A stretch of 64,000 bases of DNA, from positions 1-64,000 of the forward strand of contig JACPGE010000069.1 of NCBI GenBank assembly GCA_016182605.1, read 5' to 3'. Position 1 is the stretch's first letter. Every line of letters starts with the position of its first letter. The notes beneath the pieces were generated by a model that was given only the letters and a program-made list of their open reading frames with translations, did no database searches and had not been told where the DNA came from. This document shows, in pieces, positions 1-64,000 of this stretch. A program made the position numbers and the translations under genes. Source of the DNA: Candidatus Hydrogenedentota bacterium. Lineage in GTDB: Bacteria > Hydrogenedentota > Hydrogenedentia > Hydrogenedentales > JAEUWI01.

Positions 1-24
1 GGGGGGGGGGGGGGGGGGGGGGGG
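1..24. other. Poly-G homopolymer at window edge
   Basis: The first 24 bases are all G, followed by ordinary mixed sequence. A pure G run exactly at the edge is typical of no-signal calls in two-colour short-read chemistry or of an assembly end, so it is probably an artefact rather than genomic sequence. Confidence 0.8.
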
Positions 25-399
25 ATTATTGGGTAGAACGAGAGTTGCGTTCCACTCCGCGCGTTACAAACGGGCATCGTTTTCGTTTGGGGCCGATGTT
101 TTGCAGCGAACTCGTGGCACGCGCAACACACGTGGCCGCCTAACCCGGATAAATCACGGGCTCCACGTGTTCGTTCCGTAACTCCTTCTTGGACCCGCAA
201 TTGCCGTAACATGCACGGCGGTATCGCCAGACAGCCCGTGATTTATCCTGCCCGTTGAACGCCAGCACCATCGGCACGCTGAGCATACTTCACCACGTTG
301 CCAATCCGAATGCGATCCGGAAGTCGCAAAGTGGTGAAATATGCGGGCTAACCGGATGCGATCGTATGGAGACGGGTCTTCCGGAGCCTTCATACAGGG
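25..399. other. Non-coding end region with two nested palindromes
   Basis: No open frame here has a convincing RBS or protein-like composition. The stretch is instead rich in inverted repeats. One is a perfect 16-bp pair at 147-162 and 233-248. Another is a 13-of-14-bp pair at 283-296 and 331-344, which encloses a small TGCGA/TCGCA hairpin. The larger palindrome is flanked by GCCTAAC (138-144) and GTTGAAC (254-260), which fit the R''/R' patterns of integron attC sites. No integrase gene is in the window. Confidence 0.5.
138..260. repeat. attC-like imperfect palindrome
   Basis: A perfect 16-bp inverted repeat (147-162 with 233-248) surrounds a 70-nt central region. It is bounded on the left by GCCTAAC, fitting RYYYAAC, and on the right by GTTGAAC, fitting GTTRRRY. 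The total length of about 123 bp lies in the attC range. The flanking boxes pair only partly (AAC with GTT, plus a G-C), and there is no intI or second cassette, so it could equally be an unrelated palindromic repeat. Confidence 0.3.
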
Positions 400-1578
400 T
401 CAAAGCAACAACCCTGCGCGTGTGTTCCGCTTGTTCCAGTAGCGGCGGACGAAGGCGGGCCGGTGGTCGGTTCCCATGAAGATCTGCTTTGACCAGCGCT
501 TGAGCATGCTGCGGTGCGCGGCGAAGGCCTCTTCGGTGGTGGGGGTATTGTTCATCCACAGGCGCTCCAGGGGATCGCGCTCTCTGCCCAGGAAGGCGCC
601 TGCCTGCTCTGGGAATCCCATGGCGGCCCGGTGGAAGCGTTCATGGGTCCACCAGAGGGAGTCGTCGGCCTTGTCTTCGGGGCTTGGCCCAAGATCGACG
701 GGATGCAGTACGGAAACGGGCTTGAAGAGGCTGGTGCAGGGGGCGGCGGTCGCCGTGACCCAGTGTGCGTGATTGCCCGGGCGCAATTCGGCGACCCAGG
801 ACGCGGTGGTTTGTGAAGCCGCGAGGAGACCGCCCGCGTGAACGCAGGGCCCGCCCATGGCGCCGTTGCTGAGCCGGTAGTGCGGCCAGGCCGGGCCGCC
901 GTGATCGCGCAATGTGCCCATGAGCCCCATCAGCGATCGGTTTTCCCGCGCAAGGAGTGTGGTGCGGCACTGGCGCTCATGCGCGGCGGCGAAGTAGGTG
1001 TAGAGCCGGTTGCTGTGCCGCTCGGCGAAACCGGAAATGGTGAGCCCATTCGAGATGGTGCGCACCCCCTGAATCATTTCGGTGGCGGTTTCTTTGCCGG
1101 CGGTTTCCAGCACATAGGCCTGCGTGGGATCGGCCACGATGAAGCTGTTGTGATACGAGAAACTCCGGTTTTCGTGGCTGCATCCTCCCCCCTGGCCGTG
1201 CTCCTGGAGGAGCGCGGTGATAATGTTCACGGCTTCTTCGGCTGTGGTGCTGCGTTCCAGGGCGAGGCGAAGCAGATCCATGCCGAGGAGTCCGGACTTG
1301 GCGTAACCTGCCTTGGTGAAGACGGCTTCGTTGCCGATGGTCACACCGAACTCGTTGGCGCCCATTTCGGCCCCCCACATCCAATAGGGGCGGCTGAGCA
1401 GGACGGCGTGGGTCTCACGGACTTGGGGAATGGTAATCCAGGTGCATTGCAGCGAGGCGCCTTCGGCATGGGCACGCCTGGGGTGCCATTCCAGAATTTG
1501 CGCCTCGTTGATATCGCGGTCGGAGTTCTTTGCGAAGAAGACCCGGTCTTTCTCGACAATGGCAATGGTATCGCACAT
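400..1578 (-). CDS. C69-family (secernin/dipeptidase-like) Ntn hydrolase
   Basis: This 392-aa protein begins MCDT, and family C69 enzymes use an N-terminal cysteine exposed by removal of the initiator Met as nucleophile. The N-terminal block (KNSDRD at about residue 15, then WMWGAEMGANEFGV and IGNEA) matches secernin/C69 proteins, which hydrolyse peptide or amide bonds. I chose the start at 1578 because it puts Cys at position 2 and has AGGAGG about 10 nt upstream. A longer frame to 1614 would bury the Cys. No signal peptide is visible, so it is probably cytoplasmic. It is divergent from mutS with no functional link evident. The substrate is unknown. Confidence 0.85.
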   Translation of the reverse strand: MCDTIAIVEKDRVFFAKNSDRDINEAQILEWHPRRAHAEGASLQCTWITIPQVRETHAVLLSRPYWMWGAEMGANEFGVTIGNEAVFTKAGYAKSGLLGMDLLRLALERSTTAEEAVNIITALLQEHGQGGGCSHENRSFSYHNSFIVADPTQAYVLETAGKETATEMIQGVRTISNGLTISGFAERHSNRLYTYFAAAHERQCRTTLLARENRSLMGLMGTLRDHGGPAWPHYRLSNGAMGGPCVHAGGLLAASQTTASWVAELRPGNHAHWVTATAAPCTSLFKPVSVLHPVDLGPSPEDKADDSLWWTHERFHRAAMGFPEQAGAFLGRERDPLERLWMNNTPTTEEAFAAHRSMLKRWSKQIFMGTDHRPAFVRRYWNKRNTRAGLLL

Positions 1579-1683
1579 GGATTGGCGCCTCCTGGTGGCG
1601 GGGTAGTATGGCACAGGCCAGTAGAGACGGCAATTGCCCTGCCAGGCATGTTTGAAAGGCTGGTAACTTTATCGGATGGATCC

Positions 1684-1704
1684 GACGGATCCGGCCGATC
1701 CGTC
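1684..1704. promoter_or_regulatory. 8-bp inverted repeat between C69 gene and mutS
   Basis: GACGGATC and GATCCGTC form a perfect 8-bp inverted repeat with a 5-nt spacer in the divergent intergenic region. It could be an operator or a small hairpin. There is no following T-run, so an intrinsic terminator is unlikely. Confidence 0.3.
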
Positions 1705-1788
1705 CGGCAGTCTTGCTTCAGGATTGCAGTTTGCGCTGGCGCTGCCTGGCGCTTTTCCCCCAGCCTTTTCATTCCCCCAACCTTTCAT

Positions 1789-1817
1789 TTTATGCCCCGC
1801 CCCCACATCGGTATAAT
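1789..1817 (+). promoter_or_regulatory. Putative mutS promoter, near-leaderless
   Basis: A perfect TATAAT sits at 1812-1817, with a weak -35 (TTTATG) 17 nt upstream. The mutS ATG starts at 1826, only 8 nt after the -10 box, so transcription would start at or within 1-2 nt of the start codon. No Shine-Dalgarno sequence fits in the gap. Confidence 0.5.
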
Positions 1818-1825
1818 GCGCGCCT

Positions 1826-4459
1826 ATGGCAGAACAATGGATGAAATTACGCGATGTGGCGCCCAGCAAGGTGACGCCCATGCTGCGGCAGTTTATCGAG
1901 GCGAAGGCAGAGAGCGGCGATTCGCTCCTTTTCTTCCGCATGGGCGACTTTTACGAGCTGTTTTTTGAAGACGCGCTGGAGGCCTCGGAATTGCTTGGTC
2001 TTTCGCTCACGTCGCGCGATGGCGCGGAGAAGCTCGACCGGATTCCCATGGCGGGTGTTCCCGTGCGATCGGTGGATGTCTACATTGCGAAGGCGATCAA
2101 GGCGGGCCGGACCGTGGCCATTTGCGATCAGATGGAGGATCCCAAAGAGGTCAAGGGGATTGTGAAGCGGTCCGTGGTGCGGACCATCACGCCAGGGACC
2201 ATCCTGGAGCCCGATCTGCTGGAGGAGCGCAGCAACAACTATCTTGGCGCGGTGCACGAGCGCAACGGTTCCGCGGGGCTCGCCCTGCTCGATCTCTCCA
2301 CGGGGGAGTTCCTCGCGGCGGAGATAGGCGAATCGCCCAGGCGTGTGCTGATCGATGAATTGACGCGGCTGGCACCGGTGGAACTGCTCTATGCGGGGCG
2401 CGACGCCTCGCCGCTTGTGGAAACGCTCCAGAAGTACTTTCCGGGCATCACCTTTACCCGGCGCGACGAGGGTGATTTCGAGACGGCGAACGGACGCGAG
2501 ACGGTACAGGATACCTTTGGTCTGAGCACACTCAAGGGTCTGGATCTGGACGATGCACCCGCCGCCACGGGTTGTGCGGGCGCGCTGCTGGAGTATGTGC
2601 GTGCCACGCAGCGCGATGCCGTGCCCCACATTCAGCATCCGCGCCGGTATAACCCGGGGGCCTTTGTGGTGCTCGATGGCAACACGCAGCGCAATCTGGA
2701 ACTTACGGTTTCCGTGTCGGGCAAGGGTAAGCAGGGCACGTTGATCAATGTGCTCGACCGCACGCTCACCAGCATGGGTGGACGCATGATCCGGCAGTGG
2801 ATACTGCACCCCCTGCTCGACGTGGCGGCCATTCACCGGCGGCTCAACGCGGTGGAAGAACTCTTCGAGCAAACGACCCTGCGGATGGGCCTGCGGGAGG
2901 TCTTGAAGGGTATGGCCGATGTGGAGCGGCTGCTGGGCCGGCTCTCCGCCAAGGCGGGTAACGGGCGCGACATGCGCGCGCTGGGCCAGGCGCTGGGCCG
3001 GCTGCCGCAGGTGCGGGCGTTGTTGCGCGGTGTGGAGTCCGATGCGCTCGGGGAGTTGCGCGATACCCTGGATCCGATGGACGACGTGGCGGGCTGGATC
3101 GAATCGGCCATTGTCGACACGCCTCCGATAACGATTTCGGAAGGCAATGTCATCCGGGACGGGTACGACGCGGAACTGGATCGGCTTCGGGGGCTGGTGC
3201 GCGGCGGGAAGGACTGGATCGCGGCCCTCCAGGCGGAGGAGCGCGATCGGACCGGTATCGTGAATCTGAAGGTGGGTTATAACAAGGTTTTTGGTTATTT
3301 CCTTGAAGTGACGAAGAGCTACCACCACCTGGTGCCGCCCGAGTGGGAGCGCAAGCAAACCCTGGTCAATGCGGAGCGCTATATCACGCCGCGCCTGAAA
3401 TCGCGGGAGGAGGAGATCGTCACTGCCGAAGAGCGCATGCAGAAACTGGAGTACGATCTTTTTGTTGCGCTGCGGGAGCGGGTGGCTGGGGAGGCCCGGC
3501 GCATTCATGGCGCGGCAGCCCAGGTGGCCATGCTGGACACGTTGCTGAGCTTTGCGGAGGTATCGGTCAGCAAGGACTATCGCAAGCCGGAGGTGAACGA
3601 CGGCAACGGCATCGTCCTCCGGGACGGGCGCCACCCCGTGGTGGAAGACTTGATGAAGCGCGGCGATTTCGTGCCCAACGACACGGTGTTTCTGGAAGAC
3701 GAAGGCGCGCTGCAGATCGTGACCGGGCCCAACATGGCGGGCAAATCGACCTACCTGCGGCAGGTGGCCATTATCACGCTCATGGCGCAGATCGGGTGCT
3801 TTGTGCCCGCGGCCAGCGCCACCATTGGCGTGGTGGATCGGATCTTTACGCGGGTGGGCGCGTCGGACAATCTCGTGCGCGGTGAGAGCACGTTTATGGT
3901 GGAGATGATAGAGACCGCCACCATCCTCAATACGGCCACGGCCCGGAGTCTTCTGGTGCTGGATGAGATTGGGCGGGGCACGAGCACCTTTGACGGGATC
4001 AGCATTGCCTGGTCGGTCGCGGAATACATCCATGACCGGATCCGGGCGAAGACCCTCTTTGCCACGCACTACCACGAACTTACAGAACTGGGGCGCAAGC
4101 TGGAGCGGGCCAAGAACATGAATGTGACCGTGCGCGAGTATGGCGACAAGGTCATCTTCCTCTACCGCATCGCCGAGGGGGGCGCGGACCACAGCTACGG
4201 CATCCAGGTCGCCAAATTGGCGGGACTCCCCTACAGTGTGATTGCCCGCGCCCGCGAGATCCTGGAGTCCCTCGAATCCGGGAATACGGCCTCGGTGGGC
4301 CTGCCGGAGCAGATGTACCTCTTTGGCAGCAGCGCCAGCGGCCCCAGCCCCGTTGAAAAGGAGTTGGCCAGCCTCGATCCCGACACGTTGAGCCCGCGGG
4401 AAGCGCACGACATGCTTTACCACCTCAAACATTTGCTGGACAAGCCCCGGAAGGGCTGA
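1826..4459 (+). CDS. mutS: DNA mismatch repair protein MutS
   Basis: This full-length 877-aa MutS recognises mismatches and recruits MutL. The N-terminal mismatch-binding domain contains GDFYELF (about residues 38-44), the Phe-x-Glu-type motif that wedges into the mispair. The C-terminal ABC ATPase has Walker A GPNMAGKST (about residues 633-641), Walker B DEIGRGTST (about 713) and the downstream FATHYHEL switch histidines. The protein ends with a short acidic-amphipathic tail as in MutS dimer/tetramer regions. Length and motif order are typical of MutS1 rather than MutS2. The gene stands alone ahead of the flagellar block; no mutL is adjacent. The start follows closely on a TATAAT box. Confidence 0.98.
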   Translation: MAEQWMKLRDVAPSKVTPMLRQFIEAKAESGDSLLFFRMGDFYELFFEDALEASELLGLSLTSRDGAEKLDRIPMAGVPVRSVDVYIAKAIKAGRTVAICDQMEDPKEVKGIVKRSVVRTITPGTILEPDLLEERSNNYLGAVHERNGSAGLALLDLSTGEFLAAEIGESPRRVLIDELTRLAPVELLYAGRDASPLVETLQKYFPGITFTRRDEGDFETANGRETVQDTFGLSTLKGLDLDDAPAATGCAGALLEYVRATQRDAVPHIQHPRRYNPGAFVVLDGNTQRNLELTVSVSGKGKQGTLINVLDRTLTSMGGRMIRQWILHPLLDVAAIHRRLNAVEELFEQTTLRMGLREVLKGMADVERLLGRLSAKAGNGRDMRALGQALGRLPQVRALLRGVESDALGELRDTLDPMDDVAGWIESAIVDTPPITISEGNVIRDGYDAELDRLRGLVRGGKDWIAALQAEERDRTGIVNLKVGYNKVFGYFLEVTKSYHHLVPPEWERKQTLVNAERYITPRLKSREEEIVTAEERMQKLEYDLFVALRERVAGEARRIHGAAAQVAMLDTLLSFAEVSVSKDYRKPEVNDGNGIVLRDGRHPVVEDLMKRGDFVPNDTVFLEDEGALQIVTGPNMAGKSTYLRQVAIITLMAQIGCFVPAASATIGVVDRIFTRVGASDNLVRGESTFMVEMIETATILNTATARSLLVLDEIGRGTSTFDGISIAWSVAEYIHDRIRAKTLFATHYHELTELGRKLERAKNMNVTVREYGDKVIFLYRIAEGGADHSYGIQVAKLAGLPYSVIARAREILESLESGNTASVGLPEQMYLFGSSASGPSPVEKELASLDPDTLSPREAHDMLYHLKHLLDKPRKG

Positions 4460-4543
4460 GGGCCGGGGGCTGTCGTGGTGCCTGAATTGCCTGCGGGAGG
4501 CCCAAAAACCCGGCCTAAACACTTCAAAAGGTTTGACTTACAC

Positions 4544-4616
4544 CATATGTTGTGATAGGCTCAACCAGAATCGCATATATTGTGTGATAAATTGCCCCAA
4601 GTTCTACCCCTTGGGG
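4544..4616 (+). promoter_or_regulatory. Direct repeats and hairpin upstream of fliQ
   Basis: The 172-nt gap between mutS and fliQ is AT-richer than its surroundings. It holds two related copies of CATAT-N-TTGTG(TG)ATA at 4544-4557 and 4574-4589, starting exactly 30 nt apart. A 7-bp hairpin follows (CCCCAAG 4595-4601 with CTTGGGG 4610-4616). A TTGACT -35-like hexamer lies at 4533-4538, but the matching -10 is poor. The flagellar operon promoter and a regulator site are probably here. Confidence 0.35.
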
Positions 4617-4631
4617 TATGAGTGTGGTGCC

Positions 4632-4904
4632 ATGAATATCGACGAGATCATTGATATTGGGCAACGGGCCATGTGGGTTACGTTGCTGGCTTCGGCCCCG
4701 ATGCTGATATCGGGCATGGCGATTGGTCTGCTGATCAGCATATTTCAGTCGGTGACGCAGATTCAGGAGATCACGCTGACGTTTGTGCCCAAGATCGTCG
4801 TGGTGATGCTGACGTTCGTCCTGTTCTTGCCGTGGATGTCGGACGTGATATTGAACTTTGTGGAGGAACTGTTCACGAGTTTCGACACGCTCGTGAACAC
4901 CTAG
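4632..4904 (+). CDS. fliQ: Flagellar biosynthetic protein FliQ
   Basis: FliQ is a 90-aa component of the FliPQR export gate in the flagellar type III apparatus. It has the family pattern of two hydrophobic hairpin helices separated by the FQSVTQIQEITLTFVPK stretch, which is characteristic of FliQ. I chose ATG 4632 (MNIDEII) because an upstream extension to 4533 would add 33 residues unlike FliQ. It is the first gene of fliQ-fliR-flhB-flhA-flhF-flhG, with 22 nt before fliR. fliP, normally just upstream, is absent; mutS lies there instead. Confidence 0.95.
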   Translation: MNIDEIIDIGQRAMWVTLLASAPMLISGMAIGLLISIFQSVTQIQEITLTFVPKIVVVMLTFVLFLPWMSDVILNFVEELFTSFDTLVNT

Positions 4905-4926
4905 GGCGGGAAGCACCTGAGCCCTC

Positions 4927-5712
4927 ATGATACTTGAGGCCGAAATATTCAAACTTTACCTGCTGGTCTTTATCCGGATCGCGGGCCTGATGGTGGCGGC
5001 GCCGGTATTGGGATCGGGCAACTTTCCGGTGATGGCGAAGGCCGGGCTGACGGCGATGACGGCGCTGCTGGTGACGCCGACTATCTTGCGGCTGGACGCG
5101 CCGCTTCCGGACGAGGCGTTGCCTTTCGCGATCATGGGTGCGGGCGAGTTCTTGATCGGGTTGATGATTGGCTTTGTGATGAGTGTGGTTTTTTCCGCGA
5201 TCCAGGTAGGCGGCCAGATCATGGACTTGCAGACGGGCTTTGGGATGATGAATGTGTTCAATCCCGCGCTTGAGACGCAGTTTCCGATCTTCGGTTTCTT
5301 TCTGTTCATTCTGGCGGTGCTTTATTTGCTGTTGGTGAATGGCCATCACATTATGTTGCAGGCGCTCATTCACACATTCGATGCGGATGTGATCCCGGTG
5401 GGCACGTTTTTTGTCCGGCCCGAGCTGCTATTGGAGGCGGCGCGCTGGGGCCAGGTGATGTTTGTGGACGGGTTGATGATAGCGGCGCCCATTGCGGCGG
5501 CGATGCTATTGGCCTATATCACGATGGGGCTTCTGGGGCGCCTGATTCCGCAGATTCACCTGTTTGTGGTGGGTTTTCCGCTTACGATTGCGATTGGCCT
5601 GTTTGTTACCGGCCTGATTATCGATGTTTATCTCGGCCTTCTGGACAACATGTTTTACAGCATGTTTGGGAGCGCCGATCAATTTATCCGTGGCATGACA
5701 CCCGCGAGCTGA
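4927..5712 (+). CDS. fliR: Flagellar biosynthetic protein FliR
   Basis: FliR is a 261-aa multi-spanning membrane protein of the flagellar export gate, assembling with FliP and FliQ. It shows about six hydrophobic segments, the G-F-x-M-s-V-V-F-S-A-I-Q-x-G-G-Q stretch, and a helix ending QIHLFVVGFPLTIAIGL typical of FliR. The length is standard. It lies between fliQ and flhB with short spacers, so is probably co-transcribed. Confidence 0.96.
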   Translation: MILEAEIFKLYLLVFIRIAGLMVAAPVLGSGNFPVMAKAGLTAMTALLVTPTILRLDAPLPDEALPFAIMGAGEFLIGLMIGFVMSVVFSAIQVGGQIMDLQTGFGMMNVFNPALETQFPIFGFFLFILAVLYLLLVNGHHIMLQALIHTFDADVIPVGTFFVRPELLLEAARWGQVMFVDGLMIAAPIAAAMLLAYITMGLLGRLIPQIHLFVVGFPLTIAIGLFVTGLIIDVYLGLLDNMFYSMFGSADQFIRGMTPAS

Positions 5713-5735
5713 CGCGGCGGGAGCAGGACTGATTC

Positions 5736-6836
5736 ATGGCCGAAGAGAGTGGCGGAGAGAAAAGCCTACCGGCGAGCGCGCAGAAGATTCAGCGCGCCCG
5801 CGAGGAGGGGAATATCGCCAAGAGCCAGGATCTGAGTTCGGCATTTGCGCTGTCTGTTGCATTGGCGGCGCTGTATTTGCTGGGTCAGGACATGTTCGAG
5901 AAGCTGATTCAGGCGGGGCGTTATTATTTTGCCAATGCGCATTTGCTGGCGCCGGAAGAGACGCCGCTCTTGTCGCTCATGCTGGGATCGATGCGTATCT
6001 TTGCGGAGGTCACTGCGCCGTTTGCCCTGGTTATGCTGGTATCCGGCGTGCTCCTGAACTACATGCAGGTGGGCATTGTGTTCACGACACAGCCGCTGAT
6101 GCCCAAGTTGAGCCGCATCGATCCTATCTCGGGTTTCCAGCGCTTTGGTTCGGTTCGCACGGTCGTGGAGATGCTCAAGTCCATCGCCAAGCTGCTTCTG
6201 GTGACCCTTCTTGTGTGGTTTGCCATGGCGCCGCGGCTGCCGGAGATTGTCATGCTCATGCAGCAACCGCCGTACGAGATCGTGCGGGAGGTTGCCGATC
6301 TGGTTTTCGCGATCTGGTGGCGCGTGGCCCTGGCGATGTTGCTGCTGGGCCTAGCGGATTTTGGTTTTCAGCGCTGGCAGCACCTGCGCGATCTGCGCAT
6401 GACGGAGCAGGAAGCGCGGCAGGAGTCGCGCGAACTGGAGGGCGACCCGCAAATCAAGCGGCGTATCCGCCAGTTGCAGCGCCAGCTTGCCACGCAGCGG
6501 ATGATGGCGGAAGTGCCGAAAGCGGACGTGATTATCACGAACCCGGTGCGGTTTGCTGTGGCGCTTCGTTACGATGCGGGCAATATGGCGGCGCCGGAGG
6601 TGGTGGCGAAAGGGGAACGCCTGATTGCGCAGCGCATCCGCGAGATTGCGGTGGAGCATCGTGTTCCCATTGTGCAGCGGCCGGAGCTGGCCCGCGCCAT
6701 TTACAGAACCATTGGGATTGGCCAGGCGGTGCCGGAGCATCTTTTCAGGGCGGTTGCGGAAGTGCTTTCCTTTGTGTACAAGGTGGATCGGCGCCAGGAA
6801 AAGATTCGGGAGCGCCGCACTGCGGGCATGTTGTAA
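5736..6836 (+). CDS. flhB: Flagellar export switch protein FlhB with variant cleavage site
   Basis: FlhB (366 aa) has four N-terminal transmembrane segments and a C-terminal cytoplasmic domain that switches export from rod/hook to filament substrates. The C-domain is clear (EVPKADVIITNP, then VVAKGERLIAQRIREIA and IGQAVPEHLFRAVAEVL). Family members self-cleave between Asn and Pro of an NPTH motif. Here the residues are Asn269-Pro270-Val271-Arg272, so Thr and His are both replaced while the scissile pair remains. Numbering coincides with the enterobacterial N269. The gene is otherwise intact in the flagellar operon. Confidence 0.96.
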   Translation: MAEESGGEKSLPASAQKIQRAREEGNIAKSQDLSSAFALSVALAALYLLGQDMFEKLIQAGRYYFANAHLLAPEETPLLSLMLGSMRIFAEVTAPFALVMLVSGVLLNYMQVGIVFTTQPLMPKLSRIDPISGFQRFGSVRTVVEMLKSIAKLLLVTLLVWFAMAPRLPEIVMLMQQPPYEIVREVADLVFAIWWRVALAMLLLGLADFGFQRWQHLRDLRMTEQEARQESRELEGDPQIKRRIRQLQRQLATQRMMAEVPKADVIITNPVRFAVALRYDAGNMAAPEVVAKGERLIAQRIREIAVEHRVPIVQRPELARAIYRTIGIGQAVPEHLFRAVAEVLSFVYKVDRRQEKIRERRTAGML

Positions 6837-6874
6837 TTCCCCACGCGGGGTGAAGGAGTGAAACGAAAGGTCTC

Positions 6875-8956
6875 ATGGCGGTACCTGTAGAAGGCATGCG
6901 AACGCGCGGGTTGAACCTGCGCAACAACCAGGATGTGGCCCTGTCCATTCTGGTGATCGGCGTGCTCATGGTGCTCATTTTCCCGATACCCCCATTGGCC
7001 GTGGATCTCCTGCTCACCTTGAACATATCCATCTCGGTTGTGGTGCTGTTGGCCACCATTTACCTTCAGCGCCCCGTGGAATTTGCGGTTTTTCCTTCGC
7101 TGTTGCTGCTGTTAACGCTTTTCCGGCTGAGTCTGAACGTGGCCTCCACCCGGCTCATCCTGGCCCAGGGCGATGCGGGCGATGTCATCGATGCGTTTGG
7201 GACTTTCGTCACCGCCGGGAACCTCTTCGTTGGGGTGGTCATATTTTGCATCCTGGTGATTATCCAGTTTGTCGTGATCACCCGCGGCGCGACGCGCATC
7301 TCGGAAGTTGCGGCGCGCTTCACGCTTGATGCGATGCCGGGCAAACAGATGGGGGTGGACTCTGACCTGAACGCGGGGCTCATCACCGAGCAGCAGGCGC
7401 GGAAGCGGCGTCACGACATTGAGCGCGAGGCGGATTTTTACGGGGCCATGGACGGCGCCACGAAGTTTGTCCGCGGCGACGCCATTGCAGGTATTATCAT
7501 CACGGTGATCAATATCGTGGTGGGCCTGACCATCGGCATTGCCATGCGGGGGATGTCGCTGGCGGACGCGGCCCAACTGTATACGACGCTAACCATAGGT
7601 GACGGGCTCGTTTCCCAGGTTCCCTCGTTAATCGTGTCCATCGCCGCTGGCTTGATCGTCACCCGTTCGGTCTCTGACGAGAATCTCGGCCAGGATCTTG
7701 GCACGCAGCTTACGCGCTATCCGCGCGCGCTGGCTGTGGCTGCGGGGATGCTTGCGGTATTCGGACTCGTGCCCGGGCTGCCGACGATCCCGTTCATGGC
7801 GGTGGCGCTTTTCCTTGCGTACCTTGCGTATGTTGCCCGTCAGGTGGGCATTCAGGCCGAGGCCGACCGGATCGTGCAGGAGGCGGAGGAGTCTGCGTCG
7901 CGGCGGGAGGAGAAGCCCGCGCGCACGGAGGATCTGCTTTCGATCGACACGCTCAAGATAGAGCTGGGCTATGGTCTAATCACGCTGGCGGACACGGCCC
8001 ACGGCGGTGACCTGCTCTCGCGGATTCAAATTATCCGCCAGCAGATGGCGACCAAGATGGGGTTCATCGTGCCGGTGATTCGCATAGTGGACAACATGCG
8101 GCTGAAGCCGAACCAGTATACGGTAAAGCTGCGCGAGAGCCCCATTGCCTCGTATGAACTTATGCCGGATCATTTTCTGGCGATGAATCCGGGGTTGGTG
8201 GAGGAAGAGATCGAGGGTTACGCGACGAAGGAACCCGCGTTTGGTCTCCAGGCGGTATGGGTAGCGCGGCATAACCGTGACAAGGCAGAGCGCCTGGGCT
8301 ATACGATCGTGGAGCCTTCTGCCGTGCTGGCGACGCATCTTACGGAGATTATTTACGCGCATGCGGACGAACTGCTTACGCGCGAAGACGTGCAGACTTT
8401 GGTGACGCACTTGAAGGAGAGCGCGCCCACGGTAGTGGACGAGCTGCTGCCGGGCATACTCACCTATGGCGAGCTGCAACAGATCCTCCACCATCTTTTG
8501 CGCGAGCGTGTTTCCATCCGCAATCTTGAAACCATAATGGAGGTGCTTTGCAGTTACGGCACGCGCACGAAAGACGCGGAGATACTTTCGGAGTATGTTC
8601 GGCATGCGCTGGCCCGGGAGATCTGCGCCACGCACGTGGATGAAGACGGCATACTGCGGGTGGTGACGGTGGCGCCGAAGCTGGAACAGGAGATCCTGGA
8701 CGCCATCAACAAGGCGGAAACCGGGGATTATATCCCCGTTTCGCCGGAGCGGGTGGAGGCGATTTCAGAGGCCTGCGCTACGGCCATTCAGCCGTTGCTC
8801 CTGGCGGGCCAGGAACCGGTTGTGTTGACCTCGGCGCCGGTGCGGCGTTATTTCCGCCGCATAGTGGAACGCCGCATTCCAAAAATACTCATCCTGTCTT
8901 ATAATGAGGTCGATCCTGCTGTCCATCTGGAAAGCAGCGGGCAAGTGGGTGTGTGA
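6875..8956 (+). CDS. flhA: Flagellar export protein FlhA
   Basis: FlhA (693 aa) forms the nonameric export ring that couples proton flow and receives chaperone-substrate complexes. About eight N-terminal membrane helices (residues ~20-320) precede a large cytoplasmic domain. The conserved loop RISEVAARFTLDAMPGKQM, followed by DSDLNAGLI (about residues 145-175), identifies the FHIPEP family. The C-domain ends with the usual HLESSGQVGV-like region. Its TGA overlaps a GTG at 8953 that could start flhF in frame, though I prefer the ATG 3 nt after the stop. Confidence 0.97.
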   Translation: MAVPVEGMRTRGLNLRNNQDVALSILVIGVLMVLIFPIPPLAVDLLLTLNISISVVVLLATIYLQRPVEFAVFPSLLLLLTLFRLSLNVASTRLILAQGDAGDVIDAFGTFVTAGNLFVGVVIFCILVIIQFVVITRGATRISEVAARFTLDAMPGKQMGVDSDLNAGLITEQQARKRRHDIEREADFYGAMDGATKFVRGDAIAGIIITVINIVVGLTIGIAMRGMSLADAAQLYTTLTIGDGLVSQVPSLIVSIAAGLIVTRSVSDENLGQDLGTQLTRYPRALAVAAGMLAVFGLVPGLPTIPFMAVALFLAYLAYVARQVGIQAEADRIVQEAEESASRREEKPARTEDLLSIDTLKIELGYGLITLADTAHGGDLLSRIQIIRQQMATKMGFIVPVIRIVDNMRLKPNQYTVKLRESPIASYELMPDHFLAMNPGLVEEEIEGYATKEPAFGLQAVWVARHNRDKAERLGYTIVEPSAVLATHLTEIIYAHADELLTREDVQTLVTHLKESAPTVVDELLPGILTYGELQQILHHLLRERVSIRNLETIMEVLCSYGTRTKDAEILSEYVRHALAREICATHVDEDGILRVVTVAPKLEQEILDAINKAETGDYIPVSPERVEAISEACATAIQPLLLAGQEPVVLTSAPVRRYFRRIVERRIPKILILSYNEVDPAVHLESSGQVGV

Positions 8957-8958
8957 GC

Positions 8959-10248
8959 ATGTCTCAGCGCTTTGAAAAGATACAGGGAAGCACGCTCGAA
9001 GACGCGTACAAGAACATGCGCGAACGTTTTGGCGAGGATGCCGTGGTGATGAATACGGCGCAGGTATCCACCGGGGGCTTTCTGGGGCTCTTTGCCAAGC
9101 GGGCCGTGGAGATCACGGCTGCCGTGCCTCAGACGGCCGCGGGGCCACGTGCCACCTCGTCCGCGGAGCGGAAGTACCGGGAGCAGGCAACGGCCGATCC
9201 GAAGAAGGTGGAGTACTTCGAGCGCCTGGTGCGCGATGCGCAACGCCGGATGAGCGCGCCGCAAACGCCGAAGGCGCCCGCGCCCCAGGCCGATCCGGTG
9301 GCCGCATCCGCCCCTGCTGTACCGGCCGCGGCCAAGTCATCTGTATTGCCGTTTCCGGGTCCGGCGGAGGGCGGTGGCGATTCCCAGGCGATGCGCCGGG
9401 AGTTGCAGGAGATACGCGAGATGATGCAGGTGCTATATGCCGAGAACCCCGGTGCGGGTTTGCCCTCGGAGTTCGCCCCGCACTACCGCACCCTCGTTCA
9501 CCGCGGGGTGTCGCGCAAGACGGCGGCGGCGCTGATTGGGGGCGCGGTGCGCAATGCCGATATCGAAACCCTGAAGGATGCGCGCGTTTTCGCGGAGCGG
9601 CTTAGCATGGAGCTGCGCCGTGCCGTACGGGTCACGGGCGGCATCGCACTCAACGCGGGTGTCTGCCGTGTGGTTGCGCTGTGCGGTCCCACGGGGGTGG
9701 GCAAGACGACGACGCTGGCGAAACTCGCGGCGTATTTCGCGGTGCGCGAACGGGCCAGGGTGGCCCTGATCACGATGGATACGTATCGTATTGCGGCGAC
9801 GGAACAGCTCCGGGTCTATGCCAACATTATAGGGCTTCCGCTGGAGATTATTCATGAGAACGCGGACATTCGCGATGCCCTTCGGACTTTTGCCGACTAC
9901 GATTTGGTGCTGGTGGACACTGCCGGAGGAAGCCAGTTCAATCTGGAACAGATCAACGAATTGCGCCAGCAGCTTCAGGCGCTCTCGCCGGATGAGATTC
10001 ATCTCGTGCTCAGCGTAAACACGCCGCTGGAGGATCTTCACAATTGCGTGAGCAATTTTGGCTGCTGCAATCCGACCGCGCTCATTTTCACGAAGCTCGA
10101 CGAGACGCGCCAGTTTGGCGCGATGTTGAGCCTGCTCGTGGAGACCGGCCTGCCGCTGGGGTACTTGACCCACGGCCAGAACGTGCCCGACGATATTCGC
10201 ATCGCAACGCCAGGCGCTGTTACAGGCCTGGTGCTGGAAGGTAAATAA
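8959..10248 (+). CDS. flhF: Flagellar SRP-type GTPase FlhF
   Basis: FlhF (429 aa) is an SRP-family GTPase that places polar flagella with FlhG. The N-terminal B region (QRFEKIQGSTLEDAYKNMRERFGEDAVVMNT) is standard and is followed by an Ala/Pro-rich linker. The NG domain has G1 GPTGVGKTTT (about residues 243-252) and DTYRIAATEQL. The G3 motif reads DTAGG (about 320-324), where DTAGR is usual. The downstream TKLDE G4 is present. Start ATG 8959 follows flhA by 2 nt; a GTG at 8953 in frame overlaps the flhA stop. Confidence 0.94.
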   Translation: MSQRFEKIQGSTLEDAYKNMRERFGEDAVVMNTAQVSTGGFLGLFAKRAVEITAAVPQTAAGPRATSSAERKYREQATADPKKVEYFERLVRDAQRRMSAPQTPKAPAPQADPVAASAPAVPAAAKSSVLPFPGPAEGGGDSQAMRRELQEIREMMQVLYAENPGAGLPSEFAPHYRTLVHRGVSRKTAAALIGGAVRNADIETLKDARVFAERLSMELRRAVRVTGGIALNAGVCRVVALCGPTGVGKTTTLAKLAAYFAVRERARVALITMDTYRIAATEQLRVYANIIGLPLEIIHENADIRDALRTFADYDLVLVDTAGGSQFNLEQINELRQQLQALSPDEIHLVLSVNTPLEDLHNCVSNFGCCNPTALIFTKLDETRQFGAMLSLLVETGLPLGYLTHGQNVPDDIRIATPGAVTGLVLEGK

Positions 10249-10252
10249 GACC

Positions 10253-11116
10253 ATGGCAGATCAAGCACAGGGGCTTCGCAACCTTGTATTGAAGAACCGG
10301 CAGAACGCGCGCGTCATTGCGGTGACCAGCGGCAAGGGCGGGGTGGGCAAGACCAACACGAGCGTGAACCTTTCGCTGGCGCTTTCCGCACTGGGCAAGC
10401 GGGTCATCCTGCTGGATGCGGATCTCGGCCTGGCGAATGTTGAAGTATTGATGGGTCTCAGCTCGTTTTACAATCTCGAATCCGTGATCGACGGGGAAAA
10501 GCACGTTCGCGAGGTGCTGGTGAAAGCTCCCGGCGGCATTCAGCTCATTCCCGGTTCATCAGGGATGGCGCGAATGGCGGATCTAACGCCTGAGGCGCGC
10601 GATCGGATCCTGAACGGTCTCGCGGAACTGCAGGCGCTCAGCGATTTCATTATCATAGATACGATGGCCGGCATCGGGAAAAATGCGGTGTCATTTGCCA
10701 TTGCGGCCGATGAGGTGATCCTCGTTTCCACTCCGGAGCCCTCGTCTATTGTGGATGCGTATGCCATGCTGAAGACCATTTACAACAGCAACAAGGACGC
10801 GATCGTCAAGCTGGTGGTGAATATGGCCGCCAACCAGGCGCAGGCGCAGGCAGTGGCCACGAAACTGTCGGGTGTGTCCCGCCAGTATCTGGAGCGCAAT
10901 CTTTCTTTCCTCGGTTTTATCCCGCGGGACCCGCACGTGTCCCAGGCGGTGATGCAGAGCAATCCCTTTGTGCTGGCCTATCCCAATGCGCCGGCGACGA
11001 AATGCATTCAGCAATTGGCGGCCCATCTTGTTCAGCAGACTACCCAGGCGCCGCAAGAGCGCGACTCGTTCCTGAAGCGCTTTGCCCAGACCCTGGGCAT
11101 TGCCAGCAACAGTTAA
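10253..11116 (+). CDS. flhG: MinD-like flagellar number regulator FlhG (FleN)
   Basis: This 287-aa ParA/MinD-type ATPase limits flagellar number and stimulates FlhF GTPase. The N-terminus carries the deviant Walker A SGKGGVGKTNTSVNL (about residues 25-39), preceded by a short basic-polar segment containing LRNLVLKNRQ, as in FlhG activator regions. The switch motifs are LLDADLGLANVEVLMG and DTMAGIGKNAVSF. It starts 4 nt after flhF, so translation is probably coupled. FlhF and FlhG together suggest a polar or otherwise position-controlled flagellum. Confidence 0.93.
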   Translation: MADQAQGLRNLVLKNRQNARVIAVTSGKGGVGKTNTSVNLSLALSALGKRVILLDADLGLANVEVLMGLSSFYNLESVIDGEKHVREVLVKAPGGIQLIPGSSGMARMADLTPEARDRILNGLAELQALSDFIIIDTMAGIGKNAVSFAIAADEVILVSTPEPSSIVDAYAMLKTIYNSNKDAIVKLVVNMAANQAQAQAVATKLSGVSRQYLERNLSFLGFIPRDPHVSQAVMQSNPFVLAYPNAPATKCIQQLAAHLVQQTTQAPQERDSFLKRFAQTLGIASNS

Positions 11117-11176
11117 GCCAGGTACTGGCGCCCGCGGGGGTGTGGGGGCCGCACTACAGTTTGGGGAGGAGCGGTT

Positions 11177-11677
11177 ATGGCAGCGCCGGAAATTCGCTGG
11201 GCGGAACTCGACGGCACCCTGCTGCTGCAACTCAGCGGGGATGTGCGCCAGACCGCATTTGCCGACATGAAGAAGTCGGCAATTTTCTTTACGTTTGTGG
11301 AAGGGGTCTTTAGCAGCGGCACCGTTCGCCGGGTGCTCATCGATGTGGAGCACGTCGTGGCGATGGACAGCACGCACCTGGGCCTGCTCGCCCGGCTCGC
11401 GGTGCTGAGCCAGAATACGCTTGGCTGCCCGCCGGTCCTCTATGCGCCGACGGAGAAACCCGTGAAACTGCTTCGCGCTATGGGGATGACCGGGCTTTTC
11501 GTTCTCTGCCAGGAGCCGCTGGCGATGCATGTGGAGACCCAGGCGCTGCCTGAAACGGGGGGAGCGGCCACGCGCGACGCGGTGCTCACGGCGCATCGCA
11601 CCCTGGCCCAACTGAACGAGTCGAACCGGGAACAATTCAAGACACTTATCGATCTGCTGGAATCGGAGCCGGACTGA
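11177..11677 (+). CDS. STAS-domain protein (anti-sigma antagonist-like)
   Basis: This 166-aa soluble protein has the STAS pattern. An initial strand (LLLQLSGDVR) precedes a hydrophobic strand (VRRVLIDVEHVVAMDSTHLGLLARL, about residues 53-78), whose Asp-Ser fits the phosphorylatable Ser of SpoIIAA-like proteins. A short C-terminal helical tail follows. RBS GGGGAGGAG lies about 6 nt upstream. It follows flhG by 60 nt and may regulate flagellar or general stress sigma activity. No partner kinase or anti-sigma factor is in the window, so the role is inferred from the fold. Confidence 0.75.
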   Translation: MAAPEIRWAELDGTLLLQLSGDVRQTAFADMKKSAIFFTFVEGVFSSGTVRRVLIDVEHVVAMDSTHLGLLARLAVLSQNTLGCPPVLYAPTEKPVKLLRAMGMTGLFVLCQEPLAMHVETQALPETGGAATRDAVLTAHRTLAQLNESNREQFKTLIDLLESEPD

Positions 11678-11726
11678 CGGCATAATGGCCGTTCGTTCGC
11701 CCCAATTGTGAACGGAAGGGATCAAG

Positions 11727-13670
11727 ATGCGCAACACGGTAATCGTTCTGCTACTGGCCGCGCTGGGAATCCAGGTCGGGCTTTTTATTTACAAGGCGCG
11801 CACCCGGGAGACATTGCAAGAGGCGCTTGATCCTGCGCTCGGTGGCCAGCGCAACACGATGCTGCAAAAACTCATGATGCCCGGTACGGTGGAGAAGCTT
11901 CCCACGGCCCAGGAGAACCCCAAGCTGGGCGATCACATCTTACGGGGAATCGTGTGGAGTGCGGAAGGCCAGCCCGCGGCCGGCATTTCCGTCGCGGTCG
12001 AGCCGCGCCCTGCCAATCCGCGCGACAGGCTTCAGCGCGTGGAAACGCGTTACCGCTGGACCGCGACGACGGGCACGGATGGCTCGTTTGAATTCACGAC
12101 GCTTAAAGAGGGCCACTACGTGTTGCAGGCTCTCGGCGCGGGACAGCAGGCCGTGCAAGAGATTGTCTTATCGACACGTCCAGGTGCGAGTGAAGTCTTT
12201 TTGCATCTGGAGCCAGGCCGGCCGGTTAACGGCGCCGTGACTGGCCCGGATGGCCTTCCCGCGCCGGAAGTGAGCGTGTTCGCGCTCCTGGAGGGCGCTG
12301 CTTCGCAGCCTTATGCGCTTCTTCCGGCAAAGACTGAAAAGACGGGCCGCTTTCTTCTCAATGCCGTGCCAGCCACACCACTTTACCTGTTGGCCGTTCC
12401 GGCATCCGGTGCGATGACTCTATCCGAGCCACTCGGGCCCGAGGCAAGTGACGTGAAGATCGTGCTCGGTACGGGACAGCAAGACCGCGGAGTGTTGATG
12501 CTTTCGGGCTCCAGACAACCGGTTGCGAACGCGAAGGTGGCTCTGCGCGAGAAACGGTTCGGCTTCGAATACTTCGAGACGCGAACCGGCAACGAGGGCA
12601 ATTTTCATTTCGAGCAACTGCGGCCGGCGGAGTACGCTGTGGTGCTGTTGACGAACCGCCACTATCTGGAAGCAGAAGTGTATTTCGATCTGCGTGAACA
12701 AGAGCCCCTCGTGCCTGCACTTACCGAGGTGGTGGAGGATCCGCTTACGGGTTCAGAGACGCTTGTGGAGAAGCCCGCGCTGGAAGTGCAGCCGGTGGAT
12801 CCCGCCAACGTGCAACGCGCACTGGGCATCGGCAAGGAGGTCTTTGTGCATACTGCGGCCAGCCTGCGTGGGCGCGTGCTTGGCGCGCAGACAGGCCAGG
12901 GCATTGGTGAAGTCACCGTGATTGCGCGGGCAAGCGGCCTTGCTCCGGTGAGTGCCACGTCGGATCAGGGCGGCTATTACCGCCTTGAGGGCATTCGCCC
13001 CGGGGAGGTTGCCGTTCACATTGAACTGCCGCAAGGGTTTGTCTGCACCACGCCCCTGCCCGTTATGCAGGCGGTGGCCGGTTCGACACAGGTTGATGGG
13101 CCGACGTTCACGCTTACGGGCGCGGTTCCGGTTCTGGGCCGGGTGGTGGACGCGCAGCAGGCCGCCGTGCCCTATGCGAGCGTGTTCGTGGAAGATGCGG
13201 CCTCGGGAAGCCTGCTCGAGTCTGTTGCGAGCGGTGCGGATGGTGCCTTCGCCTTTTCACGCCTTCCCGCGAAGACGCGGGTGCGCGTGTGGGGCGAAAA
13301 GCTCGGCCACAGCAGCGCGGTCTATGGCGGTCTCGATCTCGGCGAGACGGGTTTGCAGGGACTGGCGCTGGTGGTGGATCGCAGCAGTCTGGCTTCTATT
13401 CAGGGCGTGGTTGTGGACAGTACCGGCGCGGGCGTGGCCGGGGCCCAAGTGCACGTGTACCATTCGGCGGACCGCGTGGGACAAGTGCACCAGGATGAGT
13501 TCGATGTGACCACGGACGAGATGGGGGTCTTCACTGTGGAGCGGCTCATTCCGGACACCTACCGCCTCGTTGCGGGCCGGAGCGCTGACCGTCTCATACA
13601 GGAGTCCGCGATTTTTGTCACCATTGACGGCATAGAACAGGTAAAAGACGCCGCGATCAACCTGCCGTAG
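11727..13670 (+). CDS. Membrane-anchored carboxypeptidase-regulatory-like repeat protein
   Basis: This 647-aa protein starts with one uncleaved-looking transmembrane helix (TVIVLLLAALGIQVGLFIY, residues ~4-22). It then has several beta-sandwich repeats of the carboxypeptidase regulatory/CNA-B type, each with a G-x-V-x-D/G-x-x-G-x-P/A-V-x-A-x-V opening and a DGSFEF- or YRLEG-like second half. At least five repeats run from about residue 70 to the end. Such domains are usually periplasmic or surface spacers or adhesive modules, with no catalytic role. The gene follows the STAS gene by 49 nt and converges on the next gene with a 14-nt overlap. Confidence 0.75.
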   Translation: MRNTVIVLLLAALGIQVGLFIYKARTRETLQEALDPALGGQRNTMLQKLMMPGTVEKLPTAQENPKLGDHILRGIVWSAEGQPAAGISVAVEPRPANPRDRLQRVETRYRWTATTGTDGSFEFTTLKEGHYVLQALGAGQQAVQEIVLSTRPGASEVFLHLEPGRPVNGAVTGPDGLPAPEVSVFALLEGAASQPYALLPAKTEKTGRFLLNAVPATPLYLLAVPASGAMTLSEPLGPEASDVKIVLGTGQQDRGVLMLSGSRQPVANAKVALREKRFGFEYFETRTGNEGNFHFEQLRPAEYAVVLLTNRHYLEAEVYFDLREQEPLVPALTEVVEDPLTGSETLVEKPALEVQPVDPANVQRALGIGKEVFVHTAASLRGRVLGAQTGQGIGEVTVIARASGLAPVSATSDQGGYYRLEGIRPGEVAVHIELPQGFVCTTPLPVMQAVAGSTQVDGPTFTLTGAVPVLGRVVDAQQAAVPYASVFVEDAASGSLLESVASGADGAFAFSRLPAKTRVRVWGEKLGHSSAVYGGLDLGETGLQGLALVVDRSSLASIQGVVVDSTGAGVAGAQVHVYHSADRVGQVHQDEFDVTTDEMGVFTVERLIPDTYRLVAGRSADRLIQESAIFVTIDGIEQVKDAAINLP

Positions 13671-16380
13671 CCCGCCGGAGAATGGCGGCGGAGAATCCAC
13701 GCGGCATGCGCAGTTCGGTATAGGTTTTTCCGGACCTTTCCACCGTGGGCGCGATGAAATCCGGTACTTCGCGTCCCGACTGATCGAAGACGTGGGTTTC
13801 GTGGGCCGCCGCGTCTCCCCAGCCGAAGAGGCCGCTTCGGTTGGTCACGATGCGCTCCTCGCCGATGATGTAGCCTTCGTGCAATTCCATGGGCGTGATG
13901 GGGAACATGTAGCGTGTGAGGTGATGGTGCGTGGGCAGCACGGTCATGTCGTTGTACCAGTGGTACACACAGCCGTAGTCCAGTGCGGCGAGCATGGTGC
14001 CGTAGGCGTCTTCTTCGCGTTCTTCCGTGAGGTGATCGCCGAGCGCGATGGGGGAATAGAGGTGGGCCTGCACACAATTGGTGATGCTTCCCGTCTCCAC
14101 GAAGCAGGGAAAGCGCAGCGCGCTCATGGCGCGTGTGAGCGGCGGGCTGTTCCCAATGAGCGGTCCCCGGTCCAGGATGCGCTTTGCGATGTCGAGCCGC
14201 CAGGCCTCGCTGATCAGGGTCACGGAAGATTTCAGCCCCCGTAGCTGAAAGGTGGTGGTGTCGATGTCTCCGGAGACGCCATCCCAGGGTTCGCCGTAGT
14301 GATAGAGGTAGCGGCTGTACTGGTGTTCGTCCCAGTAGACGCCTTCGGCACTGATTTCATCCAGAATCACGCCGATACTTTTGGCCATTTCCGGCCCGAA
14401 GGAATTTTCGTGTGTGGGCACATAGATGCGGTCGTGTGCCTGGCCATAGGAGCCGTGCGTGCCGTCGCCCAGCAGGAGCCGCGCATCGGCGAAGCGTTCC
14501 GGACCCTCCGCGATGACGTCGATGAAGCAATGAAAATAGACCAGATTCTGCACTTTCGGCAGAAGTTGCCGCCGCCGTTCGAAGGCCTGCCTGAAGTTGT
14601 CGTGGTTGATGCGCTGAAAGGCCGTGCCATGGGGGTAGTGACCTTCATAGAGTGGATGGTCGATGGTGGCGCAAGAGTATTTCGCATCTTTGAAGCGCAG
14701 AAAGTTCACCGTCTCCTCATCGCTCCACACGTCGGTCAGCGGGCCTGCGCGGAAGAAGGCGAAGCCGCCGTCGATGGTGAAGTTCGCACCGACGAGCCGG
14801 CGCGCCGCGTTGATGAAGTCCCAATAGCTGGGCTGGAGCACGGGGATAATGGCCCACTCCGCGGTATATTCCTTGCCGGGCGCCAGGACGAGTTGTTCAT
14901 CGGCCATTCCGGTCACACCGTTTTCGCTGAAATTGCGTGCGTGAATGCGCGACACGTCGTCCAACGCGACCAGTCCGAGGCCCCACCCGTTCATGGCGGC
15001 AAAGGTGGTGGGGTTTGCGGCCATGAGGGCCGATCCCTGCATGTCGGGCTGTTCGAGCCCTGCGAGCCAGAGTTTCTCCTGGCCCTCGGTGTTCCACTCG
15101 TGGCGTTGCAGAATGGGCATGGGCGCGCCGCTGAGATTGACGAAGGTATCGCGCACGATCAGCGCTTCGGCCTCGCGCGTAATCTCGCGGCGGTGTGTGT
15201 AGAATGGGTTGGCGTCGCTGTGCCACGTGCCATCCGGCTTGCTGAATCGGCTCGCCACATCTTTCGATTGGCCTGCCACCGTGATACGTATGACGTTGCC
15301 GGCGCTGGCTTCATGGAGGAACTCCGTCTGATGCGTGCTGTCCGGCGCGTATTGTTCCAGGGGGCCTTGCGGCGCTTCGCCCTTTACCGCGCGCGACACT
15401 GCGCCTGCCCGGCGGATCAATTGCACATCGGCCAGGTGCAAGACCTGATCCACGGGCGCGCTTGCGCCATTGCTGAAGAGGATGTGGTTTTCCCCCGCCA
15501 CGATCCACGGTGTTACGTCCAGTTCGAGGCGGCAGGCGGGGACGCCTCCGGTCAGGCCGTAGTGCGGATCCGCATCGGCACTTGTGAAGTCGGGGGCGTA
15601 ATACACGGAGAAGCGCTTGCCCGCGCCCATGGAATAGACATCGCCGCTTCTCGCGCGCACACGCATGGGTTTGTTCGCGATCTCGTTCTGCGAAAGTTCC
15701 TGGCCGTTTATGGACACCATGAGCGACGCGGCATAGCCTGCAACCTGGGGAAAATCCAACCGCGCCGAAAGCGCCAAAACCACCTGATCCCCGTTGGCGG
15801 GGGCTTCGCTTTGCACGGTTGTTTCCTGCTTTGCATCCCGGGGAAGCGCCAGTTTGTCCACCACAGGAAGTGCATGCTCCACGCCACCGCCACTGGCATC
15901 GGCCAGCACCAATTCCATCGCTGCGCCGCCGATGGCCAGATGCACCCGGGCACCCAGTTTCACCTCGGCGATGCCGGTGAGCGCCCAAGGGATAGCCACC
16001 TCCAACTGTTGCCCGCCGGACTGTAACTTCACAGCGGCCTGAATGCCCGCTACTGCAAGCCCTGTGTTTTCGTCGATGATCTCAACCGCGTTCTGCTTGA
16101 TTTCCAGGCGCAAGCGAAAGGCATCCCCAACAGCGATGGGGAGCGACGAAACGGGCGCATTGGTTTGCACTGCGATGAAGAGCGCTTCCTGCCGCCAAGC
16201 GGCCCGGATCGATTGTCCTTCGGCGCCTGCCAGTGCAGCATCAGGGGGAATGGCGGCCCACTCCCCCAGTGCGCCATCGACGGCGATGGGGGGATCTGGT
16301 TTCAGCCGCACCAGCACGGGCGCTGCGGCACAGGGCAGGGACAGAAGCAACGCCAATAGAAGGGTTGTGATGCGCTGCAT
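13657..16380 (-). CDS. Secreted glycoside-hydrolase-like protein
   Basis: This 907-aa protein has a clear signal peptide (residues 1-20, LLLALLLSLPCAAAP). Residues ~25-180 resemble a CBM9/DOMON-like sugar-binding domain (PIAVDGALGEWAAIP opening). The middle has beta-rich regions like those before TIM-barrel glycosidases. Residues ~560-830 look like a (beta/alpha)8 barrel, with GVYWDEHQYSRYLYHYGEPW near residue 680 offering acidic candidates. I cannot assign a GH family or substrate. RBS GGGAG is 7 nt upstream of ATG 16380. It lies 82 nt downstream of folD on the same strand. Function as a polysaccharide-degrading enzyme is inferred. Confidence 0.65.
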   Translation of the reverse strand: MQRITTLLLALLLSLPCAAAPVLVRLKPDPPIAVDGALGEWAAIPPDAALAGAEGQSIRAAWRQEALFIAVQTNAPVSSLPIAVGDAFRLRLEIKQNAVEIIDENTGLAVAGIQAAVKLQSGGQQLEVAIPWALTGIAEVKLGARVHLAIGGAAMELVLADASGGGVEHALPVVDKLALPRDAKQETTVQSEAPANGDQVVLALSARLDFPQVAGYAASLMVSINGQELSQNEIANKPMRVRARSGDVYSMGAGKRFSVYYAPDFTSADADPHYGLTGGVPACRLELDVTPWIVAGENHILFSNGASAPVDQVLHLADVQLIRRAGAVSRAVKGEAPQGPLEQYAPDSTHQTEFLHEASAGNVIRITVAGQSKDVASRFSKPDGTWHSDANPFYTHRREITREAEALIVRDTFVNLSGAPMPILQRHEWNTEGQEKLWLAGLEQPDMQGSALMAANPTTFAAMNGWGLGLVALDDVSRIHARNFSENGVTGMADEQLVLAPGKEYTAEWAIIPVLQPSYWDFINAARRLVGANFTIDGGFAFFRAGPLTDVWSDEETVNFLRFKDAKYSCATIDHPLYEGHYPHGTAFQRINHDNFRQAFERRRQLLPKVQNLVYFHCFIDVIAEGPERFADARLLLGDGTHGSYGQAHDRIYVPTHENSFGPEMAKSIGVILDEISAEGVYWDEHQYSRYLYHYGEPWDGVSGDIDTTTFQLRGLKSSVTLISEAWRLDIAKRILDRGPLIGNSPPLTRAMSALRFPCFVETGSITNCVQAHLYSPIALGDHLTEEREEDAYGTMLAALDYGCVYHWYNDMTVLPTHHHLTRYMFPITPMELHEGYIIGEERIVTNRSGLFGWGDAAAHETHVFDQSGREVPDFIAPTVERSGKTYTELRMPRGFSAAILRRATAG

Positions 16381-16462
16381 GCGCTTCTCCCGGAAGAGCG
16401 GAGACCGCTCATTCGAAGATGGAATTGTGATAACGCTTGAATGCGGCGCCGTACGTACAGAC

Positions 16463-17365
16463 CTAGAGCTTCATGCGGCGCTGCAGTTTCACGGCGCGCA
16501 CGGTATTCTTCATCAACATGGCGATGGTCATCAGGCCCACGCCGCCAGGGACCGGGGTAATGGCCTTGGCCTTCTTGCTTACGGTGTCGAAATCCACGTC
16601 ACCCACGAGACGTGTTCCGGAGGCTTTGGAGGCATCGGGAATGCGGTTGATACCGACATCGATGACGACGACGCCGCTCTTGACCATGTTCGCCTTCACG
16701 AATAGGGGAATGCCTATGGCGGCAATGAGAATGTCGGCTTGCTTGGTGATCGCCTCCAGATTTTGCGTGCGCGAATGGCAGACCGTCACCGTGGCGTCGC
16801 CGCCTTTGCCCTTTTGCATGAGCAGGGCCGCGATCGGCTTGCCCACGATATTGGAGCGGCCGAGTACCACGACGTGTTTTCCGGCCGGATCGTTGCCGCT
16901 GCGCATCAGCATTTCCTGGCATCCGGCGGGGGTGCACGGCACGAAGGAGGGTTCTCCATTGAGCAGCTTGCCCACGTTCATCGGATGAAAACCGTCCACA
17001 TCCTTGATGGGATCGATGGCGTTGAGCACTTTTTGTTCGTTGATATGTTTTGGCAGCGGTACCTGCACGAGGATGCCATTCACCGCGGGATCGGCATTAA
17101 GTTTGGTGACCAAGGTGAGCAGGCGCTTCTCGGTGCAGTTCTCCGGCAGATCAAAGGCGAAAGAACGGATGCCCAGCGCGTCGCAGGTGCGGCGCTTGTT
17201 GCGCACGTAGACCTGGCTGGCCGGATCGCTGCCAACGAGCACCACGGCGAGGCCGGGATGGATGTCCTTGCTCTTGAGCGAGGCCACTTCCTCGCCCACT
17301 TCGCGTACAATCGCCTCGGAGAGTTCCTTGCCCGATATAAGCGCTGCCGATTTCGCTGGTGCCAT
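16463..17365 (-). CDS. folD: Bifunctional methylenetetrahydrofolate dehydrogenase/cyclohydrolase FolD
   Basis: FolD interconverts 5,10-methylene-THF, methenyl-THF and 10-formyl-THF in the cytosol. The 300-aa frame has the substrate-binding YVRNKRRTCDALGI segment (Tyr-x3-Lys), GILVQVPLPKH, PCTPAG and the Rossmann loop VVVLGRSNIVGKPIAALL. PVPGGVGLMTIAML is at the C-terminus. I selected ATG 17365 (MAPAK) because GGAAGG lies about 8 nt upstream and homologues begin here. The frame stays open for 87 further codons upstream but without FolD-like sequence. It is divergent from the VanZ-like gene. Confidence 0.96.
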   Translation of the reverse strand: MAPAKSAALISGKELSEAIVREVGEEVASLKSKDIHPGLAVVLVGSDPASQVYVRNKRRTCDALGIRSFAFDLPENCTEKRLLTLVTKLNADPAVNGILVQVPLPKHINEQKVLNAIDPIKDVDGFHPMNVGKLLNGEPSFVPCTPAGCQEMLMRSGNDPAGKHVVVLGRSNIVGKPIAALLMQKGKGGDATVTVCHSRTQNLEAITKQADILIAAIGIPLFVKANMVKSGVVVIDVGINRIPDASKASGTRLVGDVDFDTVSKKAKAITPVPGGVGLMTIAMLMKNTVRAVKLQRRMKL

Positions 17366-17658
17366 GTCTGTGCCTTCCGCTGCCATGCGCGGGCCGCATG
17401 GAAAGCCCTTATGATACCGAAGCGCCGGTGCAGCGCGCCACAAATTCGCCAAGGGGGCGTCTGGCTGTCCGTTCGGGGATCGCGAGCATTCCGGGAGAGC
17501 AGCCAGCCCTGGCAGGGCAAACCGTATCAATCGCCCCGGTCCATCCACACACGGTTTGCAGCGGCGCGGATTCCGCCGTCCCGCTGCTTTTACTCGCCCC
17601 CTCGATTTTGAGACAATGATCGGCATCTCAATCCGGTGCCAACCCCGAAAAGTGCCTC

Positions 17659-18066
17659 ATGCGCCCCAGATACTTACTGCTGATCTTCTTGTACTGCGGT
17701 TTCATCTTCTGGCTGTCGAGCCAATCGAGGATCCCCGATCCCATCCTGTATTTCCCGGGAAAGGACAAGGTGGCCCACTTGGCACTCTATACCGGATTGG
17801 GTTTTCTGATTTCTTGGGGACGGCTGCGATCCCGGCCGGATGCGGGCTGGGCCACCCTTTACCTCGTGCCGGTACTCTTCGTGGGGCTCTACGGGTTGAG
17901 CGATGAGATACATCAACGCTACGTTTCGAACCGGAATTTCGATCTTTTTGATCTCGCCGCGGATGTCGTCGGCGGTCTCTTGGCACAGGTGATTTTGTAC
18001 ATGACCGTGATCCGGCGCGCCAGGAACAGCGGGCGGGAAGAAACTGTATGCGAGATTCGGGGATAG
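17659..18066 (+). CDS. VanZ-like membrane protein
   Basis: This 135-aa protein has four hydrophobic segments and VanZ-family signatures: FWLSSQS near the N-terminus, DKVAHLALYTGLGF (about residues 35-48), and LSDEIHQRYVSNRNFDLFDLAADVVGG (about 78-104). VanZ relatives are small envelope proteins of unclear biochemical role, named after a teicoplanin-resistance gene. It sits 37 nt before a penicillin-binding protein gene, consistent with a cell-envelope role. The RBS is weak (GAAAAG). No resistance phenotype should be inferred. Confidence 0.85.
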   Translation: MRPRYLLLIFLYCGFIFWLSSQSRIPDPILYFPGKDKVAHLALYTGLGFLISWGRLRSRPDAGWATLYLVPVLFVGLYGLSDEIHQRYVSNRNFDLFDLAADVVGGLLAQVILYMTVIRRARNSGREETVCEIRG

Positions 18067-18103
18067 TAGAGCTATTCGCAGGTCTCCCAACGAGCAGGAA
18101 TCC

Positions 18104-20296
18104 ATGGAAGAGTTTGACCCCAAGACACGAACCATCATGCAGCCGCACCGCGGTTGCGGCGGTATTTTTTTTGCCATCATGCTCGTCATTGGCGCCGCCT
18201 GGGGCGCTGGGCTGGGCATCTTCGTCTACATCTTGAACGATGCGCAGTCGACCATCGAGGCGCTGGAAGAGTTCCGTCCCAAGATCGGCAGCAAAATCTA
18301 CTCCTCCGACGGCGTATTGCTTGGCGAGTTTTCCATCGAAGAGCGCCAGCTCGTGCCACTCAATGAAATGCCGCAACATGTGGTCAAAGCCTTTGTGGCC
18401 ACGGAAGATCACCCGTTTTACGAGCACTACGGCGTGCGGCCCGAGGCCATGGTCAGTGGTGTGCTCGAATTTTTCCGCAGCGGGCGCAGCCGTGGCGGCA
18501 GTACGATCACCCAGCAGGTGGTGCGTAATGTGGAAGACCTCAACGTGGGCCTGGAACGCACGCCCCAGCGCAAGATCCGCGAGGCGATCGTGGCGTTGCA
18601 GGTGGAGCGGGAGTTCACCAAAGACGAAATCCTGGAACTCTACTTGAACCAGATCTTCCTGGGGATCAGTGCCCACGGGGTCGAGGCGGCGGCGCGCCAG
18701 TACTTCGGCATCGGATGCCGGGACCTTACCCTGGGCGAAGCGGCGACGCTGGCCGGGCTCACGCGCGCGCCCAACGCGAACAACCCCATTTACAACCTCA
18801 AGAATGCGGAATCCCGGCGCAACGTTGTGCTGGGGCAGATGCTGGAGCATGCGTTCATCACCCAGGAAGAACTCGATGCGGCGGTGGCGGAGGATCTCGG
18901 CGAACAGGTGATTACGCCGGAGGAACGGGCGGAACGCCGGGCCCGAGGCGAGTCCGTGTGGACGCCGAACAAATTCAAGGCGCCCTATTTTGTGGAAGAG
19001 GTGCGCCAGTTCATCTATCAGCACTATCCCAAAGACGAGGTGCTCGAACAGGGCATGTCTATTTACACGACCGTGGACATGCGCCTGCAACGCGCCGCCC
19101 AAGACACCATGAAGGCCGCGCTCGACCACTTCGACAAGAACAAGATCGAGTACCTGACCAAGGTGGGCAAGGAGTCGGAATTTGTGCCCGTGAGCGGGGC
19201 GCTGATTTGCCTGGACAACCGAGCCCCCTTCCAGGGATTCGTGCGGGCGCTCGTGGGGGGGCGCGATTTTGACACGCAGAAATTCAATATGGCCACCCAG
19301 GCCAACCGGCAGGTGGGCTCCGGCATCAAGCCCTTTGTCTGGGCCGCCGCCATCAATAACGGCATGACCCCCAGCACTATCGTGGTGGATGAGCCCTTTG
19401 TCCGCCTGGATGGCGCCGGCAAGGCTTGGCGGCCGGCCAATTTCTCCGGGGATTTCCGCGGGCCCATGCCCATCCGGCATGCGCTGGAACGCTCGATCAA
19501 CATTGTTTCGATCAAACTCGTCGAGCAGATGAGTGTGCCCGTCGTGCGCTCTTTCTTCGATCGATTCGGTCTCGTGAGCGATTCGGCCCAGGGACTCACC
19601 ATTGCCTTGGGCACCCCGCAAACGACCCCGCTGAACCTGTGCGCCGCGTATTCCGTCTTCCCGAACAAGGGCGTCCGCCACGACCCGGTGATGATCACCG
19701 AGATTACCAACCGTGACGGCCTGCAACGTTACAACCACACCGAATTTGCCCGCACTCAGGAAGTGATCAGTGAAGATTTGGCCTTCGTGGTGACCAACAT
19801 GCTGAAAGGCGTCTGCAATCCCGATCCCAAGGGCGGTTTCAGCCCCACCGGGGCGGCAACGGCAAAGCTGGCGCGCCCGCGCGCCGGCAAGACCGGGACT
19901 ACCAACGAGTCCCGAGATGCCTGGTTCTGTGGGTTTACCCCCAACTACACCTGCGTCGTGTGGCTGGGCTACCCGGACTTCCGGCCTCTGGGACAGGGCC
20001 GCGATCATGATAACCGCACCTTCACCGGGGGGGGGCAATCCTGTCCGATTTGGACCACTTTTATGATTGAGGCGGAAAATGGGCTGCCGGAACGGGACTT
20101 TATCAAGCCAGAAGGGGTGAACATGTTTGGTATCGACCGCTACCGGGGAACCTTGGGCGGTTCCTATCAGGAAGCCTATCTCAAGGGCACCCAACCCCCG
20201 GCCCAATTCGTGGCGGCTACGCCAGGCGGCGAAGAAGCGCAGCTCTTGGAGACCATGCAAAGTCCGGCCAGCGGCCCGGACGACAATACGTTCTAA
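18104..20296 (+). CDS. Class A penicillin-binding protein (PBP1a-type)
   Basis: This 730-aa bifunctional peptidoglycan synthase has one N-terminal transmembrane helix (residues ~20-45). Its GT51 glycosyltransferase domain shows ATEDHPFYEHYG (catalytic Glu, about residues 92-103), GGSTITQQV and KIREAIVALQVE. The transpeptidase domain has Ser-x-x-Lys as GSGIKPF (where GSAFKP is usual), the S-x-N motif in RSINIVS, and KTG in AGKTGTTNESRDAWF. It polymerises and cross-links murein in the periplasm. It follows the VanZ-like gene closely, so the two are probably one operon. The C-terminal tail after ~680 is low-complexity. Confidence 0.95.
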   Translation: MEEFDPKTRTIMQPHRGCGGIFFAIMLVIGAAWGAGLGIFVYILNDAQSTIEALEEFRPKIGSKIYSSDGVLLGEFSIEERQLVPLNEMPQHVVKAFVATEDHPFYEHYGVRPEAMVSGVLEFFRSGRSRGGSTITQQVVRNVEDLNVGLERTPQRKIREAIVALQVEREFTKDEILELYLNQIFLGISAHGVEAAARQYFGIGCRDLTLGEAATLAGLTRAPNANNPIYNLKNAESRRNVVLGQMLEHAFITQEELDAAVAEDLGEQVITPEERAERRARGESVWTPNKFKAPYFVEEVRQFIYQHYPKDEVLEQGMSIYTTVDMRLQRAAQDTMKAALDHFDKNKIEYLTKVGKESEFVPVSGALICLDNRAPFQGFVRALVGGRDFDTQKFNMATQANRQVGSGIKPFVWAAAINNGMTPSTIVVDEPFVRLDGAGKAWRPANFSGDFRGPMPIRHALERSINIVSIKLVEQMSVPVVRSFFDRFGLVSDSAQGLTIALGTPQTTPLNLCAAYSVFPNKGVRHDPVMITEITNRDGLQRYNHTEFARTQEVISEDLAFVVTNMLKGVCNPDPKGGFSPTGAATAKLARPRAGKTGTTNESRDAWFCGFTPNYTCVVWLGYPDFRPLGQGRDHDNRTFTGGGQSCPIWTTFMIEAENGLPERDFIKPEGVNMFGIDRYRGTLGGSYQEAYLKGTQPPAQFVAATPGGEEAQLLETMQSPASGPDDNTF

Positions 20297-20371
20297 ATCT
20301 ATAAACTGTTTAGGTTTACGGGCCCTTCTGTATTGCGCCTCCACTACTGGAGTCTGGCCGGCGCAAAAAAA

Positions 20372-20406
20372 AGAGCCACCTTAACCCCATGAGGGGAGGT
20401 GGCTCT
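20372..20406 (-). terminator. Intrinsic terminator, mainly for the minus-strand microprotein gene
   Basis: AGAGCCACCT (20372-20381) and AGGTGGCTCT (20397-20406) form a 10-bp stem, with an inner CCCC/GGGG continuing it. Read on the minus strand it is followed directly by eight T residues (A-run at 20364-20371 on the plus strand). This makes it a strong terminator 25 nt after the microprotein stop codon, and possibly a bidirectional one for the PBP gene. Confidence 0.85.
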
Positions 20407-20430
20407 CTTAAGCCTTTGGACTAATCGAGA

Positions 20431-20583
20431 TTAGTCGTTGGCCGGCGGGTACGTTACGCCAATAGCGGCGAACAGCGGGGTCAACAGATTGTTGATGAGC
20501 CCGGTCAGGAATGACGTGAAGGCCAGACCGATGTTTTCAAACACGCCAGCGATGATTTCTGCGAGGCTAACTCCTAAGAACAT
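20431..20583 (-). CDS. 50-aa hydrophobic acidic microprotein (family copy A)
   Basis: I do not recognise this protein. It has 50 residues beginning MFLGVSLAEIIAG, mostly hydrophobic and helix-prone, with only acidic charges (Glu9, Glu16, Asp50) and no Lys, Arg, His or Cys. A central INNLL motif is shared with the microprotein at 26957-27124. Support for a real gene is AAGGAG about 7 nt before ATG, a canonical -35/-10 pair upstream, and a strong terminator directly downstream. It converges on the PBP gene and is divergent from the nuclease-PDZ gene. A membrane-associated or self-assembling peptide is possible; function is unknown. Confidence 0.75.
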   Translation of the reverse strand: MFLGVSLAEIIAGVFENIGLAFTSFLTGLINNLLTPLFAAIGVTYPPAND

Positions 20584-21020
20584 GGTGTTTCTCCTTAACT
20601 TGCTACTTCTTTGTTTGCCGTTATTTTCGCGCCTACTCGACGCTCCACACATAAATTACCGGGATTCCGGCAATTCGTTACACGGTACACAAGAGGCCGT
20701 TCCGCATACGACTGAACACGAGCAGATACTAGCATGGCGGGTTTTGATGTGTCAATTGTAAATAACCCGTTACGTTCCATTGTGATCCACCCGGTTTGGC
20801 CAGTGCTTGAGAGGAATTCGCAATCATCGCGCGGTCCCATCGGCCTTCCGTGGCTCCAGCTTTGCACACTTTAACACAATTTGTCAAGTGTTTAATTTTT
20901 CTACACAACCTGTAGATGTTGCCCCCTCCCCATATTGGGGTGGTTGTATGTCTCGAAATATCGGCGTAAGATGGGAGGTACAGCGGTTCTGGAAGTACAA
21001 AAAACGCGAAAGGAGGCGTC
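20584..21020. other. Intergenic region between microprotein A and nuclease-PDZ gene
   Basis: This 437-nt stretch holds no further credible gene. It contains the minus-strand promoter for the microprotein (20726-20755), leaving a 5' UTR of about 135 nt. It also has a small CTACA/TGTAG hairpin (20901-20915), and a possible plus-strand promoter TTGTAT-17-TAAGAT (20944-20972) for the nuclease gene. It is clearly AT-richer than the coding flanks. Confidence 0.6.
20726..20755 (-). promoter_or_regulatory. Sigma-70-type promoter of microprotein A
   Basis: On the minus strand, TTGACA (20755-20750) is separated by 18 nt from TAGTAT (20731-20726). The -35 is perfect and the -10 matches 4 of 6 bases. 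This is one of the best promoters in the window and drives only the 50-aa microprotein gene. Confidence 0.7.
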
Positions 21021-21926
21021 ATGTTGTACAGCAGTGGCTATCGTATCGGGTGTGCCGGATGCCTCGTCTTGGCGGGGATGGGTGCTGCAACGGGGAGTTG
21101 GGCGGAAGAAGTAATGGGAAAGGTGGTATCGATTCAGGAAGGAGACTTGCTGGGTATTCGGATTGGTGAGGGAACGCGGACCTGCCGCATTTTCGGCGTG
21201 GACTGCCCCGAGACGGGTCAAGATTATTTCGAAGAAGCCGTAAAGCAAATGCGTGCCTGGGTGGAGGACAAGTCAGTGACGCTGGAGAAGGTGGCGGTCG
21301 ATTCTCTGGGGATGGATGTGGTACGGGTGAAACTGGAAGACGGGGTTGATCTCGGCCGTTTGTCCCTCGACGAAGGGCTTGCCTGGTGGGACTATGGGAA
21401 CGCGCCAAAGGAAGCGGAATACCGCAAGGCCATGGCGCGCGCGATGGCGGCAAAAAAGGGCCTGTGGACTGCGGAAACGGTATTGTCCCCGTCGGATTAC
21501 CGCAAGAGCCACAACCTGCCTCCAGTGGTCTATACGACCGAACCCGAAGAAGCGAAATCCGAGTCCGCGCCGGTACCGGAAAAGGTGACCATCAAGGCAA
21601 AGGGCGATCCAAAGCCTGCCGCGCCCAAATTGGCAATGCCGGCGGACGCGGATTACATGGGGCTTATCATGAAGCACCAGCCCCGGATTGCGACGAATGC
21701 CGCAGGCGAGGCCATTGGACTGACGGCAACCGACATTATGGCGATTCCGGGCGCGGCCCAACTCGGATTGCAGAATGGGGATGTGGTAAGTTCAGTGAAT
21801 GGCATTGCGATCCGCAGCGAAGCCCAAGTGATGGGACTGGTGGGGCAATTACAGGGCGCGGATCGGTTGGAACTGAGTGTGATTCGCGGCGGACAGCCCA
21901 CCACAGTGGTCATCCCGCTACGCTGA
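21021..21926 (+). CDS. Secreted thermonuclease-like (SNase) protein with C-terminal PDZ
   Basis: This 301-aa protein has a signal peptide (residues 1-28, ending GSWA). A staphylococcal nuclease fold follows (about 30-158), with CRIFGVDCPETGQDY, a D-x-x-G-R-L-S-L-D-E-G-L-A-W-W stretch and AEYRKAMARAMAAKKGLW. A Pro/Lys-rich linker leads to a PDZ domain (about 215-300), with AAQLGLQNGDVVSSVNGIAI, like the GspC/HtrA type. The expected SNase catalytic Arg-Glu-Arg set is not fully evident: the usual R-x-x-x-P loop is degenerate. Nuclease activity is therefore uncertain. RBS AAAGGAGG is 5 nt upstream. It is followed by the G1P dehydrogenase gene 30 nt later. Confidence 0.8.
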   Translation: MLYSSGYRIGCAGCLVLAGMGAATGSWAEEVMGKVVSIQEGDLLGIRIGEGTRTCRIFGVDCPETGQDYFEEAVKQMRAWVEDKSVTLEKVAVDSLGMDVVRVKLEDGVDLGRLSLDEGLAWWDYGNAPKEAEYRKAMARAMAAKKGLWTAETVLSPSDYRKSHNLPPVVYTTEPEEAKSESAPVPEKVTIKAKGDPKPAAPKLAMPADADYMGLIMKHQPRIATNAAGEAIGLTATDIMAIPGAAQLGLQNGDVVSSVNGIAIRSEAQVMGLVGQLQGADRLELSVIRGGQPTTVVIPLR

Positions 21927-21956
21927 ATGACCCCAATGGGGAAGGAGTTTGCACGG

Positions 21957-23273
21957 ATGAGTCAGGCGGAAAAGTGGGGGTGGCATACCCTCGGCCAGCG
22001 GGAAGAATGCAGTTGCGGCGAGGTACATGAGCTGCCGATCGAGGCCTGCTACGTGGACGCCGGCGCAGCGCGGGAACTTGCGGAATTTGCCCGTGGCCGC
22101 GGTTGCCGCCGCGCCTTTGTGATTTCCGACGAAAACACGCGCGAGGCCGACGGTGAGCAGTTGCTCAGTTTGCTGGGCGTGAATCATCTTGCGATCGATG
22201 AGAAGATCTATCCGGGAAGCGGCTTGGAAGCGACGCAAGAACGGGCGGACGAAGTGGCGGCAGCGGGTGCGGAAGCGGATGTGTATGTCGCGATCGGCGC
22301 AGGCACGATCAGCGATCTCGCGAAGAGTGCCGGGAGCAAGCAGGGCAAGCCCGTGCTGCTCTACCCCACCGCAGCGTCGATGAACGGATATACCTCCGCC
22401 ATCGTTGCGCTCAAGGTGAACGGACTCAAACGCACCCTGCCGTGCGCGCCCGCCACGGGCATTTTTGCGAACCCCGAAGTGGTCGCCACGGCGCCGCAAC
22501 TCATGGTGGCCGCGGGCGTGGCCGACTTTCTGAGCAAGTGCTCCTCCGCGTGTGACTGGCAGGCGGCGCACATGTTGCGCGGCGGGTATTACTGCCGCCG
22601 GCCCCGCGAATTCAATGAGGGCATTCAGGAACGCCTCTTTGCCGAGTCGCTGGCGATTGGGCGCGGCGAGCCCGAGGGCATCAAGCTGGTCCTGGAAGCA
22701 TTGCTTCTTAGCGGCTTCGGCATGGTCATGGCCGGATCAAGCGCGCCCGCTTCCGGCGGCGAGCACCTGATCTCGCACTATCTCGACATGAAACATGCCC
22801 TCTACGGCTCGTCGAACGATTTGCACGGCGTTCAGGTCGGCGTGAGCACCGTGTATACGCTGGGCCTGTGGGAAAAGGTGCTTTCGCTTTCCGTGGACGC
22901 GATCGATATCGACGCGCTCGTGGCGGCGCAGCCCAGGGAAGAAGAGATACAGGAAATTATCCAGGAAGACTGGGGCGACAAGGTGGGCGCGGAAGTGCGC
23001 TCGCAATGGGCCGAAAAGCGGCTGACAGAGAAGGCGCTCCGCGAGGAACTGGCGAAGTTCCGGGAGATGCTGCCCAAACTGCGTGCGCGCCTCGGAGAGG
23101 ACCTTCAGCCCGCGAGTTTCGTAGCGCGCTGCATCGAAGAGTGCGGCGGGCCCAGCCGGCCGGAAGACATGGCCGCCTCCACGAAAGAATTCAAGAAAGG
23201 CCTGAAGCGCGCGCGGTACCTGCGCAACCGCTTTACCATTCTCGATCTCGCCGCAGAGACGGGCGTGGCATGA
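21957..23273 (+). CDS. sn-Glycerol-1-phosphate dehydrogenase (AraM/EgsA family)
   Basis: This 438-aa member of the iron-containing alcohol dehydrogenase-like superfamily reduces dihydroxyacetone phosphate to glycerol-1-phosphate, the archaeal-type lipid stereoisomer. Family features are IGAGTISDLAKSAG (nucleotide-binding, about residues 101-114), YPTAASMNGYTS, AGVADFLSK (metal-ligand Asp), SGGEHLISHYLDM (His) and LHGVQVG (His). I chose ATG 21957 because GAAGGAG lies 9 nt upstream. An in-frame ATG 30 nt earlier abuts the preceding stop and lacks an RBS. Some bacteria carry such AraM enzymes; their product may enter special lipids or glycans. Confidence 0.9.
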   Translation: MSQAEKWGWHTLGQREECSCGEVHELPIEACYVDAGAARELAEFARGRGCRRAFVISDENTREADGEQLLSLLGVNHLAIDEKIYPGSGLEATQERADEVAAAGAEADVYVAIGAGTISDLAKSAGSKQGKPVLLYPTAASMNGYTSAIVALKVNGLKRTLPCAPATGIFANPEVVATAPQLMVAAGVADFLSKCSSACDWQAAHMLRGGYYCRRPREFNEGIQERLFAESLAIGRGEPEGIKLVLEALLLSGFGMVMAGSSAPASGGEHLISHYLDMKHALYGSSNDLHGVQVGVSTVYTLGLWEKVLSLSVDAIDIDALVAAQPREEEIQEIIQEDWGDKVGAEVRSQWAEKRLTEKALREELAKFREMLPKLRARLGEDLQPASFVARCIEECGGPSRPEDMAASTKEFKKGLKRARYLRNRFTILDLAAETGVA

Positions 23274-24364
23274 GCCCGGCCGCGTTGCTGCTTTTCTGCG
23301 CGGGCGCCTTCGCCGCCGGGCAGAAGGTGGACGTGGCGGCGCACCTGCAAACCAGGCCGGACCTTGCGAAATTGCACGCGGGCTACCAGGCCGCCCTTTC
23401 CACGCGCCCCACATTGCGCGAAGCCGAGCAGGAGTATTGGGCGTTACGGGAGTTGCCCCGTTTTGCCGCGCTCGATGATGCTTTCGATGAGGCCTTGAAC
23501 GCCGATCCTGTGGCCCAATCCTTGTTCCTCCAGTTCTATGATGGCTTGCATCGCGACGGCAGCGTGCGCACCGCTTTCGAACAAATGCACTACGCCGCGA
23601 TGGAGGAAGAAAAACGTGGCCACGACATGAGCGCCGCCTTGCTCGACTGGCAGGCGAACCCGGAAGCGGCACTGCGTTTCTTCAATGCTCCGGAAGGCGC
23701 CGCGTCTCTGCCGGATTCGGTGGACGAATTGCTGCCCTACCTGCGGCGGCGTCCCGAGTTGATGGGGGAGTTGGGCGGGCTCTTCGAAGACACCGTGGCC
23801 TCGACACAGTTCGATGAGCGCATCGCCCCGTGGTGGAAACACGTGGAGCCCTTCGACAAGAAACATGGCGGCGTGTTTCAGGCCTTGACCTCCTACTTCA
23901 TCGCACGGCCCGCGGAGTTTCGCGCCTGGCACCGCCGCAACCTCCTGCTTGCAGGCGAGGCGCAGTTGCGGAGCTGGATACTCTACTGGGATCGCATGGT
24001 ACGGCGAGACCCGGTATTGCGCGTGGCGTACGGGCCGGGTTTTGTGCGTGGGACCTTGTCCGGCGAGAACCTTCAGGCCGCAAATCCCAAAGAGGCAGCG
24101 TCTGTTTGGCCGCCTCCGGAGGCGCCGCCCGCACTCGCGTCGCTCAAGATCGCCGTGCCCGCTTCCGACGCGCCGATGAAAACGGCAAAGCCAGGGCATC
24201 TGCAACGCGCACCTCGCGGCGGCATGCAGAAACCGGTGGTGACACGTCCAGAGGTAAATCGGCCGGCCATGCCCGGGAAACCCGCCATGCCCGATCGGCC
24301 CATAAAACCTGAGCGGAGCGAGAGTATCCCGAGGCCGTCCCTTCAATCGGGAGGCAGGGAGTAG
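23270..24364 (+). CDS. Secreted protein of unknown function
   Basis: I do not recognise this 364-aa protein. It begins with a signal peptide (MSPAALLLFCAGAFAAGQ) and continues as a helix-rich region (about 20-260), with many charged and aromatic residues and repeated W and DP patterns. It ends in a Pro/Lys/Arg-rich low-complexity tail (about 290-364). ATG overlaps the preceding dehydrogenase stop (ATGA), so translation is coupled and a shared role is possible. The 3' end overlaps the convergent comEC gene by 22 nt. Confidence 0.7.
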   Translation: MSPAALLLFCAGAFAAGQKVDVAAHLQTRPDLAKLHAGYQAALSTRPTLREAEQEYWALRELPRFAALDDAFDEALNADPVAQSLFLQFYDGLHRDGSVRTAFEQMHYAAMEEEKRGHDMSAALLDWQANPEAALRFFNAPEGAASLPDSVDELLPYLRRRPELMGELGGLFEDTVASTQFDERIAPWWKHVEPFDKKHGGVFQALTSYFIARPAEFRAWHRRNLLLAGEAQLRSWILYWDRMVRRDPVLRVAYGPGFVRGTLSGENLQAANPKEAASVWPPPEAPPALASLKIAVPASDAPMKTAKPGHLQRAPRGGMQKPVVTRPEVNRPAMPGKPAMPDRPIKPERSESIPRPSLQSGGRE

Positions 24365-26739
24365 CCACGGGAAACGCGCGCCGCGTCGATGTAGAACTGT
24401 TGATCGCGCATGCCGATGTGAAGTCCGCCGTGCAGGTCGGTGCGCCACAGGGGGATGCCCCGCTCGCGGTAACGGGCCGCGACCGAAGGGTGCACCGCGG
24501 CGCTCGTCCGGCGATAACGCGTGGAACAAAATGCAGCGATTGGCCGCGCGGCGTCCACCAGGGCAGGCGAACTCGATGTGCGCGAACCATGGTGGGGCGC
24601 CATCAGCAGGTCAACGGGCTCCAAGCCAGGCGCCACCAGCGATTCGGCCGCCTTTTCGATGTCCCCCGTGAGGAGGATGCGCTTGCCACCCCAATGCAAT
24701 AGACAGACCACAGACCGCTCGTTGTCGCTGTTCAATGCCGCGAGATCGGGCGGGGGATGGCGCACTTCCAGGCGAATGTTTCCCAGATCGATCGCGTCGC
24801 CCGGGCCAACCCGCCGCGTGGGTATTTCGTATGCAGCGGCTGCTTCGAGCAGTTCCGTTTCGAGCCCGGAATCCGAAACGTAGCTCGAAAGCAACAGTTC
24901 TTTGACCGCCACGGTTTCGAGCAACGATGGCGCCCCGCCAATGTGATCGCGATCCGGATGCGTGACGATCAGATGATCAAGCGAGGTGATGCCGCGTGAG
25001 AGCAGGAAGGGGACGACCGCGCGATCCGCCATGTTGATGTACTCGGAACGATCCGCCGTGTCGATGAGCACGGTTTTCCCCGAGCGCGACGTGAGGAGCA
25101 TGGCGTCTCCGTGACCCACATCGAGCACAAAAAGCGCGTTGTCGAGGTAGCGCCAGTTCCACGTCAGGATGGAGAAGAGGAGCAGGGCGCACACGGCCGC
25201 CGCGCCCTTGCGCCACCACGCAGATTGGTGGAGGATCGCGAGGAGTACGGCAACGGCAAGCAGATAGGCGGCAGCGGCAAGCCAGGTGGGGCTCACCACG
25301 GTAATCCAGGTCCAGCGTTGCGAGGCGATGCCAAAGACGATGCCCTGGAGCAGCCACGTGGGCAGCAGCAATGCGCTTCCAAAAATAAGCGCCGCGGGCG
25401 GCAGAATGATGCTGCAGATCGCAACGGCAAGGCAGAGCCACAGCATCACTGTGACGATAGGAATCGCCGCAAGATTCGCCAGGGTGGCGGTCCAGGCGAC
25501 AAGGTGAAAGGAGTGCGCCAAGAAGGGAAAGGGCAACAGTTGCACACCGATCGAACCGGCGGCCGTACTTCGTGTCCACACAGGCAGCCAGGTGAGGCGC
25601 TGGCCCAACGGCGCGGCAAACAGCAGGATGGACGCCACACTCCCGAAGGAAAGGATAAAGGAGGTGTCGTTCACGTTGGCGGGGTTGATAACGAGGAAGA
25701 AGAGCGCCGCCATACTGATGGCCGTGGGCGCGTCGGGTTCGCGATCGAGAAAGTCCGCCAGCAGATACAGGGTGAGCATGGCGGCGGATCGAATGCTGGG
25801 GATCTGCGCGCCCGCAACAAGCGCAAAAAGCCAGACGAGCGTCATGCCTGCGAGTATGCGCCGCTTCCGGTTGCGCATCAGGGGGGTCAACAGCATATCG
25901 AGCGAGAGAAACACGATGGCCACATGCACACCCGAAACCGAAAGCAGGTGCGTCGTGCCAGAGTACTTGAACTGGTTTTGCTCTGTGTAGGGAATGGCAT
26001 TGCGCGCGCCCAGCCACACCGCGATTGCGTAACCCTGCGCCGGCTGCGGGATGCACTCCTGGAAGCGGTCTGCCTGCCACTGGCGGAAACGCGAAGTCCA
26101 GTATCCGGCAGACCGGCGGGACTCCGCGCCCGGGCTCAACTGATCGCCCGAGCAGCGGATCTGTGCTTCGATTCCCGCGCCACGGAGGTCGTCCTCCCAC
26201 GATCGCGAGCCCGGATTCACAAAATCCAGCGCGAAATGAAGCCGGCCTTGAACCTGTATGGTCTGTCCCGTGCTCAGCCGGCCTGATGGCCGCGACCATC
26301 GCACGAGCACATGGCCCAATGGTGGGGCGCTTTCCCCCTGCGGCACAGACCGCAATAGCTCCATGGGAAACGAAACGTATTCCTCGCCCGCCAAGTGAAC
26401 CGGAGCCTGAAGAACCCTCCCTTCCACGGACACCGTTTCATTGTCGTGTGCGGTGGCATACTGCGCCAGCGCGCGGGAAGGCGGATAGGCCACATGAAGC
26501 GCCCCATTGAAGAGGGCCAGCGCGCCAAAGGCCATGGCGAGCGCTGCGTGCTGACGGAACGGCATGCCCCGGCGCCGGTAGCAGGCGAGTGCTGCGGCCA
26601 GGCATGCGGCCGACAACAGGCCCCCTGCACCAGCAGGCATGCCCCGCGCCACAAGCAGCCCCAGCGTATAGGCGGCTGCGGCCCACATCAACGGTCGGTC
26701 CACGGCAAGTATCCCCAAGCCCCAATGGCAGGCCCGCAT
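24343..26739 (-). CDS. comEC: ComEC/Rec2-family DNA uptake channel
   Basis: This 798-aa membrane protein has three parts. The N-terminal region holds hydrophobic segments and a soluble DUF4131-like domain (about residues 1-215). A central Competence domain has many transmembrane helices (about 230-500, with GTTHLLSVSGVHVAIV). The C-terminal metallo-beta-lactamase domain (about 530-785) has VLDVGHGDAMLL, THPDRDHIGG and MAPHHGSRTSSS. ComEC transports single-stranded DNA across the inner membrane in natural transformation, and the MBL domain is thought to degrade one strand. Length and order are typical. Pseudopilin genes lie about 0.8 kb away, but no full competence pilus is encoded here. Confidence 0.93.
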   Translation of the reverse strand: MRACHWGLGILAVDRPLMWAAAAYTLGLLVARGMPAGAGGLLSAACLAAALACYRRRGMPFRQHAALAMAFGALALFNGALHVAYPPSRALAQYATAHDNETVSVEGRVLQAPVHLAGEEYVSFPMELLRSVPQGESAPPLGHVLVRWSRPSGRLSTGQTIQVQGRLHFALDFVNPGSRSWEDDLRGAGIEAQIRCSGDQLSPGAESRRSAGYWTSRFRQWQADRFQECIPQPAQGYAIAVWLGARNAIPYTEQNQFKYSGTTHLLSVSGVHVAIVFLSLDMLLTPLMRNRKRRILAGMTLVWLFALVAGAQIPSIRSAAMLTLYLLADFLDREPDAPTAISMAALFFLVINPANVNDTSFILSFGSVASILLFAAPLGQRLTWLPVWTRSTAAGSIGVQLLPFPFLAHSFHLVAWTATLANLAAIPIVTVMLWLCLAVAICSIILPPAALIFGSALLLPTWLLQGIVFGIASQRWTWITVVSPTWLAAAAYLLAVAVLLAILHQSAWWRKGAAAVCALLLFSILTWNWRYLDNALFVLDVGHGDAMLLTSRSGKTVLIDTADRSEYINMADRAVVPFLLSRGITSLDHLIVTHPDRDHIGGAPSLLETVAVKELLLSSYVSDSGLETELLEAAAAYEIPTRRVGPGDAIDLGNIRLEVRHPPPDLAALNSDNERSVVCLLHWGGKRILLTGDIEKAAESLVAPGLEPVDLLMAPHHGSRTSSSPALVDAARPIAAFCSTRYRRTSAAVHPSVAARYRERGIPLWRTDLHGGLHIGMRDQQFYIDAARVSRGYSLPPD

Positions 26740-26814
26740 GAATACACAGTGTAGTTACCGTGGCATACTAGTCAGGTCAACGAGGCCGTTCAAGCCCTTC
26801 GAAGGATGGAACAA

Positions 26815-26960
26815 GCTAGCAGCCCGTTGCAAAACTCGAACGCGGGCTGCGAACGGCCCTCTTGTCCGAACTCTGCGTTGCGAGACCTTGAAAATAGCCG
26901 TATTTCCTGCGGTCTCACGCCTTGATTTCGGCCAAGATTGCTCGTTCTCGCCGTCGCTAG
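26815..26960. repeat. MITE-like palindromic segment
   Basis: About 146 bp bounded by CTAGC (26816-26820) and GCTAG (26956-26960) in inverted orientation. It contains two inner hairpins, GCAGCCCG/CGGGCTGC (26819-26826 with 26843-26850) and GAGACC/GGTCTC (26882-26887 with 26911-26916). It codes for nothing convincing. Short palindromic non-coding elements with such ends are often non-autonomous mobile repeats. No second copy exists in the window, so this is a candidate only. Its right end supplies the stop codon of the adjacent microprotein. Confidence 0.4.
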
Positions 26961-27124
26961 AGGATTGAGGGAATGGTGATTGCTTCACCCGTGATCAATT
27001 GCACGAAGAACAATGCGACCAGGTTGAGGACAGAATAGACGCTGCCCAATACGTTGTTGATGGGAATGGTGATGAGCTGACTGACGATGAGTTCGTAGAA
27101 CTGCTGAAAGACATCGATGATCAT
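26957..27124 (-). CDS. 55-aa hydrophobic acidic microprotein (family copy B)
   Basis: This unrecognised 55-aa protein begins MIIDVFQQFYELIV and is almost wholly hydrophobic, with acidic residues only (Asp4, Glu11, Glu46) and no Lys, Arg, His or Cys. It shares an INN[LV]L core and overall size with the microprotein at 20431-20583, so I treat them as distant members of one family. AGGAG lies about 9 nt before ATG. The TAG stop falls inside the end of the palindromic segment 26815-26960, so the native C-terminus may have been altered. It is divergent from gspI. Function is unknown. Confidence 0.68.
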   Translation of the reverse strand: MIIDVFQQFYELIVSQLITIPINNVLGSVYSVLNLVALFFVQLITGEAITIPSIL

Positions 27125-27387
27125 GGGCGAGGCTCCTATGGGAAGGCACGGGGTCTGGGGGATATATAGCAGCCTTTGTGCGCCAGAGTCCAGTGGCCCG
27201 GCCTTTAGGGATCGTGTGGGGTCCCCAAAAATTGTCAAGTGAATACCCTTGACCGGCGCGGCGTATGTGGTATACGCTGATAGAAATGCTACCCCATAAT
27301 GAGAATGCGCGGCATTTGCCAGTCACATGGGGCCACTTATCCCGAGCGAACGTTGAAGAATCCGAATTTTTACCTTTTTTAACGTTG

Positions 27388-27417
27388 TTGACTTTTGAGA
27401 CGGCTTCTGCTTAGGAT
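27388..27417 (+). promoter_or_regulatory. Putative promoter of the gspIJK-gspF genes
   Basis: TTGACT (27388-27393), an 18-nt spacer and TAGGAT (27412-27417) form a plausible sigma-70-type promoter 102 nt before the gspI start. Transcription would start near 27424, just before the leader hairpin. Confidence 0.5.
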
Positions 27418-27430
27418 GGTGCTCATGGGC

Positions 27431-27465
27431 GGGCGTAACGGGTTGACCACCGGGCGCCCCTTTTT
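27431..27465 (+). promoter_or_regulatory. Terminator-like hairpin in the gspI leader
   Basis: GGGCG (27431-27435) pairs with CGCCC (27455-27459), with an inner CGG/CCG, and TTTTT follows at 27461-27465. A weaker outer stem (27424-27430 with 27471-27477, one G-U pair) encloses it. Placed between promoter and first gene, it could act as an attenuator. It does not match the TPP, c-di-GMP or other riboswitch cores I know. Confidence 0.35.
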
Positions 27466-27518
27466 CTTGAGCCCGTGGAATCGACGTTGCACCGCGGCAG
27501 GATGCGGGAAGGAGATCG

Positions 27519-28055
27519 ATGGCAGCGGTAATCGGGAACCGACTAAAGGCACAGACCTTTTCCCGGCAGGGGTTTAGCCTGCTGGAGCTTTTGGTTGCCC
27601 TGGCGGTCCTGGGGGTGGCCACCACCATCTTTATCCGCCTCTATTCCTTGTCCACCGATTTTGCCCGGGTTGCACGCAACCGCACGGTGGCCGCAGCCAT
27701 TGCGGAGGAGCAACTCGCCCGGCTGCGTATGAATCCCGATCAATTTCAATGGCAGATTCCGGAACCGGTATCCTCGGAAGTCTTTGGCATCCTTGTGCCG
27801 GAAGAGCCGCCCGCCGGGAATGAAGCTGCACCGGGCAAGGCCATGCCACCAGAACTCAAGGCCAAGGAAGACACGGAAACCCTCTATCAGAGCTTTCGAT
27901 GGAAGGCTTTTGGCCGCATCCCGGAACCCAATGCGGCATTTGTGGAGGTAACCGTGGCCGTGTATTGGACGCAATCTGGCAGGCCGGAGTCGCTGGCACT
28001 GTCCACCGCACTCATGCGGCGTGCCGTTCCCGTTCCGGCAGGAGGGCAGGGCTGA
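27519..28055 (+). CDS. Type II secretion minor pseudopilin GspI-like
   Basis: This 178-aa prepilin-like protein has a class III signal: RQG then FSLLELLVALAVLGV, with cleavage expected after Gly18 and Glu at +5 of the mature protein. The rest is a periplasmic domain with a conserved-looking EEQLARLRMNP helix, like GspI. It would join GspJ and GspK in the pseudopilus tip. RBS GGAAGGAG ends 4 nt before ATG. Its stop overlaps the next ATG (TGATG type). GspH/FimT-like prepilins are an alternative assignment. Confidence 0.8.
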   Translation: MAAVIGNRLKAQTFSRQGFSLLELLVALAVLGVATTIFIRLYSLSTDFARVARNRTVAAAIAEEQLARLRMNPDQFQWQIPEPVSSEVFGILVPEEPPAGNEAAPGKAMPPELKAKEDTETLYQSFRWKAFGRIPEPNAAFVEVTVAVYWTQSGRPESLALSTALMRRAVPVPAGGQG

Positions 28056-28666
28056 TGCGCCGGCAACATGGTTTTACGCTCATGGAATTGCTCGTATCCC
28101 TGACCGTATTCTCCGTCGTGTCAGCCATCGGCGTGGGCAGCTTTTCCTCCATGATGACCGCAACGCGGACGACCGCATTGCGGGTGGATCTCGATCGCCA
28201 GATCGATCAAATGTTCGGCCAGATACAGCAGGACGTGGACGCGATCATGCCCACGGCCTTGAGCGGCATTTCGATAGTGGGCGAAGAGCGCCTGGAATCG
28301 GAAAAACGCTACAAGAACGTGCAACTCGAGAACGACACGATCGTAGTTCCGGTTGCCTACCGGCACGGAGACAATCGCGTCGAGCCCGCTTCGGTCATGT
28401 ACCGCATTGAGCGCGAGGCCGAAGTTCCGGTGCTGGTGCGGGTCTTGGGCGCCCGGGGCGCAGCCATCCCCGAGGGCGTCCGAACCGAAGTGCAGGCCGG
28501 GGTGTGGTCGATGCGGATCGAGTATTACGATGGCGCGGCGTGGTCCCTGGGCTGGAAGCGCCCGGAGCTGCCCCGGGCGATTCGAGTCAGCGTGACGGTG
28601 AGCGCCGCGGACCGGAGCTGGGAACAAATCAGCCGCTACCGGCTGTTCGAGGTGACCGTAAAGTGA
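28055..28666 (+). CDS. Type II secretion minor pseudopilin GspJ-like
   Basis: This 203-aa protein begins MRRQHG followed by FTLMELLVSLTVFSVV, a prepilin peptidase site with Glu at +5. The periplasmic part contains a DRQIDQMFGQIQQDVD helix and later beta strands (YRIEREAEVPVLVRV and VWSMRIEYYDGAAW), matching GspJ. ATG overlaps the gspI stop, and GGAGGG lies about 9 nt upstream. It is translationally coupled to gspK through a GTGA overlap. It is expected in the inner membrane and periplasm after processing. Confidence 0.85.
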   Translation: MRRQHGFTLMELLVSLTVFSVVSAIGVGSFSSMMTATRTTALRVDLDRQIDQMFGQIQQDVDAIMPTALSGISIVGEERLESEKRYKNVQLENDTIVVPVAYRHGDNRVEPASVMYRIEREAEVPVLVRVLGARGAAIPEGVRTEVQAGVWSMRIEYYDGAAWSLGWKRPELPRAIRVSVTVSAADRSWEQISRYRLFEVTVK

Positions 28667-29613
28667 GCGCCAGGCACGGTATTGAGACTTATGCTGGAAG
28701 ACGGCAGCAACGCGGCGCGGCGCTCGTGCTGGCGCTTTCGCTGCTTGCCGTATTCTCCATGCTGGGCACCTACTACTTGCAGTCGATGCAGCTCGCCGTG
28801 GATACGAACACGTTGTCCATCCGGAGCGTACGCGCGCACGAGGCGGCGGTGGCAGGTATCGAAGCGGCGATCGGCGGACTCTATACCGGTCTGCAAGAAG
28901 ATCAGCTTCACCTGATTCTCGGCAAGGAACGCGAGATCGTCTTTCCGGTCTACAAGGGCGTGGTCAATGGCGAAACTCATGGGATCGAGGCGGAGAACCG
29001 CTTTGAGAACAAGGCCGTGCTCAGTATCGAAGATGAAAGCGGCCGGGTAAACCTGAATCATGCGCCCGCGAGCGTGCTCCAATCGTTGCTGGGCATCGAT
29101 GGCGAAACCGCGCGAAAGCTGGCAAGTTCACTGCCCCACGCCGGCGGCGAAGCGGGCTTGGTTTGGCTGGTTCATCCCGATGAATTGGTCTCACGGGGTT
29201 TTCTGAGCGAAGCGGCCTATGCCGCCCTCGACAAAACTCTGCTGACAACAAGCAGCGTGGCCGCGCACGACACGCCGGCGCCTTACTTGAACGTGAATTC
29301 CGCATCGTCGGCCGTGCTGGCCGCCCTGCTTGGCGTGCCGCTGCAGAAGGCGGAAGAACTGCGGGCACAACGGCCCTACAAGACCCTGGAGGCCTTGGCG
29401 CAGGCGGCCGGAGCCGACCTCGGCGCGTTGAGCATGGCCCCGATGCTCCGCACCGATTCACAGTGCTTCCGAATTCGGAGCACGGGTGTGATAGGCCGCT
29501 CTGGCGGCGCTGGCGATCAGGTATCAGCCACCTTGGAGGCTGTGGTACTTTTTGACGGACTAGGTGCTCATCGGGTGGTGTCCTGGACTCAGATTCCAAC
29601 GGGCAGCGCCTGA
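28663..29613 (+). CDS. Type II secretion minor pseudopilin GspK-like
   Basis: This 316-aa protein starts at a GTG that overlaps the gspJ stop (GTGA). A short leader ends RRQQRG, then AALVLALSLLAVFSML. As in known GspK proteins there is no Glu at +5. The SAM-like domains of GspK are visible in RVNLNHAPASVLQSLLGID (about residues 125-143) and PYLNVNSASSAVLAALLGVP (about 205-224). GspK caps the pseudopilus tip with GspI and GspJ. No ATG start is available in the right region, which supports GTG. Confidence 0.87.
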   Translation: MSARHGIETYAGRRQQRGAALVLALSLLAVFSMLGTYYLQSMQLAVDTNTLSIRSVRAHEAAVAGIEAAIGGLYTGLQEDQLHLILGKEREIVFPVYKGVVNGETHGIEAENRFENKAVLSIEDESGRVNLNHAPASVLQSLLGIDGETARKLASSLPHAGGEAGLVWLVHPDELVSRGFLSEAAYAALDKTLLTTSSVAAHDTPAPYLNVNSASSAVLAALLGVPLQKAEELRAQRPYKTLEALAQAAGADLGALSMAPMLRTDSQCFRIRSTGVIGRSGGAGDQVSATLEAVVLFDGLGAHRVVSWTQIPTGSA

Positions 29614-29691
29614 GTGCCGTTCTAACCGCGGCTTCCTCCCGGGAGCGGCGGACTTTTGCAGAGTGTTAGACGATACGGAGGAAGGCGCCCT

Positions 29692-31059
29692 ATGGCAGCG
29701 CAAGCCGAGGATACTGGTGGCGCGAAAAAACGCCCGCCGAAGCGGCCGATTACGAGGAAGGTGGCGGCCAAGCCCAAGGCCGCACCGGTCACGGAAAGCA
29801 CCACCGCGGCACGGGTGAGCGCCGCAAAAGCGGCCGTCACGGCTTCCGTCGAAGCTCCACGCGGCGTCGACCGCCCCATGCCGGTCGAGGCGCCCGCGCC
29901 CAGGCCGCTCGTGAAGCCTGCCGTGCCGAGTGTAAAAGCGGACGAAGTGGTAATGCGCGCGGCGGCACAGGGATTCGGAGCGGCCTCCACCGCGGCGAAC
30001 CGGGGCGGCATCCGCCACTCGGACGTCACGAATTTCCTGCGGCAGCTCATCATGATGCTTCAGGCGGGCACCCCGATCCTGCGATCGCTGCGCACGCTCT
30101 CAAAGCGCGGTGAGCGCGTTGCCATGCGCGATCTTGTGACCGATATCACCCAATACGTCGAGGCGGGCAACCCCTTGTGGCAGTCTTTCGATCGCCACCC
30201 GCGCTACTTCGACACGGTATTCGTGAACCTGATCAAGGCGAGTGAGGCGAGCGGCAATCTTGTGCCGGTCCTCAAACGCACGGTCACTTTCCGCGAAGAG
30301 CGCGAATTGATGATCAAGCGCGTGCGGGGCGCCATGATCTATCCAGTCCTGCTCGTGGTGGTCAGCATGGGCGTGCTGCTGCTCATCACCAACCTCGTGG
30401 TGCCCGAGTTCAAGGATATGTTCGTCAAGAGCAACCTCCAGATGCCGGCGATTACCCAGAACTTCATCGCGGCCACGGAGATCTTCAACAGGATCTGGTG
30501 GGTTCCCATCGTGGCCCTAATCGGGATCATTTTCCTCTATTACGCGTGGTTTGTGCGTGACGCGCGCCGCCGCCTCTTTGCAGACCGGATGAAACTCAAG
30601 ATTCCGGTTCTGGGAACGATTCTGCACAAGCACGCGCTCGTCGAGCTTACCCGCACGATGACCATGCTGCTACGCAGCGGTCTCTCAATGATGGCCACGC
30701 TGGAACTGACCCGGAGCGCCATCCATAACCGCGCCGTGGCCCAGAGCCTTCAGGCGGTTCGGGATTCCGTGGAGCAGGGCGGCGGTCTCGAAGCGCCCCT
30801 GCGCAAGGCCGCGCCGGTGATTCCTCCCGTCATGACAGACATGTTCGTAACCGGCGAGGAATCCGGCAGTGTGGATCAGGTTACGGAACAGATCGCCGAC
30901 GTCTATGAGGAAGAAGTGAAAATTGCCGTGGACAGCCTCGGTGAAGCCCTTCAACCGATCTTCACCATCGTCATTGGTGTCGGTGTGATTTTTCTCTTTG
31001 TCGCCCTCTTCCTGCCGCTGATCTCCATGATGGATCAGTTGACGGGTTCCGGCGTCTAA
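29692..31059 (+). CDS. Type II secretion/type IV pilus inner-membrane platform protein GspF-like
   Basis: This 455-aa protein contains two T2SF domains. The first (about residues 118-245) has FLRQLIMMLQAGTPILRSLRTL. The second (about 310-440) has LTRTMTMLLRSGLSMMATLELT and ends VTGEESGSVDQVTEQIADVYEEEV. Three membrane helices are present, including the C-terminal FTIVIGVGVIFLFVALFLPL. The normal folded N-terminal segment of GspF is replaced by an Ala/Lys/Pro-rich region of about 110 residues. ATG 29692 has GGAGGAAGG 7 nt upstream. GspE ATPase and GspD secretin are not in the window. Confidence 0.88.
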   Translation: MAAQAEDTGGAKKRPPKRPITRKVAAKPKAAPVTESTTAARVSAAKAAVTASVEAPRGVDRPMPVEAPAPRPLVKPAVPSVKADEVVMRAAAQGFGAASTAANRGGIRHSDVTNFLRQLIMMLQAGTPILRSLRTLSKRGERVAMRDLVTDITQYVEAGNPLWQSFDRHPRYFDTVFVNLIKASEASGNLVPVLKRTVTFREERELMIKRVRGAMIYPVLLVVVSMGVLLLITNLVVPEFKDMFVKSNLQMPAITQNFIAATEIFNRIWWVPIVALIGIIFLYYAWFVRDARRRLFADRMKLKIPVLGTILHKHALVELTRTMTMLLRSGLSMMATLELTRSAIHNRAVAQSLQAVRDSVEQGGGLEAPLRKAAPVIPPVMTDMFVTGEESGSVDQVTEQIADVYEEEVKIAVDSLGEALQPIFTIVIGVGVIFLFVALFLPLISMMDQLTGSGV

Positions 31060-31084
31060 GCTGCAGCTATTCCCCTTCCATGGA

Positions 31085-31119
31085 GGCGCCTGTCTTACCC
31101 TGCGGGGTGGACAGGCGCC
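31085..31119 (+). terminator. Intrinsic terminator after gspF
   Basis: GGCGCCTGTC (31085-31094) and GACAGGCGCC (31110-31119) form a perfect 10-bp GC-rich stem, with a loop that can pair further (ACCC/GGGT). A T-rich stretch (TTCTTTT) follows. It closes the gspIJK-F transcript. Confidence 0.8.
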
Positions 31120-31183
31120 GCTTCTTTTGAGGGGGCATGCCGTCGTGTTGGACCAGCGTGCTTGTGGCAAGGCCCGGCGCGGT

Positions 31184-31831
31184 TTACGCGTTGACCATGG
31201 CCTCGCGCAGCGCGCGCGCCGCGGTCTCCACATCGTCCGCGGCGGTCACCGCGGTGACCACAGCGGGATGGCGCGCGCCACGCGCGAGCACTTCGTGAAT
31301 GTTGTGCAACTTGATGCCGCCCATGCACGTGAATGGAATGCTCAGATGCGGCGCGATGGCCGCGATCATCTCCGGGCCCACCACCCCCGTGGGCACCGAT
31401 TTTGTCTGCGTGGCGAAAACCGGCCCTATGTTCACATAGTCCGCCCCCGCGCTCTCTGCCGCGAGGGCCTCCTCCAGATTGTGTGAAGAGGCCCCCAATA
31501 TCAGATCGGGAGCGATGGCGCGGGCAGCGGCCAGGGGCAGATCGTCAAGGCCCAGGTGCGCCCCGTCCGCACCCGCCGCAAGGGCGATGTCCACACGATC
31601 ATCCACAATCAGCAGCGCGCCATACCGTGCCGTAAGTTCCCGGAAGCGCTTGACCCGTGCGAGCAGTTCCCGCGCACCGCAGTCCTTTTCACGCAATTGC
31701 ACCAGGCGCACGCCCGCGCGGAGCGTGGCTTCCAACACGCAATCCGCGTTACGGCCGGCGCAGAAGGATTCCGTGATGACCACGTAAAGATCGGTTTCTT
31801 GGAAACGGGCCATGCGCTCTGCCCGCGTCAT
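31184..31831 (-). CDS. thiE: Thiamine-phosphate synthase ThiE
   Basis: ThiE (215 aa) joins hydroxymethylpyrimidine pyrophosphate and thiazole phosphate to give thiamine monophosphate. The TIM barrel shows QLREKD (about residues 45-50), LIVDDRVDIALAAGADGAHLG, GASSHNLEEA, NIGPVFATQTK and CMGGI. Its ATG overlaps the thiS stop (ATGA), so thiS and thiE are coupled. A second in-frame Met (MARF, residue 7) is possible. No thiG, thiF or TPP riboswitch is visible next to the pair. Confidence 0.95.
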   Translation of the reverse strand: MTRAERMARFQETDLYVVITESFCAGRNADCVLEATLRAGVRLVQLREKDCGARELLARVKRFRELTARYGALLIVDDRVDIALAAGADGAHLGLDDLPLAAARAIAPDLILGASSHNLEEALAAESAGADYVNIGPVFATQTKSVPTGVVGPEMIAAIAPHLSIPFTCMGGIKLHNIHEVLARGARHPAVVTAVTAADDVETAARALREAMVNA

Positions 31832-32031
31832 CAGCCACCCCCCACAAAACGCACCAGCTCCAGCGCATCACCGTCGATCAGCAGCGTGCTGCCAAAGCTC
31901 TCGCGATCCACGATGTCTTCGTTGCGCTGCACGACGACGGTCTTGGGGTTGATGCCCAAGCTCTGCAGGATATCGAGGACGCTGCTTTGCGCGGCGCACT
32001 CGCGCGACTCCCCGTTGATGAAGATTTTCAT
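31831..32031 (-). CDS. thiS: Sulfur carrier protein ThiS
   Basis: This 66-aa beta-grasp protein carries sulfur as a C-terminal thiocarboxylate for thiazole synthesis. It begins MKIFINGE and ends RFVGGG; the family needs the terminal Gly-Gly, which is present with one further Gly. I chose ATG 32031 because upstream codons give a non-ThiS extension and GGAAAG precedes this ATG. It is coupled to thiE by a 1-nt stop/start overlap. Confidence 0.92.
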   Translation of the reverse strand: MKIFINGESRECAAQSSVLDILQSLGINPKTVVVQRNEDIVDRESFGSTLLIDGDALELVRFVGGG

Positions 32032-32166
32032 GTTGCTTTCCAGTAGTCCGCCCCAGGCTTCCGGGCGGAATTCCGTTGGATTTCCCGTTGAGGAAGGTGT
32101 GCGCGGCAGTTCGCATCGATTGCGCAATCTGGGCTATTGTACAACGTCCGGAAGCTGGCACGCGAC

Positions 32167-35100
32167 ATGGCGCCGCGGCGGCGCAAGGCACAGAGCGAGG
32201 ATGCGCAACGGTTCATGAGCGAGGCGGTACTTCATACAGGCTCCCCGTCCTCGGACCGGAGCGCGCGGGTGCTTGCCGCGGTGAACGGCGCGTGGGGAGA
32301 GGCCTTCCTGATCGTTCCAGACCGGCGTCTGGCACGGACGCGTCAGCGCGAACTGCTGGAGATGGGCCAGCGCGCGGGAACGTGGGGGCCGGCCGCATTT
32401 TCATTCACGGACTTTGCGGAGGCGCTACTGCGGCAGGAGGGCATGCCCGTCTACCGCATCGAAGGTTATACGCGCCTGCTCCTTGTGCAGCGCTGTCTCC
32501 AATCCTGCGGCGCGCACATGGAAGCCCTCGGCATCGATCCCCAGCGGCAGGCATCGGGCCTCGCGAGCCATTTGGTGCAGGTGATCACCAGCCTTAAGCA
32601 GGCCGCCGTCACCCCGGAGGAGTTTAGCGCGCGCGCCGCGGCCGGTGAGGGGGCAGCGCCCATGGATACATTGGTTGCTGCGGTCTACGCGGCGTACCAG
32701 AACCGGCTCCTGCAGGCAGGCGGCTATGACGTGCCCGGACTCTACTGGGGCGCGCACCTGCTCTGCGCAGAAAAACGCCCCGCACTGCTGAACGGCATTC
32801 GCCTCGTGGCCTTTGATGGATTTGATGACTTTACCCGCTCCGAGTTCCGCCTGCTGGAGGCGGTCGCGGCGCACATGCCGCATGTGGTCTTCGGCATCAA
32901 CTACGACGCCGACCCCGATCGGCAGGATGTTTACCGGAGTGTGGCCCCGGCCATTGCGTATATCGGAAAGCGCTTCTCCGTACGGCCCACCTCCGCGAGC
33001 GAACCGGCCATCACCACTTGCACCGCCTTTGCGGCGGCCCACCTTTACTGGCGCAACGAGCCCCTGCCCGCGTGGGACACCCTCGACGCGAATCTTGCCG
33101 TTACGCCATGCACCGACCAGCAACATGAAATCGAAACGGTTGGCCGGCATATCCGTAGACTAATCACCGAGGAACACGTACTTCCCGGGGCGATTGCGGT
33201 GACCTGCCGCAATGTGGGCCCCCTCTACAACCCGCTGACGGCGCTCTTCCGTGAGTATGGCATTCCCCTTCAGTTTGAGGGGGAGATCGGTGTTGCGCAG
33301 ACCCAGGCGGGCCTTTTCGTGCAGCGCTTTTTCCAGGCCCTCGAAACCTGGGAGGCCCCCATCGTACTGTCTGTACTGCAGTCGCCCCTCTTGGGGGGGA
33401 AGCCGATGAATCACCGTCACTTCCCGCTCTTGGTCCGGCTTGCCAAGATACATCGCGGCCAGGAAGCCTGGAGCGGAAGACTTGCGTGGCTCGAAGCGGC
33501 GTTGGCAGAGAATGGCGGCAAGGAACTTGGAAAACAGGCCGAGCAGCTTCCCGATCTTGCCGGTGCCGTGGCTGCGCTTCGCACTGCCGTGGCACAGCTT
33601 GGCGCGTGGGGCGCCGCCCTGGAATGCGGTGGCACGCCCCAGGCGCTCGCGAAACGCTTCGATGAGATCCTGTGCGAGATGGGTATCGCGGCGGCGCTCG
33701 ACGCTTTAGACCCCACCACACGGGCCATGGAAACGGCCGCGTTGCAGACTCTCCGTCACGTGCTCGTTCAGATCGCCCAGGAGTTGGACGCGGAGGAGCC
33801 GGTGCCCTTGAGCCAGTTTGTGCCCTGGGTTGTCCGTGGACTCCATGCAACCGGAGTACGGCCTGGCGGCGATCGGGGAGGGGTCATTTTGTGTGATCCC
33901 ACCGGGCTTAAGAATCGTAAGGTCGATCACGTTCTCTATCTGGGCCTCAATGAAGGCATTGCGCCCCAGCGCGCGCCCGGCAACGCGGTGTACACCGAGT
34001 ACGACGTGCGGCGGCTCGAAGGACTGGGGGTTGGGTTGGAGGGCCGGCACGTGCACCATGCGCGGGAACGCCTGCTCTTTCACCACGTGTTGCACAGTGC
34101 GCGCACGGCGCTCCACCTCTCCTGGCGCTATCTTGCCGAAGACGGCCGCGATGCGAGCCCAAGCGCGCTGTTGACCGATCTATATGCCGTGATTCCCGCC
34201 TCGCGCTTGGTTCAGGGGGCCGTGCCGCCGACGGATGCGATAGTTCCACAAGTAACCGAGGCCGCATCGGTACGGGAATGCCGCAATGCCTTGTACTATC
34301 GGTTTCCGCGTGAAGCCCCGGCCGTCGAAGCCCTCGGCGCGCGTTGCGCCCACGGTTTTGCCGTAGAGCAGGAACGCCAAAGCGCCGATCCTCCCGGCGC
34401 CCACGACGGCGTACTCGCGGATGAAGGCCTTATCGCCAATCTTGCGGAGCACTATGGAGCGGCACATCGCTTCAGTGTGGCACAACTGGAATCGTATGGA
34501 GACTGCCCCTATCAATTCTGGAAGGAGCGCATTCTCCGTGTGCGGGAGGAGGAAGTGGATGAGTTCCGGCTCAATCCCATGGAACGCGGCGCCATCATTC
34601 ACGAAATATTGCAGCGCTTCCACAGTGCCCATGCCGGGCAGCCTGCCACGGAGATTCCCGCGCGACAGGGTTTGGAGATCCTGCAGCGATTCGTTGCGGA
34701 GGTCTTTGCGAGGCGCCGCGCGGCCCGGCTCGGTGTGCTGCCCGCGGTGCTCTTCGCCGAGGAGGCACATACCCAACGGCAGCTTGCCCGGTATTTCCAG
34801 ATTGCCCGTGAGCAATCTGGTCCGCCATGGGCGCCGGTCTATTTTGAAACCGCCTTTGGCATGGACGAATCTTCAGATCCCCTGGAAGTGCCCGGGCCAG
34901 ACGGACCAATTCAGTTCACCGGCCGCATAGACCGTGCCGATACCGCGGGCGGAGAGTTGCGTCTTGTTGACTACAAATCCGGAAGCCCGCCGAAAGGCCC
35001 CGAGATTCAACGCGGCGACTCCCTCCAATTGACCGTCTATGCCTGGGCTGCCGCACAGTTGTGGCCCGAACAGCCATGCGTGTCCGCGTGCTTCCTGGAG

Positions 35101-35328
35101 GTGGGCAAAACCACCCTCGTGGAGGCGATCGACTCAAAGAAAGACAACGGCCGAGAGGAGAACGCGCGCGCAGCGATCGCGAGGAGCGTGGCGGGAATCC
35201 GGCGGGGCTACTTTCCACCCACGCCCCGGGAAGACGCCTGCTACGGCTGTGGACGCTATCATGATTGCCGCCACGAGGCGGTGCGTATCGAACGGAAAAC
35301 AGGAATGAAACAAGATGAAAATGAGTAA
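32167..35328 (+). CDS. addB: AddB-like helicase/nuclease subunit with Fe-S-type cysteines
   Basis: About 1053 aa, resembling AddB/RexB of the AddAB recombination nuclease, which resects DNA ends. The N-terminal domain is helicase-like (FLIVPDRRLARTRQREL) but lacks a clear Walker A. The C-terminal RecB-type nuclease has GRIDRAD and LVDYKSG (about residues 920-940). Four cysteines (Cys780, Cys1025, Cys1028, Cys1034; C-x2-C-x5-C at the end) fit the AddB 4Fe-4S clamp. Start choice is uncertain: ATG 32167, ATG 32215 or TTG 32137. It overlaps the next gene by 14 nt and is part of a coupled chain with addA. Confidence 0.88.
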   Translation: MAPRRRKAQSEDAQRFMSEAVLHTGSPSSDRSARVLAAVNGAWGEAFLIVPDRRLARTRQRELLEMGQRAGTWGPAAFSFTDFAEALLRQEGMPVYRIEGYTRLLLVQRCLQSCGAHMEALGIDPQRQASGLASHLVQVITSLKQAAVTPEEFSARAAAGEGAAPMDTLVAAVYAAYQNRLLQAGGYDVPGLYWGAHLLCAEKRPALLNGIRLVAFDGFDDFTRSEFRLLEAVAAHMPHVVFGINYDADPDRQDVYRSVAPAIAYIGKRFSVRPTSASEPAITTCTAFAAAHLYWRNEPLPAWDTLDANLAVTPCTDQQHEIETVGRHIRRLITEEHVLPGAIAVTCRNVGPLYNPLTALFREYGIPLQFEGEIGVAQTQAGLFVQRFFQALETWEAPIVLSVLQSPLLGGKPMNHRHFPLLVRLAKIHRGQEAWSGRLAWLEAALAENGGKELGKQAEQLPDLAGAVAALRTAVAQLGAWGAALECGGTPQALAKRFDEILCEMGIAAALDALDPTTRAMETAALQTLRHVLVQIAQELDAEEPVPLSQFVPWVVRGLHATGVRPGGDRGGVILCDPTGLKNRKVDHVLYLGLNEGIAPQRAPGNAVYTEYDVRRLEGLGVGLEGRHVHHARERLLFHHVLHSARTALHLSWRYLAEDGRDASPSALLTDLYAVIPASRLVQGAVPPTDAIVPQVTEAASVRECRNALYYRFPREAPAVEALGARCAHGFAVEQERQSADPPGAHDGVLADEGLIANLAEHYGAAHRFSVAQLESYGDCPYQFWKERILRVREEEVDEFRLNPMERGAIIHEILQRFHSAHAGQPATEIPARQGLEILQRFVAEVFARRRAARLGVLPAVLFAEEAHTQRQLARYFQIAREQSGPPWAPVYFETAFGMDESSDPLEVPGPDGPIQFTGRIDRADTAGGELRLVDYKSGSPPKGPEIQRGDSLQLTVYAWAAAQLWPEQPCVSACFLEVGKTTLVEAIDSKKDNGREENARAAIARSVAGIRRGYFPPTPREDACYGCGRYHDCRHEAVRIERKTGMKQDENE

Positions 35329-36565
35329 TGGATTGGCAAAGTGCCGGTCTTGGGGGCTTTGCCTGGTGTTGCTGCTGTGCGCAGGGGTCTCCGCGCAAGA
35401 CGAAAAAAAGCCGGGTGGTCCCCCTGCCATAACCGCCGACCAGTTGCCCGCGCTGCTCCACCTGGAGCAGGAACTGCCGGATCGCCCTATCCACGTCCAG
35501 CTCGCATACCGCAACGGAGAGGAATGGGCCAAGCGGACGCTCGTCAGCCGCCCCTACGCGGCTGCGGCCGCTCTGGCCAAGGGGCGTGTCTTGATCGTCA
35601 TCGGCGAGTCGCCCCAGTCCACGGAGGTATTCCTGGCCAATCCGGTAGCAGGCAGGCTATCCAGGATTTCAAAGAATAAATTTGCCACGCCCTTCAACGG
35701 AAATTCTGCATTGGGCCAGATCCGTTACGGGCTCGATGGAACCTTCGTGCGTATGCTGCGCGAGGACATCCTCAACAAACGCGTTGAACTGCTTTCCTTT
35801 GCCACACAACTCCCGGTGTTGGAAGAGCGCTATGTGGACCGGAAGCACTTCGGCACGGCACTGGAGGAGGGCCTGCCCATGCGCATCGCGCCGGATGGCC
35901 GCCACATTGCGCTGCTCACCGCGGGCAAGCAGGAAGGCCGCTATGATTTGCAGGTGCTGCACGTGCTTGAAGATTCCACGAGTACGGTGTCTCCGGACAT
36001 CGGCAAGTTTCAAGACGGGCCCGCCGTGGGCTTCGACTGGATGGACAAAGACACGCTGCTCTTTGCCGTGGCCGGCGCGCCGGGCGAGGCGCGTTTCGCA
36101 ACCTTCAAGATTCACGCGAATGAGCTTTCGCCCTTGTTCAATTCAAATCTCCCCCCGCTGACGGGCGGTCTGGCCATGCAGTATGAGGGAAGCGCGAAAC
36201 AGTGGTTCATCGAGTCGGCGGGCACCGGCGATCGCCCCTATCTGCTGCACCTCGCGTCACAGACCATTGTGAACAATCCGGATCCCACACGCCTGTCGCT
36301 GGTGGCGCTGGAGCAGGGCTTTGAAGTGCGCCGGGGGGCGAGCACGGTGTTTAGCGGTGAACAGAACGTTGCAGGGTTATGGAGCGCCTCCACCGCCGGC
36401 AACACGCACGTGGCCATGGCCTTGGAAGGCGTGGGTGTTCCAGCGCCGGACCAGCGCATGGCGATGTACATCATCGCCGGCGGATCCGAGGCTGTTATGG
36501 TGGGCAAGCCTGCCCACGTACTCCAGCCTCTTGGCTGGGTGACCCGGGAAACCGGGAAGCCATGA
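35315..36565 (+). CDS. Secreted beta-rich protein of unknown function between addB and addA
   Basis: This 416-aa protein has a signal peptide (residues ~1-28, CLVLLLCAGVSA). The mature part is dominated by short beta-strand repeats with DGRHIALL-, YDLQVLHV- and DKDTLLFAV-like phrases, suggesting a beta-propeller, but no family is recognised. Its ATG overlaps the addB end by 14 nt, and its stop overlaps the addA start (ATGA). The three are therefore translated as a unit although the product is predicted periplasmic. No catalytic motif is visible. Confidence 0.75.
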   Translation: MKMSNGLAKCRSWGLCLVLLLCAGVSAQDEKKPGGPPAITADQLPALLHLEQELPDRPIHVQLAYRNGEEWAKRTLVSRPYAAAAALAKGRVLIVIGESPQSTEVFLANPVAGRLSRISKNKFATPFNGNSALGQIRYGLDGTFVRMLREDILNKRVELLSFATQLPVLEERYVDRKHFGTALEEGLPMRIAPDGRHIALLTAGKQEGRYDLQVLHVLEDSTSTVSPDIGKFQDGPAVGFDWMDKDTLLFAVAGAPGEARFATFKIHANELSPLFNSNLPPLTGGLAMQYEGSAKQWFIESAGTGDRPYLLHLASQTIVNNPDPTRLSLVALEQGFEVRRGASTVFSGEQNVAGLWSASTAGNTHVAMALEGVGVPAPDQRMAMYIIAGGSEAVMVGKPAHVLQPLGWVTRETGKP

Positions 36566-39500
36566 AGCCGACGCAGGCACAGACACAGGCCATACGCAGC
36601 CAGGCGCCGCGCATCTGTGTGGACGCCGGTGCGGGCAGCGGGAAGACCCGTGTCCTGGTGGAGCGCATGGTTCACCTGATCGAATCGGGCCAAGCGGCGC
36701 TCGACGAGATTGTGGCCATCACCTTTACCGACAAGGCCGCCGCCGAGATGCGGGCGCGGCTGCGGGCTGCGTTTCGCGCCATGGCGCCGCAAGACGATTC
36801 GGAGCGTATGAGTTTCTGGCGGGACCAGGAGCGCAATCTGGAGAACGCGCGCATCTCCACAATCCACAGCTTCTGTATAGGGCTGCTGCGCGAGCATGCG
36901 CTCCATCTGGGCCTCAATCCCGAATTCTCCATTCTTGGAGAAGCGGAAGACAGCCTGCTGAAAACCCAGTGTGTGCGCGCAGTCCTTACGGAGCGCCTCG
37001 ATGCGCGGGATCCGGCGATCTTGAGGCTTGCGGCGGAGTACCGTCTCCCAGCATTGGAGGAGAATCTGCTCGCGTTCGTGGCGCGGCGCACACAACTGGG
37101 CGCTTTGCTTGACAACGAGGCGTACTTGGAGGCCGCCACGCTCGAAGCGCATTGGAACGCGCGCAATGAGGAAGAGCGCATACGGCGCTTGAACGGGCTG
37201 CCAAGTCATCCTGCCATTCCGCGATTCTTGCGCCGCTTGCGGGAGCTGGAAGGTTCCTGCTCCGCCGAAGACGATGCTTGGGAGAATTGGCGGCGCATGG
37301 CCGTCGATCTGCTGGAGACAGCGCGGAATGGATTGCCCACGGAGGATGCCGCAGCGCTGCTCGTGCGGATTCAGCAGAAAGAAGGCCGCGGCAAGAAAAC
37401 GAACTGGAGCAGCGAAGCAGACTTCAAGCAGGTTGGCGACATCAAGAAAGCGCTCGACAGGATCGCGCAGGATATTCTAGGGGGAGAAGAGAAGGATCCC
37501 GCCCTGGAATCCAGGTGTGCGGCGCTTACGGTGGATTTTCTTTCCGTCTACCGCCATGTGGAGGCGGGGTTGCAAGAAGCCATGGCGCGCGATGCCGTGC
37601 TCGATTTTGAAGAGGCCATACAACGCACCTGCCGCGCACTGGCGTTGGATCAAGCGCTGCGCGCCCGCGTGGCCGCAGGCATGCGCTACCTGCTGATCGA
37701 TGAGTTCCAGGACACCGATTCCACCCAACTGGAGATCGCCCGGCTGCTCCATGAATGCGAGGGCGGGCCCGCTCTCTTCGTCGTCGGCGATCCGAAGCAA
37801 TCCATCTATTACTTCCGCGGGGCCGAGGTGGAGGTCTTTAATGATGCGCGCCAGGACAGCGCGGAACTCATCCGGCTCGACCGCAATTTCAGGACATTGC
37901 CGGAAGTCATGGGCTTCGTCAATCTCTTCTTCTGCCGCTCGAATGCACTTGCCGCTGTAGACACGTTTCAGGCCATGGGGCTCGAACGCAAGGGCGATGG
38001 GCTTGTGCGCGTGGGCATACAAATGCTCCGTGAGCCCGGCGGCGGGCCCAAGCGCAAGGTGGGCGAGATCCGCCGCGCCGAGGCAGAGCAGATAGCGCGA
38101 CGCATTCTCGATTTCTGCGATGGGGCCATAACCCTGACGAACGATGGCGGGGGCTCCGCACGCACGCCCAATTTCGGCGATATTGCGATACTCTTCCGCG
38201 CCACCAGCAATGTGGGCCTCTATCAAGAGGCGTTGCGCCGTGCCGGCATCCCGTATTTGATGGCCTCTGGCGCGGGTTTCTACCGTCAACAGGAAGTCAC
38301 CGATCTTCTCAATGTGCTGCATGTGCTCGCCGATCCCTGGGACGATGCCGCGCTGCTTGCCTTCCTGCGGAGCCCCATGGCCGGCCTGGCCGATGATACG
38401 ATCACCTGCATGGCGCAACATGACAGGCTGAGTGGCGTGTTCGCTGCGCCGCAACTTCCTGACGGCCTCCCCGAACCGGATCGGGTGGCGCACGCCCAGG
38501 CCTTGATTGCCCGGCTGGCGGAGCAGGCGCACCTGCCCGTGCCTGATCTGTTGCGCGCAGTGTTGCGCGAAAGTGAGTATGAGGCGGTGCTGCTCGGACA
38601 GCATTTGGGCGTGCAGCGCTTTTCCAACCTGCGCAAGCTTGTCGGCGTGGCCGAGCGCTACAACCGGCAGCCAGGCGCCTCGCTGCGCGGCTTCATTCAC
38701 TATATCGAATCGGTGAAGGACGGCGCCGTTCGAGAGGCGGAGGCTCCTTTGCTCCCCGAGGGCGCGGGCGCAGTCTCGCTCATGACGATACACAAGTCGA
38801 AAGGCCTGGAATTCCCCATTGTGATTATTCCCGACATGGCGGAAGGGCAAGGGAGCGGGCGTGGCGAGACGATCGCCTGTCACCGAAAAGTGGGGTGCGC
38901 GCTGCCCGTCACCAACGATTCAGGAGATCGCCATCATCCCGCCCTGCACCATGCCATCATGCAGCGCCGCAAGATGGAGGAGCAGGAAGAATACAGCCGT
39001 CTTCTCTATGTGGCCCTTACCCGCGCGCGGGATTATCTACTTCTCTGCGGACACGACAAGCCCAAACCGGATTCCTGGTTCGATCTGCTGGAAGGCGTCT
39101 TCGGCCTGTGCAGCAAGGACGACGGGGCGCTCATTGGCGCCTCGGGTTGCCGTGCCGCACTGCTGTCGCCGCTAGCCGCGGGATCTGCCATGCGATCGAA
39201 TTCGCAAGCAGTGGATAGCCGTGTGTTGCAGGCACACCTGGACCGGGCCGCGCAGCCCCTCGTGCGGCCCGCGCCGGCAGTGGACAGCATCAGTGTTTCC
39301 TATCTGCTTGATGCGCTTGTGACAGAGTTCGATCCGGAGAGTGAAGGGCCACAGGAAGCCACGTTGCGGCAAGGGCCCCGAGGCGCGCTTTCACCCTTGC
39401 AGCGCGGCACCCTCGTGCACCGCATGATGGAGTTATGGCAGTTTACGGAAGAATATACGCCCGCCTTCGGGATGCTGATGCGCGAAGCCGGTATCGGCCT

Positions 39501-39924
39501 CTCCGATTGGGATGCGGTCTTGGAGGATCTGGAATCGATCGCGGCACGCTTTCGCGGGAACAAATTCTACGGCACGCTTGCGCACGGCCAGCCAATGGCG
39601 CGCGAGATCCCTTTTCAGTTGCGCGCAGGGAAGATCTGGCTTTCCGGCACGATGGATGCCGTGCTCGCGGATGGCACGATTGTGGACTACAAAACGGGGA
39701 AGTACGGCGCGGCCCAGCAGGAACGATACAAGTTGCAGATCCTCCTGTATGCGCTTGCGCACCAGCGCCTGCGTGGCATGCTGCCTCCCCGCGGGCTTAT
39801 CTACTACGTCGACGCAGGGCGTATAGAAACGGTTCTCATTGCCGCGGCTGAAGTGGCCGAGATCGCGGCGCGCGCTGAAGACCTCATCACAGTATTGCAG
39901 GCCAAAGCGCGGGGCGCAGCATGA
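36562..39924 (+). CDS. addA: AddA-like UvrD/RecB-family helicase-nuclease
   Basis: This 1120-aa subunit combines an SF1A helicase with a C-terminal RecB-like nuclease. Q-motif-like TQAQTQAIRS precedes Walker A DAGAGSGKTRVLVERM (about residues 21-36). IHSFCIGLLREHAL, LIDEFQDTDSTQLEI (Walker B), GDPKQSIYYFRGAE, LDRNFR, MTIHKSKGLEFP and EYSRLLYVALTRARDYL follow in the correct order. The nuclease motif is GTMDAVLADGTIVDYKTGK (about 1029-1047). With AddB it would process double-strand ends. ATG overlaps the preceding stop, and the following gene overlaps by 4 nt. Confidence 0.94.
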   Translation: MKPTQAQTQAIRSQAPRICVDAGAGSGKTRVLVERMVHLIESGQAALDEIVAITFTDKAAAEMRARLRAAFRAMAPQDDSERMSFWRDQERNLENARISTIHSFCIGLLREHALHLGLNPEFSILGEAEDSLLKTQCVRAVLTERLDARDPAILRLAAEYRLPALEENLLAFVARRTQLGALLDNEAYLEAATLEAHWNARNEEERIRRLNGLPSHPAIPRFLRRLRELEGSCSAEDDAWENWRRMAVDLLETARNGLPTEDAAALLVRIQQKEGRGKKTNWSSEADFKQVGDIKKALDRIAQDILGGEEKDPALESRCAALTVDFLSVYRHVEAGLQEAMARDAVLDFEEAIQRTCRALALDQALRARVAAGMRYLLIDEFQDTDSTQLEIARLLHECEGGPALFVVGDPKQSIYYFRGAEVEVFNDARQDSAELIRLDRNFRTLPEVMGFVNLFFCRSNALAAVDTFQAMGLERKGDGLVRVGIQMLREPGGGPKRKVGEIRRAEAEQIARRILDFCDGAITLTNDGGGSARTPNFGDIAILFRATSNVGLYQEALRRAGIPYLMASGAGFYRQQEVTDLLNVLHVLADPWDDAALLAFLRSPMAGLADDTITCMAQHDRLSGVFAAPQLPDGLPEPDRVAHAQALIARLAEQAHLPVPDLLRAVLRESEYEAVLLGQHLGVQRFSNLRKLVGVAERYNRQPGASLRGFIHYIESVKDGAVREAEAPLLPEGAGAVSLMTIHKSKGLEFPIVIIPDMAEGQGSGRGETIACHRKVGCALPVTNDSGDRHHPALHHAIMQRRKMEEQEEYSRLLYVALTRARDYLLLCGHDKPKPDSWFDLLEGVFGLCSKDDGALIGASGCRAALLSPLAAGSAMRSNSQAVDSRVLQAHLDRAAQPLVRPAPAVDSISVSYLLDALVTEFDPESEGPQEATLRQGPRGALSPLQRGTLVHRMMELWQFTEEYTPAFGMLMREAGIGLSDWDAVLEDLESIAARFRGNKFYGTLAHGQPMAREIPFQLRAGKIWLSGTMDAVLADGTIVDYKTGKYGAAQQERYKLQILLYALAHQRLRGMLPPRGLIYYVDAGRIETVLIAAAEVAEIAARAEDLITVLQAKARGAA

Positions 39925-41396
39925 CGGCAGAACGCACACTTGCAATCCGGCGTGAATGCAGGTGCTATGCGGTACTGGCGCTGTTTTTTTTCGCCGCGCA
40001 CAGCGCCTATTGGATTGCCGGGGTGCGTTTCAACGATCTCACGCTGATTGAGGTCATGCATTTCCTGGATACGGAGTCCCTGCGTCATAAACTCCTCGAG
40101 AGTATCTGGTATCTCCACATACAGCCGCCCCTGATGAATTTCTTTACCGGCTTGGTGCTTAAAGTTTCCGCGCAGCCCACGGGGCTGTTCCTGGTCCTCT
40201 TCGTGTGCATGGGCCTCACGCTCTATCTCGGCGTCTACACGTTGCAGCGTCAGTGGGGCGTGCCCAGGACTACAGCAGCCGTCACAAGCACCCTCTTTAT
40301 GGCCAGCCCCTCCTTCATTCTCTGGGAGCATTTGTTGCTCTATACCCTGCCCTGCGCGGCGCTGCTCTGCATTGCGGCTGTGGCGCTGAAACCCCTGGTG
40401 CGCAGTGCCCACCCTGGCGCCGCGGCCATTTTTTTCGGCGCGCTCTTTCTCCTTTGCGGCACGCGCAGTATGTTCCATTTCGGCTATTTTGTCCTGGTCT
40501 TGGTGGTGGTTTGTTTCTTGTGCAGGCGGCGTTGGCGCACCATCCTGGCCGTCGCCGCATTGCCCCTCGTGGTGCTCTTTGGGTTCTATTTCAAGAACCT
40601 GATGCTCTTCGGTGAGTTTACGGTATGTACATTTGTGGAGAAGAACCTCTGGATCATGACCGCCGGAAACATGCCCTGGGAAACCAAGAAACAGTGGGTC
40701 CGGGAAGGCAGACTCTCGGAACTGAGCCTCATCAACCGCTGGGACTCCCTGGATGCCTATCCCCTGCAGTTCAAGGAGGCGCCGAATAAATTTGCGGGCA
40801 TCGATGTATTGAACAAGACGCACAAGGCGAACGGATCGGTCAACTACAATCACTATGGCAACATTGAGATCTGCAACATTTATGGCGACGATGCGCGCTA
40901 TGTGCTCCGTCACTATCCCCGCACCTTCGTGCTCTCCACGGCGCAGTCGGTTTACCGGTACTTCATGTCCAGCAGCGCGTTGCCCGTAACTCCAGAGAAC
41001 AAGATGCATATGGAGGGCATCATGCGGCTTTACGATCGCCTGATTTACGGCAAATTGCCGATCGATCCAGCCAAGAGCATCTCCCTGGTACGCCAGACCG
41101 GGGTGCCGCCGCACATCTTTCTCATCTTGGGTCTTCCCTTTTTGTGGGCTTATGCCGTGTGGTCCGGAATTCCCGGCGCCACGCGCTACGACCGTGCGCA
41201 GCGCGCAGTTTTCCTGTTTTGCGCCCTCAACATAGCCGTCGTCGTGGCGCTCGGCTGCACCTTCGACTTTCTGGAAACGGCGCGCTATCGCTTTATGACC
41301 GACGGCCTCTCCGTGGCCCTGCTGGGCGCCTTCATCTCCCACGCGCTTTCCTGGAACCGAACCCGACGCAACGCGCGCACGTTGGCGGATTCATGA
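39921..41396 (+). CDS. Polytopic membrane protein, GT-C glycosyltransferase-like
   Basis: This 491-aa protein has roughly eleven hydrophobic segments. An early acidic motif (FNDLTLIEVMHFLD, about residues 36-49) and HIQPPLMNF (about 66-74) lie in the first external loop, as in ArnT/GT39-type polyprenyl-sugar transferases. The soluble loops are aromatic-rich. Family assignment rests on topology and the His-x-Gln-Pro-Pro motif, so it is tentative. It overlaps addA by 4 nt (ATGA) and the following peptidase gene by 4 nt. Confidence 0.6.
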   Translation: MTAERTLAIRRECRCYAVLALFFFAAHSAYWIAGVRFNDLTLIEVMHFLDTESLRHKLLESIWYLHIQPPLMNFFTGLVLKVSAQPTGLFLVLFVCMGLTLYLGVYTLQRQWGVPRTTAAVTSTLFMASPSFILWEHLLLYTLPCAALLCIAAVALKPLVRSAHPGAAAIFFGALFLLCGTRSMFHFGYFVLVLVVVCFLCRRRWRTILAVAALPLVVLFGFYFKNLMLFGEFTVCTFVEKNLWIMTAGNMPWETKKQWVREGRLSELSLINRWDSLDAYPLQFKEAPNKFAGIDVLNKTHKANGSVNYNHYGNIEICNIYGDDARYVLRHYPRTFVLSTAQSVYRYFMSSSALPVTPENKMHMEGIMRLYDRLIYGKLPIDPAKSISLVRQTGVPPHIFLILGLPFLWAYAVWSGIPGATRYDRAQRAVFLFCALNIAVVVALGCTFDFLETARYRFMTDGLSVALLGAFISHALSWNRTRRNARTLADS

Positions 41397-42313
41397 TCTT
41401 CCGATGGTGCATCGGCTTCCTGCTCGCCCTGTCCTGGCAACTTTCCGCCGAAGAGATGCCGCTGGAGCGGCTGGGCTGGAAGAATGTGACAATCCAGTAC
41501 CATGCGGACGACGCCGAGGCCGCGCAGACCGTGGCAGACACCATAGAGCAGGCCGTAGCCGAGTTTGGCGTGGAACTGCCTCTGGGCGCTGCCCCCGTCG
41601 AGATTCGGCTCGCGACCTCCATGGAGGAATTCGCACGGCTCGCCGGGCCCCTGGGCTTGGCCCATGTGGGCGGTGTGGCCCATTCAAGCGAAGGGCGCAT
41701 CCTGCTCAAATCACCGCGCCTGCGCTCGATTACAGAAGATTTTGCCGGAACTGTCCGCCACGAACTGGTTCATATCCTGCTCTACCGCAACGCGGACACC
41801 CGGCGGCTGCCCCGGTGGCTGAACGAGGGCACGGCGATGATGCTCGCGAACGAGTACCGTTGGGAAAGCAACTTCCACGTCGCGCGGCTCGTGCTGACGA
41901 ACAGCCTCCAGAAGCCGGACCGGCTTGACGGTGCCTTTGCACTGCCGGGCCACGAGATGGCCTTTGGCAACGCCTACGCACAGGGCCTGTCCATGACCCG
42001 CTGGCTGCGCAATCACTTGGGCGAAGAAAACTTCTGGGCGGTTATTCGTGGAACCCGTGAATTTCCCTTCGACGAGGCCCTGAAACACTTCGGCGGCCTG
42101 GAAAGTGCAGCGTTCTGGCGTGGCTACCGGAACTCCCTCTGGCTGGTTACCCTTGTTGGCACGCTTGCGGGCGGCTCCCTCTTCGGCCCCGCAGCCGTGC
42201 TTGTGGTTATTGGTTACTGGCGTCTGCGCCGCAAGAACCGCAAGATCCTGCGCCGCTGGGCCGCAGAGGAAGGAATCGAAGGATCGGAACAACACCCTTG
42301 GCCACCCTACTGA
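41393..42313 (+). CDS. Peptidase MA-like gluzincin with C-terminal membrane anchor
   Basis: This 306-aa protein has a signal peptide (MIFRWCIGFLLALSWQLSA). The zinc metallopeptidase core is HELVH (about residues 124-128), with a downstream LNEGTAMM providing the third ligand Glu, as in gluzincins of the peptidase MA family. Near the C-terminus a transmembrane helix (LVTLVGTLAGGSLFGPAAVLVVIGYW) and a basic RRKNRKILRR tail anchor it, with the catalytic domain outside the cytoplasm. ATG overlaps the preceding stop. The substrate is unknown. Confidence 0.83.
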   Translation: MIFRWCIGFLLALSWQLSAEEMPLERLGWKNVTIQYHADDAEAAQTVADTIEQAVAEFGVELPLGAAPVEIRLATSMEEFARLAGPLGLAHVGGVAHSSEGRILLKSPRLRSITEDFAGTVRHELVHILLYRNADTRRLPRWLNEGTAMMLANEYRWESNFHVARLVLTNSLQKPDRLDGAFALPGHEMAFGNAYAQGLSMTRWLRNHLGEENFWAVIRGTREFPFDEALKHFGGLESAAFWRGYRNSLWLVTLVGTLAGGSLFGPAAVLVVIGYWRLRRKNRKILRRWAAEEGIEGSEQHPWPPY

Positions 42314-42468
42314 GCAGCAAGAGGCCATGACACTTCCCGCCATGCGCATCATGCGAAAGTATGGGATGACAGGGGGTTACACCTGCTCATTTCAGGTCAT
42401 GCACCCGCAGCTTGAAGCGCCAGAAATCCAGCCCAGCCCCTGTTTTTCCCGTCGGTTCTCACCTGTTG

Positions 42469-42498
42469 TTGTAACGGCATTTTTTCGTGTGGCATAAT
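42469..42498 (+). promoter_or_regulatory. Putative nqr operon promoter
   Basis: TTGTAA (42469-42474), an 18-nt spacer and CATAAT (42493-42498, 5 of 6) lie in the 286-nt gap before nqrA. Transcription would start near 42505, giving a leader of about 95 nt. The rest of the gap (42314-42468) shows no gene. Confidence 0.55.
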
Positions 42499-42512
42499 AC
42501 CGCCGTTTTATG

Positions 42513-42546
42513 CCGGGGCAGATAGTCAACAATATGCCATGCCCGG
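42513..42546 (+). promoter_or_regulatory. Hairpin at the 5' end of the nqr leader
   Basis: CCGGGGCA (42513-42520) pairs with TGCCCGG (42540-42546) with one bulged G, enclosing a 19-nt AT-rich loop. It would form at the very 5' end of the predicted transcript. It might stabilise the mRNA or respond to a signal; no known riboswitch core is recognised. Confidence 0.3.
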
Positions 42547-42599
42547 GGTTGCCGCCCGGCGCCACGATGATCACCTAACTGAAGCGCACAGGAATAACT

Positions 42600-43976
42600 A
42601 TGGGTCTGCATACCTTTAAGAAAGGGATGAATCTCCCGATTTCCGGCGAGCCGGAGCAGGCGATCCACCCCGCATCTTTCCCCACCCACGTCGCTTTGAT
42701 CGCCGCCGACCACCACGGTATGAAGCCCTCTTTTCGCGTCCGGGCGGGGGATTCCGTGAAGCGCGGCCAGATTCTTTTCGAAGACAAGAAGACCCCTGGG
42801 GTTTATTTCACCGCTCCCGGAGCGGGCACGGTAAGCGCCATCAATCGCGGAGAGCGCCGGGCCTTTCAGTCGGCCGTCATTGCGCTCTCGCCTGGCGAAC
42901 GCAGTGGCGCCCCGGCGGCGGACGAATTCCAGACCTTCGAAAACTACACCGGCAAAGATCCCGAGACCCTGAAGCGGGATCAGGTGGCTGGCCTGCTCAT
43001 AGAATCCGGCCTCTGGACCGCACTGCGCACCCGGCCCTTCAGCAGAACACCTCAGATTGACGCGATACCCTCCTCCATCTTCGTCACGGCGGTCGACACC
43101 CATCCGCTGGCGCCCAATATGGACGTGGTTGCCGCGGGCCGCGAGGCGGACATGGGCGCGGGCTTGGTGGTCTTGTCCAAACTTGTGCCAAAAGTATATT
43201 TCTGCAAGGCTAAAGGCTCCCGCCTGCAAGCCTCTGCGGCCAGTGGCGCCATCAACGAGGAGTTTGCCGGTCCGCATCCCAGCGGCACCGTGGGTCTGCA
43301 CATACACACCTTGGACCCCGTGAGCGCCAAGAAGTCTGTGTGGCATGTTGGCTTGCAAGATGTCCTCGCCATTGGCCGGCTGTTTCGCACCGGCCAGCTC
43401 GACGTGGATCGCGTGGTGGCGCTCGGCGGGCCCAGCGCGCTCAAGCCGCGCCTGCTCCGTACCCGCTTGGGCGTGGCCCTCGGCACGCTAACGGACGGCG
43501 AACTGAAGGAAGGCGAGAACCGGATCGTGAGTGGTTCGGTGCTGGCCGGTCGCGCCTCCCAAGGCGAGGCGCATGGCTATCTTGGCCGTTTCCACCAGCA
43601 AATCACGGTACTCAGAGAGGGGCGCGAGCGCGAGTTTCTCGGCTGGCTCTCACTGGGCGCGGAGAAATTCTCCCTGCTCAATATCTATATTTCCAAGTTC
43701 AATCCCGAGAAAAAATTCAACTTCACCACGACCACGAATGGAAGCCACCGCGCCATGGTCCCCATCGGCCTCTATGAAAAGGTCATGCCCATGGACATAC
43801 TTCCCACCTATTTGCTCCGTTCCCTCGCCGTGGGCGATTTGGAGCGCGCCGAAGAACTGGGTTGCCTGGAGCTGGACGAAGAGGATCTTGGCCTGTGCAG
43901 CTTCGTGTGCCCGGGCAAGTCGGATTACGGGACTATTCTGCGCTACAACCTCACGACCATCGAAAAAGAAGGATAA
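42600..43976 (+). CDS. nqrA: Na+-translocating NADH:quinone reductase subunit A
   Basis: NqrA (458 aa) is the large cytoplasmic subunit that helps bind quinone in the Na+-pumping NADH:quinone oxidoreductase. The RnfC-like barrel-sandwich start (MGLHTFKKGMNLPISGEPEQAI) and GDSVKRGQILFEDKKTPGVYFTAPGAGTV are typical. So are PFSRTPQIDAIPSSIFVTAVDTHPLAPN and CSFVCPGKSDYG. Length matches the family. It is the first gene of nqrABCDEF-apbE, 13 nt before nqrB. Confidence 0.97.
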   Translation: MGLHTFKKGMNLPISGEPEQAIHPASFPTHVALIAADHHGMKPSFRVRAGDSVKRGQILFEDKKTPGVYFTAPGAGTVSAINRGERRAFQSAVIALSPGERSGAPAADEFQTFENYTGKDPETLKRDQVAGLLIESGLWTALRTRPFSRTPQIDAIPSSIFVTAVDTHPLAPNMDVVAAGREADMGAGLVVLSKLVPKVYFCKAKGSRLQASAASGAINEEFAGPHPSGTVGLHIHTLDPVSAKKSVWHVGLQDVLAIGRLFRTGQLDVDRVVALGGPSALKPRLLRTRLGVALGTLTDGELKEGENRIVSGSVLAGRASQGEAHGYLGRFHQQITVLREGREREFLGWLSLGAEKFSLLNIYISKFNPEKKFNFTTTTNGSHRAMVPIGLYEKVMPMDILPTYLLRSLAVGDLERAEELGCLELDEEDLGLCSFVCPGKSDYGTILRYNLTTIEKEG

Positions 43977-43989
43977 GGGACCGCGCAAC

Positions 43990-45240
43990 ATGCAATTCCT
44001 TCGAGACCTATTGGACAAACAGGCGCCCCTTTTCAAAAAGGGGGGTAAGCTCGAAAAGCTTTACCCGCTCTATGAAGCCCACGACACGATTCTATTTACA
44101 CCGGGCGACGTGACCAAGGCCCCCGCCCACGTGCGCGATGGCATCGACCTCAAGCGCCTCATGTTTACCGTGGTCATTGCGCTGATCCCCTGCATCGTTG
44201 TCGCATGCTACAACACCGGTCACATGGCCAACGCGGCAATGAACCCCGATGTGGGCATGGGGGGCTGGCGCGGTCTCATCATCGATATTCTCGGCATTGG
44301 TTACAGCGCCACAAACCCTTTTGCGTGCTTCTTCCACGGTTTCCTCTACTGGTTTCCCGTACTCATCGTCACCTTCGTGGTGGGGGGGGCTATTGAAGTG
44401 CTCTTCTCCATCATCCGCAAGCACGAGGTAAACGAGGGCTTTCTCGTCACTGGCATGCTCTTTCCCTTGGTGTTGCCGCCCACGATTCCGCTCTGGCAAG
44501 TCGCTGTGGGCATTGCGTTCGGCGTCTTCATCGGCAAAGAAGTCTTTGGCGGCACCGGGATGAACATCCTCAACCCCGCCCTCACTGCCCGTGCGTTCCT
44601 CTTCTTCGCCTATCCCGCCCAAATCTCCGGCGACAAGGTCTGGGTGGCGGTCAACGAAGCCAACCAGATCGATGGTTTTTCCGGCGCCACCGCCCTGGGC
44701 CGTATGGCCAGTATCGTGGACCCGAGTGTTCCCAACGCTATCTATGGCCCCATTCAGGAAATGAAAATTACCTGGCTCGATGCCTTCCTCGGGAGCATCC
44801 CGGGGAGCATGGGGGAAACCTCCACCCTGGCGTGCCTGCTGGGCGCAGCGCTTCTCATCGTCACGGGCGTGGGCTCCTGGCGCACGATGGCAGGCGTCTT
44901 TGCAGGCGGTTTCGTCATGGCCACGGTCTTCAACCTGATTGGATCGGAAACCAACGCCCTGCTTAACCTGCCGTTTCATTGGCATTTTGTGCTCGGCGGC
45001 TTTGCCTTCGGGATGGTGTTCATGGCCACGGACCCCGTCTCCAGCCCCTACACCGACCGGGGACGCCTCGTGTACGGCTTCCTCATCGGCGCGTGCGCCA
45101 TCCTGATCCGCGTCGTAAATCCTGCGTACCCGGAGGGCATGATGCTGGCCATTCTGCTTCTCAACGTGCTCGCTCCCCTCATTGACCATTTCGCCATCCG
45201 CGCAAACATCCAACGGAGGCTGGCCCGCAATGCAATTTAG
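43990..45240 (+). CDS. nqrB: Na+-translocating NADH:quinone reductase subunit B
   Basis: NqrB (416 aa) is a polytopic inner-membrane subunit bearing covalent FMN and riboflavin and forming part of the Na+ path. The FMN attachment motif is DGFSGATALG, with Thr at about residue 234. Other features are the N-terminal amphipathic helix, GMNILNPALTARAFLFFAYP and FMATDPVSSPYTDRGR. I chose ATG 43990 (MQFLRDLLD); the open frame continues upstream only as an alternate reading of nqrA. It overlaps nqrC by 11 nt. Confidence 0.97.
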   Translation: MQFLRDLLDKQAPLFKKGGKLEKLYPLYEAHDTILFTPGDVTKAPAHVRDGIDLKRLMFTVVIALIPCIVVACYNTGHMANAAMNPDVGMGGWRGLIIDILGIGYSATNPFACFFHGFLYWFPVLIVTFVVGGAIEVLFSIIRKHEVNEGFLVTGMLFPLVLPPTIPLWQVAVGIAFGVFIGKEVFGGTGMNILNPALTARAFLFFAYPAQISGDKVWVAVNEANQIDGFSGATALGRMASIVDPSVPNAIYGPIQEMKITWLDAFLGSIPGSMGETSTLACLLGAALLIVTGVGSWRTMAGVFAGGFVMATVFNLIGSETNALLNLPFHWHFVLGGFAFGMVFMATDPVSSPYTDRGRLVYGFLIGACAILIRVVNPAYPEGMMLAILLLNVLAPLIDHFAIRANIQRRLARNAI

Positions 45241-45997
45241 CACCCGTTATATTCTGCTTTTCTCCACGGCGCTTTGCCTGATCTCCTCCAGCATGCTCTC
45301 CATTGCCGCTGTCGGGCTGCGGGATCGCCAGGAATTAAACAAGGTACTCGACAAGAAGAAGAGTGTGTTGCAAGCCTGCCGCCTTATGAAACCCACAGAC
45401 CGCTTCAGCGCGGAGGAAGTAGAAGCGATCTTCCAGAACATCGAGCCCAAGGTGCTCGACTTGACAACGGGCACCTATGCTGAAGGCGTTGACCCGAAAA
45501 TCTTCGATCCAGCCAAAGCCCCCATCGCCCCAGCGCCGAAGAACAGCGCCCAGATCATGAACATGGCCACCCAAGTGCTCGTTTATCATGTGATGAAGGA
45601 GGGCCAGCTCGACATGCTGGTCCTGCCCATCTATGGAAAGGGGCTCTGGGGCACCCTCTACGGCTACATGGCCGTCGATGCGGACGCCACTACGGTGGAA
45701 GGCATCACCTACTACGATCACAAGGAGACCCCCGGTCTCGGCGGCGAGGTGGACAACTCCCGCTGGAAGGGGCTATGGCCGGGACGCAAGGTCTTCGATG
45801 AAGCGGGGCAGGTTGCGCTCAAAGTGACCAAGGGCCCCGCAGGGCCGGTGGATCAGGACCCCCACCGCGTGGACGGGCTCAGCGGAGCCACGATCACGAG
45901 CCGTGGCGTGACCAATATGCTGCAATTCTGGTTCGGCCCCAACGGGTATGGACCCTATCTTGAACAGTTCCGAAAAAACGGGAGTGTGCAATCATGA
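45230..45997 (+). CDS. nqrC: Na+-translocating NADH:quinone reductase subunit C
   Basis: NqrC (255 aa) has one N-terminal transmembrane helix and a periplasmic domain with covalently bound FMN. The attachment site is [11 protein letters not shown], with Thr221 as the expected FMN ester residue. [15 protein letters not shown] and [10 protein letters not shown] are standard family blocks. ATG 45230 lies within the end of nqrB, and the stop overlaps nqrD by 4 nt. Flavinylation would depend on the ApbE encoded at the end of this cluster. Confidence 0.96.
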
Positions 45998-46626
45998 AGA
46001 TATTCGGCAAGAAAGAGCGGGAAGTCCTTCTCGATCCGCTGTTCAATAACAACCCGATTGCGTTACAGGTTCTCGGCATCTGCTCGGCCTTGGCCGTGAC
46101 GACAAAACTGCAAACGGCACTTGTGATGTGTCTCGCAGTAACCGCGGTGACGGGGGGCTCCTCCATGGTTATCAGCCTGCTGCGAAACAGCATTCCGCCG
46201 AGCATCCGCATCATTGTTCAGCTCTCCGTAATCGCCTCGTTCGTCATCCTCACCGACCAGATCCTGAAGGCCTATGTGCCCGACGTAAGCAAGCAGCTTT
46301 CCGTTTTCGTCGGACTGATCATCACCAATTGCATCGTCATGGGCCGCGCCGAAGCTTACGCCATGCAGAACGGCCCGGTTATGAGCCTGCTGGACGGCAT
46401 CGGCAACGGCATAGGCTACAGCCTGGTGCTCATGGGCGTCGCCTTTGTCCGGGAACTCTTCGGCTCCGGCGCCCTCTACGGCTACAAGGTGCTGCCGCTG
46501 GTGACCGAAGGCGGCTGGTACAATCCCAACGGGCTCATGCTGCTTTCGCCTGGGGCCTTCTTCCTGATCGGCCTGGCCATCTGGGGGCTGCGCACCTGGA
46601 AGCCCGAACAAGTCGAGGAAAACTAA
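45994..46626 (+). CDS. nqrD: Na+-translocating NADH:quinone reductase subunit D
   Basis: NqrD (210 aa) is a six-helix membrane subunit paired with NqrE. Family blocks are [25 protein letters not shown] and [20 protein letters not shown]. Their two cysteines (the GIC and TNC positions) match the residues that hold the intramembrane iron centre together with NqrE. It overlaps nqrC and lies 1 nt before nqrE. Confidence 0.97.
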
Positions 46627-46627
46627 A

Positions 46628-47254
46628 ATGTTGTCCCACTACCTCAGCATTTTCACCCAGGCCACTTTCATCGAGAATATGGCCTTGGCCTTCTTCCTCG
46701 GCATGTGCACCTTTCTGGGCTGTTCGAAAAAAGTCGACTCCGCCATCGGGCTCGGCATCGCCGTTACTTTTGTCCAGGTGGTCACCGTGCCGATGAACAA
46801 CCTGATCTTCACGAAACTCCTCGCGCCAGGCGCGCTTACCTGGGTGCCCGGTACGGGCGATCTCTTCGCGAAGATCGACCTCACCTTCCTTTCGTTCCTC
46901 ACCTTCATCGGCACCATCGCGGCCATAGTCCAGATCGTGGAGATGACCCTCGACAAGTATGTGCCCTCTCTCTATGCCACACTCGGCATTTTCCTGCCGC
47001 TCATCGCGGTGAACTGCGCCATTCTCGGCGGATCGCTCTTCATGCAGGAGCGGGAATACAATTTCCCCGAAAGCGTGGTCTATGGTTTCGGCTCGGGTTT
47101 CGGATGGGCGCTCGCCATCACGGCGATGGCCGCTATCCGCGAACGCATGCGTTACAGCAATGTGCCCGCCGGCCTTCGCGGACTCGGCATCACGTTTTTA
47201 CTCGCAGGTCTCATGGCCGTGGGCTTCATGGCTTTCTCGGGAATCCAACTTTAG
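46628..47254 (+). CDS. nqrE: Na+-translocating NADH:quinone reductase subunit E
   Basis: NqrE (208 aa) is the inverted-topology partner of NqrD in the membrane core. It has [27 protein letters not shown] near the N-terminus and [23 protein letters not shown] in the middle, with cysteines in the GMC and VNC positions expected for the shared iron site. Length and six hydrophobic segments are standard. It is followed by nqrF after 33 nt. Confidence 0.97.
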
Positions 47255-47287
47255 TCCGTTGCGTACGACAGAGGAGTTTAGCGTCCC

Positions 47288-48508
47288 ATGACCATCGCAG
47301 CAGGCATTTTCATGTTCACCTTCGTGATTCTCTCGCTGGTGATATTGGTACTCGCCGCAAAGTCCAAGCTTGTGGCTTCCGGCGATGTGCAGATCATCAT
47401 CAACGGCGACACAGAGCACGCACTCACCACGGCTGCGGGAGGCACGCTGCTCGCCACGCTGGCCGCAAACAAGATCTTCATCCCGTCCGCCTGCGGCGGC
47501 AAGGGCAGTTGCGGCGTCTGCAAAGTCAAGGTGAAACAGGGTGGCGGCTCCATGCTCTCCACCGAAGAAGGCTGGATCAGCCGCGGCGAAGCCAAAGAGG
47601 GCTGCAGGCTCTCCTGCCAGGTAAAAGTTAAGGACAATCTCTCCATCCAGGTGCCGGACGAAGTCTTCCACGTGTGCAAGTGGCGCTGCAAAGTGCGTTC
47701 AAACCATAACGTCGCCACGTTCATCAAGGAACTGGTGCTGGAACTGCCCGCGGGCGAATCCGTGCCCTTCCGCGCAGGCGGTTACATTCAGATCGAATGC
47801 CCGCCCCACGAACTCTGCTTCAAGACCATGGATGTGGAGCCCGAGTACCGCGACGCCTGGGACCACTTCAAGTTCTGGGATATCAAGTCTGTCGTGGAGG
47901 AGCCCGTCACCCGCGCCTACTCCATGGCCAACTATCCGGAAGAATACGGCATCATCATGCTCAACGTCCGCGTTGCAACGCCCCCTCCGGGTGCGGTGGG
48001 CATTCCCCCGGGGCAGATGTCATCCTACATTTTCAACCTCAAGCCGGGTGACGAAGTTACCATCTCCGGCCCCTATGGCGAGTTCTTCGCGCGGGAAACC
48101 GGCCGCGAAATGTGCTTCATCGGCGGTGGCGCCGGTATGGCCCCGATGCGCTCCCACATATTCGATCAGTTCAAGCGCCTTCGCACCGATCGCAAGGTCA
48201 CCTTTTGGTATGGCGCGCGTTCCCTGCGCGAAATGTTCTACGTGGAAGACTTCGACTCCATAGCGGACGAGTTTCCCAACTTCACTTGGCACACCGCTCT
48301 CTCCGAACCGCTTCCCGAAGACAACTGGACTGGCTATACCGGGTTTATCCATCAGGTCGCCGCGGAGCAATACCTCAAGAACCATCCGAGCCCGGAAGAT
48401 ATCGAATACTACCTTTGCGGCCCGCCCATGATGCTTTCCGCTGTCATGAACATGCTGCGCGATCTGGGTGTTGAAGAAGAAATGATCATGTTCGACGACT
48501 TTGGTTGA
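47288..48508 (+). CDS. nqrF: Na+-translocating NADH:quinone reductase subunit F
   Basis: NqrF (406 aa) takes electrons from NADH. Its N-terminal transmembrane helix is followed by a 2Fe-2S ferredoxin domain with [10 protein letters not shown] and the later GCRLSC cysteine (about residues 69-113). The FAD domain has [11 protein letters not shown] (flavin-binding Arg-x-Tyr-Ser) and the NADH domain has [18 protein letters not shown]. The C-terminus [10 protein letters not shown] is typical. It lies directly before apbE. Confidence 0.97.
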
Positions 48509-48512
48509 TGGA

Positions 48513-49553
48513 ATGACACAAGACTGTTTTGCCAAGCGGGGCGCGGTGCTTGCCGCGCTCCTTTTTTTCGCACTGGCCGGGTGTGAACCTGCGACCCCGC
48601 CCGAAGTGCTCTTCCAGGGGCCCACGATGGGTGCGGAATACCACGTCAAAGCGGTAGCGCGCCTCTCCAAAGAAGAGAATGCCGCCCTGCACGATGCGAT
48701 CCTGGCTGTGCTCGATCGCATCAACACGCTCATGTCCAACTACCAGCCGGAGACGGAGCTTTCCCGATTCAACCGCGCCCTGGCGAACACTCCCTTTCCC
48801 GTCAGTCCAGAGACCGCCACGGTCTTTGCATGTGCGCTGCAGGTCAGCCGGGAGTCACAAGGCGCTTTTGACATTACGGTGGGCCCTCTCGTGAACGCCT
48901 GGGGTTTCGGGCCCGAGATGACTGCCGAGCCCCCTGCCGAGGCCGCGCTTGAAGAACTCTTGCAGCGCGTTGGCTATGAAAAGCTGCACCTGGAGGGCAA
49001 TCAGCTCACCAAGGACCGCGATGATGTGAGTTGCGATCTCTCCGCACTTGCACCCGGTTTCGCCGCGGACGAGATGGCGCGGTTGCTCGAGTCCAAAGGG
49101 CTCAACCGCTACATGATCGAAGTGGGGGGCGAGGTCCGGGCGTTGGGCCTGAACAAAAACGACACCCCCTGGCGCATTGGCATCGAAAAGCCGCTTCCCG
49201 AGATCCGGGAGATCGGGCGTGTCGTTGCGCTGGACGGAAATTCGCTGGCCACCTCCGGCGACTACCGCCACTTCATCACGGTCGACGGCGTACGGCGCTC
49301 CCACACGATCGATCCCTCCACCGGCCGCCCCATCGAACATCAGATTGCTTCGGTCACCGTGATTCACAAAGAATGCATGTGGGCAGACGCCTATGCCACG
49401 GCACTGAACGTGATGGGGCCCGAACGCGCGAAAGCCTTTGCGGAAACGCACCAACTTGCCGTATTCTTGATACTCCACGATGGAAAGAACGGTTTTGAAG
49501 AATGGGCCAGTCCCCGGTTCGAACCCTTCATACATGTCCCCGTGGCGGGATGA
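48513..49553 (+). CDS. apbE: FAD:protein FMN transferase ApbE (lipoprotein)
   Basis: ApbE transfers FMN from FAD to Thr residues of NqrB and NqrC in the periplasm, and its position 4 nt after nqrF fits this. The 346-aa product has a lipobox (LFFALAGC, Cys24). ApbE blocks include GPTMGAEYHV, MSNYQPETELSRFN, GAFDITVGPLVNAWGFG, SCDLSALAPGFAADEMA, VEVGGEVRALG and the C-terminal SVTVIHKECMWADAYATALNVMG metal/FAD region. I prefer ATG 48513; a TTG at 48501 overlapping nqrF is an alternative. Confidence 0.94.
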   Translation: MTQDCFAKRGAVLAALLFFALAGCEPATPPEVLFQGPTMGAEYHVKAVARLSKEENAALHDAILAVLDRINTLMSNYQPETELSRFNRALANTPFPVSPETATVFACALQVSRESQGAFDITVGPLVNAWGFGPEMTAEPPAEAALEELLQRVGYEKLHLEGNQLTKDRDDVSCDLSALAPGFAADEMARLLESKGLNRYMIEVGGEVRALGLNKNDTPWRIGIEKPLPEIREIGRVVALDGNSLATSGDYRHFITVDGVRRSHTIDPSTGRPIEHQIASVTVIHKECMWADAYATALNVMGPERAKAFAETHQLAVFLILHDGKNGFEEWASPRFEPFIHVPVAG

Positions 49554-49615
49554 TTGCCGGCGCACGGCCGTCTTGAACTGGGGCCCGTCCCGTAGTGGTG
49601 CCGAAAGGAGTCATC

Positions 49616-50884
49616 ATGTCTGAACCTGTGGTGTATACCCGCGAGACCGCGGTCGGCCTGCGCAACGCCATCAAGCAGATCGTCGAGCGCACACCGGTCA
49701 CCGACATCCATACCCATCTCTACGCGCCTGTCTTCGGCCCACTGCTTCTGCGCGGCATCGATGAGATGCTCACCTACCATTACCTGGTTGCGGAGTACTT
49801 CCGCTACGCGGATACTTCCTACGAGACCTTCTGGGCCTGGCCAAAGACCCAGCAGGCAGACGCAATATGGAAAACGCTCTTCCTCGATAACAGCCCCATC
49901 AGCGAAGCGTGCCGCGGCGTCCTTACCGCGCTTAATCTGCTCGGCTTCGATCTGGCCAGCCCCGATCTGGCCCAGATCCGCCGCGAGTTCGCACGGCTGG
50001 ATGTGGAGGAGCATGTCAAGCTCGTGTTCGATGCAGCAAACATCAAGAGCGCCGTAATGACCAACGACCCCTTCGACGATGTGGAGTGTCCTGTCTGGAA
50101 GGCCGGTTACACCCCCGATTCCCGTTTCCACGCCGTGCTCCGCATCGATCCACTGCTGAACGACTGGGAAGGCAATTGCCACCGCCTTCAAGATGCCGGA
50201 TACAACGTCTACCAGCGCCTCACCTCGCGGTGCATCGTCGAAGTCCGGCGTTTCCTGGACGATTGGGTAAAGCGCATGAACGCGCTTTACATGGCCGTGT
50301 CGCTTCCGCCCGATTTTGTGATGGACGACGGTTCCGCGCGCGCGTGTCTGATCGAGGAAGCGGTCCTTCCCGTGGCCCAGGCAAACAACATCCCGTTCGC
50401 CATGATGATAGGCGTCACCCGGAATGTGAACCCCGCCCTCAAGCTCGCAGGCGATTCCCTCGGCACGGCCTCCCTGGCGCCCCTCGAATATCTCTGCGCC
50501 ACCTACCCAAAGAACAAGTTCATGGTCACCTATCTCGCCCGGGAAAATCAGCATGCCGCCGCCGTGACCGCGCGGAAGTTCCGTAACCTGCTCCTGTTCG
50601 GCTGCTGGTGGTTCCTGAACAATCCGTCGCTCATCGAAGAAATGACCCGCATGCGCATCGAGCTGCTCGGCACCAGCATCATACCCCAGCACTCCGACGC
50701 GCGCGTGCTCGATCAGGCCGTTTACAAGTGGGCCCACTCCCGCGAAATCATCTCACGGGTCCTGCGCCACAAGTATGCCGACCTCCTCGAAACAGGGTGG
50801 ACGATCACGGAAGACGCCATTCGCCGCGACGTGGAAAAGCTTCTGGGCGGCAATTTCTGGAGCTTTCTTCAGCGGGAACTGTAA
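49616..50884 (+). CDS. Uronate-isomerase-like amidohydrolase-superfamily protein
   Basis: This 422-aa protein resembles glucuronate isomerase (UxaC family), which isomerises glucuronate or galacturonate to ketosugar acids. The N-terminal PVTDIHTHLYAP motif (about residues 30-41) supplies the His-x-His metal site. KSAVMTNDPFDD, FHAVLRIDPLL and late RIELLGTSIIPQHSDARVLDQ segments fit the family. It is somewhat shorter than UxaC (about 470 aa), and no other uronate catabolic gene is adjacent, so the true substrate may differ. RBS AAAGGAG is 5 nt upstream. Confidence 0.75.
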   Translation: MSEPVVYTRETAVGLRNAIKQIVERTPVTDIHTHLYAPVFGPLLLRGIDEMLTYHYLVAEYFRYADTSYETFWAWPKTQQADAIWKTLFLDNSPISEACRGVLTALNLLGFDLASPDLAQIRREFARLDVEEHVKLVFDAANIKSAVMTNDPFDDVECPVWKAGYTPDSRFHAVLRIDPLLNDWEGNCHRLQDAGYNVYQRLTSRCIVEVRRFLDDWVKRMNALYMAVSLPPDFVMDDGSARACLIEEAVLPVAQANNIPFAMMIGVTRNVNPALKLAGDSLGTASLAPLEYLCATYPKNKFMVTYLARENQHAAAVTARKFRNLLLFGCWWFLNNPSLIEEMTRMRIELLGTSIIPQHSDARVLDQAVYKWAHSREIISRVLRHKYADLLETGWTITEDAIRRDVEKLLGGNFWSFLQREL

Positions 50885-50901
50885 ATGAGGCTCCGCGCGG
50901 C

Positions 50902-51840
50902 CTACCCTTCCCGTTTGCCCTGGTTGATGGCCAGATGGGGCATGTCGTCCGGCTCGACATGAATCAGCACATCGCGCACCCGCGGGTCCTCCGCGCGAAC
51001 CGTATCTTTCACCTGATGGGCGATGTCGTGCCCTTCCCGGACGGAGATGTTCGCGTTCACAAGAATGTGCAGGTCCACGTAGAGATCGAAGCCCATCTTC
51101 CGCACCAGGCACTGATCGACATCCACCACGCCCTCCACGCCTCGAATCAGCGCGCGAAGTTTCCGGTCGATCTCCGGATTGGGCGCGGTATCCATCACTT
51201 CCCCCAGGGCCGGCATGAGCAGGCGATAGCCGTTCCACGTGATCAACATGCAGGCCAACAGCGCGGCCCAGTCATCCGCGGTCTCCCAGCCGGGACCCGC
51301 CAGCACGGCCACCGAAATGCCCACGAAGGCAAAAGCAGACGTGAGCGCATCGCTCCGGTGGTGCCAGGCATCCGTCTGCACCGCCGTGCTCTCCACTTCG
51401 TTTCCCACCCGCGAGACAAACCGGAACAACACTTCTTTGACAAAGATCACGCCTACAAGCACCGCGAGCGTATAGGGGGCCGGCGCCGGATGATCCGGGG
51501 CCATAATCTGACGCAGGCTCTCGTAACCCAGCCCAAGCGCAGCGCCGATCAACCCGAGCGCCGCCATGCTCGCCGCCAGAGGCTCCGCCTTGCCGTGGCC
51601 ATAGGGGTGGTTCTCGTCCGGCCCGCTCGCGGCAATCGTCAGGCCGCTCAATACAACCAGCCCCTGGAAGATATCCAGCAACGACTCTATCGCATCGGCC
51701 ACGAGCGCATAGGAATTGCCCGTTACCCCAGCAATGCCCTTGACCGCGGCAAGACTGGCATTCACAAAGACGCCTGCTACGGTGGCGTGGACCGCGCGCG
51801 ATGCGCGGCTCCGCGGATTTTCTGTTGCAGGGGTTTTCAA
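50902..51840 (-). CDS. Cation diffusion facilitator family transporter
   Basis: This 312-aa CDF antiporter probably exports divalent metals. It has six hydrophobic segments and two metal-site motifs: ALVADAIESLLD in TM2 (about residues 45-56, with Glu where His or Val is common) and AWHHRSDALTSAF in TM5 (about 152-164). A cytoplasmic ferredoxin-like C-domain follows (about 205-300). The start is probably TTG at 51840, because no earlier ATG exists and conserved sequence begins soon after. The gene lies 7 nt downstream of the DegT gene on the same strand. Confidence 0.9.
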   Translation of the reverse strand: MKTPATENPRSRASRAVHATVAGVFVNASLAAVKGIAGVTGNSYALVADAIESLLDIFQGLVVLSGLTIAASGPDENHPYGHGKAEPLAASMAALGLIGAALGLGYESLRQIMAPDHPAPAPYTLAVLVGVIFVKEVLFRFVSRVGNEVESTAVQTDAWHHRSDALTSAFAFVGISVAVLAGPGWETADDWAALLACMLITWNGYRLLMPALGEVMDTAPNPEIDRKLRALIRGVEGVVDVDQCLVRKMGFDLYVDLHILVNANISVREGHDIAHQVKDTVRAEDPRVRDVLIHVEPDDMPHLAINQGKREG

Positions 51841-51847
51841 TCCGAGA

Positions 51848-52984
51848 CTACTTGTAAAACGATTTGAGGGTGTCGATCACATAATCCTGCATGGGCGTGC
51901 TCATCTCAGGATAGACTGGCAACGCGATGGTGTGCGCCGCCGCATACTCGCTGTTCGGGAAGTCGCCGGCCTTGTAGCCAAGATAGGCGAAGCAAGGCTG
52001 CACGTGGAAAGGCACGGGATAATACACCTCGCTTCCAATTTGCGCGGCAGTCAGGTATTCCCGCAAATCATCCCGCCGCTCCGGCACGGCGATCACATAC
52101 TGATTGTAGATGTGATACTCGCGCGCGTAGGCAATGTGCGGAGTCACCATGCCCACCTTGTCCAGGTGAACGTCATAGTAGCTGGCGTTGTCCTGCCGTG
52201 CGCGGTTCCAGTCGTTCAGGTTCGGCAGCTTTACCGTCAGCACCGCCGCCTGCAGCGCGTCCAGGCGGAAATTCCCGCCGATCATGCTGTGATGGTATTT
52301 GGGATTCATTCCGTGATTGCGCAGGTGTGCCATCTTCTCTGCAAGCGTATCGTTGTTCGTGGCCACCATGCCGCCGTCGCCGAGTCCGCCAAGATTCTTG
52401 CTTGGGAAGAAGGAATACGTGCCAATGTCACCCATCGATCCAGCCGGCTTCAAGCCGTCGGCGCCAGGATAGCGCGCGCCCAAGGCCTGCGCCGCGTCTT
52501 CCACGACGGCAATACCGCGCGCCGCCGCCGTCTCCAAAATGGGCGTCATGTCCGCACACTGGCCATAGAGGTGCACCGGTATGATGGCCTTCACTTTTCC
52601 CGCATCTTCCGCGTGATCCTCGAACCATTGGTTCAACGCCACGGGATCGATGTTGTACGTCTTGGCGTCGATGTCCACGAAGACCGGACGCGCGCCGAGC
52701 CGGGCGATCGCGCCCGCCGTGGCAAAGAAGGAATAGGGCGAAGTGATGACCCAATCCCCCGGGCCCACATCCAGCGCCATGAGCGCAAGCAACAACGCGT
52801 CCGTGCCGGAACTCACGCCAACAGCGTGCTTGGCATCGCAATACTCTGCAATGTCCGCTTCGAGTTCCTGCACTTGCGGCCCCAGGATGTAGCGTCCGGA
52901 ACGGGCCACCTCCAGCAACGCCTTTTCCAGTTCCTTCTTGATGCCCGAGTACTGGGCTTGGAGATCGAGCAGGGGCACATTCAT
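51848..52984 (-). CDS. DegT/DnrJ/EryC1/StrS-family sugar aminotransferase
   Basis: This 378-aa PLP enzyme probably aminates a nucleotide-linked keto-sugar for surface glycans. Features are MNVPLLDLQAQY, GVSSGTDALLLALMAL, PVFVDID, PVHLYGQCADM, VVEDAAQALGA and the PLP lysine in YSFFPSKNLGGLGDGGM (Lys at about residue 195). GGNFRLDALQAAVL and the C-terminal FHVQPCFAYLGY region are family-typical. RBS AAGGA precedes ATG 52984. It may supply an amino sugar to the exopolysaccharide pathway encoded further along, but it is not in that operon. Confidence 0.93.
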   Translation of the reverse strand: MNVPLLDLQAQYSGIKKELEKALLEVARSGRYILGPQVQELEADIAEYCDAKHAVGVSSGTDALLLALMALDVGPGDWVITSPYSFFATAGAIARLGARPVFVDIDAKTYNIDPVALNQWFEDHAEDAGKVKAIIPVHLYGQCADMTPILETAAARGIAVVEDAAQALGARYPGADGLKPAGSMGDIGTYSFFPSKNLGGLGDGGMVATNNDTLAEKMAHLRNHGMNPKYHHSMIGGNFRLDALQAAVLTVKLPNLNDWNRARQDNASYYDVHLDKVGMVTPHIAYAREYHIYNQYVIAVPERRDDLREYLTAAQIGSEVYYPVPFHVQPCFAYLGYKAGDFPNSEYAAAHTIALPVYPEMSTPMQDYVIDTLKSFYK

Positions 52985-53072
52985 CGGCCGCTATCCTTCT
53001 ACTGCGCGGGGCGCACGGGTTGGCATGGGTTGAGGCTGCGGCGCCCGGGGCGCACGCAGATGCAGCGCGCAC

Positions 53073-53078
53073 ATTATA
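53073..53078 (-). promoter_or_regulatory. Perfect -10 hexamer upstream of the DegT gene
   Basis: TATAAT is read on the minus strand at 53078-53073, about 90 nt before the aminotransferase start. No good -35 lies 16-18 nt upstream, so it is only a candidate promoter. Confidence 0.35.
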
Positions 53079-53168
53079 AAGGATTGCCGAACCACGCCGC
53101 AGTATTTTCACCCCACACCATGTAGACGCTGCCTTCACAGGGGATCGGAGATCCGGGCTTCGAATCCC

Positions 53169-56100
53169 TCAATCCGCGGCAGACGAATCGCTGCGCTCAT
53201 CGTCCTCGGTACCTGTTGAACGCCATAGCCGGTACGCCACGTACGCGACAGGAGGCGCCACCATCAAGAGTGTCACCACGGAAACGCTCAACAGATATTC
53301 CCAGGTGAACCCGGTTTCAAGTGTATGCCGGGGATCCTGCAACCACTTCAGGCCGAGGAAGAGAACGCCAATCCACGCCAGACTTGCGGCATTGTAAGTC
53401 AGCAGGCGTTCCCAGAGCAGGGCTGCGGGAAGCAGGTAACAGATCGCCGCCAGCACGGCCCCTCCGGCCGCACCGGCAAGTTCCGCAGTGGTTTCTGCCT
53501 GTTGCAGCGTTATCATGAACACCGCCCACGCACCCAGCAGGGCGCCCACCCAGTATTTTTTACAGTAGAGGCGGATCTGCGCGGCAACACCGGAAAACAT
53601 CAGGAATATCAGCCCCGAAAGCAGCGTCATGCGCAGGCCCTCATCGAAGTACGGGAAGAAACTCCGTACCCCACCCACTGAATCAAACTCCGGCGTTCCA
53701 TGGGCTGGTCCCGTCAGCAGCATGCCCGAGACGATATCTTCCCCGAGCATGAGCGCACTGGCAACCACACTGGCTTCACCCCACAAAAGCAGCCGGTCGC
53801 GCCACGAAAAGCGGGTCACGCCCACGGGAGCCGCCCCAAGCAATTCTACCGGGCGCAGGCGATCGGCATAAGCGCGCCTCCAGATTTCATCTGAAACATA
53901 GACCAGCACCGCTGCGCCTATAAAGACGCCCGCCGGGGTGACACAGAAGTCCGATATCAGGGTTGTCACGATGTAGGAGAATGCGCTTTCGCTGGTGTCA
54001 TAACCCCGCCAGAATGAAGGCAGCCGGTTCAGCGAGAGCAACGCCACCGCGACTCCGGTTATGGCGCCCCATCCCAGCGCGGCGCGCACCTGGGTGCGTG
54101 GTTGCAGCGCGGGAAATACACTTACCAGCATGATGGAGCAAAGTGCCCCCAGGGCTGAAACGGCCAGGGCGGCGTTGCGCATCAGGTCGAAGACCCCGAA
54201 GGCATTCTGTTCCCGTTCCCACGCTTCGGGCACATCGAGGTGAAATGTGGTCTCCTGCACGGCGTCCCCTTGCACACGGGTGCTCGCGCGAAAATGCGCC
54301 TCGCCCACCCGCGACGCCGGATCCTCCCATGTGAAATGATAGTCCATCCGTGCCGGCCGGCTCGTGCCCTGCGCAACGACCTGGGTCCACGCAGCAACAT
54401 CGAAACCCAATGCTTCCTTCAGGCGCCGTGCCGCAAGGGCCCGCGCGGCCTCCTCCTCCAATCGTGCTCCCTCCGCATCTTCCGCCACCACATGGGTGAC
54501 CTCCATGAGGCGGCCGTCGGAGGGGTTCACCCACACACGGAATTGCTCGGTTTCCCCCGCGCGGAAGAAGCGCACGGACCAGCCGTGTAACGCATCCCTC
54601 CGCGCACGCAGCCAGCGGTTCATGCCACGTTCCGACCCGATCTGCTCCCACAGATAGTCCCGACCCATCCCGAAGTCATTCACCCAATACGAGGCTGTAC
54701 ACGTGTAGCGCCCGGGGTCCAAATCCCGGTTGCGCAGCGCGGCGGTTGCAATGCCTATGGCCTGAACACGACTTACCCGTACCTCCAAAAATCCGGCAAG
54801 CGTCTCTTCCTTCGGCTTTTCCCACGTCACCAATGCGCCGGAAAGCGCGGCCAGTACAAGCACATAGATGACCCGGCCAGGCAGGAGTCCCACTTGCTTC
54901 GGGGGCAGCGCATCAAACGTGGTTTTCCCCTCGGGATAGACCCAGCGCTGGGGCGCAGGAAGACTCGCAATGGCGTCACCGAAATCCTCGAGCGGAACAC
55001 GCCGCGCCAGGCGCCACGCCACGGGCAGCAAGGGCGCCAGCGCAAGCGAGAGCACCGCGGCACTCGTGAGTTGGTGCGTCGCCTGGCCACTGCTCCACAA
55101 GAACGACGCCGCGCCGAGTGCGTTGTAGGTGAAGTGCGCAATGATCGTGCACAACGCGCCATAGCGCCAATAGAAAAGGCCATAGACGATGCCCACGATA
55201 GTGAGTTCAACGCCGCGGATGTACACCGGTTCCTGCGGGTAGAACGTGTGGAGGAAGCCCCAGACCACCGCGGGCACGGCAATGGCCAGCCCCTTGTGCC
55301 GCGCGATCCGGTAGATCGCCCCAATGGCGAACACGCGAAACAACAACTCCTCGTCAATTGCCGCGCGAAAGCCCACCGTGAGCGGGTAGAGCCACGGCAT
55401 GGGCGTCGAGAGCAGGTTGGAGTAAGACACAGATTGGGGCGCCCAGCCGCCAAAGTGTTTACACACCATGTAGAAGACGCCGTAATATGCGGAGTGCAAC
55501 ATGGCCAGCGCCAACCCGGCCAGCGCCGCCTCGCCCATCTGCCGCGTGCACCAGACCCGGCCATGCCGCCACTGCCCCAGCGACGGCACATGCGGAAAGA
55601 CCCGCCGCGCCACGCCATCCGCCGCGAGTGCGGTCATGAAGAGGCCAAGACCGCTGCTCAGCATCTCCAGGCACAGGCCCAGCACCTGGTTTCCCAGAAA
55701 CGCCGTGGGGTCCGTGGTGGTATCGTACATCAGCCAGCTCGACGGGACTTCGTTCGCCCAGTTCAGCAGCGACAACAGCGAAAAACCGCCCACAAGCGCG
55801 AGCGGCACGCGATAGTAGAGATGGTCCCGCCGCAAGAGCCAATAGAGCGCGCCCAAGGTGGCGAAGAGCAGCACATAGCGCCCGATGGAGGCGATCTGCG
55901 AAATGGTGCTCCGCAGGCCGGACTTGCGGCTTTCGTTCCGGTCCCAGTCTTCCGGCGTCTTCAGGTACTCGCTGTAGTAGCCCACCCCGTTGCCGCGAAC
56001 TTGAACGGCGATGCGGTACTTGGCGCCGGCCCGATCAAATTCCTTCCACTCCCACTCGAAGTAGGTGTCGGTGCGGTTGGGGAGTTGTTCCTGGTGATCC

Positions 56101-56609
56101 TCCACGGGCGTCAAGTCTTCCAGCGTGAAATGGCCCTGTTTCACGATAAACGCTTCGGCCAGGCTGCGGGCCGCTTCCAGTTCTATCGGCTCCGCGGGTG
56201 CGTCCTCTGGTATCGTGTGGCTGAAATAAATGAGGCGGCCAGCGGGGTTCAAAGCCACCCCGAATTCCTCTTGGGTCTCCGCCGTGTACCAGCGCGCATA
56301 CCAATAGAAAATACCGAGGTTGCTTGCCAGAACCGCATTGGCCTCTGCCGGCTCCAGTTCCTTTTCGAGAAAGTTCCGCGCCTGACCCGCATCGTAGAAA
56401 CCCAGCGATACCCGCTTGCTCTCAAGATCGAAGCCCTGGCTTTCCAGAAACTCACGGCTCAATGCCTGGGCTTGGTTGCGATCGACCCGCAGGTCCAGGG
56501 CCGCCTCCGGGTGCGCCCGCGCGTAAAGCGCACCATAGACTATTGCGGCCAGAGCGAAGAGGAGCGGCCACAGCAGCCACGGGCGAGACAGGATTGCAGA
56601 GTCAGTCAT
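53169..56609 (-). CDS. Tandem-duplicated CPBP (CAAX-like) membrane protease
   Basis: This 1146-aa membrane protein is built as two homologous halves, each a periplasmic alpha/beta region of about 200 residues plus a multi-helix membrane region. Half 1 (about 30-520) carries an intact CPBP site: IDEELLFRV (Glu420/421, Arg425), WGFLHTFY (His near 454) and IIAHFTYNALG (His near 491). In half 2 (about 590-1095) the matching segments read DEGLRMTLL (about 989), MITLQQAET and WERLLTYNAA, so the catalytic Glu pair and both His are lost. CPBP enzymes cleave within membranes; the substrate here is unknown. It is convergent with nothing and precedes the DegT gene on the minus strand. Confidence 0.85.
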   Translation of the reverse strand: MTDSAILSRPWLLWPLLFALAAIVYGALYARAHPEAALDLRVDRNQAQALSREFLESQGFDLESKRVSLGFYDAGQARNFLEKELEPAEANAVLASNLGIFYWYARWYTAETQEEFGVALNPAGRLIYFSHTIPEDAPAEPIELEAARSLAEAFIVKQGHFTLEDLTPVEDHQEQLPNRTDTYFEWEWKEFDRAGAKYRIAVQVRGNGVGYYSEYLKTPEDWDRNESRKSGLRSTISQIASIGRYVLLFATLGALYWLLRRDHLYYRVPLALVGGFSLLSLLNWANEVPSSWLMYDTTTDPTAFLGNQVLGLCLEMLSSGLGLFMTALAADGVARRVFPHVPSLGQWRHGRVWCTRQMGEAALAGLALAMLHSAYYGVFYMVCKHFGGWAPQSVSYSNLLSTPMPWLYPLTVGFRAAIDEELLFRVFAIGAIYRIARHKGLAIAVPAVVWGFLHTFYPQEPVYIRGVELTIVGIVYGLFYWRYGALCTIIAHFTYNALGAASFLWSSGQATHQLTSAAVLSLALAPLLPVAWRLARRVPLEDFGDAIASLPAPQRWVYPEGKTTFDALPPKQVGLLPGRVIYVLVLAALSGALVTWEKPKEETLAGFLEVRVSRVQAIGIATAALRNRDLDPGRYTCTASYWVNDFGMGRDYLWEQIGSERGMNRWLRARRDALHGWSVRFFRAGETEQFRVWVNPSDGRLMEVTHVVAEDAEGARLEEEAARALAARRLKEALGFDVAAWTQVVAQGTSRPARMDYHFTWEDPASRVGEAHFRASTRVQGDAVQETTFHLDVPEAWEREQNAFGVFDLMRNAALAVSALGALCSIMLVSVFPALQPRTQVRAALGWGAITGVAVALLSLNRLPSFWRGYDTSESAFSYIVTTLISDFCVTPAGVFIGAAVLVYVSDEIWRRAYADRLRPVELLGAAPVGVTRFSWRDRLLLWGEASVVASALMLGEDIVSGMLLTGPAHGTPEFDSVGGVRSFFPYFDEGLRMTLLSGLIFLMFSGVAAQIRLYCKKYWVGALLGAWAVFMITLQQAETTAELAGAAGGAVLAAICYLLPAALLWERLLTYNAASLAWIGVLFLGLKWLQDPRHTLETGFTWEYLLSVSVVTLLMVAPPVAYVAYRLWRSTGTEDDERSDSSAAD

Positions 56610-56687
56610 TGTGGATCGGATCGCCCGGCTGTGCGTTCATGCGTCAACTCCTCACACGTCTTGAAAGCAGATGCGGCGCCGCGGCCA

Positions 56688-58616
56688 TTAATCCAGCGTG
56701 ATCGAACCGTTGTCCGCCGTCAGGCGCACATCATGAGCGCCCTCGCCAAGCCGCCCCTGGAATTCCTGAATCGTACGGTCGATACGGCCCGTGAGCGGGA
56801 TGCTGCTGTCCACCCGGCCTTCGCGCGCCTGCAAGAAAAGCGCCGCGTTAGACTCCGGGCTCATCACCATGCGGATATTGCCGTCCTTGGCCTCCACATC
56901 GAAGGCGCCACCCAGCTTCTCCAGGGCGATGATGGCCACATCTTCGCCGCTGTTGCGCAGATAGACTGAATTCGCAGCCTCTTCCACCACGCTGCGCCCC
57001 TCGATGCATTCCGCGCGAATGGGCCCCCCCACATGCCGCAATTCAAGCGCCCCATAGTGAAGCGAAGCGGTAACCGGGCCCTGCGCATTCTGGATGCTGA
57101 TGCCGCCCTTCTGGTTCGTGGCGTTCACTTCGCCCTGCACATCCACAATGGCAATGGCCCCCTCCTGCTGATTGATCGTGAGCTTGGCGCCCAGGCCCTG
57201 CACGCGCGTCTGCCCGTTGGGCGCGTTGATCTCCACATTCACGCCTGGCGGGCACAGCACCTGAAGATCCACGCGGTATGCAGAACCGGAAAACGCCGCC
57301 ATGTCTTCCGTGGCCACCGACCGGAGAAGCAGCACGCCATTCTCCTCCTTCAGCGAAACATCGAGTGTTTCCAGCGCTTCCTGTGCGCGCGCAGCCGCAG
57401 GCAGCCACACGATGCGCGTGGCCGTGGCCTGCACGCGATCGTCGAGCGCGGGCTGCACCAGCACGTTGCCCACGGCCGCATCGATGTGCAGGGTGGTCCC
57501 CGCCGCCGCGGGCGCTTCGTGACTCACCGTGTCCTTGAAGGGCTTGCCAGACGCGTCGGCGGTTTCCGGCGTTTCCGACGGCGCCTGGGGCTGATCGATG
57601 TGCACCGTGCCAAACGCACTGCTCACGAGCACCTGCTGACCCGAATTGCCGCCATAGCGACGCGCCACCATTTTCTTGCCTTGCTCGGTCTTCTGCAAAG
57701 GCACGGATGACTGCAGCTCGCTGTAGATCAGCGTTGCGGTGATGTCCGGCGTCTCGTCTTTCTCAAGCAGTATCTCGATCATGCCGCTTTCGTTGTACAG
57801 ATCGAGCGCTGCCTCGCGCTGCAGTTCACCCACCCGCAAGAAGCCACGGTGGCTGCTCACCACCAACTCGCCCCCAACCCCCAGGATTTCGGCTTGGGTG
57901 CCGTGCAATTGAAAGACCCCGCCCTGGGCCAGATTGCGCACTACCATCGGCAGTTCACCGTGTGCCCGCACCTTCACGGTGCCCCCGAGATTGCTCAACT
58001 CAAGCTGCCCATATTGCGATTCCACCGCCACCAATCCGTTCACCCCGTCGATCGCCGTGTCGCCAAAAAAATTGTCGGTGATGATGCCCGCGTCCCGCGG
58101 CACAGTAATCAGGTAGTTCACCCCCACGTTAATCGTGCCCAGATCGTTGCGTGTGGGGGGGTGGTACGTGCGCACTTCAATGAGGTTTTCACCCGAAGTG
58201 ACATTGACGTTGATTTCCCGCGTCAATTGCGCCGCCAAGCTGGCATCATTCGCCCCGGCCAGAATCTCCGCCTGCACCTGCACCACCCGCTCCGACCAGG
58301 TTTCCACGCGGATCTGGCCAAACTCGTTGGAGACCGACACCACCGGGCTGGGTCCGGTGGGATAGCGCTCGCTGAATTGGCGCCGTTCCGTAAAGGCGGC
58401 CGGTTTTGTCTCGCCCAGCCCCAAGCCAGGCCCGATAAGGTCTTCCGCCTTGCGCCCCACATAGTCGAGACCCCGGGCGACTTCGTCGAGACTGCTCTGA
58501 ATCCGCTCAAACAGAGAATTCTGCCCGAAGGCCGCCGGCGCAATGCCCGCTATGGCCAGCGCCAACGCCACCAACCAGGTAAATGAACCGCTCCGCGGGT
58601 TGTTACGCACCTGCAC
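56688..58616 (-). CDS. Secreted DUF4097-like beta-repeat protein
   Basis: This 642-aa protein has a signal peptide (LVALALAIAGIAPAAFG, about residues 15-31). Two long arrays of short beta strands follow, of the DUF4097/adhesin-like type: SVSNEFGQIRVETWSERVVQVQ, then repeated G-x-I/V-x-V/I-x-x-x-x-G motifs, ending DVRLTADNGSITLD. Such repeats form parallel beta-helices on the surface or in the periplasm; no catalytic residues are evident. The start is GTG at 58616 with AAAGGAA upstream. It lies 78 nt before the CPBP gene and may be co-transcribed. Confidence 0.75.
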   Translation of the reverse strand: MQVRNNPRSGSFTWLVALALAIAGIAPAAFGQNSLFERIQSSLDEVARGLDYVGRKAEDLIGPGLGLGETKPAAFTERRQFSERYPTGPSPVVSVSNEFGQIRVETWSERVVQVQAEILAGANDASLAAQLTREINVNVTSGENLIEVRTYHPPTRNDLGTINVGVNYLITVPRDAGIITDNFFGDTAIDGVNGLVAVESQYGQLELSNLGGTVKVRAHGELPMVVRNLAQGGVFQLHGTQAEILGVGGELVVSSHRGFLRVGELQREAALDLYNESGMIEILLEKDETPDITATLIYSELQSSVPLQKTEQGKKMVARRYGGNSGQQVLVSSAFGTVHIDQPQAPSETPETADASGKPFKDTVSHEAPAAAGTTLHIDAAVGNVLVQPALDDRVQATATRIVWLPAAARAQEALETLDVSLKEENGVLLLRSVATEDMAAFSGSAYRVDLQVLCPPGVNVEINAPNGQTRVQGLGAKLTINQQEGAIAIVDVQGEVNATNQKGGISIQNAQGPVTASLHYGALELRHVGGPIRAECIEGRSVVEEAANSVYLRNSGEDVAIIALEKLGGAFDVEAKDGNIRMVMSPESNAALFLQAREGRVDSSIPLTGRIDRTIQEFQGRLGEGAHDVRLTADNGSITLD

Positions 58617-58797
58617 GCCTGATTCCTTTAATCCGTTCCTGCCTGTGCCGGAGCAATACTCCCGCTTTTCCGCAGGCCCCGAGCCATCGGAGTAAACACC
58701 CTGACCCGCCTATTGTAGCGTTGCGGGGCGCGAAGTGCAGCTTTTGTGCGGCACGGCCTGGAGTTCCCCGGAGGCGGGACCAAGAATGACCGGAGGC

Positions 58798-58965
58798 CTA
58801 CAGCATGTGGTAGAAGTCGAGGGTGACGTAGGTTACGAAGAGCAGTGCCATATACATGAACCAGAATACTGGAACAGGTTTGGAAAAACTCTTGCGGCAG
58901 CGGGAGCACCGCCGTGCTACCATTTGGTTTTGGGTATAACAGCTTGGGCAAATTCTAAGTTCCAT
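58798..58965 (-). CDS. 55-aa zinc-ribbon membrane microprotein
   Basis: This short open frame reads MELRICPSCYTQNQMVARRC, then a second CxxC, then a hydrophobic helix (PVPVFWFMYMALLFVTYVTL) and a short tail. Cys6/Cys9 and Cys20/Cys23 form a compact zinc ribbon facing the cytoplasm, ahead of one transmembrane segment. AAAGGAG lies 8 nt before ATG. I know no named family; many bacteria carry similar ribbon-plus-helix miniproteins. It is divergent from the exopolysaccharide genes, with 313 nt between, and upstream of the DUF4097-like gene on the same strand. Confidence 0.78.
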   Translation of the reverse strand: MELRICPSCYTQNQMVARRCSRCRKSFSKPVPVFWFMYMALLFVTYVTLDFYHML

Positions 58966-59122
58966 GACAAGCACTCCTTTCCAATCGTGTGAATCTCTCG
59001 GGACCGATCTCTATATACATAAACTGTGCCAAGATTTGCCCCCGCAGGAATCCACACAAACCGCCACGAAGCGCCCCAACCCCTTGCCAATTTCCACGCA
59101 ACACCAAGATTTATTGTAGTTT

Positions 59123-59160
59123 TCTGACAAGAAGCGCCCAATTTCCGTCATTTTGTCAGA
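59123..59160 (+). promoter_or_regulatory. Inverted repeat operator candidate
   Basis: TCTGACAA (59123-59130) and TTGTCAGA (59153-59160) are exact inverted copies, with centres 30 nt apart (about three helical turns). They end 7 nt before the -35 region of the exopolysaccharide operon. A dimeric or tetrameric regulator could bind here. Confidence 0.45.
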
Positions 59161-59167
59161 TTGACTG

Positions 59168-59197
59168 TTTACTTGAACCCATAATTCTTGCTACAGT
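59168..59197 (+). promoter_or_regulatory. Putative exopolysaccharide operon promoter
   Basis: TTTACT (59168-59173), an 18-nt spacer and TACAGT (59192-59197) form a moderate sigma-70-type promoter. Transcription would begin near 59204, about 75 nt before the first ATG. TTGACT at 59161 is a better -35 but has no -10 at 16-18 nt. Confidence 0.4.
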
Positions 59198-59278
59198 GAG
59201 CGCGGGTCAGGAGTTGCACGGGGTGTTCGGGCCAGGGGGATTGCCCGCAGCCCCACGGGAAGAGGTCCTTTCGAGTTT

Positions 59279-60076
59279 ATGAAACGATTTCCCAGGCCAT
59301 GCACGGCGTCAGCCGTTCGTTCTTGCGGGGGAACTACAGTGCCCCGGAGTTCAGGCTTGTCCCGCGCGGCCTTGCTCCTTGTCAGTGTCTCCCTGCTCCT
59401 GGCAGGCTGCCAGATCCTGCGCCCCTCGCACACGGTAGACCATCTCGGCCCGCTCCAGGACGCTCCTTCCTTCGTTTATTCCGTTGGAGACGTTCTGGAA
59501 CTCAAGTTTTTCTATAATCCGGAACTCAACGATGTGCAAACCGTGCGCCGGGACGGCCGCATCATGTTGCAGTTGGTGGGCCTTGTGGACATCGCCGGGA
59601 AATCGCCCGAACAACTAAAGATGGAACTGGAAACCCGCTATAGCCCGATCCTCAAGCATCCCGACATCACCATCATTGCACGCAATCTTCCGGGTGAGCG
59701 GGTCTTCGTGGGGGGCGAAGTGGTTGCCCCGGGCCCCGTGGACATGCAGGGCCCCATCTCCGTGTTGGATGCGGTCCTTTTTGCAGGCGGGTTCAAGTCT
59801 TCAAGCGCCGAGGTGGATTCCGTGCTTGTGATTCGCCATCGTGACGGCCAGCGCATCGGGTTTCTGGTGGATCTTGAAAAGGCGTTGCGGGGCGAAGCAG
59901 GGCAGGAGATCATGCTGCAGCCCCAGGACATTGTGTACGTGCCGCGCACCCAAATCGTGCAGGTAAACGAATGGATCGATCAGCATTTCTATGACCTGCT
60001 GCCCAACATGGGGCTGAACTATTCCTACACCGACATCTTTGAACACGGTTCGAAGTTCCCGGACACCACGAATTAA
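59279..60076 (+). CDS. Outer-membrane polysaccharide export lipoprotein (Wza-like)
   Basis: This 265-aa Wza/BexD-type protein forms the export channel for capsule or exopolysaccharide. It has a lipobox (SLLLAGC). A Poly_export domain follows (YSVGDVLELKFFYNPELNDVQTVRRDGRIMLQLVG), then a SLBB-like domain (VFVGGEVVAPGPVDMQGPISVLDAVLFAGGF) and QDIVYVPRT. The annotated ATG gives an unusually long N-region (Cys44). A GTG at 59339 (VPRSS) with GGGGGAA upstream gives a normal signal peptide and is a good alternative. Its stop overlaps the next ATG by 1 nt. Confidence 0.92.
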   Translation: MKRFPRPCTASAVRSCGGTTVPRSSGLSRAALLLVSVSLLLAGCQILRPSHTVDHLGPLQDAPSFVYSVGDVLELKFFYNPELNDVQTVRRDGRIMLQLVGLVDIAGKSPEQLKMELETRYSPILKHPDITIIARNLPGERVFVGGEVVAPGPVDMQGPISVLDAVLFAGGFKSSSAEVDSVLVIRHRDGQRIGFLVDLEKALRGEAGQEIMLQPQDIVYVPRTQIVQVNEWIDQHFYDLLPNMGLNYSYTDIFEHGSKFPDTTN

Positions 60077-62361
60077 TGGCCGCACCAAACACGATTCACA
60101 CGCAACAGCGAACAACGCTTCGCGATGTCTTCTTTATTTTGTTCCGGCAGAAAAGAAAGATGTCCGTCTTCTTTCTCACCGTCGTAATTGCGGTCACGCT
60201 CGCCACGCTCACGGCGCCGTCGATTTACCGCTCCGACGCGCTTATCCTGATCCGCCTGGGCAAGGAAAGCGTGGCGATGGACCCCTCCGTGGCATCCAGC
60301 TTCGATCCCATCGTCTCCGTCGGTCAATCGCGCGATGCGGAGCTGCTCTCGGAAATCGAGATTCTCAAGAGCCGTGAACTCGCGGAGCAGGTCGTCGAGC
60401 AATTCGGCCCCGGCGCCTATCTCGCGCCCGATCCAGAGGATGCCGCGGGGGAAGGCCTCATCAGTTTCACCGTGCGCAAATTGAACGAGCTGCAGCGCAG
60501 CTTTTCCAAGCAGGCCGGCGATGTGGTGCTCGATGAAGAGATCAACCCCATGGAAGACGATGCGATCACGCAGTTTTCCGAGGGGCTGCTTATCGAACTG
60601 AACAAGAAAAGCAACATCATCAGCGTTTCCTTCGAGTCCTTTCATCCCCGGCTCGCCAAGGACTCCCTCACGACCCTCCTCGATCGCTTCCTCGACAAAC
60701 ACATTGAGGTGAACCAGGTCTCCGGCTCCCTCGATTTCTTCGAGCGCGAACGCACAAAATCGCTGGAAGCGGTCACCGTCACGGAAGACAAGCTGCGCGT
60801 GCTCATGCGGGAAAACGCGGTCAGTTCCTACAAGGACGATCAGTTTTTTCTCGCCAAGCAACTCGACACCCTGGAACTCAGCCTCAAGGAGGCCCAGCAC
60901 CAGCATGCAGAGTCGTCCGCGCGTCTGGCTTCGCTCGAAAAAGATCTCGACCATCTGCCCATGCAGATCCCCACGGAGATCAAGAGCGGACTTCCCAATC
61001 TCACCGCCAACAACATGCGCCAGGAACTTTTCGATCTGCGCATTCAGGAGCAACGCCTGCTCGGCAAGTACGAGGCAGATTCCGTTCCCGTGCTTTCCAT
61101 CCGGGAAGAGATAGCCAAAGCAGAGGCCATGCTCCAGGCCGAAGCTCCCTCGCTCACCGAATCGAGTGAAGGGGTGAACACGGTGCACCAGACCGTGCTC
61201 ACGAACATGTATCAGGAGCGCGCGACGGAGAAAGCCCTGAAGGCACGGCTGGAAGAGCTGCGGGAACTGGTGGGCACAACGCGGACGGAATTGCAGAAAC
61301 TTGTCGACCTCGGGGTGGAAGTCTCCCGGCTGGAGCGCGATCTCGCCCTCAATGAAGCAAACTACCGCACCTATGCGGAAAGCTATGAGCAGGCGCGTAT
61401 CAACCGGGCGCAGGAAACCGAACGCCTTTCCAACATCAGCTACGTACAGATGCCCACACTGCCCGTGGAACCCTTGCGGCCCAAACGCCTCCTCAATTTG
61501 GCGCTCGGCCTTTTCCTTGCCTTTTTTGGCAGCCTGACGCTCGCTTTCATCGCGGAGTTCCTTGACAGCTCCTTTAAGAAACCTGAAGAGATCGAAGGCT
61601 ACCTTGAGATTCCCGTCTTCGCTTCTATCAGCATTCCGGGCAAAGCTGGCCGCAGCAGCGTGAACCCCGTCAAAGTGCGCGTTCAGCAGATCAAAGACAG
61701 TTGGGACATCCCCATCCCCACACGCAATCAGTATTACAATCTTCGAGATACGCTGGTTGCCGCGAGCCGCAAGCTCGGAGGAAAGCATTGCTTCCAGATC
61801 ACAAGCTGCAACGCCGGCGAAGGGGTCACGACCACCACGGCCAATCTGGGCTTCACCCTCACCTCTGGCGGTGAAGACCGGGTCCTGCTGGTGGATGGCA
61901 ATCTCCGCGATCCGGAATTGCACCGTATCTTCAAACTCGATGAAGGGCCGGGATTGCTCGATCTGCTGACCACCAGCAAACCAGACTGGCGCGCCATGGT
62001 GAAGCCGACGCCCGTCAAGAATCTCGACCTTCTGCCTGCCGGACGGCTGAAGAATGAATTGACCTTTCTTACCGAGGCGCGGCTCTATGAAACGGATGCC
62101 TTCCTGGAAGCGCTTCAGGCCTGGAAAGAAAAGTATGATTACGTCCTTATCGACAGCCCGCCAGCGGCCGTGAATTCGTCTTCCATCGCATTGGCGGGCA
62201 AGGCCGATGCGGTCCTTTGGGTGATCCAGGCTGAATATGTCCGCCAGCCGGTCGCCAAGTACGTTCACGAGTTGCTCACGCGGGAGAACGCGGTTATTCT
62301 GGGGAGCGTATTCAACAAACGTCAGTTCCATATTCCCCGCTGGCTTTACCGCTATCTATAG
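60076..62361 (+). CDS. Wzc-like polysaccharide co-polymerase with degenerate kinase domain
   Basis: This 761-aa protein resembles Wzc/BY-kinases that control chain length and export. An N-terminal Wzz domain with TM1 (about residues 28-48), long coiled-coil stretches (about 220-470) and TM2 (about 470-495) precede a cytoplasmic kinase-like domain. There Walker A reads GEGVTTTT (Gly581-Val584), with Val replacing the catalytic Lys of GEGKST. The A' motif reads VDGNLRDP where VDADLRRP is usual, and the C-terminus lacks a Tyr cluster. ATP-dependent autophosphorylation is therefore doubtful. It is coupled to the Wza-like gene. Confidence 0.9.
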   Translation: MAAPNTIHTQQRTTLRDVFFILFRQKRKMSVFFLTVVIAVTLATLTAPSIYRSDALILIRLGKESVAMDPSVASSFDPIVSVGQSRDAELLSEIEILKSRELAEQVVEQFGPGAYLAPDPEDAAGEGLISFTVRKLNELQRSFSKQAGDVVLDEEINPMEDDAITQFSEGLLIELNKKSNIISVSFESFHPRLAKDSLTTLLDRFLDKHIEVNQVSGSLDFFERERTKSLEAVTVTEDKLRVLMRENAVSSYKDDQFFLAKQLDTLELSLKEAQHQHAESSARLASLEKDLDHLPMQIPTEIKSGLPNLTANNMRQELFDLRIQEQRLLGKYEADSVPVLSIREEIAKAEAMLQAEAPSLTESSEGVNTVHQTVLTNMYQERATEKALKARLEELRELVGTTRTELQKLVDLGVEVSRLERDLALNEANYRTYAESYEQARINRAQETERLSNISYVQMPTLPVEPLRPKRLLNLALGLFLAFFGSLTLAFIAEFLDSSFKKPEEIEGYLEIPVFASISIPGKAGRSSVNPVKVRVQQIKDSWDIPIPTRNQYYNLRDTLVAASRKLGGKHCFQITSCNAGEGVTTTTANLGFTLTSGGEDRVLLVDGNLRDPELHRIFKLDEGPGLLDLLTTSKPDWRAMVKPTPVKNLDLLPAGRLKNELTFLTEARLYETDAFLEALQAWKEKYDYVLIDSPPAAVNSSSIALAGKADAVLWVIQAEYVRQPVAKYVHELLTRENAVILGSVFNKRQFHIPRWLYRYL

Positions 62362-62377
62362 CCCGGGGAATGCGCCC

Positions 62378-63862
62378 ATGCTGGCCGATCCGCACCCAGT
62401 TCCACTGAAGGATATGCTGCCGCTCACACCCGCGGGCCGCCGCCGCGCGGTGACCTTGCTGCAACTTGTGGACCTCGGCGGGTTTCTTTTGGCGCTCGGC
62501 GCCTCCTTTGGCATGCTTGCCGCGATCAATGAGGCGCCGATTCTCGGCCCCTTCCTGCAAAGCCGCGTTCACATCGAAAACTACCTTTTCGTAGTCGTGG
62601 CGCTGCTCGTTTGGCATGGCATCTTCGCCCTCTTTCTCCTCTACGATTTCAGCGCGGGATATTTTCAGGAAGGGCGCTTTGCCAGTGTTATCAAGGCAAC
62701 CGGCACAGGCACCCTTCTGTTGACGGTTTGCGCGGCTTTGCTCGACTACAATCTGATCGACTCCCGCTTCCTCAGCCTCTTCTTCCTCGTCTCCACGCTG
62801 GTTTCCCTCTTGGGGCGTTTTGTCCTGTACCACCTCTCGCTGCGCATGCCCCACGCCGATGACCAAAAGAGACAGACGATCATCGTAGGCTCCAACCAGC
62901 GCGCGCGCGATTTTGCCCTTCACATCAAGGCACACCCCGAGATGGGTTATCATCTCCTCGGTTTTGTGGACCGCCAGCGCCCGCCGGGGAGCGATCACGA
63001 GCAGGGCGGCCTGCTTGCCGACCTGGACTCCCTGCCCGGCTACCTCAGCCACAACGTCGTTGACGAAGTAATCATCTGCCTGCCGATCAAATCGGAGTAC
63101 GAGACCATTGCGCGCATTGTCTCCGTATGTGAGGAGCAGGGCATCCCCATGAGCATTTCCACGCAGTTGTTCGACGTCGAGAATCCCAGCGTGCGCCAGC
63201 GCTACTTCAAGTCCAGCCTGATTCTCATGATTCATTCGAGCATCCTGGATGGGCGCGACCTCGTATTGAAACGCCTCCTCGACATTGTCATAGCGGCACT
63301 GGGGATCGTTGCGGCCCTTCCCGTCATGGGGGCTGCCTGGCTTCTCATCCGCGCCACCTCGCGGGGTCCTGCCGTATTCGTGCAGAATCGCGTCGGCCTG
63401 AACAAACGCCTGTTCCGGCTCTACAAATTCCGCACCATGGTGCAAGACGCCGAAACATTGCAGAGCGAACTGGAGGCCCGGAACGAGGCGGTTGGCGGAC
63501 ACTTCAAAATGAAGAACGACCCGCGCGTGACCCCCATCGGGCGCTTCCTGCGGAAAACCAGCATCGACGAATTGCCCCAGCTCTTTAACGTGCTCAAGGG
63601 CGATATGAGCATCGTGGGGCCGCGCCCGCTGCCTGTCCGCGATGCGCGCCGGATTACCATGAACTGGCCCCGCCGCCGATTCGGCATCCGCCCGGGACTC
63701 ACCTGCCTGTGGCAGATAGAAGGCCGCGCCGATCAGTCCATCACCTTTGAGCGATGGATGGAACTCGACATGAAATACATCGACGAATGGTCGCTCTGGC
63801 TCGACGTCAAGATCATGCTGCGCACCGTGCCTGCGGTCCTCTTTGGCCGCGGCGCCTACTGA
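62378..63862 (+). CDS. Undecaprenyl-phosphate glycosylphosphotransferase (WbaP/WcaJ-like)
   Basis: This 494-aa polyprenyl sugar phosphotransferase starts repeat-unit assembly by loading a sugar-phosphate on undecaprenyl phosphate. Four N-terminal transmembrane helices precede a CoA-binding-like domain (IVGSNQRARDFALHIKAHPEMGYHLLGFVD). The C-terminal catalytic domain has VLKRLLDIVIAALG, VFVQNRVGLNKRLFRLYKFRTM, DELPQLFNVLKGDMSIVGPRP and PGLTCLWQIEGR. ATG 62378 follows the Wzc-like gene by 16 nt. The sugar specificity cannot be told from sequence. Confidence 0.94.
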   Translation: MLADPHPVPLKDMLPLTPAGRRRAVTLLQLVDLGGFLLALGASFGMLAAINEAPILGPFLQSRVHIENYLFVVVALLVWHGIFALFLLYDFSAGYFQEGRFASVIKATGTGTLLLTVCAALLDYNLIDSRFLSLFFLVSTLVSLLGRFVLYHLSLRMPHADDQKRQTIIVGSNQRARDFALHIKAHPEMGYHLLGFVDRQRPPGSDHEQGGLLADLDSLPGYLSHNVVDEVIICLPIKSEYETIARIVSVCEEQGIPMSISTQLFDVENPSVRQRYFKSSLILMIHSSILDGRDLVLKRLLDIVIAALGIVAALPVMGAAWLLIRATSRGPAVFVQNRVGLNKRLFRLYKFRTMVQDAETLQSELEARNEAVGGHFKMKNDPRVTPIGRFLRKTSIDELPQLFNVLKGDMSIVGPRPLPVRDARRITMNWPRRRFGIRPGLTCLWQIEGRADQSITFERWMELDMKYIDEWSLWLDVKIMLRTVPAVLFGRGAY

Positions 63863-63879
63863 CCCACGAAAGCAACGTT

Positions 63880-64000
63880 ATGCACGGCATTGCCATTATC
63901 ATCGTAACCTGGAATTCGGAAGCCTGTATCGCAAGGTGCCTCGACAGCGTCTTCGAATGCCACCCACAGTCCGATCTTCAAGTCATCGTTGTCGACAATG
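63880..64000 (+). CDS. Family 2 glycosyltransferase, truncated by window end
   Basis: The first 40 codons read MHGIAIIIVTWNSEACIARC and continue to IVVDN. The strand-turn-helix start, the CLDSVF helix and the VVVDN acidic strand are the hallmark of GT2 (GT-A fold) enzymes. It begins 17 nt after the glycosylphosphotransferase stop and continues beyond the window. It would add a later sugar of the exopolysaccharide repeat. Confidence 0.88.
   Translation, partial: MHGIAIIIVTWNSEACIARCLDSVFECHPQSDLQVIVVDN

Follow-up and report, generated by a model that had tools for sequence, protein, structure and literature searches.

Beta-type phenol-soluble modulins are leaderless amphipathic helices of ~45 amino acids that act outside the cell (PMC5442197). 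ECF sigma factors are typified by promoters with AAC at -35 and CGT at -10, by autoregulation and by an anti-sigma gene transcribed together with their own (PMC8103513), and the published consensus promoter of Bacillus subtilis SigW is TGAAAC-N16/17-CGTA (PMC2375139). Here, two microprotein genes, designated A and B, encoded on a 64-kb stretch of Hydrogenedentota DNA (64,000 nucleotides, hereafter the window) were compared with these systems, with type I toxins and with the comEC loci of naturally transformable bacteria. We know of no acidic microproteins among the SigW targets and of no microprotein like B among the described neighbours of comEC, such as comEA. A limited search of the open literature returned nothing on A or B. 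The reading that we prefer, with a probability of roughly one half for the whole of it, is that A is a membrane helix induced by an ECF sigma factor and that B is a membrane protein linked to ComEC.

Identification of two microprotein genes

The two open reading frames are as follows.

20431-20583, minus strand: microprotein A, 50 amino acids (MFLGVSLAEIIAGVFENIGLAFTSFLTGLINNLLTPLFAAIGVTYPPAND), net charge -3; identified by ORF call, homologues, dN/dS and structural model
26957-27124, minus strand: microprotein B, 55 amino acids (MIIDVFQQFYELIVSQLITIPINNVLGSVYSVLNLVALFFVQLITGEAITIPSIL), net charge -3; identified by ORF call, family profiles, dN/dS and structural model

Both had been reported in a preliminary description of this DNA as free of Lys, Arg, His and Cys and preceded by good ribosome sites, and this was confirmed; each has three acidic residues and a GGAG-type ribosome site. 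A filter for ORFs of 45–90 amino acids that lack Lys, Arg, His and Cys, are at least 50% hydrophobic and follow a ribosome site retained only A and B in the window and nothing in 30 Markov-shuffled windows. The unusual charge bias of the two products is real.

Homologues were sought in 68 Hydrogenedentota genomes of one order. Single-sequence searches in 60 relatives already separated A from B, with E-values for B down to 1.5e-7, and the profile searches for A and B gave E-values of 1e-12 to 1e-22, among which the members used to build the profiles match by construction. The dN/dS ratios were 0.08–0.47 across all non-saturated homologue pairs. The preliminary description had named missing homologues with a preserved reading frame (dN/dS near 1) and missing transcripts as grounds for rejecting the genes; the homologues and the low ratios found instead indicate that A and B are real genes. 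Neither showed a significant match to Pfam, PHROGs or PDB chains, and their NCBIfam matches were far below the cut-off.

The same description had placed A and B in one putative family, which was rejected. Alignment of the two profiles with hhalign gave a probability of 0.6% over a single aligned column, and the two differ in neighbours, promoters and predicted folds. The INN-[LV]-L core on which the grouping had drawn is present in both sequences; INN belongs to a conserved block in the B family, whereas members of the A family do not preserve it, and its presence in both is incidental. Judged from their sequences, A and B are thus conserved protein-coding genes under purifying selection that belong to two distinct, unrelated families.

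Organisation of the A cassette

The features surrounding A in the window are listed below.

20590..20596, minus strand: ribosome site of A, AAGGAGA, which also precedes most homologues
20365..20407, minus strand: Rho-independent terminator of A, a strong hairpin followed by T8 (fold z -4.4)
20657..20682, minus strand: ECF-sigma-type promoter, TGTAACG-N15-GGTA, the sole match in the window, with an expected transcription start near 20650
20726..20755, minus strand: sigma-70-like promoter upstream of A, TTGACA-N18-TAGTAT with a TG
21021..21926, plus strand: nuclease-PDZ gene (SNase and PDZ domains), divergent from A
18104..20296, plus strand: class A penicillin-binding protein gene (transglycosylase and transpeptidase), convergent with A

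The consensus-like promoter and textbook terminator previously ascribed to A were both recovered, as the TTGACA-N18-TAGTAT box and the hairpin with a z of -4.4. An alternative start of A at 20652 (73 amino acids) was discarded, as it has no ribosome site, would coincide with the expected transcription start and disagrees with the homologues, whose starts match 20583.

Profile searches revealed A homologues of 36–50 amino acids in most f1 genomes and in G013, and weaker relatives in G055, G049, G047, G017 and G034. Tandem pairs were found in G006 (at two places) and in G055, and dN/dS was 0.18–0.34 for the f1 pairs. The A family has no constant neighbours; the only recurring ones are pheA in genus g2 and SNase-PDZ in G006, the single relative in which a nuclease-PDZ gene likewise lies divergent from an A gene. 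In f11 genomes (L226, L229, L230 and L232), paired small ORFs of 38 and 41–42 amino acids that are weakly related to A were observed, the second of which starts with MLN and ends with DPL[AT]; these relatives have no ECF-type motif.

The ECF-type motif was spotted by eye in A leaders placed side by side and was tested afterwards. Ten of 12 A loci carry TGTAAC[GA]-N15-[GTC]GTA at -98 to -106 from the start codon, against a background of 0.006 per 260 nt of fetched DNA in which the positives themselves are counted. The two loci without the motif at its usual place are both members of tandem pairs, and G003 carries an additional copy at -177. A comparable TTGAC-N-TA box was present upstream in six of the 12 loci. 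The TGTAACG...GTA blocks had at first suggested a structured RNA or riboswitch in the leader; Rfam returned nothing relevant, and a spacing held at 15 nt while the intervening bases vary fits a promoter rather than a riboswitch. The leaders of A in genus g2 (L117, L118 and L119) have GCGCTCTGGAGGCGC in common, which may form a small hairpin after the promoter and before the ribosome site. Regulation of A by an ECF-type promoter is fairly well supported.

The AlphaFold2 model of A consists of one helix (residues 7–41, mean pLDDT 81), and the helices of the A family are hydrophobic and amphipathic, with moments of 0.40–0.57, so that surface-lying, membrane-spanning and self-assembling arrangements would all be possible. 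The membrane-permeabilising, self-assembling or signalling roles first put forward for both products are likewise possible for A. A related reading is that the A family comprises secreted surfactant, structural or signal peptides resembling beta-type phenol-soluble modulins and acting outside the cell, as the size, the amphipathic helix, the lack of a signal peptide and the tandem copies would suggest. However, no dedicated ABC exporter was found as a constant neighbour, and an ECF-type promoter would better fit a response of the cell envelope; we consider secretion of A unlikely.

Linkage of B with comEC

The features surrounding B in the window are listed below.

27132..27138, minus strand: ribosome site of B, TAGGAG
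24343..26703, minus strand: comEC, encoding the DNA-uptake channel and located downstream of B (PF13567, PF03772, PF00753)
26704..26956, minus strand: B–comEC spacer, which folds into unusually stable hairpins (z -3.85) and exceeds the length found in most relatives
27519..28055, plus strand: gspI-like pseudopilin gene, divergent from B

The start of comEC in the window was placed at the GTG that yields V/M-DRPLMW, the longest ORF beginning at 26739. The preliminary description had noted the divergent gspI correctly but had missed comEC, which lies downstream on the same strand. Its observation that A and B are both divergent from envelope or secretion genes holds in the window; this arrangement is not the conserved context, which is comEC for B and the promoter-terminator cassette for A.

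Profile searches (E<=0.01) detected the B family in 29 of the 68 genomes, spread over f1, f2, f3, f5, f6, f8, f9, f10 and a single f11 genome, and the gene 3′ of its members typically begins with M[NK]RPL[VL]W, that is, comEC. comEC itself was found in 65 of the 68 genomes, and its upstream region was examined for B in 40 of them. Full-length B genes numbered 28, and 27 of them immediately precede comEC in the same orientation, 6–433 nt from it (median ~51, usually within 120 nt). B does not adjoin comEC in G056 and G054, and in G008 the B copy is partly masked. Further K/R-poor ORFs, too divergent for the B profile, occupy the same place in G010, G033, G048, G052 and G042. In most of f11, f7 and f4, and in G002, no B gene precedes comEC, which indicates that ComEC does not generally need B. 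At comEC loci outside the phylum the B profile gave no match below E 0.9. When named genomes were searched with comEC, the nearest records were for the most part Candidatus Hydrogenedentota. The comEC genes in records titled Rhodothermaeota (L239) and Nitrospiraceae (L243) were as near to the query as those of Hydrogenedentota, and these titles are probably wrong. A search of the available DNA of the window's own genome revealed no second copy of the spacer that would mark it as a repeat element.

The B family has a conserved core, IP-x-[ND]N-x-L-x3-Y-x3-N, and contains 0–3 Lys plus Arg residues per protein, so the lack of positive charge is a tendency and not a rule. The AlphaFold model of B has an amphipathic helix (residues 2–19) and a hydrophobic helix (residues 25–45), at modest confidence (pLDDT 70). 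The ECF-type motif was found upstream of none of 14 B or B-like genes, and control of B by the same ECF promoter was rejected.

The position of B just before comEC would also suit a short upstream reading frame that regulates comEC through its translation and whose product is not a working protein, and the very variable sequence (32% mean column identity in the family) and the structured spacer in the window agree with this. The conserved core, a dN/dS of 0.12–0.41 among the non-saturated pairs and the steady two-helix hydrophobicity nevertheless speak for a working product, and a leader frame appears improbable to us.

The candidate ECF sigma factor and further microproteins

A search of the order with the pattern TGTAACGTTT-N13-GTA returned 15 matches, compared to four for the reversed control. 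One of these, in G019 (L296:1502-3026), precedes an ECF sigma gene; a second gene lies directly 3′ of it, which has no Pfam match and is possibly an anti-sigma factor. Clear orthologues of the ECF factor, with 41–64% identity, were found in most of the 68 genomes, including that of the window (C62:88454-89020), and sigma-70 regions 2 and 4 were confirmed with Pfam in one orthologue and in a G006 paralogue. The best NCBIfam equivalogs include SigW, below the cut-off. Upstream of 28 of 30 ECF orthologues TGT[AG]A[CT][AG]-N15-[GTC]GTA was present, against ~0.001 in Markov-shuffled regions. Control of A by this phylum-wide, sigma-W-like ECF factor is likely on these grounds; the -35 element is mostly TGTGATG before the ECF genes versus TGTAACG before A, and these genomes each encode several ECF factors (nine above threshold in that of the window), so that the acting sigma factor is not proven.

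Promoter matches, chosen without protein homology, led to acidic microproteins in G003, G044, G050 and the window's own genome. The microprotein of G044 and G050 has 44 amino acids (MNFINTILCW...CGEE), no Lys, Arg or His and two Cys, with a dN/dS of 0.08, and that of G003 has 34 amino acids (MFDIFDD...FFD). In the window's own genome the pattern gave 12 matches, compared to eight in the control, and the 12 include A, the ECF gene and a 46-amino-acid microprotein at C1:92589, which has one Lys and its own terminator and is convergent with a thioredoxin reductase-like gene. The A-type set in Hydrogenedentota consists of acidic helical microproteins of 34–50 amino acids in stand-alone cassettes, which are sometimes tandem.

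Matches of other kinds were also observed. In the window's own genome the pattern occurs before LpxA-like and SIS-domain genes (L335 C50:10940 and L334 C35:44537), which may be envelope genes or may be there by chance. It also precedes peptides of 39–61 amino acids at L301 (about 1626-1802), L297, L294 and L285, which start with MK[HR][IM], have many charged residues unlike A, and are possibly a second class of targets.

In G006 a tandem A pair is immediately preceded by an ECF paralogue. This adjacency, together with the promoter class that A has in common with the ECF gene, could be taken to mean that A feeds back on the ECF system by binding the anti-sigma factor or a membrane protease that cleaves it; such linkage was found only once, however, and the A genes are numerous, differ in sequence and are scattered over unlinked sites, which makes this a decidedly doubtful reading. 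Least probable is that A acts as a type I toxin, depolarising the membrane of its own cell unless restrained by an antisense RNA. A is indeed small, hydrophobic, free-standing, duplicated in tandem and provided with a long leader, but it appears to be under ECF control, lacks positive charges and is spread across genera with a dN/dS of 0.18–0.34. A scan of its region for consensus promoters gave only A's own and no divergent or antisense one.

Proposed roles of A and B

For A, the reading as an ECF-induced membrane helix would work as follows. The cassette comprises housekeeping-like and ECF-type promoters, a leader of ~65–73 nt, an acidic helix of 36–50 amino acids and a terminator, and it would be induced under envelope stress by the phylum-wide, self-regulated ECF factor. 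The helix may then insert in the membrane or lie on it, perhaps as oligomers, and could alter the packing of the membrane or modulate one of its proteins. B would be a small membrane protein whose N-terminal helix is amphipathic and whose other helix is hydrophobic; encoded directly upstream of comEC, it is probably produced together with it and may bind the ComEC DNA-uptake channel or aid insertion of the channel. The ECF promoter motif, its occurrence before the ECF gene and the linkage of B with comEC are established at the level of genome comparison. A wider proposal, that Hydrogenedentota have several families of K/R-poor, acidic, helical microproteins in cassettes of their own, all induced by one envelope-stress ECF sigma factor and protecting or remodelling their own membrane as an acidic counterpart of cationic membrane peptides, is offered tentatively.

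For two microprotein families without significant relatives in the annotation libraries used, these results supply a context that can be tested. The promoter of A provides a route to sequence-divergent microproteins through regulation rather than homology, which worked in three other genomes as well as in that of the window, and it points to the likely promoter sequence of a sigma factor that an uncultured phylum has conserved. The finding of B raises the possibility that a small membrane protein partners the ComEC channel in Hydrogenedentota.

Comparison with known systems

A resembles the beta-type phenol-soluble modulins of staphylococci in its size (~45 amino acids in the modulins) and amphipathic helix, in having no signal peptide and in occurring in more than one copy; it differs from them in having no exporter neighbour, in its Gram-negative-type host with an LpxA-like gene and in its ECF-type promoter, and no sequence relation is claimed. 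A and B are similar to type I toxins and other small hydrophobic peptides in size and hydrophobicity, whereas they lack positive charges and are conserved across genera, and A has an ECF-type promoter. Compared with the SigW regulon of B. subtilis, the A system belongs to another phylum, has a different -35 and a candidate sigma factor whose SigW matches in NCBIfam are below the cut-off, whereas the promoter layout of A (TGTAAC-N16-GGTA) matches and the candidate has ECF regions 2 and 4 and the motif before its own gene. With respect to the comEC loci of naturally transformable bacteria, the gene that B precedes is a standard comEC (PF03772, PF13567 and PF00753), whereas B itself matched nothing in the libraries used.
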